Part shown: positions 1-64,000 of the stretch, piece after piece
Layout of the letters: each line of letters begins with the position of its first letter
Numbering within the stretch: position 1 is the stretch's first letter
Source: Spironucleus salmonicida
Lineage: Eukaryota > Fornicata > Diplomonadida > Hexamitidae
Length of the DNA: 64,000 nucleotides
Assembly: GCA_000497125.2 (NCBI GenBank)
Contig: CM035320.1
Span: 256,001 to 320,000, forward strand
Direction: 5' to 3'
The notes under the pieces: generated by a model
Databases searched by the model: none
What the model was told of the DNA's origin: nothing
The model's input: the letters and a program-made list of their open reading frames with translations, nothing else
Program-made: the position numbers and the translations under genes

Positions 1-1
1 A

Positions 2-169
2 ATTTAAGTATTTTCTTCATAAATATTAGTTTTCGTAACTATTGGAGCACTTCTTCTAAACTATATTGGAGTTTTTTAATTCTTTGCAGATTAAGCTCTC
101 TATGGTAGTTAATAAGCAATTTAGAGAGGATAAATATTTCGCTTCATTCAAGGTAGAGATTTTAAATGA
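2..169 (+). CDS. C-terminal end of a membrane protein (partial)
   Basis: An open frame enters from the left edge and ends at TGA 167-169. Read with TAA/TAG as Gln it gives 55 residues. They begin with a hydrophobic stretch (ILVFVTIGALLLNYIGVF) that looks like a last transmembrane helix, followed by a Gln/Arg-rich tail of about 30 residues ending GRDFK. The N-terminus lies outside the window, so family and full topology cannot be told. The next gene starts 83 bases downstream on the same strand. Confidence 0.55.
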
Positions 170-252
170 TATAATAATTAATAGCTAGAAAAACATAATA
201 TTTAAAAAACATATTATAAATATATAATAATTTAAATTTTTTATCGCTTGAA

Positions 253-1179
253 ATGGCTGATGTTGATTTTCTTGATCGCAAAATGTCTCCGTTGCTTAAA
301 ACAAAATTGGATTATTACTTTTTAAATTATCCGATCGATATGAAAGATATGGAAGAAGTTAGATCCTAAATGTGTAAAAATATGAATAAAACTGAAGCAT
401 AGGTCAAGTCTGGTTAACCTTGCTAATCTGATTTTCATTTTGACTTCTCAAATAATAATGATGGATTAAAAGCTGAGATATAACTTGTTATTGGCGAAAA
501 TCTAAATTTGAAAAATGAAATATCTAACTTGAAGACATAACTAGATATTTTATCATCTAGAATCAACCCATCTCAAGACGAAGTATTATCTAAATTAAAT
601 TAAGAATATAATACCAACGTAAAAAATTGTTGGTCGCCAATTTTATAGCATATGAAGCATGATTTAAATATATCTTATAAGAATACATACAAGCATTTAG
701 TTGGTGAATTGCTTGGAGTATAAGCTGAAATAAGTAATATTAAATCAGATTCTCTTGTAAAAGCAAAGATATTATTATAGAAAAATGATGAAAGATTTTA
801 AGATTGTATGGATTAATTAGGTAAAGTTATTCATGAAGCGTTTTCTAAGTTTTCTAAAAAGTCTGCCTCTCAAAGTAGTTTGTAACCAGAAGCTAGCACC
901 GAAAGATTATAATCGTTAACTCTTAAAAGCAATGATAGTTTTATTCATAAACCTTCTATACCCATTCTTGATTATACACCAAAATAATTTGAAATTTTAA
1001 AAAAGTAATACTCTGATAAAGATGTCGCTGACTTCATATAAGAGGCGTCAATTAATACGAAGACAATGGAAGATTAACTCAGATATTATATTGTAACTTA
1101 TTTTGAACTTAATACTTCCTCTTATCATTAAATGATAGAAAATTTTATATATGTTAAAGTTTTAGAAATTTTTGAATGA
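253..1179 (+). CDS. coiled-coil protein, 308 aa, unknown function
   Basis: ATG at 253 starts MADVDFLDRK; the frame runs without TGA to 1177-1179 and contains about 20 in-frame TAA/TAG codons. Residues about 75-260 are rich in Leu, Lys, Glu and Gln with heptad-like spacing (for example NLKNEISNLKTQLDILSSR), typical of a coiled coil. No catalytic motif is visible. The start is the first ATG after an AT-only leader. It converges with the RING gene on the other strand, with only 4 bases between the two stop codons. Function unknown; a cytoskeletal role is a guess from the coiled coil. Confidence 0.75.
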
Positions 1180-1183
1180 ACTA

Positions 1184-2459
1184 TCAATGATTATTCACTA
1201 AATTTATCAATTAATCTAGAGACATTTCATGCAATATATTAATATTTGTGCATTATATAGCTTAAGTAACAGTGTAGAAGTTAACAGAGAATATCTAGTT
1301 CCATTATAGTTCTTAGTCAAATATTGTACTTAAAAACTTATTAACTAAATTTTCAGTAGATTCATTTAACTCAATATAATCTTCAATATACACTTTATTG
1401 CCTTAATATATATTACAATTATAAGTATTACAAGCCTTGCACCAATAAAATCCAGTTTATAGATGTTAAAACACTCGTAAGCAGTCATTGCACTAAACGA
1501 TTATAGTAGATAATTTATTAACATTAATTCCATTATATAGCCACAATTTATAAAATCCAACATTCATTTCTCGTTTTTCACTATTCTCATATAAAAATTT
1601 TTTACATAAAGGACATGAAAATATTCCATTCTATCCCATTTTATACCTACAAAAATCATGAATCGCATGACCACATGGGGGGGGGGATTAAATATGCTAA
1701 TTGAGATTCACAGAATTATTATAAACACACACTACATTAGGTACTACAAAGATGAATATTATATTAAGCTTTAGTGAAACACGTTTAGCATACATCGCAA
1801 TGAATATTGTCATCTTCAAAACCACGATAACAGGTTTCACATTAATCACAGTGTACAAACGGAAGAGCATCTTTTGTTCTCCAATCAGTTCTAGCACAAA
1901 GAAAACAAGTAGTAATTCCAAATTATATACTGCAGTTAGTGCAAAATTAAGAAAAATCTTAAGTTTAGTTACAATATCTACAGATTATTTGTGAACTACA
2001 AGGTTTAACTTAGTGATCTTATATGTCATCATGACAATAACGGCATCCATAAATCTTATTACACACATTACAAATAATTTTATGGCCGCATATTCTATGT
2101 TAACAGCCTGGAGCCTTATCTTACCGAAATGCTTAAAAAATAATACTGTCTAATGGTTAGTTTGTATACCATTCATCTGATAATTTTAATGAATTTATAA
2201 ACTCCATGTCAGGCTAATTTGGATCATATTTCGATGCAGGAGCATGAAAATATACATGTTATATTTATTATATTTACTGTTATTAAGTTTCTTAGTTTAG
2301 TGGAGCATGAAGAAACTCTTTAATTATAATGTAGTTTTTTCGGTCAAATCTATCTAACGATCCAGGAGCTAGTCTTATTATTTATGCTACAATTACATCA
2401 ACTATATCATCTTATTAAAGAATATTTAATTAATATTTTTGCTGATCTAATTCTTACAT
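1184..2459 (-). CDS. RCHY1: CHY/CTCHY zinc-finger and RING E3 ubiquitin ligase (RCHY1/Pirh2-like), frameshifted
   Basis: About 424 residues if joined. After a Gln-rich N-terminus comes a CHY zinc finger (HRICGHKIICNVCNKIYGCR, then YCHDDIQDHQVKPC), a CTCHY zinc-ribbon (CRYCNQTQDFSQFCTNC, then CxxC and HCD repeats), a RING-H2 domain (QCSVCLQQF ... CGHAIHDFC ... CPLC) and a C-terminal CxxC ribbon. This order is that of RCHY1/Pirh2, which ubiquitinates substrates such as p53 in animals. The frame breaks inside the RING at a run of ten G (1677-1686): just after it the upstream frame meets TGA, while the CGH motif continues in another frame. Nine Gs would restore one frame. This may be a homopolymer error or a real lesion. 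Confidence 0.85.
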
Positions 2460-2812
2460 TTTATATACTAAATAAATATTTAATTATTTTATGTTAATAA
2501 ATTAAATTTTTATGGAAGAAACATGGCCAAGATATTCATGATAACTATTGGATATTATTTAATATGTGCCTATTAATTTCATAATAGTGTCTGTAAGATT
2601 ACTTATTGAGTTAGATTACCAGTTTAAATTTTCTAATTTTGATTATGATGGTATAATTTTCTTTAATAAAGTACAATATATATTTTGACTGTATCTATCA
2701 TTTTTACTGCTTTAGTGCTAGTAGTTTTATAAGAGAAAGTATTAAACTGCTGTGTCGTAAAATACTAATATTTCTGTAACAAATAATTTCATATCAATTT
2801 TAATAAAAATTA
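2460..2812. other. intergenic, AT-rich
   Basis: About 350 bases between two minus-strand genes. Only short frames are present (an ATG at 2512 reaches TGA after nine codons). It presumably holds the promoter of the RING gene at its right-hand neighbour side and the 3' flank of the next gene; no specific motif is recognised. Confidence 0.5.
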
Positions 2813-3481
2813 TCATCTCATCTTTTTTCCCTTTTTCGAACTTTAACCCTCTTCTTCCGCTCTATCTTCATTTGCTCGTCCGAATCGCTTTAATTTTTCT
2901 TTATCAACTTCTTTCAAATCCTGCAATTCTTAGCAATCAATATCATCTTACCCCTCCTCTTTTCCGCCATAATCGCATTCGCCATCACTACTTTATTAAC
3001 TAACTTCATCTATCTAACTTTATTGTGCTTCAAAAGTTTCGATCTTACGATCTTTAATATTTTTTACCAAGCTCCCTAAAACCTATCCAACCAAATCAAG
3101 TTAAGCTATTATTTCGTTATCTTATTTTATGCATTTCACTGCAAATTTCATGGTTGTAAATTCTGATCCCTTGATAGTCAAGTCACCAATTCCCACCTCC
3201 GCTGTGATAATTTCACGCAAGTTCCCTTTAGATTTAGATACATCATCTCCATTTATTCTAGTTAAATCTTTAATATCTTCATAGTTTCCTCGGTCCTAAC
3301 ATCTAATTGTAGAAGATTCCGTTTTGAAGTCCCTTATTAAACTTGGTAGATTCTGCCTGTTAGGAAGAATTGTAGTTAAAATCTACCTATCTTTAATTGT
3401 AATTTGAGTTAATTAAATAGGGCTCTATGAGAGATATATTGGAAGCTGAGTAATTGGAAGTAATGTACGTGACGAAGTCAT
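2813..3481 (-). CDS. hypothetical protein with acidic tail, 222 aa
   Basis: ATG at 3481 gives MTSSRTLLPITQLPIYLSQS; TGA at 2813-2815. The middle (about 80-160) has alternating hydrophobic and charged residues (REIITAEVGIGDLTIKGSEF) that suggest beta strands. Residues 165-215 are strongly acidic and Gln/Ser-rich, ending in a short Lys cluster (SSKKGKKMR). Base composition is less AT-rich than its surroundings, and many Gln codons are TAA/TAG. I do not recognise the family. The acidic tail plus basic end would suit a chromatin or RNA-associated protein, but that is speculation. Confidence 0.65.
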
Positions 3482-3600
3482 TTTTATTGGATTGGAAGTA
3501 AACATAGACTCATATTATATTTGTAAATAAAAATTTACGTTAATTGAAAAATAAATAATAAATAATCTTATATATTAATTTACGTCCTATTTAAAAATTT

Positions 3601-5325
3601 ATGCCAAATACAGTTGATTGGTAAGTTTATCTTTCTATTGTTCAAGAAAACGACATTCTCAACTCTTAAATACAATAACTATAATAATAAAATTAAAATT
3701 TCTAGCTTATTTAATAGCAACATATCAATTTTGAAATCAACGAAGTTTTGACAAAATCTGAGGTTTAATAATGTTTAGATAAAGATATATAGATTACACT
3801 TTTAGAGTAGTAGCTATAGAATGCGTATTAATTACTAGAATAATAGAAAATAATTCATGACGACGAGTATATTTCTTAAATCAATGATAACAACATATTA
3901 CTTTAAACAAATCTTGCATCTGTAACAGCTTAGTTTGAAGCTCTAATTGAATAAAATAACAGTTTTAAAGAAAATTTAATATAAATACTTTCAGTCTAAG
4001 AGTTAGTTTAGTTGCTATATACCTTTGATATGCCAATAAATCAGGTTTTAGAATCCAATGTATCTGAATTTTAAAAAACCAATTTGATCATTAAAGATGA
4101 AAATATTTAGGCGACGAAACAGATTTAAATATTATAATAAAAGTTATGTTAAATTGTTGAATAAAACTAATAATAAGAATCATAAATTGATTTATTAAAT
4201 TAAAAAATAATTTCCCTCACTGGAAGTTTACAGTCATAAAAGCAAAATGTAGACTTAATTAGCAATTCTAAAATAAAAGATTAAATAGAATAAACATAAT
4301 AATTTAGTCAATAAATATAATAGCTCTAATTTAATTTATAATCTATTAGTTAAGAAAAAAGTTTTCTTTAGAAAAAAATTAGCTCACTCCAACTAGAATA
4401 TGATTAACATGAAAAAATAAATTCCAGTTTAAAATAATAAATATTCAAATTATAAAAATCAATATAAAGTAATTCAATATAATTTTAAGAATTTTAAGAT
4501 AGTCATGTTCAGTTTAACAAAATTAAGTAATTATTAGGTATTGATGATTTTAAATTAGTATTTGACATTGTTGCATAATAAAGTAATATTATAGTTATTT
4601 TAAAGTAGTAATTTGGAATTAGTGATAGTTCTTTGCTTATAAAAACTATATAGTAAAAATTAATCAATAAAGAGCATAAAAATATATGTACTTACTGTGA
4701 AAAATATTAACTATTTATTAATGAGACATTAATAAAAATAAATTACTACGAAGATTTAGTGAGAAATTTAGAAATACCAAAAATAGATACACTCGATGTG
4801 TTATTAGCAAAATTTCCATTTGAATAAATATAAAATAATCGAACAAACTAAAAATAAATCTAGGATACTGACTCCTTCGAATATTCAGATTTATTAAATC
4901 TCTCAGATAATGGAAATGCTGTACTTCCACAGGTTTCAATTATGACAAATAATATATCTATACTAGCTTAGCCGAAAGCAGTATTAAATAATAAATTAGC
5001 TGAGGAGTTTTAAAAATTAAACGAGGCACTTCAGCACCAAAAGGAAAAATCTATGATATCGATATCAAACGCAGTCATTAAATCCTAAAATTTTTCGCAT
5101 TAGCCTGAAAAAGTAAATATAAGAAAAACACCTTTGACCCCTGAAGATATTACAGCAAGTAGAAATATTATACAAAAGTAGTCAACTCCAATTCAGAAGA
5201 ATAAGAAATCGCCACTTCGTGCTCGATAAGTCCCCCTAAACACCACTGCAACACGGCCACTCTCATCCCGCTCATTCATTAAAAGGTAGCTACAGGATGC
5301 GTAAATTAAAACGCAATGGAAATGA
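3601..5325 (+). CDS. Gln-rich coiled-coil protein, 574 aa
   Basis: ATG at 3601 (MPNTVDWQVYLSIVQENDIL), TGA at 5323-5325. The first 450 residues are Gln/Asn/Lys-rich with long stretches of TAA/TAG-encoded Gln, predicted to form coiled coils. A CxxC pair (ICTYCEKYQ) lies near residue 362. The C-terminal 120 residues are Ser/Pro/Lys-rich and probably disordered. The last 100 bases are clearly more GC-rich than the rest. No known domain recognised. It converges with the LRR-PP2C gene, 16 bases between stop codons. Confidence 0.75.
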
Positions 5326-5341
5326 ATTATTGAAAATGAAA

Positions 5342-7378
5342 TCACTGTAATCTACAAATAATAACTGATATATTATCTTAACTTTCTAATTTATAAGATT
5401 CATCTCGTAATTTGATAGCACAAGCTTAACTTGTCGTGCATTACAATGCTAAAATTGAAGCGTCTATATCACAAATTACGTCCCAAACACCATCACATGC
5501 AATAATTATAGCAAAATCACGTTGGTTGAGCTAATAAGTGCTGACATAAGGTGCCGCAGTCAAGAAAGGTTTATATAAAAAATCTCCAAAAGATCTTGCA
5601 ACGGCCAGAAGTCCCTAAAGTCTTCCATCTTATACATAACCACCCATTTTTTCTATCCTGAGAACTTCATCTGGTAAATTTGGTTTATGGTCTTTGCTTA
5701 GACGAATAGACTATTCTAACACTTATTAAACATTATCAGACGGAATTTGACTGAACTCGGCGCATTCTTCTTTATTTTGCTGCTTTAGAGGGTCATCTGC
5801 GCGCCCTTTTTTGATTTTAAAATTCGCCCAGTCTATCTAGTTCTATCGTGCTACGAACGTATCTCGACATAGTACGACACGTGAATCTCCGCAATTAGCT
5901 TGGATCACAAATCCATTAAGGATTAGGACTACCGCAGCAGTACTCCCAGCTTGAAGTTTTCGCTCTTTCAGAACCTCGTCCAAAGCGACGAAAACTGTTT
6001 CCATAAAGGGCTACCAGAATTACTCTGAGAGCTGGCTAAGCTCATTTGTGATAAGAGCCTGTATACAGTTAAGAGCATCTGCTAAAATGAGAGGAAACTG
6101 TGCAGCAAGAGCTTCTGAGCAGTCGCGACCTCCATGTCCGTCAAATAGGCACAATAGGATCTCTTTCTATCCTCTGCTCTACTATTTCCCACGTCGCGTT
6201 CGGAATTGGTGAAAATTCATATTAGAGTAGACAACGTCTTCCATTTCCTGCCGTCGCCCCATCGTCTCTGCGCTGGCAATTTATACGTTTTTAGGAGCAT
6301 GACTCATTTTGCGAGGCTTGTTTTTCGATAAGCAAATGCAGAGCTAAGGCAAAAATTATTCTCTAAAAATACTTTTCCCTTCATATTTCGCATTCTCTAA
6401 GATTCTCATGACTTCAGAATCATGTACTTGAAGAGTTTTAATCTTCTGCTCAAAACTACTTGAATCTGCTATTTTCACACTATCTGCAAGCTATTAAAGT
6501 CCCCGTAAATTTAGTCTGTCCAAAACAGTATCAACTAGTTCATCAAATAACTCTTGCGTAATGACATTCCGCTTTAGAAACTTCTATATTTCTTATAATT
6601 ATCTATTTTAAATTGCACAGTTAATCAGGTTTATCTATAGGATTTAGTTCGAGTTTTACACTAGGCTAATCAAAAGCTGTGCAGATTCTCGGCCGATTCC
6701 TGCGTTCTCACTCAAGTCTACATAAGCGATCTGTGAATTAGAGTAGTTCTCTACAAGTGCACGGACTGTTGAGTCACGTGACTATGTTGCAGCAAGACCG
6801 ATGAAGCGTAGTTCTCTGTGAGCCTTCAAGTTTTCGAGGATCAAAATTGCTCCAGTATCAGTGAGGGGGTTCCTTGAAAAATCAACATATATTAATGAGT
6901 CGAAAGAAGAAATTGCCTTTGATATCTACTTAATGCGATCCGTGTTGAGTCCGCACTAAACAAGAGTCAGTGACTGAAGATATGATGCACCAACTGAGAG
7001 TAGCTTCGCTAAATCAGGGTTAAGAGGTTATGATTCTAGAGCTAGTGAAACCGCACGTTTTTTATATTAAATTGCCAATACTGATGCTATTAGAGCAGCG
7101 GAAGCAGAGTGGCGCAAAGCTATATGAGTGTCTATGTTAGTTAATTGTGCATATGACAATGCTTATGGGTAGTCAAAATTTCTTGACGTTGTAAGGAATA
7201 GAAACTTAGGCAGCTATTATGGAATAATTATTGTAAGATCATGCGCAGAATCTAGCATTTCTTAAGTTATATCTGGTTGTAATTATTTCATATAATTTTA
7301 TACTTCATATTCAAAAGATGCTGCTGACTCAGGTACCATGGCTGAATCCTGCAACGGATTTGATGCTCCACAACCCAT
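5342..7378 (-). CDS. LRR-PP2C fusion protein phosphatase, 678 aa (PHLPP-like architecture)
   Basis: One uninterrupted frame from ATG 7378 to TGA 5342. The start MGCGAS matches a dual N-myristoylation/palmitoylation signal, so the protein is probably membrane-attached. Residues about 95-260 hold leucine-rich repeats of the RanGAP/RI type (LQSLTLVQCGLN, SLIYVDFSRNPL, IAYVDLSENAGI). Residues about 358-678 are a complete PP2C (PPM) Ser/Thr phosphatase: GRRQEMED, the metal-binding FDGHGG, ARSFGD, IACDGVWDV and DNISV. LRR followed by PP2C is the layout of animal PHLPP, but no PH domain is seen here. An internal Met at 6307 could start a PP2C-only form, but the LRR part joins it in frame with no stop and no AT-rich spacer. 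The gene is more GC-rich than its flanks. Confidence 0.88.
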
Positions 7379-8748
7379 TTTTATTGTGAAATATAGATTA
7401 ATATATTATGATTATGGATAAGTAAGATTTTTTTGAAAATAGTTAAAAATATATATTTTTTAGTAGAGTATTTGCTTATTTTAAAATATGAAGATGATAA
7501 AGAAACGATGACATAATTAATAACATATACAATAAATTTATAAATTGACTTAACTATGGTATTAAACTTTAGAGGATACTCGTTATATTTTATATATTTA
7601 TATATTAATCTAAAAATGGTTTAATGAGTCCGTGTAAATTTTCTTATCATATCTAATAATAGCTCATTTTCATCGTATAATACTAAAACTTAATATACTT
7701 GTGCTTGAAATGTAAATAAGTAAATTTATTTTAAGCGAATTATATATAATATAATATAATATTAGTATTATTGATACTCATTAATTTAATTAGTATGCTC
7801 AAAATACAGTAATCTATGCATAATTTATTATTACTAAAATATCATGTAATTCTACATTTATTATTTTATATTAATGTATAACAGATATTTTATAAGCTAC
7901 TATATAATCATCTAAATCTAAATTTTTCTGTTACTTAATAAATTAGATAACTTTTTAAAATATTATGTTTATTATTTAAATTGCAAATTATTAACATATT
8001 AATTATAATAAGTGCACCAGCTGATTAATTTATTAACCTTATTATTATAATTTAGACAAACAAAATCAAACAATCATATAGATTAATCCAAATTATTTAT
8101 TTCATAAATTTTATATAAGTATCTGTTTTACAAATTGTATCATTAATTATGGTATGGATTTTATAAATTACAAATATAGTATACTTAAAATCTAAATTAG
8201 TAAAAAATAACTCAATTTAGAACAATAAAATTTACGATTCTATCACTATTGTTAAATATTATCTAGGAAATTACTATTACTAGATACAACAATTTTAATT
8301 TTAACATTAATTATTTTAGAATATTATAATATCAATTTAAGGAAAACAAGAATGATATAATTATTAAATATTGACCACTATATAATAAATACTAACGATT
8401 GATTAAATAAAAGGGAATTTTGCATAGTAAGAGCAAGAATATATTTTATTGGCAATAAAAGATTACAAATTTAGTAGTATAATCTGTATATTACTATAGT
8501 AAGGAATAAGGTACATTATTATAATTTGAAATATACATAAATATTTTATTAATGAAACTAAAAGATATTTTAATTATATATCCATTTAATTACTAAATCA
8601 CTAGTCCTTCAAAATTAGTTTTTATCATCACTTATAAATATTAATGAATAGGCAATTTACAACATTTTTTCTCACAAAAAAAACCTTTATATAAATATAA
8701 ACAATAATAAGTAAAATGTAATTACTATTATTTTATTTTCGAAAAATC
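7379..8748. other. long AT-rich intergenic region
   Basis: About 1.4 kb of extremely AT-rich sequence. TGA is frequent in all frames and no open frame here has the codon pattern of the neighbouring genes. Short A/T runs and TATA-like stretches are everywhere, so no promoter can be singled out. I see no tRNA, repeat unit or other structure. Confidence 0.5.
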
Positions 8749-10408
8749 TATGAATTGCTTCCTAGAAATAATATTAATAAAAGAATAACTGGAAAGCCTT
8801 TAACTTATTTTTTTTCATTTAGTGGTTTTGTAAAAATAGATACTAGTTGTCTATATACGCATAAAATTCTAAAAATGCCTGTTATATAAGCCTTTACAAG
8901 TTGAAAAGGCTATTGAATAGTGGTGGTTACTAAATAAATAAAAGAAAGTTTTTAACACCACCTAGGATATAATTAAATGAAGCTCATATTATAAACTGTT
9001 AAGTTCTGAAAACGTAAACTAGGATTTACCATATAACTATATAGTAAAATTAATATAGATCAATGCTTATTTTATAAAATTTATTTTAAGAAATTAACTT
9101 AACACTAAAACTTAATGATGCACAAATTTCTGAAAATATTTGCAATCTTATAGTGTCTTCATATAGAGTACTATTTTTAGAAAATAATCTTGTTTAAAAA
9201 TGCGTAGTTAAATATTTTGATGAGTATAATGATTCCATATTTGATTAGCATATTGAAAATGAGAAATATGAAAGTATTTTAGTTAATTATAAGATAATAC
9301 TAATTGTTTCCTCATACAGATATGCAGTGTAATGTAAATATTTCTTTTGCAAGAGAAAATAAGTCGGTTAAAAAATATCACTAAAAAATTACGTAAAAAT
9401 TTCTAATTGTCCAGAGTAGGAGTAATAGTAATTACAAATATTGTATAATTTATAAATTCTGGTAAAATTTTATTCACCTTAAACTTTAAATTATTATTCT
9501 GAAATAAATATTACATCAAATAAAGTAAACTAGCTATAGAGTTGATTAAGAATATAATGTAACACTAACCTTGAACTGGATGTGCATTATTTTAATATGA
9601 AAACGTGATGTTACTAGTTCCTGTACAAAACTAGATACGGTAACACTTCTAGATGCATTATTTGTGTGCATTAGAATTCTCTCTAAACATTATATAGTAT
9701 ATACGAATATCATTAATAAATATATTTATTTACAGGTTCTGAAATAGCTGATGATAGTGTTTTTAAATTCTAGCACTAATTTTTTTGGATACTATATTGA
9801 TTTAGAAAAAATATGACATTAAATGCATATGAAATATTAGAATATAAGTCATAATCTGACTCTGAATATCATTTACAGTAAATAAAAATTGTATTGAAAA
9901 CTTTAGGAAGTAAACTATTTATTAAAAGCAAATACTTGGGATCATGGATTAGTAATCCATAACATAAACCTGTTAGTGGTGTAAATATTAATTTAATAGT
10001 AATAAATTATGGACAAAACTAAAAAATAAATTTAAGTCATAGAAACAATTTCTTCTATCTAACTAAAGATTAGTAAAAATAGACATGGGGTTAATAGCGG
10101 ACACAGTTAGTTTAATTTGATTTAATAACTAACTTCACCTTTTGCTTATAGAATAATATATATTGTTTTTCAGTAAAGGATAAATACTTCTAAACATAGA
10201 ATAATTTGATTTTAGAATTTATTCTGGTGTTATCTTAGTTTTAAGCCATTTGCCTGAATTGAGTATGTTAGAATTTGTTTCTGAAAATCCAATATTTTCG
10301 AAAGAGTAAGATTGCGTATTTATTGAAAATCTTAATTAATATATTGCTCATCATAATAAGTAAAATTTTTTATTCCTATTTTCCTTTAAAATTATTTATA
10401 TATTATGA
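8749..10408 (+). pseudogene. decayed coding remnants in several frames
   Basis: Pieces with protein-like composition appear in changing frames: 8749-8904 (starting YELLPRNNINKR), 9063-9545 (160 codons from an ATG), 9813-10262 (149 codons from an ATG), and a shifted frame from about 10150 to the TGA at 10406 (including SGVILVLSHLPELSMLEF). No single frame spans them, and AT content is higher than in intact genes. This looks like one or more genes decaying by frameshift. With TGA as the only stop, chance frames of 150 codons are possible in such AT-rich DNA, so part of this may be noise. No family is recognised. Confidence 0.3.
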
Positions 10409-10831
10409 CTGATAATTTACTTTAACAAATCAAATTCAAATATTGAGGATAATTCAATTAGTCTTAACTAAGATATATTGTATTTATTTTAATTATAAAC
10501 AAATAAAACCAAGTTAGTAGTAACTAAATTAAAAATCTTAAATATGTTTAAATTTAACTAATTTTATTTACTATAATTTATTATACTAATGATTTTCGTA
10601 CATGATGATGTTATTTATAAATATTATAAAATGGGTAAGTAAACAATGATATATTTAACATTAGTATGATAAAATAGGCACAGATTAATTTCTTGCATTA
10701 AATATTTTATTAGTATAAATGAAAAACTTAACATTATATATTTACAACCTTCTATATATCTATTTAAATGTAATATCCTTATATCTATCTTACTATAATT
10801 AAATTATTGTGGATAGCGAATACAATCAAAA
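10409..10831. other. intergenic, AT-rich
   Basis: About 420 bases with no frame that looks coding. It lies between the decayed region and the 3' end of a minus-strand coiled-coil gene. Confidence 0.45.
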
Positions 10832-11437
10832 TCATTCATCTATTTGGACGTTATATTTGTTAAACTCTTCGACACTCAAACGTAACTTAAGAAGTTAAAA
10901 TTTTTAGCAATATTCATCAATTTTAACCTATAAATCTTTGATTCGATCTTTATTCCTTAAGAATTCACTTTCCGCATATCTTCTACATGTGTTAATTATT
11001 TCAGGACATTCAAGCTCAGATACTTATTTTTCATTTTTTAGAATTGCTTTTTGAAGCTGAAACACTGCCTCTTCCAACTCATTTCTATTGTTTGTATCAA
11101 TTTCATCATCACAATCATAAGTTAAATCGTCAAGTTCCATTATTGCTGCTTCTTACCTGAGTTCAGATATAGCATCTTCTATTTCTGTCAAAAATTCATT
11201 CCTAAAAGTCTTTTCCTATAACATTTATTAGGTAAGGTCACTACGAATTTCATAGAATTTTTTATGTGCAGCTAAGTTTGATTATAGGATTTATTAAAGT
11301 GCTGATTTACAGTTTTCATATTTACTACTAATATCTTACTTTTCTACCTAAATATTATCTATATATTAGATGAGTTGGTTTATAATTTCTTCTGTTGGAA
11401 GTTTATCTATGTTAAGAGACTTAAGTAATGGTTGCAT
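10832..11437 (-). CDS. coiled-coil protein, 201 aa
   Basis: ATG at 11437 (MQPLLKSLNIDKLPTEEIIN), TGA at 10832-10834, continuous under the TAA/TAG=Gln code. Almost the whole length is helical and charged (for example NELEEAVFQLQKAILKNEKQ), typical of a short coiled-coil protein. No zinc, nucleotide or membrane motif is visible. GAA/GAT-rich codon use separates it clearly from the noncoding flanks. Function unknown. Confidence 0.75.
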
Positions 11438-12042
11438 AAATTATTTAAGATATTAAAATAATATGATATATAATTATTATTTATATCGTAAATCAACAAA
11501 TCGATATGTCCGTCTATAAAAATGTCAAGTAATTTAGGATTTACTAATCATGAATAATATTAAGTGGAGATCATGAAATATAACTTCGACTAATGATTTT
11601 ATATAATTAATTATGGTCTGATGGTAATTTAATTTTATATCTTCTTGTCATAATTAATCAACTAAGCTTGTTTAGTAAAATACTATGAACATAGTAAGAT
11701 TTATTTTGATATGATTCCTAGTATAATTTATATAGATATGATTTAATACTATCAAATTTAATAAATACATATCCGTTATATTAATATATAGTTATTTGAT
11801 AACAATTAGTGATCGTAATCAAAGAAAGAAGTAATAATCTTATCTCCAATCAAATTAATGGAACTATTGATGACAAAAATTTATGTTTAACGACTATATA
11901 TTTAAGTGTAGCAGTTAATAATACTTATATCTAAAAACTGAATATTATTTAGTAAAAAATTGTCTACAATTTATATCGAGTAAATAGATGTTAATAAGAA
12001 GTTAGTTAATTAATATATAACCAATATACTAAAATTACTAAA
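11438..12042. other. divergent intergenic region
   Basis: About 600 bases between the 5' ends of two divergent coiled-coil genes, so it should contain both promoters. It is AT-rich throughout; no distinct motif, repeat or RNA gene was recognised. Confidence 0.5.
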
Positions 12043-15000
12043 ATGGAGACATATTATGGCCAACTATTATAATGGGGGCTTAACTTCACAAGAGATTAAA
12101 AATTGGATTCTGGATGTATTCATTAAATATTAGAAGCATCATTCATGATAAAATTTGATCTTAAAGATAATATAAAAGACATGTTTTTGTAAATACCAGA
12201 TATTGATGATATGAATTATGCGCTGGAATGCTAATAAGGTATTATTAATAATAAAAAGGAAGCTATAGAAGATTTTATGGATATGGTTATTAATATCCAT
12301 GATGATAAGGAGGAATTTTTAAAGTCGAAATAGATTAAATTTATCGAGCGACTTTAATAATAAATTATTGATTCACAATAAAAAAATTAATAACTATAAA
12401 AATAAATTGCTAAACTAATTGCTGCTCAAGAAAAATAAGAGAAAAATATTGATCTACTTACACTGAGCTGTTAGCAATATATACCATCAGATGTATTATA
12501 AAAGTGTCTTATTGACATTTCTAATATTTTTTAGAATTGCTAATTAGATTTTTCTTTATATTGTGTCAATTTGTTCTAAAAATTTTAAGTAACATTATAT
12601 TAGTAATAAGAAGCTTGGCAACAAGACAATGATATGTTATAATCATAAAACTAGCAGCTAAAGTAATCATTAGATAATATTATTAGTACTAAATGTGACT
12701 TAAACTTTTTAGAACTATCATAAAATTAAGATTAATAAAGTTCTATTAGTAATGAAATTAAATTATTTAAGAAATAGCTCGCAGAAGCCACGAAGCAGAT
12801 CGAGGAAGCGAAGGTAACTGACGCCGAAGTCCGGAATATCCTGGCCAGAAATGTTCCCGAGGCTATCCTCAATGAAGAGGTCAGATCCGTGATGGCGCAA
12901 AGGCTAGCCGATCATATTCACCAGCTGTAGTCTGAGCTGGACCAGTATAAGAATATAGGCGAGATTCCTGATGTATATTAAACTTACGAAGACTGTAAGA
13001 CGGCGTCAACAGAGCGAGACCTACTGACAGAGCAGGTAGCTGCGCTCCAGCTAGCATGTGGGTTCAACCACGCCGATGCCGATTTCTTAACAAAACACAC
13101 TGAGCAAGTCATAACCATTAATCATCTGGTAGAACTTGGAGATGCTGCTGATGAGATCGTGCGATTGAAGAACTAGGAGTAGAGACTAGCTGAGGTTACC
13201 CAGCAGACGTCCGAAATGGGAATCATGATTACTGAGCTGGAGGGGCTACTTTCGATCTAAGAAAAGACTAGCGCTGAAAGCGGCATCCTTGAGCGCACCC
13301 GCCATTCAGTGGACGAGGTAGGCGCCAGGATCCAAGAACTAGCACTTCTAAAAGAAATTGGTTCTTACGAAGATATCACAAGTAAGATTTCCCAATACCA
13401 ACAGGACCTCGAAGATATTTAAGCTAAATATTTAGAAGCGACGAGAGCACTTCTCGAAATAATCACGGTGACTGAATAGGTCAATGATTTAGATGACGAA
13501 ATCGTGGTTACTATGACGGCACTAGACGGAGTAAATAAATAGCGCGATTAGCTCGCAGAAGCCACGAAGCAGATCGAGGAAGCGAAGGTAACTGACGCCG
13601 AAGTCCGGAATATCCTGGCCAGAAATGTTCCCGAGGCTATCCTCAATGAAGAGGTCAGATCCGTGATGGCGCAAAGGCTAGCCGATCATATTCACCAGCT
13701 GTAGTCTGAGCTGGACCAGTATAAGAATATAGGCGAGATTCCTGATGTATATTAAACTTACGAAGACTGTAAGACGGCGTCAACAGAGCGAGACCTACTG
13801 ACAGAGCAGGTAGCTGCGCTCCAGCTAGCATGTGGGTTCAACCACGCCGATGCCGATTTCTTAACAAAACACACTGAGCAAGTCATAACCATTAATCATC
13901 TGGTAGAACTTGGAGATGCTGCTGATGAGATCGTGCGATTGAAGAACTAGGAGTAGAGACTAGCTGAGGTTACCCAGCAGACGTCCGAAATGGGAATCAT
14001 GATTACTGAGCTGGAGGGGCTACTTTCGATCTAAGAAAAGACTAGCGCTGAAAGCGGCATCCTTGAGCGCACCCGCCATTCAGTGGACGAGGTAGGCGCC
14101 AGGATCCAAGAACTAGCACTTCTAAAAGAAATTGGTTCTTACGAAGATATCACAAGTAAGATTTCCCAATACCAACAGGACCTCGAAGATATTTAAGCTA
14201 AATATTTAGAAGCGACGAGAGCACTTCTCGAAATAATCACGGTGACTGAATAGGTCAATGATTTAGATGACGAAATCGTGGTTACTATGACGGCACTAGA
14301 CGGAGTAAATAAATAGCGCGATTAGCTCGCAGAAGCCACGAAGCAGATCGAGGAAGCGAAGGTAACTGACGCCGAAGTCCGGAATATCCTGGCCAGAAAT
14401 GTTCCCGAGGCTATCCTCAATGAAGAGGTCAGATCCGTGATGGCGCAAAGGCTAGCCGATCATATTCACCAGCTGTAGTCTGAGCTGGACCAGTATAAGA
14501 ATATAGGCGAGATTCCTGATGTATATTAAACTTACGAAGACTGTAAGACGGCGTCAACAGAGCGAGACCTACTGACAGAGCAGGTAGCTGCGCTCCAGCT
14601 AGCATGTGGGTTCAACCACGCCGATGCCGATTTCTTAACAAAACACACTGAGCAAGTCATAACCATTAATCATCTGGTAGAACTTGGAGATGCTGCTGAT
14701 GAGATCGTGCGATTGAAGAACTAGGAGTAGAGACTAGCTGAGGTTACCCAGCAGACGTCCGAAATGGGAATCATGATTACTGAGCTGGAGGGGCTACTTT
14801 CGATCTAAGAAAAGACTAGCGCTGAAAGCGGCATCCTTGAGCGCACCCGCCATTCAGTGGACGAGGTAGGCGCCAGGATCCAAGAACTAGCACTTCTAAA
14901 AGAAATTGGTTCTTACGAAGATATCACAAGTAAGATTTCCCAATACCAACAGGACCTCGAAGATATTTAAGCTAAATATTTAGAAGCGACGAGAGCACTT

Positions 15001-16764
15001 CTCGAAATAATCACGGTGACTGAATAGGTCAATGATTTAGATGACGAAATCGTGGTTACTATGACGGCACTAGACGGAGTAAATAAATAGCGCGATTAGC
15101 TCGCAGAAGCCACGAAGCAGATCGAGGAAGCGAAGGTAACTGACGCCGAAGTCCGGAATATCCTGGCCAGAAATGTTCCCGAGGCTATCCTCAATGAAGA
15201 GGTCAGATCCGTGATGGCGCAAAGGCTAGCCGATCATATTCACCAGCTGTAGTCTGAGCTGGACCAGTATAAGAATATAGGCGAGATTCCTGATGTATAT
15301 TAAACTTACGAAGACTGTAAGACGGCGTCAACAGAGCGAGACCTACTGACAGAGCAGGTAGCTGCGCTCCAGCTAGCATGTGGGTTCAACCACGCCGATG
15401 CCGATTTCTTAACAAAACACACTGAGCAAGTCATAACCATTAATCATCTGGTAGAACTTGGAGATGCTGCTGATGAGATCGTGCGATTGAAGAACTAGGA
15501 GTAGAGACTAGCTGAGGTTACCCAGCAGACGTCCGAAATGGGAATCATGATTACTGAGCTGGAGGGGCTACTTTCGATCTAAGAAAAGACTAGCGCTGAA
15601 AGCGGCATCCTTGAGCGCACCCGCCATTCAGTGGACGAGGTAGGCGCCAGGATCCAAGAACTAGCACTTCTAAAAGAAATTGGTTCTTACGAAGATATCA
15701 CAAGTAAGATTTCCCAATACCAACAGGACCTCGAAGATATTTAAGCTAAATATTTAGAAGCGACGAGAGCACTTCTCGAAATAATCACGGTGACTGAATA
15801 GGTCAATGATTTAGATGACGAAATCGTGGTTACTATGACGGCACTAGACGGAGTAAATAAATAGCGCGATTAGCTCGCAGAAGCCACGAAGCAGATCGAG
15901 GAAGCGAAGGTAACTGACGCCGAAGTCCGGAATATCCTGGCCAGAAATGTTCCCGAGGCTATCCTCAATGAAGAGGTCAGATCCGTGATGGCGCAAAGGC
16001 TAGCCGATCATATTCACCAACTGTAGTCTGAGCTGGACCAGTATAAGAATATAGGCGAGATTCCTGATGTATATTAAACTTACGAAGACTGTAAGACGGC
16101 GTCAACAGAGCGAGACCTACTGACAGAGCAGGTAGCTGCGCTCCAGCTAGCATGTGGGTTCAACCACGCCGATGCCGATTTCTTAACAAAACACACTGAG
16201 CAAGTCATAACCATTAATCATCTGGTAGAACTTGGAGATGCTGCTGATGAGATCGTGCGATTGAAGAACTAGGAGTAGAGACTAGCTGAGGTTACCCAGC
16301 AGACGTCCGAAATGGGAATCATGATTACTGAGCTGGAGGGGCTACTTTCGATCTAAGAAAAGACTAGCGCTGAAAGCGGCATCCTTGAGCGCACCCGCCA
16401 TTCAGTGGACGAGGTAGGCGCCAGGATCCAAGAATCAAACAGAAACTATAATGAAACATAAAAATTAATTAATTAAAACAACCAGTTATAAAAACAGCTA
16501 GAAGATATGACTCATTAAGCTTAAAACAACAATGTAAAATTAGATAATATTATATTTTAACTATTTCCAGATAATGATGCTTTATTATCAAAAGAAGAGC
16601 AAATCTAAAAATTTATTTATCAAGTTTAATAACTAATAGAAGATAGGAAAGAATTAGAACTAAAGAAAGAAAATACTCGATAGAAACTTTTAGATATAGA
16701 TTAAAAGAGAGATAAGATATTAGAAGAAAAAATATAATAAATACTCAGAAGCAATTAACATTGA
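12043..16764 (+). CDS. giant coiled-coil protein with 258-residue tandem repeats, 1,573 aa
   Basis: ATG at 12043 (METYYGQLLQWGLNFTRD), TGA at 16762-16764, one frame of 4,722 bases. Residues 1-245 are an AT-rich, Gln-rich helical region. Residues 246-1464 are 4.7 near-identical copies of a 258-residue unit rich in Leu/Glu/Ala/Gln with heptad spacing. Residues 1465-1573 are again AT-rich coiled coil. Each unit contains several in-frame TAA and TAG codons, so the array is a strong witness for the altered code. The long regular coiled coil suggests a structural, perhaps cytoskeletal protein; no known family is recognised. The repeats are much more GC-rich than the flanks. Confidence 0.85.
12778..16434 (+). 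repeat. 774-bp in-frame tandem repeat, about 4.7 copies
   Basis: Copies begin at 12778, 13552, 14326, 15100 and 15874; the spacing is exactly 774 bases (258 codons), and the last copy stops at 16434. By eye the copies are almost identical; one substitution is visible at about 16019 (CAG to CAA). Near-identity implies recent duplication or active homogenisation. Copy number may be underestimated if an assembly collapsed the array. Confidence 0.95.
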
Positions 16765-17106
16765 ACTAAAATAAATTATCTGATTATTTTTTTTATTTTT
16801 TAATTCTCCATGCCCGGTTTGAATTTTATAACTAATTAAATTATTATTTTTAACTAAATTACTTACCTTTAAATACTGAAGGTATTTAATATTATGAGAT
16901 ATTTTGTTATATTTAGATTATTTCTTAAGCTAATTCCTATATCCCTAATTCTTTCTCTTAATTAATCCAAATCTATTATCTCTCTTTTAATCTTTTATTC
17001 ATCAATATTTAATTGCTATTCAGATAATGAGTTAATAACACTTTATTAGTTAAATTTCGCATTTGTAGTACCAAATTAATTTAAGTATATTATTAATATA
17101 AAATAT
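16620..17106 (-). pseudogene. coiled-coil coding remnant without a start
   Basis: A minus-strand frame open across this interval contains, at about 16890-17060, a clearly coding-like helical stretch (SEQQLNIDEQKIKREIIDLD). The frame has no ATG and degrades into AT-rich codons toward lower coordinates, where it overlaps the end of the giant coiled-coil gene antisense until a TGA at 16620-16622. It lies immediately downstream of the EF-hand gene in a different frame, so it may be a frameshifted former C-terminus of that gene or a separate dead gene. Confidence 0.35.
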
Positions 17107-17550
17107 TCATTAATCCCGAACAATTAGTAGTGCTTACTTAAATTACTTCTGAGATAAAAAGTCTTCTTCTTAATATTAAAGAAAGGACTAATTTATTATA
17201 TTTTAAGGGCATATAATCCGAAGAGCATTTATTATTCGTCTAAATTATATAATATTTATTTTATGCTACTAGTCTACATCGGCTGCTATATAATAAACAT
17301 CATCATCAGTATCAAATGGTGTATTTTAAAATATATAAAACAAATGCAAAAATTCCTTAATTTCTATAGTATTTGATTAGTCAAAGTCTAAAATAAAAAA
17401 GAGTCTATCCAATATATCTTCTTCTATTTTAAAAAATTAGTGTACTTTAGATACAAACAATTGTTAATTTATTGCTCCTTAGTTTTTAATATCTATACGC
17501 TCATAAAACGAAGTATAATAAACAATTTATTTATCTGTCAGCTATTTCAT
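17107..17550 (-). CDS. EF-hand calcium-binding protein, 147 aa
   Basis: ATG at 17550 (MKQLTDKQIVYYTSFYERID), TGA at 17107-17109. The length and paired helices resemble the calmodulin/centrin superfamily. The first loop DFDQSNTIEIKE has D1, D3, S5, T7, I8 and E12 and should bind Ca2+. A second loop, DVDQQHKINIIQ, has Gln at position 12 instead of Glu and is probably weak or inactive. Flanking helices are hydrophobic (RLFFIL, IIQFRRIINAL). Calcium sensing in the cytoplasm is likely; no partner is indicated. Confidence 0.7.
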
Positions 17551-17609
17551 GTAACTAAATACAAATTTATATTATTATATATTAAAATATGTATCATTAA
17601 CAAATTTTA

Positions 17610-18209
17610 ATGTTAACAATCTCACCATCATCATTTTGTATAACCGATTAATAAACAGAATTTTCTTTATTTAATAATTAAAAGTCAATAGTCTATGCTT
17701 AGATAAAATCTTCAAATCAAACTGCCTATGAATATCCAAAATAAATTATGGAAATTCAGCCTCTTACTTCATACAAATTTATAATTTATGTAAAAATCTA
17801 AAGATAAACCAATGATAACGATAATGTGACTATTCAATATGATAATGATTCACAACTTAAATTTCCCAAATTATTGAAGATAAATATTACAACAGCATCA
17901 GTAACTCAATAATAAATTAAAAATATTTTTTACTAGATGGATTATGAGAGCTTATAAAAAGAATAAATATTGTTATAAAATTAACTCAGATCAATAAAGA
18001 AATAAATCTTTGAAATTGAAAGTTAAGGTACTTTTTTGTTTATTAGAAGAAAAGATTTAGAAAAATCAGTATCAAATATAGAAATTCACTTAGGAATTAA
18101 CCTTAAGGACTGGAAATAGCGAGTAAGAAAAGTTATTAAGTCATCTTAAAATGCTGCATTCGTAGCAACAGCGTATATTGTTGGGTTCATCCTAGCATTA
18201 AAATGGTGA
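17610..18209 (+). CDS. VAP-like MSP-domain tail-anchored protein, 199 aa
   Basis: ATG at 17610 (MLTISPSSFCITDQQTEFSL), TGA at 18207-18209. Residues 1-105 resemble a Major Sperm Protein domain: strand pattern with a LFNNQKS segment, then a YEYPKQIMEIQPLTSYKF segment. Residues 110-175 are a coiled coil. The last 20 residues (AAFVATAYIVGFILALKW) are a membrane helix followed directly by the stop, as in tail-anchored VAP proteins at ER contact sites. The family call is by overall layout; the FFAT-binding residues cannot be checked by eye. It converges with the next gene, 3 bases between stops. Confidence 0.65.
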
Positions 18210-18212
18210 TAT

Positions 18213-19181
18213 TCACTTTTTATATCCATATTTTATTGCTTTTATTTGCAATTTAAATTCATTTATTTTCTTTTTAATATCAGATATACTATTATTATTA
18301 AGAATACAATTTTTAAACATGATCTACTTTTAGAGGTAAAAATTATTGATAGTTAGTAAAATAATTTTAAATTCTCTCTTTTTGCTAAGAGTTACTTGCT
18401 CCTCATTCAAAAATGTATTTTTTTATACTTCAAGTATGTATTTATTATTAATATCTTTATCTTCATAAGTATGAAAAAGTTACTAAAGTTGTTACTTATT
18501 GATTTAGGTTTCTTTTGATATTTATTATAGATCTAATTTTAATTTTTTCAATTCTTACTAATATTATGTTTTTATCTCAAAGTTTTATTATGATATATTA
18601 ACAACAATGGATTCAGATGCTTTATCATTATTTTCAATACTCATTATTTATTGTCCTTGTTAAGTGGTAATATTAGTTGTTAATATTATGATATCGGCAT
18701 TTAATTATTCAATAAGTAGCTATTAAAAATTTTTAATCTCTAAAATTTTTAATATTTCTTTTTACTATTCTTAGTAAGCAGTCGTTTGCTACTTTAAATA
18801 CAAAATAAACTAATTTATAGCTTATAATATATCAAATTAACGCTCATATTAAATTTATAATTATGATACTTGTTCCTATTAGTCAGTAAATGCTTTTTTT
18901 ATTTATTAAACTTTAGATTACTCCTATAATTTTATCAGCTCACCTTATAAACTCTCAGTACAATTAGTATATTTCCCCACTTACTTATGTAACTCTATAA
19001 TTTGATATTATTCTTTTAATACTAGGAATTTATTTTTGTAAATTCTTATATTTTGATGTACTTTATCTATATTTTCGGTTATGCTTATCATTTAATCATT
19101 ATGACTAGCTAACAGTTCCATTTATTAATCACTAATAATAATCTTTGACTTGTAGACTCTATTTTTAGATCCACAGAACAT
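18213..19181 (-). CDS. coiled-coil protein, 322 aa
   Basis: ATG at 19181 (MFCGSKNRVYKSKIIISD), TGA at 18213-18215. Apart from the first 20 residues the protein is Gln/Lys/Glu/Leu-rich and helical, with many TAA/TAG Gln codons. No conserved motif is seen. The neighbouring gene at 19296 is divergent, so about 115 bases hold both promoters. Function unknown. Confidence 0.75.
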
Positions 19182-19295
19182 TAATTACAAAATTATTTTA
19201 TAGTTTATTTATAATATTATATTATATTTTCCAAAACTACTTATATTAAGCAGATATTATATATAAAATAAGCAAAAATTTCCTTTCAGTTTAAA

Positions 19296-20144
19296 ATGGA
19301 AATTGAACTGAAAATCTATTTTGACGAATCATATTATTTTATTTCAAAAGCTCCTGCTAATAATACAGTTTAATCATATTTAAATTAATTATCGCGAGAG
19401 TTCTCACTGTTATTTAACGATCTTACGACTATTTTAGGGATCTAAAATATAAACTTCGTTGATATTCCACCGAATGCAGTAATCCATCAAAGTCTATCCC
19501 CAGGCGAACATGTACATGTCTTGCGCCAAATAGTAACAACGCTCCCCTAGAAGCTATCCGTATAAATTCTCAAGTTGCCTTCAATTGACCCAGAAACACT
19601 TCAGCTTTCGTAGTCTGCCAACCCAAGGCGTTGCGCTCCCTATTGCTCACCTCTAAGCAAGTTTGGAACATCAAATTGCTAGTGCACAATTTGTGGCGAG
19701 ATCAAGTCCTACGAACCCATTTTGGGACCCTATTGCACTAGATTTTGCTACTCGTCTGAATCTAGAAAAATGAAATCGTAAAATTGCGATTTTTGTAGCA
19801 TATGTCTAGGACGGTTAAGAAGTGGGAAGTATAATTTGAATTCAATTCATCAATGTTCAGTTTGCCATCGACCGTGGCTAATTTTGAACCGTCAGGGTGT
19901 CTGCAGAACGTGTCATGCGCTGATTCGGTAAGATTTTTACAATGACAGAATGAGCTTTAAACCAGACAGGCTATTGGTAGTTGGAGATGGTGCTATAGAT
20001 CCTGCAAGGGATGTTGCAATTCGGGAAAGTAGAGAAATAGGGAGAAGAATTTTGGAGAAGTACAGGGATGATGAAAGGATTATAGATAAGTTATAATATA
20101 GCAAAAGCAGTATAAATGAACATTTTCCGCCTAGAAAAGAGTGA
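19296..20144 (+). CDS. Cys-rich zinc-binding protein, 282 aa
   Basis: ATG at 19296 (MEIELKIYFDESYYFISKAP), TGA at 20142-20144. The centre (about 115-215) carries many paired cysteines: CQCTICGE, YCTRFCYS, NCDFCSICLGR, QCSVCHR and VCRTCHALIR, enough for several zinc knuckles or a ribbon/treble-clef array. The C-terminal part is charged and helical (ARDVAIRESREIGRRILEKY). The first 30 codons are AT-rich, the rest markedly GC-rich. I do not recognise the family; a nucleic-acid or protein-binding zinc module is the likely role. Confidence 0.75.
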
Positions 20145-20159
20145 AATTTTAAGCACAGG

Positions 20160-20573
20160 TCACCTTAACGCTCTAAGCTTAGCTACCCAAGTTTGACTTA
20201 ATCCTGGGGCGAGTTTCAATGCGTCCAAGACTACTCCCCTAGCTCCAGACTCCAAGCCTGTGACCCACAACACGAGTTTCTGTTCCTATGCAGCAAGGGC
20301 CACTGCGTTCGCGGTCCTTCTGCCAAGTTATTCCATTAACGTCGTAGGTACCTATACTTTACGTCTAGCATGAAGTTGAGCCAAGATACCATATAATGCG
20401 CAGTGTGAAGACATTGCTGCAACACACACACCTTATGGACGCTAATTGGAAGGAACAGAGCAACCTAGATCCGGTGTTAAAGGCATCAGATCTGAAATAG
20501 AGATTTCCGAATCTGATGATGCTGATGGACCAAGGTATAACTCGTGCGCAATAGCATTGAAGCTTCCCAGCAT
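20160..20573 (-). CDS. hypothetical helical protein, 137 aa
   Basis: ATG at 20573 (MLGSFNAIAHELYLG), TGA at 20160-20162. The frame has a balanced, protein-like composition (SSHCALYGILAQLHARRKVQ, then LEQ/LGRRTANAVALAAQE-type helices ending WVAKLRALR) and GC-rich codons unlike the AT-rich noncoding DNA beside it. Competing frames on both strands have poorer composition. Family not recognised. It converges with the zinc-binding gene, 15 bases between stops. Confidence 0.6.
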
Positions 20574-20968
20574 TCAAAACTATTGATGAATTGCTAGCTT
20601 ATATAATAATATATATTTGATTTTGATTTGTAAGTTATAGACGACTTGATTTATTTAAAAATAATTAATAATTAATAATTATAATCCGATTAAATCAAAT
20701 AAATTTATTTGTGGTTTAGAAAATTAATATTAAAATAAAAATAAAATATTTATAATAAAAATAATAAAAATGAAAGTTATATTATATAATCTATGAATTA
20801 ATAATAAAAATAACGCCTTTTAATAATTTATATAATATATAATAAAATCTCTTTATTATAATTTTTTAATTTTGTTAAAGTGAATTTAAGTTAGTTATTT
20901 TTTAGATTATATTTTAGTGTAGATTTTAAATATAATATTCATACCTATAAATTTCAAGCAAAAATTAA
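20574..20968. other. divergent intergenic region
   Basis: About 395 bases of very AT-rich DNA between two divergent genes, with repeated AATAAT-type simple stretches. No coding frame or specific element recognised. Confidence 0.5.
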
Positions 20969-22750
20969 ATGTCACACATTCAAGCTATTATCAAATCAGT
21001 TATTAATAAATAATGGATAGTAATAAATTCAGAGGCAAAGCTTTATTTTAATTTTGCGTTGATTTATCCAGTTGTTAAAGTTTTATATTCCAACCAGGAA
21101 CTAACATTTACCTTTTAATAACTTTACGAAGTCCATAAACAAGATGGTGCATTTGCCCTAGTATTTAAAACCGATACTTATACTGCACTAGAGTTTACTT
21201 CGGTTAATGGTCTTCATAACAAAACATAATCTGACGTTTTCACTGATGTTCTGACACGAGCAGATAATCTCTTGAAATATACAAAAAATCCTGTTACAAT
21301 TATTCATCATTCATAAGTACCATCTGATTTTGGATTTTCAAATTAGTTTGATTGTTAGGCCTTTTATTAAGATTTTAATGCTGATTTTTAGAAATTTGCA
21401 GGATATTTCTGCATAAGCATTATTGATCCAAACGAAGCTATCCTAAAAGGTATGAAATCAGGATATTATATGATTTGTGATAGTGAAATCAGCGGTGGAA
21501 TTTCGCAAAAGATCACTTCTAATCTACTTTATAGACTTTATACAGCTGAAAAACAGGTCAGCATGGTATGCGAATTTGGCGGTCTATCATTTTTATTCCA
21601 TGATAAAGCTTAATATAATCATTTTTCAAGGCTGCTGAAGTAGGCGGTTTCGAGCTCATATCAAACGATTTACAAAACTAACGCAAATGATACCTAATTT
21701 TATGATGAAACGTTTCAGAAATCCGATTAAGAAGATAGCGAGTATAACAACTTCGATGATAATGTAGAAACTTGTACTTAAGGACACGAAAAGGGTCACT
21801 ATTTCGATGCCAATGATAGAATGGCAGTCGTAAGCTTGGATGATGTCATAGCAATCTACTCAAATGAGAACAAGAACTTCACCAAAGTTGTCCTAAAAGA
21901 TCTCGAAAATCAGGTCGTTTCAGTGAAAGCTAAGGCTTAAAATTTTTCAATTTTAGCTACAGAAATTAATAAAGAATCGGTTGAAAGTATTCTTAGTTAT
22001 GATTTAAATGTTGATAGACCAAAATAAATCATAAACACCCTAAAAGGCACTGATTCTCGTTAAGTTGTCGATTTTGCTACTAATATAACTCAAAATATTG
22101 GAAATGCAAATATCAGTTCCGATAATGGAATTGTAGGTATTTCATGGAATTCTGTATATCTATTGGATAATAGAATGGAACAATCTAGAACTGGGCTAGA
22201 ATTTAACTATGTGAAGACACCTGATTTCTCTGTAGTTCATTTATGCAAAAATGGCAGTGTTATTATAGGTTTAGATGATGGAAGCTGTAAAATATTCAAT
22301 AAGTTAGGAAATCGTGCAATCAATTAATTTTAAGGTCTTGGATTTGGAATAACTGCTATTTCTACTGATTTAGCTGAAGAATATTTGATTTTAACATGCA
22401 AAAATATGATAATTGTTCAGTTTTTAGTTGACACAGAGGGTCTTAACATGCTTAGTAAAACATCTTAAATGTAACATAGAAAATCACCTGTAATTATTAA
22501 AATTTCTATTAATGATGCAGTTAGAGCTGGTACATTAGGAGGGTTAGCTCCAGCTTTTGTAAGCTCTGATAATAAGAGGCTGATTTCAGGATCTGCTAAA
22601 ACTTTGCTTATATGGGAGTTCAAAAATATTATTCTTAATAAAATAAAGAATGCTAGAAGAGTAGATTTAGGTGTCGTTGGTCATGGTGGTAGAGATATAA
22701 AAGAAGGAATTTTAGTTGGATGTGAAGGAGGATTCAAAGTAGTTAGGTGA
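20969..22750 (+). CDS. VID27: VID27-like protein, 593 aa
   Basis: ATG at 20969 (MSHIQAIIKSVINKQWIVIN), TGA at 22748-22750. The C-terminal half matches the VID27 beta-propeller core: IVGISWNSVYLLDNRMEQSR, then HLCKNGSVIIGLDDGSCKIF and GLGFGITAISTDLAEEYLIL, followed by WD40-like blades (SGSAKTLLIWEF). The N-terminal half has the PH-like and acidic linker features of yeast Vid27. In yeast the protein is linked to vacuolar import and degradation of gluconeogenic enzymes; its molecular role is poorly known. The acidic segment is at about 245-275. Start chosen as first ATG after AT-rich leader. Confidence 0.8.
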
Positions 22751-22856
22751 TCCTAATATTTCTTTTACATATGACATTATATTTATTTTCATTTTGTAAT
22801 TATTCTGAATATTCAATGATAATTTTTAAATAGTATATAAATTATATATATAAAAG

Positions 22857-23621
22857 ATGATCAATTTTCTAAAATCATTATCAGACTCAAGCACTGAGCA
22901 AATTTAATACCCGAACTAACCAATTTTATCAAAAATTACGTATGGAAAACGAATTTCAATTTCAACATTAAATAACCAACCAAATACTAACGAAGCCGGA
23001 TAAAGGCTTATATCTCGATAAAGTATGCACTGTTAATAACTGTATGATAATCCGCGTACAATCTTATAAGTATAGCTCAGTAGTTAATTTTTAAATTAGT
23101 TTTAGACACCTAAATAAAGAGGTCTCACTTGTTATTAATAATAAAATTACTAACTATAGAAAAGATAAAAATAATTAATTTCATTATAAAAAATATTAGA
23201 AGAGAAAGGATTTCCCAGAGAGCCAGATATTTATTTCTCTTAGCTATATAAATTATTTCATATTTTAAGCATTAATTTTCATGGGGCAAAATAAGCAATT
23301 GGTGGTAAGTTGTTGTTAAAAGTTTGTATTTCGTTTATTAAAATAAAAGACAATAAACTCGATCTGGATAATTACAAATTTCTTTAAAAGAAATGTTAGT
23401 CGCCAAACCTATCTATTATACGAAATATGACATAAGTCGAATTAAAGTCACGCGAATAAAATTATTAATAATATTTGGTTACACGATGGTAAAATGAATA
23501 TATAGATATCATTAATAACTTAAGAAAATATAGACTGTAAAAAAAGTAATTAAAAGAGAAAAATGAATATATTTCTTAAATGGAAGCAGCAAACAGCAAA
23601 AAATAACGAAAATTTATTTGA
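22857..23621 (+). CDS. hypothetical protein, 254 aa
   Basis: ATG at 22857 (MINFLKSLSDSSTEQIQYPN), TGA at 23619-23621. An unstructured Gln/Ser-rich N-terminus (1-115) precedes a compact helical region (KILEEKGFPREPDIYFSQLY, then GAKQAIGGKLLLKVCISF) and a basic coiled-coil tail rich in Lys/Gln. The central helices are hydrophobic and conserved-looking, somewhat cyclin-like, but no firm match can be made. Its stop codon abuts the stop codon of the convergent GDI gene with no base between them. Confidence 0.65.
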
Positions 23622-25028
23622 TCATTCTTCAACATTCTCGGTTACCTCTTATATAGGTGGAACTTATTAAGGTTAAGGCCTTTAAATTTTACTATTCAAA
23701 TCTAGTACTTCTCCTGAAATTAAAGTGTACATTTCAAGAGCATCTTTAATAGTGCTTTCAAAGTGGGAAGTTGCATCATAGCTTTTAGATATAAATATAT
23801 TCATATCTTTTGCTTCGGGCTTGGGTACGTAAATATCTGTAGTTCTGTAAAATGATTTCAAAATTCCAGCCTAATTTAATAACTCAAAACCAGCTTTCAG
23901 TTCTTTCTAATCATTACCTTAAACTTATCCAGATACAAACCCTATGCATAAATTTTTCGGTGTAGTTCGATGGTTAAATCCTTAGGTAGTTACATAAATG
24001 TCATCATCTCTATCACATTATGAACCTGGTATAATAATTTATGCAGATGTATGCTGGATTAAATTACCATCTTAATCTTTTTCTTGATCAGACTAATCCA
24101 CACACCTCTTAATGGCCCCTTATAGAATACAAATTCCTCTTCCAACTTTACCTACACTCTATACTAGATCTGGAAAATAACTTGGGTCCCCAATTACAAT
24201 CTTTGAATAAACTTTTTCATCCCCACATCTAACACCTTCTACTTTGCCATCATTAATTAAGATTTCGTCCACTTATTTATCCAACATATAAGTACCACCC
24301 CATACTGCTGATAATCTAGCAAATGCTTATGGTATATCACCTAGACCATAAATTGGATAAATATAAGGAGAAGACCCATATCTTTATGTTGAAGCACCAT
24401 ATAATTAAATTTTTTCTAATATTGGTAATGCTACTTATCTAAGAGCCATATCATTTGTTTAAAGTGCCATTGCATGTAAAAGAAATTCTCTAGTCCCAGG
24501 CTCAAATTTATAGGAGTCAAATAATTCTGAACAAGTACATTTTGTGGGATCTAATTTCATTGGTTTATTGTTATATAAATAGTCATTTATATCTTGTAAA
24601 AATGATCCCATTCTTTTCTTTTCAAATAATCCCATTAGTTTTGAAGTTAAAGCCTCCTTTACAGTAGAAGGAACTTTTTGAATCTCATTTTTAGAGTAAA
24701 CAAATGATCCAGCGACTTTCCCAAAATCTAAATACATTAAACAGTCTGCATGTGTCAATGTTTTCATAAGGTCGCCTGAAGCTAGAATAAACTTAGGTAT
24801 CATATCTACATTCCAGTCTCCGTCTTTCCCAAAATTTTTAGGAATAGTAGCTGGATCTTCATTAAAGAATTCATAAAGTTATGTAAGTCTAAGTGACGCA
24901 CAGTCACCACCATAATATTTATTTCTATCCATATGTAAAACTTTCTTACCATGCACTGACAATAAAGCAGATAAAATCCCCTCTTTTAAACCTGTACCTA
25001 ATACTATAGCATCATATGTTTATTCCAT
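23622..25028 (-). CDS. GDI: Rab GDP-dissociation inhibitor, 468 aa
   Basis: ATG at 25028, TGA at 23622-23624; length close to the usual 440-450. The N-terminal dinucleotide-fold signature is [16 protein letters not shown], followed by the GDI/REP conserved [14 protein letters not shown], the Rab-binding region, [19 protein letters not shown] with GLGDIPQAFARLSA, and MLDKQVDEIL. GDI extracts prenylated GDP-bound Rab GTPases from membranes and recycles them, so it is an essential part of vesicle traffic. Sequence throughout is GDI-like rather than REP-like (no long insertion). Gln is often coded by TAA/TAG at conserved positions. Confidence 0.95.
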
Positions 25029-25094
25029 TGATTTAGAATGGAGTGGTTTCTCAATTAGGTATTTATATATTAATTTAATTTGGTGATTTTTAAA

Positions 25095-25925
25095 ATGCAT
25101 TAATTAGGAACATTTTATAAAAATCTAATAGATATAAAAAATACAATTATGAAAACTTAAGATAGGCAGTTGTTTACAATTTTATTAGTATCTACAGATT
25201 TAAATATTCTTTAAGCATAACTTAAAAAATTATTTTATCAATCTTATGATCTTTAATCTGTATAATTTCCATTACTAATATCACCTAAATTTAATCCAAA
25301 TTTCACATCATTCTACCTACTATAATAAATAAACTCGTAAAATTACCATACTCCAGATCATTTTAAATAATTTTCAGATAGTACAGTATCTTATTAAATT
25401 ATTATTTCTAATAAAATTAGAAATGAGTTGCGAGAAAATTGTGATATATCAATAATGATTCACGATATTGATTGTATTAATAAGAAAACTAAAGGATTTA
25501 TTGATATAGGATATACTGAATAAGAGGATAGACACTCTTTGTAAAAATTAGTATTTACAGGAATGTAAACAGATATTTTAGAAGTCATATAAACATAGTA
25601 TTTTAGTAAGTTAAATGAAATAATAAGGGAGCTTAGTTTATTAAATAATCATTCTAACCTAAAAACGTATTTTATATACTTTGCTTATTACTATTCAATG
25701 TTAGAATTATGTTTAGGAGCGTTGGCTTTTGTTACTTATCCGCAAAAGAAATCCTATTTTATGATTATTGATTTATAAAACTGCAAAATTTATAGAGCTG
25801 TGCTTATATTTATATCTTAATGCTGTTTATTCTTCTATATGCGTAATGAATAAAAGTTACTGTATCGATAATCGAGTAAAGAAACTCTAAGTTAAATTTA
25901 AAAAACTTTGAAAGATTTAATATGA
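25095..25925 (+). CDS. hypothetical membrane protein, 276 aa
   Basis: ATG at 25095 (MHQLGTFYKNLIDIKNTIMK) opens a frame to TGA 25923-25925. Two hydrophobic segments (YFIYFAYYYSMLELCLGALA at about 200-220 and AVLIFISQCCLFFYM at about 238-252) could be membrane helices forming a hairpin near the C-terminus; the short tail is Lys/Gln-rich. The first 180 residues are soluble and mixed. A shorter start at 25455 is possible, but the upstream part is in frame and coding-like. Family not recognised. It converges with SGT1, 10 bases between stops. Confidence 0.65.
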
Positions 25926-25935
25926 CTTATTATTA

Positions 25936-26463
25936 TCACTTGTCTTTATTTTTTTCGTCTTCGGCTTTTTACTGATAGTACCCTTATACTTTTCCGGCAA
26001 ATACCTCATCATAATTTGTAGATAAAACAGTACCTCCAGATTCATAAAAAGATTTCATCATAGCATGTTAAGCTTTCTCGTCTACTTATTTATAAATATC
26101 TCTCATAGATGCCATTGAATCTTTTACTTCGTCATCCTTGCCTAAGTTATCCAATTCCGCGTATTTTTTTAATTTTGTATCTTCATTAGGTCTCTCAATT
26201 TTAAGCAAGTAATCCAATTAGGAAGGAATGCTTGTTACCTAGAATATCAATTCAATTTTATATTTATTAGAACTTATCTATGGATTTTCAGCAGTACCAT
26301 CTAAATCAAAGCTATATTTATTATCTTTGATTTATATCTCTATTAAATCCGATTATACAAGTGTACAACTAATTTCCTAATTCTCTATTCCTTTTTAGTA
26401 GATCTCAATCGTGATACTTTTCTAAAATTAATACCACTTATAATTTAATGCTGGCTTCTCCAT
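25936..26463 (-). CDS. SGT1: SGT1-like co-chaperone (CS + SGS domains), 175 aa
   Basis: ATG at 26463 (MEKPALNYKWYQFQKSITIE), TGA at 25936-25938. Residues 1-90 fit the CS domain (beta-sandwich that binds HSP90). Residues 105-175 are the SGS domain with its hallmark MMKSFYESGGTVLSTNYDEV. SGT1 links HSP90 to SCF ubiquitin ligases and kinetochore assembly. The usual N-terminal TPR domain is absent and upstream DNA is noncoding, so this is a short CS-SGS form. Confidence 0.88.
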
Positions 26464-26662
26464 TTCAGAATTGATTTTTAAATTATTTGTATAAAATTTA
26501 TATAATTTTATATATAATAAACTGACATATTAATAAAAATATGATATATTAAGTTATTATATAATAATTATTATTTGTAGACATACATAATAACTATTAG
26601 TTTATAACATTAAATATCAGTTATATTATTTTCTTTTTTCCTACACCTTACACTTTATTTAA

Positions 26663-27865
26663 ATGAATTGTAAATCTTGTTCAAATGTACTTATTTCACC
26701 GTACCAGCTACCATGTGGGCATTCATTTTGCTTTACTTGTATTGAATCGTTGCAAAATAAGTAGAAATTTTTTCATTGTCCAACATGCAAAAAATTGGTG
26801 CTTTCTAAACCAATTGAAAATGTAGATCTACAGCAACTGCTATAGTAAAAATAAAAGTAGTCACATGATACTTCTATAACTAGTTTAGTACTGTGTTTTA
26901 ATGGGACAGCTATAACTAAACAAAATACGTAATTCACTGTTTTCCTTACAAAAGTTCATCCAAAAAAGTAAGATTTTCTCAACCTTTCAATCTAGGGAAA
27001 ATTTTAAGGAGAGGCTTAGATAAAAATTAAAGTATAGAACTAGTTTGTTCACGAATTTTCACACATATTCTAAGGAACGCTCCTTTCAATCCCGTTTGGC
27101 CCCCGAAGTTTTCTTGAAGGGAAATTTGGAAAAGAGTGGAAAATCGATATTCAGTTGGAGCAGCATATTCCTAAGACCAGTAGCGAGTTTGTACTTGATA
27201 TAACCAACCCTAAGGGCTTTGGCGACGCAATCAAGGCATTTAAGAGGCAACGAGAGCTAAATAGACCACAAGAAGCTCTAAACGAAGGTCAGATGCTCCA
27301 AAACGAAGAGCTGTACAGCCTTAAAAGGCACCTAAAAAGCCAGAACGCCGCGCACAACCTAACCCGCCAAATGCTCAAAAAAGCCCACTCCGAAACGTGC
27401 AGCTACAGGCAGTACGCCCGGAAACTCAAATTCGAGCTCGGCGAACACGGCCTCCAGCAGCAGAAATTGGGCCTCTACCGCCAGACGATTTAGCAGCAAA
27501 AGCAGACGATTTTAAAGCACAATTTGATCTTCGATAAGCTGCGCGGCGTGCTGCCGCACCCGCAAAAAGTCTTCAAAATCCAAAACGCTGATCGCTCGAT
27601 TTTGCTCTGCGAGGAGCGCATTGAAATCAGGCCGCGCTTCTTCGACGGCGTTCTGGCCACTGCGGCCGTCGACGTGAAACTGGAAAATTTTAAATTTTTA
27701 AGGGTCGAAAAGGTCCAAAATCGCGCGTTCAGGAGGTGGGAAAATGGTACTTTTGACTGCAACGCTTTGGTTCGGAACGGGCTGATTCGGGAGATCCTGG
27801 TACGGGCGGCTGCGGGGGCTAGCGTTTCTGTTTGCGGGAGATAGATTGAAAGTGAAGATGAGTGA
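26663..27865 (+). CDS. RING-finger protein with coiled-coil middle, 400 aa
   Basis: ATG at 26663 begins directly with a C3HC4 RING: CKSCSNVLISPYQLPCGHSF, then CFTC and HCPTCKK, closing by residue 51. A beta-rich linker follows to about 165, then a coiled coil (LQNEELYSLKRHLKSQ) and a globular basic C-terminus with VRNGLIREILVRAAAGASVSV near the end. It is probably an E3 ubiquitin ligase. The 5' half is AT-rich and the 3' half, from about 27060, is strongly GC-rich within the same frame. TGA at 27863-27865; a TAG Gln sits eight codons before it. Confidence 0.82.
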
Positions 27866-27961
27866 ATTATTATATAATAATAGATATATAAATGGGAAAA
27901 ATGGAGTGGAAGGAAGTAACAATATTAACATTATTATATAGTAATAATATTATAATAAAAA

Positions 27962-29008
27962 ATGAATAATTATTATAGCATACATTTATCGCGGACAGAA
28001 GCGTTATTATCTCAGAAAATGCCGCAAAATATATTTAATAAGGTAGACCAGTAAATTTCCTTAATTATTTAATCAGATAGTGATCTAAGAGTTAAAATAG
28101 CCTAGTTGGAAGAGATAACAATTTAGCACTAGCTCCTTGCATACCAGGTGATATAGTTTGGCATTTTTGAATTTCTATTCTAAAATATTTCAAAGTTTCC
28201 ATCAACAATTTTAGCCATTCTCGCAGATCTCGTTTAGCCGGATTTGGAAGTTCTTTATCTTCAAAACTTGATTTTTTTACAACCTATTTTTAGTTTAATT
28301 ACAACAACTTATCATCCCCATATTTTATCAAAATACCTATTTTTACTATGTAGGTTAAACTAATAATTTCAATTAGAAATTTTCGTCGGACTTGGCCATT
28401 AAGCCTTAAAAAACATATAAAATTTTGACTATTAAATCGATCCTGATAGCGAGATGTATTTTTTATAGTTGTTTCGTTATGTTTCTAAGTCACTTTTCTT
28501 TACAAGTTTCTTTAGTAGTTAAGAGGTATATGATTTTTTAGTTTGTGCATCGAAATATAAGTTGGCTCAGACATAAAACTATTTTGAAATTTATTCTAAT
28601 CATTTACTACATCAGATTGATTTTTATAATTTTATAGAAGTGAATGAGGAGCAAAATAATGCAATTTCTCTTTTAAAAATATCGTAAAAGGTACCTTTTA
28701 CGAGATTATTAATTGGACTTATATCTTAGGCTCAAACTGGAAACCTGATATTGTTTGCATTGAATAATTTAAAAACAACTAAAGTATCTTCTAGTTTGGC
28801 TCGTTTTTCAGTTATATTTATGCATAAAATTATTATACAATTTAATATAAATATAGACAATTTAGATGTAAATTTTAAAGTATTATCATAAATTGCAGGT
28901 GGATAACGATTTGAATTAGTTCATTAAGCAGTTTAAGAATTAATATACTTAAGTGAAGAGTTAACTGAAGATGAAAAATGCGACTTAATTGGTTATTTCC
29001 GACGCTGA
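27962..29008 (+). CDS. helical-repeat (armadillo/HEAT-like) protein, 348 aa
   Basis: ATG at 27962 (MNNYYSIHLSRTEALLSQKM), TGA at 29006-29008. The sequence is a series of amphipathic helices rich in Leu/Ile/Phe (FPSTILAILADLVQPDLEVL; SLITTTYHPHILSKYLFLLC), a pattern typical of alpha-solenoid repeats. No catalytic motif or signal peptide is seen. The exact repeat family cannot be assigned by eye. Likely a scaffold or adaptor. Confidence 0.6.
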
Positions 29009-29151
29009 TGATTTAAGAAAGCCAATTTGTGCTTATATATAAAAAGCAGCCAAAATTTTGTATGATAAAGTTATATGATTATATTATTTTAATTCTTGTT
29101 TGATTATAAATTATAAAGTACACATATATTCACATTTTCCTTTTCACTCCA

Positions 29152-32100
29152 TCATTTTTTTGGTATCAAAAAGCTTTTGTCTAACCCACTTAATTCGTAG
29201 TTTTTCGTTTATCTACTTTCGATCACGAAACTCGCACCATACAGTTCGAGTTACCGCCTAAATGGTAATTTTCCTATCTACGACTAGAATAGTTTGTCGG
29301 GACGTGGCTTAGATGACTTTATTAAGTTTGAGTTTATACCAGAAAATTTAGAAATTTGCAGAGACTTTTCATACCCAGAGCAAATATCTTCAAGTGAAAT
29401 TTTGAGGGTTTTTGGTTCGCAAGAATTCGATTAAAGTTATGAAAAGTAGAGATTTGCAGGATCATTTAGGTCTAGTTAATTGAGCTTTTTCTTCATTTCG
29501 CTGTGCTTTGCTTTTGTGTCATTAAATTCAAAATTATATATGAATTTTTATGGAAACTTTTGTTGTTTAGTAGATATATCAGGAGAAATTTTTACGGAGA
29601 AATCTAAGTCTTCTGGTCTTACTTCATTATGATTTATTTGCCGGGGATGAGATTAAGTCTCAGTTGATAAAAGTTCTGATTCAATTGTTTAATATTTAAG
29701 ATGTGAAGATTTTAATTATGTTTAAAGAGTTTTTAAGTGAGTTTTATTAAGAAGTTGTAGAGCTTATATTTTGAGACTTGAATTGTTTTGAGAGTTCACA
29801 GAAGCATCTAATATATCCGTTGATTCTGATTGTTCTGTAGGGGAATTAAGTACCTCAGTTGTCTCTGATGACTTAAGTACAGTCTGGATGTAATCATCAT
29901 CAATTATTTCATGTTATGATAAATAACAATAATTGGATTTATCATTTTATGATTTATCAAATTAAACTAAATTATTAGATAGCTTTATTTGATTTTATTA
30001 GATTAAGTCATTGCACGAACTATCATTTAAATTGTATGCAGATGTATCAAGTTAGATTGTGATTCCTGAGGCTACATCGATGATTGACTACTAAAATTGG
30101 TCTAATTTTTATAAAGATTCCTACGTTAAATCTTAAGATTTTTATTTTTTACCTTCAATAATAAGCTAAAGTGAATTAATATTGCTACCTTAAGATTGTT
30201 ATAAACTTAATCTTTTTTGAGAATCATTAGTTTAAAGTTATTTAAAATTAGCGTGCTCCCTTTCTACCTCCTTCCCAGATAGGTCCGCCAGGGTACTGCG
30301 GGCGTTGGAGTGCTCTGCCTCTGCCTCCTTCCCAGATAGGTCCGCCAGGGTACTGCGGGCGTTGGAGTGCTCTGCCTCTGCCTCCTTCCCAGATAGGTCC
30401 GCCAGGGTACTGCGGGCGTTGGAGTGCTCTGCCTCTACCTCCTTCATAGATAGGTCCGCCAGGGTACTGCGGGCGTTGGAGTGCTCTGCCTCTACCTCCT
30501 TCCCAGATAGGTCCGCCAGGGTACTGCGGGCGTTGGAGTGCTCTGCCTCTGCCTCCTTCCCAGATAGGTCCGCCAGGGTACTGCGGGCGTTGGAGTGCTC
30601 TGCCTCTACCTCCTTCATAGATAGGTCCGCCAGGGTACTGCGGGCGTTGGAGTGCTCTGCCTCTGCCTCCTTCCCAGATAGGTCCGCCAGGGTACTGCGG
30701 GCGTTGGAGTGCTCTGCCTCTGCCTCCTTCCCAGATAGGTCCGCCAGGGTACTGCGGGCGTTGGAGTGCTCTGCCTCTGCCTCCTTCCCAGATAGGTCCG
30801 CCAGGGTACTGCGGGCGTTGGAGTGCTCTGCCTCTGCCTCCTTCCCAGATAGGTCCGCCAGGGTACTGCGGGCGTTGGAGTGCTCTGCCTCTACCTCCTT
30901 CCCAGATAGGTCCGCCAGGGTACTGCGGGCGTTGGAGTGCTCTGCCTCTACCTCCTTCCCAGATAGGTCCGCCAGGGTACTGCGGGCGTTGGAGTGCTCT
31001 GCCTCTGCCTCCTTCCCAGATAGGTCCGCCAGGGTACTGCGGGCGTTGGAGTGCTCTGCCTCTACCTCCTTCATAGATAGGTCCGCCAGGGTACTGCGGG
31101 CGTTGGAGTGCTCTGCCTCTACCTCCTTCATAGATAGGTCCGCCAGGGTACTGCGGGCGTTGGAGTGCTCTGCCTCTACCTCCTTCCCAGATAGGTCCGC
31201 CAGGGTACTGCGGGCGTTGGAGTGCTCTGCCTCTGCCTCCTTCCCAGATAGGTCCGCCAGGGTACTGCGGGCGTTGGAGTGCTCTACCTCCTTCATAGAT
31301 AGGTCCGCCAGGGTACTGCGGGCGTTGGAGTGCTCTGCCTCTGCCTCCTTCATAGATAGGTCCGCCAGGGTACTGCGGGCGTTGGAGTGCTCTGCCTCTG
31401 CCTCCTTCATAGATAGGTCCGCCAGGGTACTGCGGGCGTTGGAGTGCTCTGCCTCTGCCTCCTTCATAGATAGGTCCGCCAGGGTACTGCGGGCGTTGGA
31501 GTGCTCTGCCTCTGCCTCCTTCATAGATAGGTCCGCCAGGGTACTGCGGGCGTTGGAGTGCTCTGCCTCTGCCTCCTTCATAGATAGGTCCGCCAGGGTA
31601 CTGCGGGCGTTGGAGTGCTCTGCCTCTGCCTCCTTCATAGATAGGTCCGCCAGGGTACTGCGGGCGTTGGAGTGCTCTACCTCCTTCATAGATAGGTCCG
31701 CCAGGGTACTGCGGGCGTTGGATCTGTCAGCATCTGTCCAGTCTATTTCAGGAGCATCAATTGTTGCTCGTTGCAACATATCCGTATTGCCACTTGCTTA
31801 CTTTGCAATAAATTTTTTTGGAACCCTCATATCTTTTGTCGGTTTATTATTTATAGAACTTTAGTTTTATAGAGCTGCTAGATTATAATTTTATGGATAA
31901 TGAGTATATTAAATAGGAATTTCTATAATTTTATTTTGATCATTATTTATAGGTTATGGTGGAGAATACTGGCAGATATTACTGCTACGTTAATTTATAG
32001 TTTAAAATTTTGGCTTTTAATGTTCCATCATCTTATCTATATCTACGATATCTGTTTCCTGATTTTCTTCTATAATTGGAAATATAAGTTAATTTAAGGT

Positions 32101-33552
32101 TGAACCACTACATTTAATTACATTAGATTATATAAAATCTTACTCAAATGATTATTTAACCTCTTATTATAACTATACATCTTTTTAATAATTTTAACCA
32201 GATATTTTAAATTCATGCTTTCTAAAGTCAAAGTTACCATCTCTAACTTTTTTTTGTATCTCTCTTGAAATTTTTGTCTTAGGCAACAAAATAGGAGAAT
32301 CAATTGGTGAAGGTAATATTAAATTATCAAGTTCTTTATCTATGTCCAATATCTCTGGCTCTTTTTGTTCTATATCTATATTATACTACTGTATGATGTT
32401 TTAAATATTTTATACAATATTTAATTAATCTATATCTTACCCATTTTTGAGAGCAAAACACGTTTAAGTCATCCAAAATCCATCCAATTTACAAAACTCT
32501 AAAAAAAGTGATTCATACATAACATTATATTCTAAACTAAGTGATTCAATGTCATAAACAGAATAGTCAATATTAAAATTCATTATTTATCCTAGTATGT
32601 CCAAGCTTAAATCTTAAGGTTAACATATTACATCATAAATTTCATATAGAAAAATATCATCTATAATATAACTTAAGCCTTACTAAATTTGGATTTCGAT
32701 TCCAGAAAAGTGAATTTTTGTCTCCTTCCAAGATCTTAAATTAATACAACTTTTCACAATTACATTATATAGTTCTTAAAATAACTACGAAAATTCTCCT
32801 GAGTTAGGAATAATAGTTATACTATGGTATTACTCACTTTCTAGTATACATTGTTAAAGAAATTAAGAAATTGACAGATTTATTTTATTCCATTTATCAT
32901 ATAAAGAAGTTTGATTATAAGCTTAAGCTAAATTTCTAGTCAAGTCAATCATAATTTATACTGAATCTAGCTAAAACATTTCACAAATTTAAAGTATATA
33001 TTTTTTATACTAAGCAAAACTTTCCTTAGAATCTTTAGACTCAGAAAATTAAATTTCTGTAATTTTTATTGCCTGTTTATCACCTAAAAAAGATGGTTTC
33101 AATGGTTTTGACATAATATATGCTTTCACTTTATCAGATAAGTAAAGTAATATATGTTCTCCAAAAATAAATATCAAAAATTAATAAATTAGGTCTTACT
33201 ATGAGCTAAGCTGAACTTATTTAATGTTATGATTCATAATTATTATATTTTCTTTAGCAATACTTCTAAAATGCAAATTAGGTAATGGGGAAAATTCTTC
33301 ACGGAATGAGAATTTATCAGGAAATTTATGATAATATTTAAAATTTAATACTCTTGAAAATTCTTCTAATATTTAGTCATTTGTTACACGCCGAACTTAT
33401 AATAGCTCATTGTTAACTTTCATCACCTGCCCTGTTAATAATTCAATCTTAGAAATGTTTTTAGTTCGATAGATAACTGTACACGGAGTCAAATTTTTAA
33501 TACAAAATGGATTTCCAGTAAACTCAGTTAAATAATAAAGTTGGGACATCAT
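29152..33552 (-). CDS. large protein with 26 x 19-residue repeat, 1,466 aa
   Basis: A single frame from ATG 33552 (tandem ATGs, MMSQLYYLTEFTGNPFCIKN) to TGA 29152-29154. Residues 1-400 look globular and helical; 400-610 are Gln/Asn/Pro-rich linker; 611-1100 are the repeat region; 1100-1466 are Ser/Gln-rich, probably disordered, with a basic end. The repeat unit contains SNARSTLADLS followed by GKE or MKE and acidic residues, so it is helical and alternately charged. Under the standard code only the repeat part is open; TAA/TAG as Gln joins it to both flanks. No family recognised. The 5' neighbour at 33664 is divergent. Confidence 0.8.
30253..31722 (-). repeat. 57-bp (19-codon) tandem repeat, 26 copies
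   Basis: Twenty-six units, 24 of 57 bases and two of 51 (six-base deletions that keep the frame). The core SNARSTLADLS is invariant at protein level. Two positions vary: Gly or Met before Lys (GGG/ATG), and Ala or Val in the acidic linker (GCA/GTA). Met-type units cluster toward the N-terminal side and Gly-type toward the other, with mixed blocks, suggesting block duplication. The array is much more GC-rich than the rest of the gene. Confidence 0.95.
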
Positions 33553-33663
33553 ATTTTGAACAATATACAATTTATTTGATAAAATATTATAAGTAATATT
33601 TTTAAAAATAGTTTTTAAATAAATTCATATAATATAAATACATAATTCATTGTGTTAAAAAAT

Positions 33664-34149
33664 ATGGATGAAATATGTTAATTATAAGCCGAACTGGATT
33701 AACTGAATCAGGAGATTCTTATGGCTACTTTAATGACAAATTAATAAGAATTAGTAGATGCTATAACACAGACAGATATTATAGAATAAATAGAGGCCTC
33801 TGAAAATACTTAATTTTAAGTTGATTTTGGTGCTCAAAATACTTATAAATTTGATCCAAAAATACATGCAGAAAAATCATTTTAGATAGCAAAGAGTGTT
33901 AGAACATTTAATCATAATCCTTGTTAAATAGCTTAAAAAACGAAACCAATACCTCCTTCTAGAGTTCACAATATGTATAAGACAATTGATTAATAAACCT
34001 CACCTTTAATATCAGTTTATACTGAGTAAAGTCCTTCTTTAAATTTAAGTTCGACATTAAAGGTTCCAAAGTAGGGCCTAAGATCAAAACCCCCACCATA
34101 ATAAAACGATGGTTTAGTTCAGGTTCTAGGTAAAAGTTTATAGTGGTGA
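33664..34149 (+). CDS. hypothetical Gln/Ser/Pro-rich protein, 161 aa
   Basis: ATG at 33664 (MDEICQLQAELDQLNQEILM), TGA at 34147-34149. A short coiled coil at the N-terminus (about 1-50) is followed by a low-complexity Pro/Ser/Gln-rich tail. Many Gln codons are TAA/TAG. No motif recognised. About 110 bases separate it from the divergent large repeat protein. Confidence 0.6.
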
Positions 34150-34250
34150 ATATTGTTCTATAGTTTATATACTTATAATATTGTTGTAATTTAATTATAC
34201 TAATTACACTTATTATATTATATGATTATGATATTATTTATGCGAATAAA

Positions 34251-35324
34251 ATGTTTAAATGTTGCAAAGCAGGTAATGGATCTTTTGATAAGATTGATGC
34301 GTCTTAGAATATTAACTTTTATGAATCTAATTAAGAAGCAGATAATATTATTGATAGTATTACATAAGCATAAAATGTAGATTCTGATTTTATGAATAAT
34401 TCTACACCATTAGATTAAACAGCATTTAAAGACGTTTAAAATGTCAAATTAAACTTCTCTATAAACCAAAAAAATCCTACTCCTGATATTGATGAAATAA
34501 CAGTTACTGAATTTCATAAATCTAAGTATTATAAATCCACGAACATTTATGAGGATGGATCTTAGTTTTCAACAGAAGAACCGTCGTAAGAGAACTAAGA
34601 TAATATACTTTTGCATTCCGTTAGGTCATAAAAGCAAAGTTTTGGCCCAATAGATGTTTCTATTTAACTATGTAGTAGTGCAATCGTTTAGGATTAATAA
34701 AAATTAGAAATTAAAGAATAAAAAGCACAAGACCTTTATATTTAATAACATTCTTAGTAATATTCTTCAGCATCTTCATATGAAAAGTATCGGCCTTAAA
34801 GAGAATCTAAAATAATCATTAATACTGTTAAAAATGTTGAGATTACTAATAATGAGCCTGACAATAGCTCAGAAAACTCATCCTACTTTTCATTACATAA
34901 TTCTGATGTTCCAATTATTGAAGTTGACGAATCTGATATTGATATTTACAAAAACACAATTCGCGCAGAAGATCTTCAATCAACGTTACCATATTCTCAG
35001 ATCAATTAATAATATATAAATTAACCAATCAACCAAATCACTGGCCAAAACTCTCTTCTTCAAACCACCACAAACTACCTTTCTTCGAGCTCTATTGTTG
35101 ACCAGCTAACAATATCTTCTCTAACAACTGTGTAAAAAGTAGCCCAACCACGAAAAACAAAAGCAGAACTTATGTAAGAAAATTAGCTCTATAGAACCTA
35201 GAAGCTGCAATCGTCTATTCTAAACACTCCATCCTATCCCCATCAAAATGACTACTACTGCAAGCCCCTGAAAATCAAGCTTCTCGGCGTCAAAACCCAC
35301 CTCTAAGACTCCGTGTACAAGTGA
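34251..35324 (+). CDS. disordered Ser/Gln/Asn-rich protein, 357 aa
   Basis: ATG at 34251 gives MFKCCKAGNGSFDKIDAS; the CC near the N-terminus could be palmitoylated, but there is no Gly2. The rest is Ser/Asn/Gln/Asp-rich and lacks hydrophobic core segments, so it is probably disordered. Short acidic motifs occur (IIEVDESDIDIYK). The last 95 codons (from about 35040) become GC-richer and basic. TGA at 35322-35324. An upstream ATG in another frame is not used because that frame is not coding-like. Confidence 0.6.
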
Positions 35325-35329
35325 CTCAC

Positions 35330-35677
35330 TCAGTTTGCATTCACTACTTCGTTCCCGACTTCAACATCTTTCCTCTACTCGTCGTTACACTTTTGCTCAA
35401 ATTCAGCCTTTTTCGCTTCATACTACGGGCTGCAGACTAAAATTATCATATAGATGCCATTTACTATTGCCCAAATCCACCCAATTACTATGAAGGCAAG
35501 CAGAAACTGGCAGAGTGCGATTACAAGAATATAACTGTTGAACTTACCTTTTTAGCAGCAGCTGGCGATTGCGAGTCCGAGGCCTGGGAAGAAGCAATTA
35601 ACGACACCTAAACAAATACCAGCTATTCTGTTTACAAAAGGGACAGGTAAAATGGCGTTCCAGCGCTCGTCGGACAT
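35330..35677 (-). CDS. Spec3/Stum-like small membrane protein, 115 aa
   Basis: ATG at 35677 gives MSDERWNAILPVPFVNRIAG, followed by CLGVVNCFFPGLGLAIASC and a second hydrophobic segment (YILVIALCQFLLAFIVIGWI), then a charged tail. The pattern of a Pro-Gly-Leu-Gly segment between two membrane helices is that of the SPEC3/Stum family, known from sea-urchin cilia and insect mechanosensory neurons. TGA at 35330-35332, five bases from the stop of the convergent gene. Composition is GC-rich relative to the flanks. Confidence 0.65.
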
Positions 35678-35692
35678 TCTTTGGGTTCGCAA

Positions 35693-35986
35693 TCATTTGT
35701 ACTACTGGTTGTTGTCAAGCATGGAGGACCGTGCACTTACAACATTAACTAACAGACCAATCTAAGATTAACATCGTGAGGATGATATTTTTGAACTGTT
35801 AGTAGTGTGTTCTATTGCAGGCTTTATCATGGACTAGAACGTACTCGTCGGGACGTGGATTAAGGAAGGTAGCGCCGTATGGCTGACAATATTCGGCACT
35901 TAAGATTATTGCGCTTTATCAGGCTCTATATGAGCGTGATTTTCGTTTCCAAGAATAGCTTTTAGGTTTTGCGAAACTGCACCCAT
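35693..35986 (-). CDS. short hypothetical protein, 97 aa, possibly frameshifted
   Basis: ATG at 35986 (MGAVSQNLKAILGNENHAHI) leads to TGA 35693-35695. MGAVSQ fits an N-myristoylation signal. The second half is Ser/Thr-rich without clear structure. From about 35910 downward an alternative frame of the same strand is also open and looks more protein-like, with several cysteines and a hydrophobic segment (KNIILTMLILDWSVSQCC) before its own TGA. A one- or two-base indel would join the MGAVSQ start to that frame, so the annotated C-terminus is uncertain. Confidence 0.45.
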
Positions 35987-36108
35987 TTTCGAGGAAACTG
36001 AAATATAAGGATGCTATAATATACAAAATATTAATAGTAAGGATACGATAGTTTTTTACTATTAATTATATTTCAAAACTAATAATATTGTTAAAATTGT
36101 AAAATAAG

Positions 36109-36675
36109 TCAGTTTAAATTCATATAATATTGAAATGAATCTTTCGATAATATAATTGCACTTGGTTCAAATTTTTACAAAAGATGCTCAATAAGTTACA
36201 TGTGTTTTTTATGACCGTTACTTTCATTATTGATTATTTCAATGGATAGTACTTGTTAAAATAACTTCAAATCATCTTAAGTTATTAAAAGCTACTCAAA
36301 GGTAATATCAAGATCTTCGAATTCTTTAATATTTTAACTTTTCATGATGGATAATGATATCAATAAACTTTAAATAGCAAGAAGGCTGAGTTTATGACCA
36401 TCTTCAAAATATTAAAATTTTAACGAAAGTTCAATAGGAGTACCATAACAAATATACTTATTAGAATTTTAAGGATAGAATAGTGGCTGTAATAAAGAAT
36501 TAAGATGTTATAATTATTCATCATAATCTTTAACATGCTGTGTTTCAAAACAAAGATCATAAAGTTCAGTAACAAAATCATGAATTTCTTCTTTTTGATC
36601 TAATTTATCACTCACTCTATTTTGTTTAAGTGTTATACTTCTAGATTTGCTTTGTTTTGTTTTATGCCCTTTCAT
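36109..36675 (-). CDS. hypothetical protein, 188 aa
   Basis: ATG at 36675 (MKGHKTKQSKSRSITLKQNR), TGA at 36109-36111. A basic N-terminal tail of 25 residues precedes an all-helical acidic domain (EEIHDFVTELYDLCFETQHV; LLAIQSLLISLSIMKSQNIK). No family recognised. Same strand as the next gene upstream, 37 bases apart. Confidence 0.65.
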
Positions 36676-36712
36676 TCGCAATAAGTTTTGACATACTTAA
36701 ATATATATAATA

Positions 36713-37144
36713 TCATAAATTGCCCAAAGAAAACTAGGTTGATAATATTAAATCTACCTCTTTCTTATACTGTCCTATAATAATAGGTTCTTCCTATTAT
36801 ACAAACTTTTAATAACTATGCTTAACTTTTCCTCTTTTTTATCCAGCTTTATCAGCTTATTTCAAAAAATTATGAACTATATTTGATGGTAAATTTTAAA
36901 TACTGATTGGTTAGAATCTTTCAATTTATTTATCTCTGCTAACAGATAATTAGTTTTTGAGATATTTAAGTATGCATTTAACTTACTAAAAATTATTTTA
37001 ATCTTCAAGTACTGATAACTATGTATTTAATGGAAGCGATAATGTTTTTCGTTAAAATCTCTTAATTAACATCAATTAGGGTAGCTTAAAAAGAGACTCA
37101 GTAATAGGATCTTTTTAATTATTAAAATGCAATGAATTGGTCAT
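36713..37144 (-). CDS. basic hypothetical protein, 143 aa
   Basis: ATG at 37144 (MTNSLHFNNQKDPITESLFK), TGA at 36713-36715. The protein is Lys/Gln/Arg-rich and mostly helical, with a short conserved-looking end (GQYKKEVDLILSTQFSLGNL). No known motif. It is divergent from the CCDC96/113-like gene, about 160 bases apart. Confidence 0.6.
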
Positions 37145-37305
37145 ATTAAATTGTAATGTAATATATATAAAATAAGAGCAATATTTTTATTATTTATAAT
37201 ATTTTTATTATTTAACTATTTGTGATATATTATAACAATTTCATCAGGTATAGTCATATTTATATATTATTATATCTTAAATAAATACCGAAAGTTCCGC
37301 ACAAA

Positions 37306-38340
37306 ATGTCATAATTGTTCCAAACCTTTATGGATGACTCAACATCACCACAACACATCTAATAACAAGAAATATTCCTTTAAGAAGGAATGGAAGAGTA
37401 GCAGTCTTTAAAACTAGAAAATGATCGTCTTAAAAGTGTTTGTGCCAAACTATTACGCTCACGTCATTTGCAGACTAAGCTTCACCCTTTTGCTGATCAT
37501 GGAAATCGTACAGAGGCTGAAATTATAGTAAAATATCACTAAACTTTGTCAGAAATTGATTAAATTCGCGTAGATATTGCTGCGTTGTAGTCTAGATCTG
37601 ATCAGGAGCAAATAGTTCTTAGAACATCATTAGAAGAGGTAGAACGTTAAAAAGAAGAGGCTTCCGTGGCATTTTCTCTAGTTCGGAATGCAGCATTAAC
37701 CCTATAAGTACGAGCTTTTGGAGTATTTCTAACTGACGAGTAAGCCTAAAAACTTGAAAACGATTTCACTGAGTAATTAGAATTAACTGAAGGGTCGAGA
37801 TTAGCTTAATTAGAAGCGTAAGAAGCTGTCAATGTTCTTGCTGCTTAGACAAAATCATCTTCTAATTTGACAGATAAATTAAAAATAATAGATTATGAAT
37901 AAATCAAAATAGAAAATTAAACACTAGCAGAAAAAATTGAAGAAAGAAGCGAAGAACTTCTTAAATTAAGAAGAAGAACAGTTTCCACATTATAAATTCT
38001 AGCTCATGTACGTGAAAAAAGACACTTTGTCGGTCAATAGGTTATTTTATTGGAAAGGGAAAGAGCTTCTTTAGATGAATAAGTTGGCTAGTTGAGAAGT
38101 AAATTAGGTAGTCTAAAAACAGATAGAAGCAAAAAGAGAAAAGAAGCAGATGAGAGCAGAGATTAAACTGGGCTTAGTGGAAACGCAATTCTTGTTGATG
38201 ATTATGAAAGGAGAACACAAATGGTTGAATAATTACACGTATAGATGGGTGTTTTACGGGAGAAATAGGCGTAGCTGTAAGCACAATATGAGGAACTTAC
38301 AAAGGCTATTATGAGAAAATAGAATGGATTAGAATGGTGA
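37306..38340 (+). CDS. CCDC96/CCDC113-like axonemal coiled-coil protein (DUF4201), 344 aa
   Basis: ATG at 37306 (MSQLFQTFMDDSTSPQHI), TGA at 38338-38340. The C-terminal 170 residues follow the CCDC96/CCDC113 pattern: DYEQIKIENQTLAEKIEERS, then ELLKLRRRTVSTLQILAHVREK and, later, QTGLSGNAILVDDYERR. In ciliates and algae these proteins (FAP184/FAP263) sit in the axoneme at the base of the nexin-dynein regulatory complex and tune beating. The N-terminal half is a less conserved coiled coil. Presence implies a motile flagellum. It converges with the next gene, 4 bases between stops. Confidence 0.75.
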
Positions 38341-38344
38341 TTTA

Positions 38345-38929
38345 TCATTTTTTAAGGATTTAGTCAACAATATATTTATATCGATTGACGTCAAGAGCCT
38401 GATTATAGTCTGAAATTTATATTTATTGACATGTGTAATACGCTCGATGAAGTTTTTTTCGTTTTAATTCAACAGATTTCTTCTACGGACATGCTAGTAT
38501 TTCACTAGAAAATTTAAATAGTTTTGACTGTGCTAATATAGTATCTTAAATTTTTGATTCTTTTAGTTATTTAAAAGAGTCAATTATATTTGGATTGAGC
38601 GTAGGATATTTAAGCTAAAATCTAAATTCTTAGAAAACAATATCATCTGGATCAAATTACAACATATTTTTACAAATTTCATGTATTAATGCAATAATAA
38701 CGCTTTTATTTGCTTCTTTATCATTTTTTTCTACTTCAATATTTCGTAATACTCGTTGTTTAGAATATTACGGAGTGTAAACCTAAAACAATTTTTATAT
38801 TTAATCTTCATGCTTAGGTTTCTACTAGAATTTAGTAAAGCTAAATTAAGATAGACTTATATTCTCCAGTTATTTCCTAGATTATGATCGCATATATTTT
38901 AAATGCGACTAAGATGAGAACATTTTCAT
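38345..38929 (-). CDS. hypothetical protein, 194 aa
   Basis: ATG at 38929 (MKMFSSQSHLKYMRSQSRKQ; a second in-frame Met two codons later), TGA at 38345-38347. Basic, Ser/Gln-rich N-terminal 70 residues are followed by a helical domain (SVIIALIHEICKNMLQFDPD). The Cys near residue 157 is not in a motif. Convergent with the axonemal gene; function unknown. Confidence 0.65.
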
Positions 38930-39436
38930 AATCACATTATTATCTAATAATTATATATAAATCGAAAATTAGAGTAAATTTTATTTAGTAAATAGCATAA
39001 ATTATTGCGCTATTAACTTAATATTAACTATTATTTATATCTTCAAATCCTATTATTTGTTAATATATTAATTGATTAAGTTGTTATATTTACTTTTGGT
39101 ATTAAACTAAAAAATAAATTCATATTTTTGAATAGTAATGGTAATCCTAGTAGTGCTAATATTATTTTACAGTGATTTTTTTATATATAATGGTTTTATT
39201 AATAAATATGAACAATTATAGTATTAAACTTTATTTAAGGTTATGAAAAAAAATATTTTGATAATACAAATAAAGATAATATTTGCTATATTTATATATA
39301 ATATTATAGAACTGTATTTTATTTTGAAGATTTTTCACTTTTTTCTTGGTTAAAAGATTTTTAGAGCTAATAACTCGCCTAAACAGATCTCACATTAACT
39401 TCTATTTATTAAAAATAATATATCTATAATGAAGCT
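38930..39436. other. intergenic, AT-rich
   Basis: About 500 bases, extremely AT-rich, between two minus-strand genes; no convincing frame or element. It overlaps the start of a long plus-strand open frame that I rejected as an antisense shadow. Confidence 0.5.
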
Positions 39437-40294
39437 TCATAGCAAATTTTAGTCATCTATCAGTATAATATTATTTTATATCAACCATTCTTTTTTAAGA
39501 ATTCTTTCAATTTTAATGAAATATTATTATGTCAAAAATAATTTTTCGAACATCGATTAAGGATTTTTAGAATATGAGTTTAATAGAAAATTAGGCATTA
39601 GATTTGCTATTGATCCAACACTTATTTATCTTTCAGTAATAAAATTTTAAATAAATTTTCTTTTTGTAGTTATTAATACTTCAAAACAATGTGTTTCTTA
39701 TTTAAATATTTTTAATATTGTATTACATGTAATTTCAACCTATGCAATAAGCTCTTATAATTAATATGCTTATTCTGTTTACTTGGCTTATAGTAAGTTT
39801 TTCAAATCTTTTTTTAAACTCAATATAAAATTTTCCAAAAATACAATAGCATCTTTACAATAGTCTCCCATTATTAGACTCGTATCTCGCATCTGCTCAA
39901 ATGTGAGTAATTTTCTAGGTTTAATAGCTTTATCTTTTGAAGTCAGTTTGAACATAAATAATTAATCAGCCTCAAATTCAAGCCAAAAAATTCCATATTA
40001 AAATTAATAGAATTGCTTGATATCTTCAAACGATGAAACAATTGTAATTTATATGTCAAAATTTGGAATTTAGTTGAAATATATATAATATCTTTAAAAA
40101 TAGCAGTGATGAGATGCACAACCCTATATTTTAAATGTTTATTAGTGCTTATCTAAATTCCGTAAATATAATACTTTTTTTAATTACATAAATGAATTTA
40201 AATATTCTTTTTACTGATTAGTTAATTTATCATGCGTAATAGCTTATCGTATTTTGTACTTAAGATCTTCATTTAAAACAATAAAATAATTCAT
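39437..40294 (-). CDS. hypothetical helical protein, 285 aa
   Basis: ATG at 40294 (MNYFIVLNEDLKYKIRQAIT), TGA at 39437-39439. After a mixed N-terminal domain (1-110) the protein is helical and charged (DTSLIMGDYCKDAIVFLENF; AYQLQELIAQVEITCNTILK), which could be a BAR-like or coiled helical bundle, though no family is certain. GAA/GAT/AAA codon use marks this as the coding strand against the long open frame on the other strand. Confidence 0.65.
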
Positions 40295-40324
40295 TTTTCT
40301 TATACAAAATTAAATTATATATAC

Positions 40325-43300
40325 TCATTCTTAGTTCGCAAAAAAATTTTTCAAATTGTTAATTGCTCCACCTATTACAACAAGTGCACCCTCTGGCTTA
40401 ATTAGCAATAAACTCTATACTATTTACTCGATGGCTGAACTGAGCTGCAAAATTGCACTTTCAAAATCATATACTAAAATATCGCATTAACTGACTTCTG
40501 CTAAACTAATTATTTTTTTCCAATATTATTATATCATCTACCCATTTTATGTCTTTAAGTGTACCTGGAATGTCCTTTCTATGTCTCCCATTAAATTTTT
40601 AAAATTATTAAAGACCATAACAGAATTTTTAATAAGACGCTTCAGATCCAAATTTGCAGTTTTATCTAATATATCGCTAGAAACTAGTGAAAATCTTCCA
40701 AACTAAAACGACTCAAATAGATCCTAAAATTATGTCCAGCGCATAATTCTATTTTTGAAATCGGTTGTCTGCAGGTCGTAATCTTTCACATGAGTGTCCT
40801 GATTCTCTATTCGTGTTTTATAAATATTCTCGCTGAACTGATAAAACGCTTCAGTAATTGACTAAGCGGTCCATAAAGGAACTAAGACCTCACACATTTA
40901 CCTAAAACTACCATATGTCAAATTGGGATAAGTTTTTTCTTCTTTTGCAAATTATGTGTATACGAACTAAGCACTTTAAAATGTAACCTTTCGGAAGCTT
41001 CCATAAGCATGCAAAACAAGTGGGGCTAGAACTTAGAATTCAAATGTTGATGGAAGCTTATTCAGAGTGTTTTGATATATGATTGCATATATATTTTAAA
41101 TAAATGCATATTAACGTTTTGGTTCCCAATTTTTTAGTAGTTAATTAATCATTGCAGGGATGCTTTATATTAATACAAGTTCAGGATTTGCAGAATTAGT
41201 AAAACTTTCTAACCCCATCATCTTTCTCATTTCTATATAGACAAGGAAATAATCGCTGGGAAGTTCATCGAAAAGTAACCTCGAGAATAAATAAATTTCT
41301 TCATTTTCATATTAATAATAAGCTAGATTAGCTATTAAATTCCATGCTAATGTTTATATCAATATTGAAACACCATATTTATTTTAAGCCCAAAAAATAA
41401 GATAATGTGCTAATGACTCTGCTTATGACCGTGAAAGTTACCCAGAAATAACATCAAACCGCTTTTTAGTAGTAAGTTCAGAGGGAGTCGATGGTTATTC
41501 AATCTATTGAACAATAAATGAATTAGAAGAGTTTTGCCGGTCAGTGAGAATTTATCTAATTAGTTTAATTATCTGAGGTAAAGGCTTAAGTACAACATTT
41601 TCTAATGGAACTTCAAGATATGTTTGGTTATTTATTTTTATAACAGATATGTGCTTAATTGATATGTCTTCTAAGAGGGCAATGATATTTGGTAATTATT
41701 TTGAAGATGTTAATGATGAGAATCTAATAAATTTAACAGTTTCTCCTAATTTTGGAAACATTATTTACCCAAAATCAGTATTTATCTTTGATTTAACTTA
41801 TTTTCCTCTAAGTTATAGATGGGTAGTATTTAATAAATATTGAAAATAGTTTTTAGTATTATTTTATAATTATGAATCTGATAGAAACACTTTTCCCATA
41901 TCAATTCTTTTCAATATACAGGGGTACAACTATATTTTTGTATCTAATTTATCAGGGTAGAATTTTAAATAAAGTTTATCAACGATATGAGGTACACGGA
42001 AGAAATCTATAGGTTACTATTTTGATAAATCTAATGAATTTTTAAGAAATGATCCATACCTTGGATGAATCTCAATTGGAGAAGGCTTAACTATTTTCTT
42101 AATTATTTAAACTCTCCCTTAGTTTGCTATAAGTTAAACAAAGTCATCATAAGTAGGAATATCATGTTCTTATTTAATTAGCATATCATTTGTGTGTTTA
42201 AGCGGTTTATCCTTCATTGTAACATAAGAATTTGTGGCCGCCTTTAGTTTACTTGCTTAACCACCCCTATTTTAGCTCTATTTTTTAGCTAATACCTTGT
42301 CTTGTTCTTCAACATCATCAGCATCAAACCCTAATTAAAAATGAGTTTATTTACCATATATTTTATGATTATTTAGTAATTACTATTATTATTATTGTGT
42401 AGATGTTTACTTTAAATTTTAATACACGCTTGGGATTGTATCAGATATATGCGTCTCTTATTTCTGAAAATATTCTGAAAATGATGGTATTTCGTTTTTT
42501 CTATTAATAGAAAATGGATCTTAAAGATCCTTCTCATTTTCCAACATTTTTTAATGCTCATTATCAGCTTATTTTCCAGAACTTTAAATTAATTGTTATT
42601 TATTTTTAATACTTTATTATAATTCTTTGAAAGCTCCAATTACAGGAGTTTCAACTATTTTCTAGTTAAAAACCGTTATATCGTCAGGTCTATAAATTGG
42701 AATACTTTATATAGCATCATTTGCTCCAATAGCCAGCTAATTAGAAACTTTAAAGTGCCTAATATCTTATCCTTCTTCTTAGTTTTTATCCCAATCAAAA
42801 TCTAAAAATTCCTCGACTAATTGATCTGTTTAGACTAAAATTTCTTTTGTTTCTAGAGTGGTTTGAACTTCTTAGCTTATATTGACTTACTTAACATATC
42901 TAAGTAGATGTTAGTCTAAATTTTCATTATGCTAAAAGCTTGGTAAGCCTTAAATAGAACTGCTTGATTAGTTAGACTATTCTTCATCTTAATCAATATT
43001 CTCTTTAATTTAAGTTTCATCTGGAACTAGTTAAATTTGTTATTATTTTCTAAGATGTTCTGTACCAGATTGTGTAATTTTACTCTAATTAGTGTATTAG
43101 TTTGGTGTTTTGATCTCAAATTGTGACAAATCCCATTCTTCCTCACCGTTTTCTGCTTTAATATTTTACAAAGAATGTTTTAAAATACCAGCATCTTGAC
43201 ATTTTCTAATTAATTCATTAATCTTTAATTTTAAATATTTAACATTTTCTGATTTATTTTCAACTTGTAGACCCACAGTTGCGTGTTGAATACCATTTAA

Positions 43301-45391
43301 TTGCATTTGATTTTTATATCTTTATTATTCAGAAATTATAACTTTTTCTTTATCAAATGTTGCTAATTTTTCTTTAGAATTCGAATTAACTTCTGAATTC
43401 AGTTAATCCTTAAGATTAGATATCTATAATATAGTAAGATTAGATTATTTTTGATTGGAATTTGGTGTTTATTAGTTAACTGTAAGTAATTAATTTTCCT
43501 ATTATAATTAATTAACATTTTTCTATTTTTCTATTTCTGCTTAATTATCAGCAGATTTCTATTCAAGTAACTATAATTCATGATCTTTTTATTTCTTTTC
43601 TAATGCTTTTTGCTTGATTTAATCTTTAGTTAATATTTTATCCCTGGATTTTGGTGTTTTTGTATGATACTCATTATCACTGCTTTCTTCTTTCTATTTT
43701 TTATCATTAAATATATTAAATTCATACTCGTTTTCTGTCTGCTCTTATATAGAGTACTAGCTGTCTGTACTATTTTCAATTGGCGATTAATTAGAATGAT
43801 GTATTGATTCTTTTCTAGAAGATTCAATATTTAATTAATTAAGCATATTTCTTTAAGTTAATTTTCTAGCATTTGATTTTCTTTATTGAGTATCGATAAT
43901 ATTTTATGCCAAATTTATTTTAAGTGAAGATCTGTTTGGTCTCATAGTTGAGTGCTTCTAAGTTTAGATTTATAAAGTTTATACCTCTTTGCAAAATATC
44001 TCATTTACTGATGTCAGATCTTTTGTAAGTGACTATAATATTGTCTCAATAGAACTTTTTTAATTTAAATTTTGTAAAATTGATCTTAGTGAATATAATC
44101 CTTGTGTATTAATATTAAACTATGACAGTTTACCAATTATATCAGATGAAGTTAAATGAACAATAGTTTAAATAGCTTCTTTAACATTATTATTTAGTTA
44201 GTTTACATTATTTAACTACTCTGGAGACTCACCATATTTATAAAGCTTTTATAAATATTAAGACTTTTATTGCTAAAATTTTTATTTTTAATCTTCTAAA
44301 TCGTTAGTAAATTTAAAAATTTATTATTCTTACAATTTAACTTAATTTTAAAAAGCTTTTAGCTTATTTTCTAGCATGGTTTTTGTATTATATTCGGATT
44401 ATAATTTTTTTTCAGATATATGAAGCTTTTCAATTGACTAATCAGAAACTTATCTTAATCTTTAAGAAACAGATGTCAAATGCTTCACCCTTTAATTTAA
44501 ATTTTCTATATCTGATTATAATTGGAGATTATTTCCAGTTAAAATTTTATTTTCATAAGAGAGTCTTTATTAGTTTTCAAGTAATTCTTAGTTACTTAGT
44601 GTTAAATTAGTATTCTATATCTTAAGTTCTATAGATTCTTCATGTAATTTATTGAACTCAAATTTTTACTCCGTTAATTCAGCTATCTTTTACGATAAAA
44701 AGTCTCTTGTGTACATCAAGTCATGCTCTGTTGTAATAATTTTTTTATCTAAAGAGATTGTAGCCTATTCTAATGCAATCAATCTCTGACCCTTTCTAGT
44801 AGCTTTATTTATATAATAATTCTTTATTCTATTTAAAACCTAAATAATTTTTTCGGAACCTTCAAATTAACGTAGTAACTATAAACATTATTCAAAAGTA
44901 ATTGTATAAACTTCTAATTCGTTAACTGCCTTACCTTCTTCTACTATTAATGTATCAGTATTATCAACAAAATCTTAAATGTCTTCTAATTTAAGTGTAA
45001 CGTCCTACTAATTAGAAAATGGCTACTCTATTACTTATTTCATTTCTAATTTTTCAATATCACATACTGGATTACATCCAAATAAAAAATCATCTTCATT
45101 AACAATTGTTGATAATGCATCTTTAAGGTCAATTAGTCTTTATTTTGGGTCTCCAATGAAAAATTTTGTGCTTAATATTTATGGATTATCTGTCATATGA
45201 CTTTTAAATGTCTATGCTTCTTACTTGACTCTATCATCCCATACAAAATTTTATGTTCTTTCTGTAAAAACTTGTGAGTTAGGGACTTCTATTTTTATAT
45301 GAGAATTATCTTAAATATTACTAACTGTAGGTAGCCGTGTCCTTTTATTAGTTAACGTAAAGGTTACTAGGGGTGATGGGGCACGTTACAT
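40325..45391 (-). CDS. giant coiled-coil protein, 1,688 aa
   Basis: One frame of 5,067 bases from ATG 45391 (MQRAPSPLVTFTLTNKRTRL) to TGA 40325-40327, visible only when TAA and TAG are sense. Residues about 1-130 are a small folded region; 130-700 are coiled coil with Gln-rich segments; 700-1150 are Gln/Ser/Asp-rich and probably disordered; 1150-1688 are helical and globular (LYLFSRLLFDELPSDYFLVY) and end in a hydrophobic stretch (PEGALVVIGGAINNLKNFF). No family recognised; size and coiled coil suit a cytoskeletal or flagellar scaffold. Its 5' end is followed by about 300 bases of AT-rich DNA. Confidence 0.8.
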
Positions 45392-45698
45392 TTAATATAT
45401 ACGTTTATTGTATATGCATTCATATTAAATATATAATTTGCTGAATTTTGTAAATAATAAAATCTATCTATTAACATAATAATAATATTAAACTAAGCGG
45501 ATATAGAATATGTAATCCTATTTATCTATAACTAGCTAAATGGTCATAACCTTAAAAATCATAAATAAATTCTTTTATCTGTCTATTCAAGATTGAAACT
45601 CCCAATATTCACATAGTTTATTAAATTATTATCAATATTTGTAATAGTACATTGCTTATTATTCAATATATATTATAGACCATTTAAATAAAATATAT
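45392..45698. other. divergent intergenic region
   Basis: About 300 bases of AT-rich sequence between the giant coiled-coil gene and a small plus-strand gene. No element recognised. Confidence 0.45.
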
Positions 45699-45920
45699 AT
45701 GTCATCATAATCATTATCTTCACACACATCACTTGATTTATAGTTTGAATTAGAGTACGGTTCACTTGGAATACGAGTGGATAACTTACTGAAAAGTGTT
45801 AAAAATTCACAATAAAATCATGAATCATAGCATTCAATAAGTTAAGAAATTAGTACTAGTTATTCTTATTCATAAAAGATTGAGTCAAATAGTGAAATAG
45901 ATCTTAGTGACTTAAATTGA
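45699..45920 (+). CDS. small Ser/Gln-rich protein, 73 aa
   Basis: ATG at 45699 (MSSQSLSSHTSLDLQFELEY), TGA at 45918-45920. Ser, Gln, Glu and Asp dominate and there is no hydrophobic core. The frame has coding-like codon use (GAA, GAT, GAG) and converges with the next gene, 6 bases between stops, as real genes do here. Function unknown. Confidence 0.5.
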
Positions 45921-45926
45921 AAAAAA

Positions 45927-46334
45927 TCATAAACTTTTATCCTATTTTTAGCACCAGAAAATAATTCCTTCAAATTATTTAAACTGGCGATAGCACTTCT
46001 CTAAAAGCTGTATACCAACTACAGAATCCACCATAAAATCATACTTCTTCCCAGATTTATCTTCTGTCCACAAATTAATTTTAGAACCTTTTATTTGATA
46101 ACGAATTTCTCTAATATCATTCGCTGCTACTACTATTCCTGTATTTCTGATATTTTTCATTGGAAAATAATATATGATATCCCCGTTAACTAATGGGGTA
46201 GTGATAGGCGAATTATTTGAAACATTATCATTTCCAAAGACAAAAGATGTAAAATTATTAATTGAATCTGATGGGACCGATACATTATATTTTGTATATT
46301 TCGTTAAAGTTTTATGGTAATTTAACTATAACAT
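45927..46334 (-). CDS. hypothetical beta-rich protein, 135 aa
   Basis: ATG at 46334 (MLQLNYHKTLTKYTKYNVSV), TGA at 45927-45929. Residues 45-120 alternate hydrophobic and polar residues (DIIYYFPMKNIRNTGIVVAA; KINLWTEDKSGKKYDFMVDS), which suggests a small PH- or SH3-like beta fold, followed by a helix (GIQLLEKCYRQF). No firm family. A TAA Gln six residues past the helix and a TAG near the end would truncate it under the standard code. Confidence 0.6.
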
Positions 46335-46480
46335 GGCAAAGCTTGAATAATAAGCGTAAAATATCATTACAGTTTTTAATTTTAATATTATTCCCTATCA
46401 AATAATAATAATAATAAATAATTCACCTATTAATATATAATATTACATATAAATATAAGTTATAAAAAACGTAGACAGGT

Positions 46481-46924
46481 TCAGAATTAAGGTGCTGTAT
46501 TTGGTAAAACTGGTTTTATATCGTCTTCTGACGATTTTATAGCTGAATGATGAGGTTGATCTTATTATTATGGTGGTTATTATACATGTTATTAAATAGC
46601 CTCATAGCCTTAGGGAAGTTCTACTAGTTCACCATTTTATCCTTAAACAAATAATCTTTATTACATTTCAACTCCAGGTCTTTCTTATGGTGGTAAATAC
46701 GCGAAGCAACAACCTTTTCTAACTCTAGTAAATCCCATTCTACGCTTTTATATATCATATACTCTCCACAAACTTACACCAATAAGAATGAATAGCATGA
46801 TATAAATTATATCATAAACTAATGAAATTTTTGTAAGTCCACCTTAACAGCGATAATATTAATAGTAAGAATAACATTTTGAAAGACATTATTCTAGACA
46901 TTGCTATTCAGAAAAGAAAGTCAT
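46481..46924 (-). CDS. single-pass membrane protein with C-x3-C-x3-C-x8-C motif, 147 aa (family member A)
   Basis: ATG at 46924, TGA at 46481-46483. The N-terminus MTFFSEQQCLEQCLSKC continues to a fourth Cys after eight residues, then GGLTKISL leads into a membrane helix (IIYIMLFILIGVSLW). The positive residues after the helix (YDIQKRRMGF) predict that the N-terminus faces the lumen or outside and the C-terminus the cytosol. The cytosolic tail has Pro/Gln/His-rich sequence. The Cys spacing, the TKISL match and the post-membrane segment are shared with genes at 47915-48256 and 52617-53063. Two ATGs in another frame (46902 region) give only a short frame. Confidence 0.7.
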
Positions 46925-46984
46925 TTTTGGAGTATAGTATAAAGTTAAAAAATATTATATTGTAGAATTTTATAGTAAAATATA

Positions 46985-47851
46985 TCATTCAAAATGAGCT
47001 TCGATCCAACTTTCTATATCTATTCCTTTACCGCAACAAATACAGCCATAATGTTTCATAATAATTTCAAACTGCTCAAATTCATCTAACATCTCAATTT
47101 TCTCCATCTCATTTCTACCATTCCATTTCTTATAAACCTCCCAAGCTTCTTTGCAAAATATACTTTCACACTCATTCTCTAAAAACCTAGCCCTATAACT
47201 ACCCGTATAGCCAACTTCTGCAAATGTAGGCATGAATGTTTCGCGACGTGACATGTTAAATATCATTGTATCGCCAAATTTGTCATCAGGATTGATCATT
47301 TCAAATGAAATATATGCATAATATGCAAACTAACGCATTTATTTAATTAGATCAATTGTTGAATCTGATTCTATATATGATACGACGACGTCAGAAATAA
47401 ATAATGTTGGAATATCCTTTTAAAACTAAAGAAGAATATCAGGTTCTTCTAAATCACCTGATTGTATAGAGTAAAATTCATTATATTTATAAGTACCATC
47501 ATCTTATTTTTACATATTAAGTTTATGAGCCTTAGTTTAAATAATTTCTGGTAAATCTAACTCAGTAAATTTCATCGCAGGCTCATTTAGCCTGAAATAA
47601 AGAGTATCAAGACCACCACCAAGCACTATAATTTATCCATTTTCGTGAGTTTGTATAAATTTTAATGCTAGTTACTATATAAAACGAACACGGAACCATG
47701 TACCACGGTTAATCATGGGATCTTTATGTTATGGATTTTTGTGATACACTTTCTATAACATAGGATCATCAAAATACTTTTTATACGCTGCAGAAGCTTT
47801 AGAGGCAATTGCGTCATTTGCAGTGGCTTGAGCAGTAGGTTTGTAGGACAT
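46985..47851 (-). CDS. LCMT1: leucine carboxyl methyltransferase (LCMT1-like), 288 aa
   Basis: ATG at 47851 (MSYKPTAQATANDAIASKAS), TGA at 46985-46987. It shows the family order: NDAIASKASAAYKKYFDDP near the start, INRGTWFRVRFI, the SAM-binding motif VLGGGLDTLYFRL, ELDLPEII, and a C-terminal FAEVGYTG-type segment. LCMT1 methylates the C-terminal leucine of the PP2A catalytic subunit and so controls PP2A holoenzyme assembly in the cytosol. Length is slightly short of the usual 320-330. Confidence 0.88.
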
Positions 47852-47914
47852 TTATTAGTGAAACTTAAGATCACCATTATTTTATAATAAAGTATATAAT
47901 AAAAATATACAATT

Positions 47915-48256
47915 TCAGACTAAATCTAAACTATCTTCGGCATTTTTACAAGTTTAGTATTCTTTTAAGGCTTACTCTAATGATAATATATCCTTATTTT
48001 AAAAAAACATAGTATTGTCTACAAATTTATACTTTAAACGACATCCTTATCTTACTAACTTATATCCTATTTTTCTTTTGTACTTATCATAATAACGAAA
48101 ACAAAGCAAAACAGTTAGCAGCAACAATACAACAAACAAAATATCAATTATTAAAGATATTTTAGTAAAACCTGACTTACAATTGTACATATCTCCTTTA
48201 TGTATGCAAACAGAAAGACACATTTTTTAACATTGGACTTCAGAATCAAAAGTCAT
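47915..48256 (-). CDS. single-pass membrane protein with C-x3-C-x3-C-x8-C motif, 113 aa (family member B)
   Basis: ATG at 48256, TGA at 47915-47917. It begins MTFDSEVQCQKMCLSVC, with a fourth Cys eight residues on, then SGFTKISL, a membrane helix (IIDILFVVLLLLTVLLCF) and a basic segment (RYYDKYKRKIGYKLVRQGC). The first nine residues, the four Cys positions and the post-membrane G-Y/F, VR and GC features align without gaps with member A at 46481. The tail is short and charged. No named family is recognised. By the positive-inside rule the Cys motif is lumenal or extracellular. Confidence 0.7.
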
Positions 48257-48364
48257 TTTATAAATTAATTAATTAATTAATTAATTTGAAATAATGATTA
48301 AATAAAGAATTAAAAGTTTACAATAATTATTTGTTTATATATTCATAATAGTTATATTATAATC

Positions 48365-49897
<1,533 letters not shown>

Positions 49898-50344
49898 ATT
49901 TTTATTTTGTATATAAAATAATTTAATATATAAACTGACTTATCGGAAAATAATAACTTTAGTTTGTTTTAAAAATACAATCCATATACTATCTTATATA
50001 TCATTTTATTAATATTACCAACAAAACAATTATTAACCTAATTATTAGTATATAATTAACAATATACAAATTATTCTAAGTCTGTATTTACCCATATTAT
50101 TATAATTAAACATGAGAAATAGAAAATTTTAACTCCTATACAAGTTAAATCAAATATATTTCATGATTATCTAAGATACGCAATAAACCACTAAAAATCA
50201 AAAATTTCATTACTTAAAAAAACACCAAATACTACTTTAAAACGCAAATAAAACTATATACTCTAACTTATACGTAAAAACCACAAATAGCCAATATGAG
50301 TGAAAACCGCAATCTTTAAATCCGCAACCGTTATCACCTTATAA
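49898..50344. other. intergenic, AT-rich
   Basis: About 450 bases with no coding-like frame, between two minus-strand genes. It likely contains the promoter of the pseudokinase-kinase gene and the 3' flank of the helicase gene. Confidence 0.5.
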
Positions 50345-52192
50345 TCACATATCATCCACTTTGACCATATTTTAGCCTATCCAAGTCTCGATGCTCTCGA
50401 CTCCAAAAACTTCTGAAAGCTCTATTTTTTCTTCGCCGTATATTGCCTCAAAAAGATCACCTTTTTTCTGAATTACATTTAGAATTTGATTTTCCACTTC
50501 ACTTCCACCATCGACGAAAACACTTAAAATTTATCTAAATTTACTGCTCACGCGCCTGATCCGACCCTCTGCCTAAACGATTCCAGCCGCCGTCCAGCAA
50601 AGCTGCAGGAAGAAGCAGATACCACAATTCGACAAATCGAATCCCAGATTCGCGCATTCCATTGAGAGTGCGATCTTCTAAATTTCATCGTCTTAGAACT
50701 AGCGAATTAGCGTCTTCCGCTCTTAAATTGAAGTTCTACCATCAATTTTGGGGCATATGCTTTGAAGGGCATCCGCTACTTAAATTGAGCTAAAAAACAC
50801 AACTGATTTGTGATTAAAATTTTTGTAAAAATTCAGAAAAAACGGTAACTTCGGGAGCGTTGACGCAAGTTGAAGGAGAGCTGGACAAGAAGGTGTGGAA
50901 AGTTGATTTGTTTTTGGAATCATTATTTAAAATTTAACTCTTTTTACCGCTGGAATCGGCAGCAAATCATACGATCGGCGGATTGAGAAGATTTTTAGAA
51001 TCTAAGATAGTTCTTTTACGTTTTTATGGGCAATAATTTTTTGGTATTTTTTCGTGTTCTCAGTTATTGCATAACGGTCTTAAAAGGCTTTCATTGTAAC
51101 GTTGAGCCCTAAAATACGTAAAATTGAGTATAGCTCTGTACTATTGTTCAGAGCTGGTGTTGCAGTTAAAATCGCTACATTAGTAATCTAATTGCAAAAA
51201 TTTACTAAAAGTTGAGTGCGTTTTGCGGTAATATCTTTATACTCATGAAATTCGTCAATCAAAAGGCTAGTAAGCTTCAAATTCAGGCCGTCGTTAATAA
51301 TCTTTTGAAACTCAGTAAAAGTGAGTAGTAAAATTACTTTTTGTAATGCTGAGTTATTAAATAACTGTATAAAATTGTTTGTTTTATGTATTTGTGAATA
51401 ATCCATTAATGAGTATTTTTATTATTTTTGAAGAGCGTAGAATGAATTTATTTCAGTTTTCTTTTTGCTCATTTCTACAAAATCGATCCCTAATTATTTT
51501 ATTGTTTTCACCCAATTTTAATGTACTATAAATGGTGCAATTATCAGTATAGGTTTTTAGAAATCTAATAAAAAGATTAAGGACGGTAGTGATTTTCCAA
51601 GTCCAGGAGAATCTAGAAATGCGAATTTTTCAAATTTCCTGGCCTGATCTAGTCCTAATTGTTGATGTGGAAAAAGGGGAAAATCAAAAATCAAAGTTGT
51701 TCTTTGAGGGGACTAATTTTTATTTTAAAATTATTCTATATCCCTAAGAATTAAAGATATAGGTTCCAATTAATACTAAATCTGAAAGAAACCATACTAA
51801 TTCTCTAATGTTGTTTTAAGTTGTAGTTAATTAAATTTTTGAGCGTTTTAAAATTATATTTAGTATTCAAAAATAGAGTTATTACCTTATATTTAGAATC
51901 CTGGCACACGTTAATCTACCAGAGATTAAAAACAAACTGGAAGATAAAAATGTTATGGAAATCCTTCAACCTATGTAAATTATGCGATAATAGTTGTAGA
52001 GAATGTAAATGTAATCTTGTAAAATTGTTTATACTTTTTAATAATAATATCAGGACTCTATATTTATGGAGCAGGCTTAAGTAAAATTCTAATTTTTTAT
52101 CGTTACACTAATGATAATTATGGCTATATATCAGGCTATTATATAGAATGGTATTTCTTTTCTTTGATTCTGATTTTAGTATTATTGTTCAT
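50345..52192 (-). CDS. SNF2-family helicase, SMARCAL1/ZRANB3-like, 615 aa
   Basis: ATG at 52192 (MNNNTKIRIKEKKYHSIQQP), TGA at 50345-50347. Residues about 60-150 look like a HARP-type module (TTIIAQFTQVEGF; VPGFQIQ). Then come SNF2 motifs: FPLFPHQQLGL (Q/motif region), DSPGLGKSLPSL (Walker A), LLIDEFHEYKD (motif II, DEFH instead of DEAH), VAILTATPALNNS (motif III), HKSVVFFSSIQVADAL (motif IV), CANLGFDLSNC (motif V) and QAEGRIRRV (motif VI). The compact form without inserted domains matches SMARCAL1, an annealing helicase that remodels stalled replication forks. The 3' 600 bases are GC-richer than the rest. Confidence 0.85.
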
Positions 52193-52616
52193 TTTTATTT
52201 GTATAACTAACTAAATAGTATAATAATAATATAGTGTTTTAATACTGTAATATAAAAATTAAAAATAATTTATATATGCATTCATATTTAAACTATAATC
52301 TTGTATTGAATAAATAAATGATATGGTAGCTATGCTATGAAACAAGATCCCAATTATAAAAAAAGTCATTTTATTAGGTTTAAAGATAGGGAGGTCTACT
52401 TAGTAAAATTAAGACTTTGATACTTCATTATTCTTAATAGATATTGGTTGTATTATCAATCATTGCAATATATCGAAATTTATAACTGAACATAATGCAT
52501 CTAAGACATTAATTATATATAACTTTCTATATTTAACCTACAATAAATTAATAAAGCAAAAATATTTTTTGCTTAAATTTATGTCTACTTATATAATATT
52601 AATTTAGTATCTTAAA
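52193..52616. other. divergent intergenic region
   Basis: About 420 bases of AT-rich DNA between the helicase and the GC-rich island. Composition changes abruptly within about ten bases of the ATG at 52617. No element recognised. Confidence 0.5.
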
Positions 52617-53063
52617 ATGCTATCAGATGACTGCACGAAGCTGTGCATGAAAACGTGCGTGATCGTGAACGACTAGTCAGTCTGCCCGGGGAACCTTACC
52701 TGGACCACCCTGGTCTACATCATCGCCGGCGGCGTGATGGCAGTGTGTCTTCCGCTCGTTGTGTACAACATCTACTGCTCCATGAAGCACCGTGCTGGCT
52801 ACGTCCGGCTGCAGACCAGCGGGCCCTTCTTCAGGTACGTCACCATGGACGAGATCGAGCGCCTGCGCGGCGAGAACGTGCCTCTGGTGCAGAGCCAGCG
52901 GCCCGCGCCCAGGAGCGCCGCAAGCACGTCCAGCGACCCCGAGGTGCCGCAGGAGACCAGAGCGGTGCAGAAGGAGCCCGTCTCCCTCAAGTCGCTCCAG
53001 AAGCACAAGGCGCCCACGTCCAGGTTCGCGTTCCAGCCCACCTCGCCCGCGAATAATGAGTGA
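52617..53063 (+). CDS. GC-rich member of the C-x3-C-x3-C-x8-C membrane protein family, 148 aa (family member C)
   Basis: ATG at 52617, TGA at 53061-53063. The start MLSDDCTKLCMKTC reaches a fourth Cys after eight residues, then PGNLTWTTLVY and a membrane helix (IIAGGVMAVCLPLVVYNIY), followed by basic MKHRAGYVRLQ and a tail with RYVTMDEIERLRGENV and Ser/Pro/Ala-rich sequence. The Cys spacing equals that of members A and B. Codons are almost all G/C-ending, unlike every neighbour. The TAG at codon 20, inside the x8 loop, must be read as Gln, so the gene obeys the host code despite its composition. Confidence 0.75.
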
Positions 53064-53082
53064 GTTCTGCACTTCACGCCCC

Positions 53083-53437
53083 TCAGCGCAGCCCGAAGTC
53101 GCGCATGAACACGTCCTTGAAGTGCTGGCGCCGGAAGCAGCCGACGAGCTGGAACCACTGCGCGTCGAAGTCCGCCAGGTTCGCGCGGAACAGGTGCACC
53201 AGCGCCAGCATCTGCAGCTGGTCCACGAAGAGCCGCAACAGCAGCACCAGGTCGTAGCAGGTGAGCCGCTCGCGACTGTCCAGGGCCTGGGCGAACTCCA
53301 CGCGCGCCTGGTCGCTGAAGATCTCGTGTGCGAACGCCGCGTACAGGCGGTGCCGCAGAGATAGGTGGGGCTCTTCAATCGGCTCCTGCCGCTCCCCCTC
53401 AGGCTCTGAAGAACGGTATATGCTTGTGACGCGACAT
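53083..53437 (-). CDS. GC-rich hypothetical protein, start uncertain
   Basis: A minus-strand frame ending at TGA 53083-53085 codes a well-formed helical protein (LVLLLRLFVDQLQMLALVHL; FRANLADFDAQWFQLVGCFR). It stays open upstream through EPEGERQEPIEEPHLSL to beyond 53440 but meets no ATG. The only nearby ATG (53435-53437) starts a different frame that stops after 12 codons. A single-base indel between about 53400 and 53437, or a non-AUG start such as GTG 53301, would explain this. The plus-strand frames opposite are Pro/Ala/Arg-rich shadows. Convergent with member C, 19 bases between stops. Confidence 0.5.
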
Positions 53438-53861
53438 TCTTATATTATGCTGTTACAAGTTACGATGAATTTGCATTAATTTATAATATTAGCTCGTTTC
53501 AGAATCTTTATAATATTTAATTTTATTTCCCATATTTATCATAATGATTATTCAGTAAATCAATAATTTTTAAAGAAATCATGGTTATTACAACAATAAT
53601 ATTGAATTTTTAGTAAATATATAAAATTTGAACTCTACGGTTTTGCCTATATAAATTTCAGATAGCATAATATATCTAGATTATATAGTTTCATGTTTTT
53701 TTAATTATTTAAATATAAGTAATAACAATATTATAGAAAATTAATTAATTATTTATAAAAAACAATATCTACAACAATATATTTCAATAGAGAAAAATGT
53801 GAAGTTAAAAGTAAGTTTATAATATAATATATTATATTTATTAAACTTCAGTTTGTTTAAA
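53438..53861. other. intergenic, AT-rich
   Basis: About 420 bases; sequence returns to extreme AT richness right after the GC island. No coding frame or element recognised. Confidence 0.5.
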
Positions 53862-54632
53862 ATGTCGTTCTTCCATTTCACATCATTCAATTCATTCTCA
53901 TTAATACATTTACCAAATGAAGATAATTCTTCATTACTTTCAGATAATATATCTATTTTGAAGGAATGCATTGATCTTTTTTAAGAAATCAAACCATTAC
54001 TTCCAGCTTCTGTTAAGCTTCATAATAACTTAAAATCAACATCAGATATAACTCAACTAATTAATGATCTTAAAGACCTTAATTTAGAGCGCCAACAAAG
54101 AGATACATGGACATCACTTGACCACTAAAATTTTGTCATTGGTTTAGCAAAGTTTGGTACTAAAACTAACCTCATTTTAGACTTTGTTGGAACTAAGACA
54201 CGAAGATAAATTTAATCTCATTTGCAAAAATATGAGATTAAACTTAAACGTACTATCTAAATATCCACTTAATCAAAAATAATTAAGCTCCCAGTAACTT
54301 TTTTGAATACTTTTATACAACAACTAAAAGAATGGAGAATTGAATATGAACTTAATTGCACCCCAGAAACTAGATCAATTCTATTATAAGATTAAATTAA
54401 CGAAGAATATTTTTGTGAATCAACAGTTACGCTCAAAATAAGTTCAACACTATCTGCTCCAATTTAAATATAAATATTATAAACAGCTAAACCTGCAGTT
54501 AAAATGTATATCAAATTATAAGATCTCCAAGATCCTGTTATTTTTACTAGCCATTATGCTTGTGAATAAACTGGTGTTTCTTAAAGGGAACTAGCAATCG
54601 CTTGTTGCTGTTTGTATTTCTAAATAAAGTGA
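53862..54632 (+). CDS. Myb/SANT-like DNA-binding protein (SHAQKY-like), 256 aa
   Basis: ATG at 53862 (MSFFHFTSFNSFSLIHLP), TGA at 54630-54632. Residues about 85-130 read TWTSLDHQNFVIGLAKFG, then VGTKTRRQIQSHLQKYEIKLKR: the W-F-GL-K-G spacing and the T-RT-Q-SH-QKY ending match Myb-like domains of the plant SHAQKYF type. The rest is helical, with a Cys-rich end (IACCCLYFQIK). It is probably a sequence-specific transcription factor. Confidence 0.7.
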
Positions 54633-55103
54633 AAAGTGATATTTGTATATAATAGTTATTTTATAAAAATGTAAAATTCTAAAATTTCGGATGTTACTTT
54701 GATACAGTAAAGCAATATTATTCTAGGAATCTTAGATTAATGTTTTAGTATAATGCCTTAGTAATATATAAACTAATTGACTAATTTTTTAAAAGAAATT
54801 CGACAATTGTATGCACTATCTATTGCTAAAGGTTAAAAACGAGAAAGTTTGATTTAATGGCATTAGAAATTAGTCAATTAATATCCTATTATGTTAAAAG
54901 CTATATAATCTATAGGTAATATAGTTAGTTTATTATGCAACGAGTTTATAAAAATATAGCCTTTGTTAATTTAGTTTATCCCTTAAAAGACTGAAAATGA
55001 TTATACAAGAATGAAGTAAAGTGCATAATTAGGCAAATCTATATTTTTTTCACAAACTAATTTGCAGTAGTCTAAATAAATCTAAAACATAACATAAATA
55101 CCA
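54633..55103. other. intergenic, AT-rich
   Basis: About 470 bases. A 91-codon frame from ATG 54740 to TGA 55015 exists but has weak, AT-driven composition and is not annotated as a gene. Nothing else recognised. Confidence 0.4.
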
Positions 55104-55352
55104 ATGTAAACATAGCCGAGTTAATAAAATATATAATAATCATAATAAACTATTCCTACAATCAGTAATGATAAAGAATTAGCTAAAACAGTAATAAGGT
55201 AACTTGTGGTAGGAAATAAAATGAAGATTAGTGAACTCAAAAATGTATTAAGCGAGTAATAATTGACAGATTAATTTTTTGCTACAACGGGTATTTAGAT
55301 AAGTTAATCAATCAAAAAGGAAGTTGGTAGATTAATTGGTTGTGATATTTGA
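55104..55352 (+). CDS. small Gln-rich protein, 82 aa
   Basis: ATG at 55104 (MQTQPSQQNIQQSQQTIPTI), TGA at 55350-55352. A Gln-rich N-terminal 20 residues, largely TAA/TAG codons, precede a helical basic region (KELAKTVIRQLVVGNKMKIS; ELKNVLSEQQLTDQFF). Composition is clearly coding-like against its flanks. No family recognised; it lies between two Myb-like genes. Confidence 0.5.
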
Positions 55353-55588
55353 ATATAATATAATACTAATTAAATCTGTAACTGTAAACATGTACAACTC
55401 TATGTTTATTTTATTTTAATAGTGTGTGACTACTTCTTGAATATATTTATATAAAGTAAACTTTAAGTTGTCAGAAATATATTATATTATAACTCTCTGG
55501 TAGAATAGATTTTCTAATCAAATTTCTGCATTCATATCTCAATATATTAGTCTGTTTACTATGCAATTATTTAGTAGGTATATGAAGA

Positions 55589-55873
55589 ATGACAGAAGGA
55601 ATTTAAGAACTAATTGAGTTATTAGCAAACAGCCAAATAACTGATTTAAATGTTATTAGTACAGTAAATAGTTCAAATATTATCAATCGAGCATCAAAAT
55701 TGTAATAGAGACCACGGGGGTGGACGGATAAGTAAAAACGAAATATGGTTATTGCAGTTTAAGAATTAGGATATAATTTATAGGAGATTTAAGGCAAATA
55801 CTTCAAAGAGATGACTTTATAACAGCTGAAGAATTAATATTTTTATATGAAGAAAAATAATCTTTTAGATTGA
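55589..55873 (+). CDS. small Myb/SANT-like protein, 94 aa, possibly frameshifted
   Basis: ATG at 55589 (MTEGIQELIELLANSQITDL), TGA at 55871-55873. Residues 40-90 form one Myb-like domain: GWTDKQKRNMVIAVQELGYN, then LQEIQGKYFKEMTLQQLKNQ. From about 55790 a second frame on the same strand is also open and coding-like (ITAEELIFLYEEKQSFRL ... VKEFENTIHKLQ) and reaches TGA at 56152-56154. The gene may therefore once have been longer and have suffered a frameshift, or two reading frames overlap. Confidence 0.55.
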
Positions 55874-56355
55874 TTTAAAATGATAATATTTTTCTCACTT
55901 ATTTAATAAGAATTATTGATATATTTAAATACTACATGTGTTATAAAGTATTACAAAGAGTAAAAGAATTTGAAAATACAATTCATAAATTGTAAAAATA
56001 TTCATTAGAATCAGCAAATTAAACTAACTTAATGAGTATAAAACAACAAGAATAATCTTATAAAAGTTAATATGGGATAACAGCTAGACCTACAAGTTTT
56101 TAAATAAATATACATTACCGTATATTTAAGACAAGTATATTTTAAAAAGTATGATAGAATATATAAAGTATAAATATATTGAACTTGAAAAGTTATTCCA
56201 GCAAATTATATAATTTACATTAATTTGTCAGTTTGAGATGCTCAACTTATTGGTACTATTTATTACTATATATAATTTTAAATTGCATATATTTAATCAT
56301 TTTTATTATAAATTACTTAGATTATATATTATATTTAAGATATATTAATCATAAA
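55874..56355. other. coding-like second frame, then AT-rich spacer
   Basis: To 56154 this interval holds the helical, coding-like continuation described for the small Myb-like gene, without a start codon of its own until an internal Met at about 55934. After 56154 the sequence is AT-rich with no further signal. Confidence 0.4.
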
Positions 56356-56730
56356 ATGAGAAGCAAACTGAAATTTGGATCTTCTCTTGGATTAGCATTA
56401 TAGAGCATATAACCATTTTCTGCACATTAATCAGCAAGAGTATTAACTGAAACATAGAAATTGTAGAATGTTCAAGTGGAATCAATATAAACTGAATAAT
56501 TATTGATACCGACCTTTAATGACAGTTATAGTATCTCTTCTCAATTATTTCTTGATGAAGATAAACTATAAATCTGTAGAATATATTAATTCAAGGATAA
56601 AGTTAAAGATGTAAACAAAGAACTACGAAAAAATCTTAAAAAATTATAATACATTACTTCAATATACAAAAAAGAATAAATATAGTTAAATAAAATGTTA
56701 ATTGAATCAATGTAAATATTAAAAAAGTGA
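56356..56730 (+). CDS. hypothetical coiled-coil protein, 124 aa
   Basis: ATG at 56356 (MRSKLKFGSSLGLALQSIQP), TGA at 56728-56730. A Ser/Gln-rich N-terminus is followed by a short Lys-rich coiled coil (FKDKVKDVNKELRKNLKKLQ). No known motif. Many Gln codons are TAA/TAG. Confidence 0.55.
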
Positions 56731-57171
56731 TATAGTATTTTATAGTTATGAGATATCAAATGTTTTTCATAATAATAGATTTTAACAATTATTAAACAAA
56801 ACTTTGAAAATTTACTAGAATACATAGTACGCTAAATTTAAAAGATAACCAAAATTATTAATTTTGTTGTAATTTTTACTATATAAATATCATGGTACTG
56901 CTATTTTTAGGTCAAAACGTCAATTTTTGTTTTTAATTGAAATCTATCGTTAAAAATTAAATCTTACTAAACCATATAGTTTAAATTTATTATTTTATAA
57001 AATAAAAATCAGTTTAATTTTACTTGATAATATTGATTCAGTGAGTAACGTTAAGTTTACATTTTTGAAATAAGTATATGTTAATGAAAACACAATCTTT
57101 TTCAGACTTACTGTATAAAAATTTATAAAATATTATTATATATGAACAAATAGGAATTTGAGAAGATATCA
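56731..57171. other. convergent intergenic region, AT-rich
   Basis: About 440 bases between the 3' ends of a plus- and a minus-strand gene. It is unusual here only because other convergent pairs have nearly no spacer. No element recognised. Confidence 0.45.
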
Positions 57172-57939
57172 TCACTCATTTTCAATTTTTTCAATTAGCT
57201 CGAAAACAGCTTGTTTCTCTTCTTTTGAAGTCGAAAATTTTTCATACTCAACAACTTGAATAGCCAACTCCTTTGCAGTTTAACCATCTTCATCAACCTA
57301 CTTTACCAAACTCTTAATTCTTAAAGCAGTAGTTTCTATCATTTCTTTGCTTAGTTCAAGGTTTTCAAACTTGTCAGGGTTAGAAAATATGTTGTAAATC
57401 TACTCCATATACTTCTACCTTCCGAAATATCCACAGTTACTTAATACATTCATTCCATCTGCAGACTATACTATTATTTCCTTTGGGAAAATTTGACTAT
57501 CAAACACCCAGTTAAAACCGACTTCAGAGTTGACTGATATGGCAAAAAGAGAAGCATTTTAACCTATTGTATTAGTAGAGTTAATAAGTGCTTATTTATC
57601 TTAAATAAACTACAATATTTCAGGTTATTCTCTAGCAATAGCAATGAACGTGACCGAAGAATCAGATGCAAGCACGTATTTTAAATTAACATTTTTACAG
57701 TGGATAACAGTTTACTCAATTATATTTAAATTTATTTCGTGTTCAAACAGAAATTTAAACACCTCTAGTTAACCATAATATGCAGCGTACATTAATCCTG
57801 TGAAATTAGGAAATACGCCATCTGCAGCTTATCTAGGATCTCTCCTTTTAATATTTTTAACATGAGATTTAATAAATTCAATTTCACCCTGCGCACATTT
57901 CTAAAACCATGAATTATCTTGACGGCAAATTGCGAACAT
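57172..57939 (-). CDS. ankyrin-repeat protein, 255 aa
   Basis: ATG at 57939 (MFAICRQDNSWFQKCAQGEI), TGA at 57172-57174. Ankyrin-type repeats are visible: FTGLMYAAYYGQLEVFKFLF, followed by weaker copies (QNASLFAISVNSEVGFNWVF; DGMNVLSNCGYFGRQKYMEQ) and DEDGQTAKELAIQVVE near the end. Ankyrin stacks mediate protein binding; such proteins are abundant in diplomonads. No kinase or other domain is attached. Confidence 0.75.
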
Positions 57940-58097
57940 TATAAGATGTAATAATAATTATATATTATATATCAATAAAATCATATGAAAAGTATGCGAT
58001 TTATTGGGCTAATAATATATAATATTGTTAATTTATATTAAGTTATTTCATTTTATTAATCTCAAAATAAAAATCAATAAAATAATACTAATATAAG

Positions 58098-58490
58098 TCA
58101 ATCAAAGTTTAAAATACTATAAGAATGAACTAACATAGCATCCAACTTAGTTTCTGATTTTTAATGGTAGATCTAAAGGATATTTAACTGTACTTAAAAA
58201 TTTTTTAGCATTGTTATTTTTCTGCTTATTTTTTATGTGCATACTTCCAGGTTACATTGTTTAAGTGTAAACTCATCTGCAAAACTCTCATATGATATGT
58301 TATACCTTTCAGTAAAATTTGCTAAGTTGAGGTTATCGTGATTAATAGATTCAATTGCTATTTTTATTTTTTGAAGTCTTATATGAAGCGATGTCACTAA
58401 AATGTTTTACAATGCCGGTATTTTTAGGACAGTTACGGGAAGGTTGAAATTAATAATCTATGCATTTTTAATTTACAAGCTTATGAACAT
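58098..58490 (-). CDS. hypothetical protein, 130 aa
   Basis: ATG at 58490 (MFISLQIKNAQIINFNLPVT), TGA at 58098-58100. The middle is helical (IRLQKIKIAIESINHDNLNL, ANFTERYNISYESFADEF) and somewhat like a Myb/SANT or HTH bundle, but the tryptophan signature is missing. AT-rich third positions make the call uncertain. Confidence 0.45.
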
Positions 58491-59116
58491 TATGATAATA
58501 ATAAATTTATTAAAAACTGATTTTAATAAACCGTAGAATTTTTATTTATCTATCCTAAAATATATTCATATATACTCAAATTTTAAAATTAGAAACACTA
58601 TTAGTATCAACTGAGTACAGCAGAATATTTTAATATTTAATTAAAAATATAGTATATAGTATTTGGTATTTAACGACCAATATCATAAAAACATATTATT
58701 GTATTCAAATAACTGAAAGAAAATTGTTATTAAACTCTCGATATCAAATCAAAGTTAATATTGATTATTATACTAATTTGAATAACAATATTACATATTT
58801 TTATCAAAATGTTATTAATGAAGATTATTTTAATCGACAATGTTCATTTCACATACAATATGTTAATTTCTACAAAATAAAATAACAAGCATAAAGAAGC
58901 TTATAATAGGTGACCATATAATATTAATAGTTGTAGAACTTAACTTGAAGTTCTTAAAAGGATAATGTTAGTAAGTATTTAATTTACTCATATACTGAAT
59001 GTATTTATTGGAAACTAAACTAGTGAAAGCAATTCTTTAATTAATGGAAGTTAGTCAATTGATATTAAAGTTTTATTTAATATTTATATTTTAATATAAG
59101 TATATTTATACTTGCA
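58491..59116. other. divergent intergenic region
   Basis: About 625 bases, very AT-rich, between two divergent genes; no frame with coding-like composition and no recognisable element. Confidence 0.5.
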
Positions 59117-60460
59117 ATGGAAATTTAATGTAAGGATCCAAGAAAACATTATTTAACAATCATTCGTAGCTGCCAACTTACTACCTCCTAAATTGAGTTA
59201 CTTTTACAGATTATAAACAAACCAAATTATTAAGATTTAATTATTAGTTTCGTCCTAAATTATATTACACAACGCGGTGATAAAAATTTAATTATTCACA
59301 CTTATTTTTTTCTAAAATTTACTAATACTCAAGTATAGATCTTGGCGAGACTTATTTCTTACTTTCCTTTAGTATTTACTGGAGAAATACTAGCAACTCT
59401 TTATTAAGATTCTGGTTATTATGCAGATAAATAAAAATAAACTAGTTTCAGTCATCATTTATTATTATAAGCTAGTAATTATTAAAGATAATGCTTACTA
59501 TCATAATCTTTTTAACCTGATAAGTACTGGATGAAATTTATTTCTACATTAAAATAGTTTAAATAAGTTCAAAAAATAAATAAAAAGAAGCCTAATAATT
59601 AGCTAGATATAGATTAAACATAATTTAAGTAGCAATAACTACCTTACCATGTTGTATAATTAGAATAGTTAAAACTGGATGCAATCCTTTGCTAACTGTG
59701 TTATGATGTTTATTATTAAAAAGATTTAAACCAAAATGTTATCATGAAGAATTTTCTAGAAAAAGCATATAAACCTAGATTTTAAGCATTTATACAATAA
59801 AAAATAATGTACGTATGCATTAGTGGTACTTGGCATCTAGCAGACACTGTTGCAGATGCAGATTCATAGCCTGTATAAATGATATTAAACGATTAAAAGG
59901 TTTATGTGCATCAAGGATTTTTATAGGTATCATAATTTATTCATGACTAATTAATGATATTAACACCATATTTAATTGCCAATAAACATATTGATGAGGT
60001 TATATTTACTGGTCATTCATAAGGTGCAGCTGCGTCATTTATACTTCAGTAAATGTTTATAATGAGGTTTCCTTAGTTAAAAACATAGTGTATTGGATTT
60101 GGTACTCCACCATTTGTTAGTAAAGGATTTATTTTGAATAGCACTCAGCCAAATCGAACGTATATTAACAATAATGATTGCATATCTAGGGCTGGAATTC
60201 TTTATCAATATATTAATGAAATTAGGAAAGCATATCCTGGTTTTTAGACAGAATAATATTCTGAATTTGTTGAAGAAAATTATGGATACGATGATGATTT
60301 TTATACTCCAGGTGATATTTATTGGCTGAAAGACAACAATATTGTCCCAATAACTAGATATGGGGTTTTTATTTAAGTTGACTCGTTTTTGAATTTTAAA
60401 GACCATCGATTAGAATATTATATTGAAAATATTAAAAAGTAAATATCAAACATCAAATGA
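59117..60460 (+). CDS. class-3 lipase (alpha/beta hydrolase) with long N-terminal extension, 447 aa
   Basis: ATG at 59117 (MEIQCKDPRKHYLTIIRSCQ), TGA at 60458-60460. Residues 235-447 form a lipase_3 domain: KIMYVCISGTWHLADTVAD (oxyanion side), VYVHQGFLQVSQF, the nucleophile elbow VIFTGHSQGAAASF, QCIGFGTPPFVS, NNDCISR (near the catalytic Asp) and a C-terminal DHRLEYYIENI carrying the probable catalytic His. It should hydrolyse acylglycerols or phospholipids. The first 230 residues are helical with no signal peptide, so a cytosolic enzyme is likely. Confidence 0.82.
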
Positions 60461-60507
60461 GTGTATAATATAAATTATATCAAAAGTTCATATAATAATA
60501 TTACTCC

Positions 60508-62892
<2,385 letters not shown>

Positions 62893-63074
62893 TTTTACAT
62901 AATTAGTAAGGCCTTCACGATATAATATGTTAATATAAATAGTGAGACTGTAAAAAATTAAGTACATATTAAATAATAATTATAGGATAATTTGTTAGGT
63001 CCAAGTATGGGTAAAATAAAAATTATGTTATTATATATTTAATATTATATGATATAAACTTTCCTATTCTGGGA

Positions 63075-63643
63075 ATGTTGGCTTTCGATTCATTATCTCC
63101 ACCTGTTTATTCTGAAGATTCTCTACTAAGCATAACTGATATGGAACCTATAGATGTATCAGGACTCTTCTAACAACAAGTGTAGATATAATTGACAAAG
63201 CTAACATAACTGAGATACAAATAACCAAAAAAAGATTTAATTTCTACAGCCAATCCTCATTTCTATAAAATGATGGAATCCCATTCTGCAATATATTCTG
63301 CGTTTTATTTTTTAACTAGAAAAGGTCTTTGTTTTGTTCCTAAATAGATTTTAGACTAACTCTCAATCTAAACAACCAAAACTAATATTCTTTAAGTTTA
63401 AGAATAACGTATTTTAATTTATATTAATGATAGAAAGGAGGCTGAGAGGAAGCTTATTATTAGAGAGATCTTATAAGAACCTAATTTAAGCACCAGCTGG
63501 GTGGAAAGACTTTAAAAAATGATCAAGTGAGTTTATTAATTTTGCTAGCTAAGTTTCAAATTACTAAAGTTGTAACTCCATTTAGTGAAGCTAATGGTAA
63601 TGATTCTTAGATAAGATTAACTGCATCACACTAAAGGGAGTGA
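63075..63643 (+). CDS. hypothetical protein, apparently frameshifted at an A-run
   Basis: ATG at 63075 (MLAFDSLSPPVYSEDSLLSI) opens a frame that stops at TGA 63528-63530 after 151 residues. Just before, at a six-A run (about 63514-63520), another frame on the same strand becomes coding-like (NDQVSLLILLAKFQITKVVT) and ends at TGA 63641-63643. One additional A would join both parts into about 189 residues. The body is mixed helical with no known motif. Either the run length is wrong here or the gene has a real lesion. Confidence 0.5.
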
Positions 63644-63755
63644 AAATATAATATTATAATTTTAATATAATATTGATATTATTATTAAATTAAATAAATT
63701 ATATTGGTTTAATATTAGACTAATAATATTATAAACTTTATAATAAATAAATGCA

Positions 63756-64000
63756 TCAATCTAGTCCATTCAGATTGCTAATAAACCCAATATTAACTGT
63801 CTAATCCATCGCACCCCATCCAATTAAACCTTATTTTTCTCTATTCCAGCTGATACTTTGCACTGTCTAACTTGTAACAACGGCTTCTGCGCATAACTTA
63901 ACATTTCCACCTACACCAACTTCCCCCTTATCAGTTTTTCTAACTCTTTCTTTAGGATAATTATACTTACACAAACCAATTTTGCTACCGGCAGTTGCTA
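63756..64000 (-). CDS. C-terminal end of a WD40-like or beta-propeller protein (partial)
   Basis: A minus-strand frame enters from the right edge and ends at TGA 63756-63758, giving about 81 residues. The piece VTSQTVQSISWNREKQGLIG, followed by WGAMDQTVNIGFIS, has the spacing of a last WD40 blade; upstream is a GEVGVGGNVKLCAEAV strand-rich segment. The rest lies outside the window. A plus-strand frame opposite is open but has poor composition. Confidence 0.55.

Follow-up and report, generated by a model that had tools for sequence, protein, structure and literature searches.

A clustered family of small cysteine-bearing proteins with one predicted membrane helix in Spironucleus salmonicida, four of which join differing N-terminal parts to a near-identical GC-rich tail

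The CRMPs of Spironucleus salmonicida are recognized by three or more CXXC or CXC motifs (PMC3916229). The same paper reports that no signal peptides were found in the CRMPs, that one of three tagged CRMP-1 proteins lay on the surface of the body and flagella, and that AAA before the ATG is a common start context of CRMP-1 genes (PMC3916229); a later paper counts a few CRMP signal peptides (PMC11437800). The VSP and HCMP proteins of Giardia also pair a Cys ectodomain with a membrane anchor, and the CX3C spacing is familiar from the small Tim proteins. The reovirus FAST proteins, influenza C CM2, and DAP10/DAP12 are likewise small, span the membrane once with the N-terminus out, and expose only a short ectodomain. 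Short-ectodomain signaling adaptors cross-link subunits through disulfides, and CX3C spacings can hold metal.

The window analyzed here is a 64,000-nucleotide stretch of S. salmonicida, C5:256001-320000, the genes of which were read under genetic code 6, in which TAA and TAG specify Gln. The original prediction was that three genes in this window encode small single-pass proteins with an exact C-x3-C-x3-C-x8-C near the N-terminus. All three are present, open under this code, and carry the exact spacing: A (window 46481..46924, minus strand, 147 aa, ending PNTAPQF) and B (47915..48256, minus, 113 aa) have Cys at 9/13/17/26 and a membrane helix at approximately 33-53, and the GC-rich gene C (52617..53063, plus, 148 aa) has Cys at 6/10/14/23 and a helix at approximately 32-52. 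The start assigned to B is an internal ATG within a 143-aa frame, picked for its A-rich start context. The G/N-x-T after the last Cys (N-L-T at 26-28 in C), the single hydrophobic helix, and the MTF-SE--C and TKISL stretches were likewise as described; the basic G-Y/F-x-x-V/L-R segment needs a small correction, as C reads G-Y-V-R-L-Q. Gene A also has CC at 72-73 and AAA before its ATG, and uses TAA/TAG for 19 of its Gln codons and CAA/CAG for 2. A leucine carboxyl methyltransferase gene (PF04072; 46985..47851, minus), lying between A and B but outside the family, served as a database control. Scans of the window for tRNAs and Rfam families returned no matches.

A, B, and C belong to a real family, and one that is bigger than first claimed. 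By genome tblastn and regional motif and profile scans we identified 11 loci, all on C5 between 302.5 and 453.9 kb, with the genome outside C5 256-480 kb covered by single-protein tblastn only. Along C5 these are A (302481-302924, minus), B (303915-304256, minus), C (308617-309063, plus), C' (321970-322416, minus), F (346893-347342, plus), D (360368-360817, plus), E (366547-366996, minus), G (368017-368484, plus), H (410294-410632, minus), I (412448-412804, plus), and J (453553-453903, minus). The tblastn queries were B, J, C, D, residues 1-76 of H, and G, and they were run against a genome of 37 contigs totaling 14.47 Mb; the chromosome-scale assembly in print (PMC9509377) comprises 42 scaffolds and 14.7 Mb.

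Eight loci were thus found beyond the three, and the three also align with one another better than shuffled controls. Regional shuffles preserving the composition of the N-terminus, helix, juxtamembrane part, and tail reached the observed score in 0 (A-B), 0 (A-C), and 1 (B-C) of 2000 runs; with the N-terminal Cys masked, the counts were 0, 1, and 23 in 1000. Six further pairs were scored with Cys masked, five of them giving 0/1000 and B-J 29/1000. The distant pairs B-C and B-J are thus weak by themselves, and B and C are joined through other members. A nine-member profile run against 2610 ORFs from C5 256-480 kb recovered the 11 members at E <= 1.9e-31, with the next match at E = 0.076. In the same 2610 stop-to-stop ORFs the four-Cys motif occurs 10 times, each time in a family member, whereas a residue-shuffle control gave a mean of 1.46 and a maximum of 4 (50 runs). 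At the DNA level, a pattern covering the first three Cys turns up at 890 places across the genome (reversed control, 463), too many for Cys spacing alone to define the family. The exact motif is present at 10 of the 11 loci; the exception, G, looks degenerate, as Cys2 and Cys4 are gone and no AAA stands before its ATG, though its frame is still open. AAA immediately precedes the ATG in nine members, and all 11 are 112-155 aa long with a Cys content of 3.2-6.2%.

Judged from sequence searches, the family is apparently undescribed and lineage-specific, with Hexamita, Trepomonas, and Giardia as the database comparators. Searched twice by profile, a set of 5.8 billion proteins gave 6 hits (987 candidates) and 5 hits (7995 scored of a larger set), in both cases in S. 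salmonicida only, including the window's own B; A, H, and J were absent from the hits of both. The methyltransferase control, in the same search, matched proteins of Hexamita inflata, Trepomonas sp. PC1, and Giardia, so the database does contain proteins from all three. No Pfam or NCBIfam match to A, B, or C reached its curated cut-off, and a ten-member Pfam screen, scored beyond the first member by E-values only, returned six families, each matching a single member, with a best E of 0.0072. A search of solved sequences gave chance-level matches only, and comparison of the B model with the PDB and a viral library (Foldseek), and with VIA, was uninformative. None of the literature titles and abstract starts covered names the family, the term "CX3C" is absent from the diplomonad main texts searched, and SS50377_24783, SS50377_24794, SS50377_24803, SS50377_24837, and V6LV17 have no mention in the searched literature. 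Compared with gene C (148 aa), the public record V6LV17 (147 aa) departs over a short stretch close to the C-terminus, which may reflect a difference in assembly.

The predicted structure of B (AlphaFold, 10 sequences) has a helix at 6-12, strands at 17-20 and 23-26, a long helix at 32-63, strands at 65-70 and 73-78, and then a low-confidence helix, with a mean pLDDT of 77.2 and residues 1-60 at 90-97 in blocks of ten. The model of J (nine sequences) follows the same order of elements up to the juxtamembrane hairpin at lower confidence, with a mean pLDDT of 65.9 and N-terminal blocks at 69-74. The two models, built from largely overlapping sets of sequences, agree on a putative ectodomain of a short helix and a beta-hairpin bearing the Cys, then the membrane helix, then a hairpin. 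In B, Cys 9 lies on the short helix, 13 just past it, and 17 and 26 at the ends of the hairpin, a placement that, going by residue numbers, suits two disulfides. A different use of the same residues would be to cross-link subunits into disulfide-linked oligomers, with the function in the tail. The tiny ectodomain with near-invariant Cys and variable loops would be compatible with such a cap, as would the conserved juxtamembrane segment and a C-terminal peptide common to 5 of 11 members; the even number of Cys and the confident, compact B model fit pairing within one chain instead, and we consider the cross-linking role unlikely.

The helix starts at residue 28-44 in all 11 members, and in all 11 the 15 residues after it contain more Lys and Arg than those before it, H by a narrow 3 to 2. 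This asymmetry predicts that the Cys end lies outside the cell or in a lumen, as first proposed. An N-x-T sequon falls within three residues after Cys4 in five members (C, C', D, E, and F), and a juxtamembrane Lys and Gly are invariant in an alignment of the nine intact sequences. Five members, A and D-G, have both a CC and a PNTAPQF C-terminus. No signal peptide is recognizable in the family; as the CRMPs mostly lack one too, entry without a recognizable signal peptide is plausible. The lack of a recognizable signal peptide, the CC near basic residues in those five tails, and CX3C spacings able to hold metal would also suit a cytosolic Cys end that is metal-binding or acylated, making these proteins organelle tethers rather than surface proteins. 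The charge asymmetry of all 11 members favors the opposite orientation, however, and the sequon just past Cys4 in 5 of 11 points the same way, so that we regard a cytosolic tether as distinctly improbable.

Like CRMP-1 and CRMP-2 (PMC3916229), the family is Cys-bearing, single-pass, and devoid of a recognizable signal peptide. The identity of the members as CRMPs was considered and rejected: none of the 11 has a CXXC or a CXC, which bears out the view that the spacing is distinct from that of the diplomonad CxxC surface proteins, their helix lies near the N-terminus in place of the C-terminal transmembrane domain of CRMPs, and the CRMP-1 motif [KR][KR]X[KR][KR] is absent from all 11. The likeness to the Giardia VSP and HCMP proteins is closest in D-G, where a variable ectodomain sits on a constant anchor; the family differs in having an ectodomain of approximately 30 residues, no CXXC, and few, clustered members, and no C-terminus carries the CRGKA cytosolic end of VSPs. 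Small Tim proteins were correctly set apart at the outset, since two CX3C blocks 10-17 residues apart occur in 0 of 11 members, which have instead a single CX3CX3CX8C block followed by the membrane helix. The resemblance to FAST proteins, CM2, DAP10, and DAP12 is architectural only, with no sequence relation found; the influenza C CM2 model hit a single member of the ten screened (E 0.042), as chance would predict.

What is new here is that in four members, D, E, F, and G, differing AT-rich ectodomains stand on one near-identical GC-rich tail, as though copying among the genes had joined different caps to one tail. The 3' parts of these genes are 99.6-100% identical, whereas before the edge identity is 48-55%. 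For D/E the edge is at codon 27, the first codon past Cys4; for the other five pairs it is at codons 61-65, just beyond the membrane helix. It had been suggested that divergent tails carry the specificity; tails do diverge elsewhere in the family, but D-G show the reverse arrangement. Averaged over 36 ungapped pairs of nine members, and for these two parts only, identity is 17% at non-Cys ectodomain positions and 26% in the next 37 residues, the latter raised by the helix that D and E share. The shared blocks of D-G are 0.76-3.5 kb long and extend 0.5-3.3 kb beyond the stop codon into other sequence, so the tails may have become identical as passengers. The near-identical 3.5 kb blocks with the F and G tails also include CRMP-like genes (C5:349425-350306 and C5:370569-371450). 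Gene C lies in a GC-rich block of its own (window 52592..53412, plus, 821 bp, starting 25 bp upstream of the ATG), which recurs inverted at C5:321621-322439 with 98.8% identity and 12.2 kb between the blocks; the C and C' coding copies differ at two sites and encode the same protein.

The copied parts stand out in composition. Third-position GC, taken over 30 codons, then 28, then the rest, with mixed bins at the edges, is 0.07-0.53 in unique parts and 0.80-0.96 in shared parts, and in gene C it is 0.80 in the ectodomain, 0.86 in the helix, and 0.91 in the tail. At the edge in D-G, Gln moves from mostly TAA/TAG to mostly CAG: with cuts at codons 27, 27, 62, and 68, the 5' parts have 11 TAA/TAG and 4 CAA/CAG, and the tails 2 and 40, the four tails being copies that count as one sample. 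On C5 280-480 kb, repeated DNA (at least 250 bp at at least 95% identity within these 200 kb only, a tandem array at about 286-288 kb left out) is 43.7% GC and the remainder 29.6%; of the 500-bp windows above 42% GC, 58 of 94 are at least half repeated, versus 56 of 305 others. Genome-wide values close to these two percentages, 44.7% for repeated and 30.7% for other DNA, have been published, by authors who suggest that gene conversion might help expand the Cys-rich surface repertoire (PMC9509377). A GC bias of that conversion is our own suggestion, with which low-GC unique and high-GC shared parts would fit; the literature covered on such biased conversion in diplomonads came down to one title, on Giardia ribosomes. 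The rule that GC-rich means repeated is not clean: of three islands above 42% GC in 1-kb bins of the window, those at 14.5-15.5 and 30.3-31.3 kb consist in part of tandem repeats, and for the third (27001-28000, GC 0.44) a genome search turned up no other copy. An AT-rich control (window 47-48 kb) is single copy, and the C block is repeated but too short to show in such bins.

The mosaic may be selectively neutral: a recombination-prone GC-rich block by CRMP-like genes would have overwritten members from the 3' side, the ectodomain variety being old divergence awaiting overwrite. That the blocks outrun the genes, that the F/G block takes in a CRMP-like gene, that edges differ between pairs, and that G, itself a mosaic, is degenerate all argue for this reading, which is compatible with any view of the proteins; the placement of the edges near domain borders argues against it, though with so few edges this may be chance. 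We give the neutral account a probability only a little short of even.

The best explanation overall, and one to which we assign about an even chance, is a lineage-specific family of membrane proteins with an N-out or lumenal Cys cap and recombined 3' parts. The membrane helix would act as a reverse signal anchor, leaving the N-terminus outside or in a lumen as an ectodomain of approximately 20 residues stapled by two disulfides among its four Cys. The variable loop residues might contact a ligand, a neighboring protein, or the host, and the basic juxtamembrane G-F/Y segment would anchor a cytosolic tail, acylatable at the CC of five members. Ectopic recombination, probably GC-biased gene conversion, would have homogenized the 3' parts of D-G. 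A receptor, adhesion, or redox function had been proposed; varied loops within a near-invariant Cys frame would fit ligand contact or antigen variety at a surface better than catalysis. More ambitiously, GC-biased conversion might spread anchor and tail with edges at domain borders, each locus keeping its own cap and upstream region as a surface repertoire. We think this improbable, yet if true it would give the parasite, in addition to the CRMPs, a second variable surface system in miniature, the conversion tracts of which could be read from the GC step inside single genes. The published CXXC/CXC-based classification of S. salmonicida Cys-rich proteins would miss the family. D-G show, within genes, recombination leaving GC-rich, near-identical 3' parts on different ectodomains, and existing reads could now test the association of duplication with GC content that has been reported for this genome.

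Other repeats were observed in the region. The window contains a GC-rich tandem repeat of 774 bp (12952-16274), from which a 1001-base query matches four places, spaced 774 bp apart, at approximately 100% identity, and a GC-rich 57-bp tandem repeat (30263-31722; 25.8 copies, 96% matches) within a 642-codon code 6 frame. Farther along, C5:456111-466173 contains two inverted arms of 3370 bp, 100% identical and approximately 3.3 kb apart.
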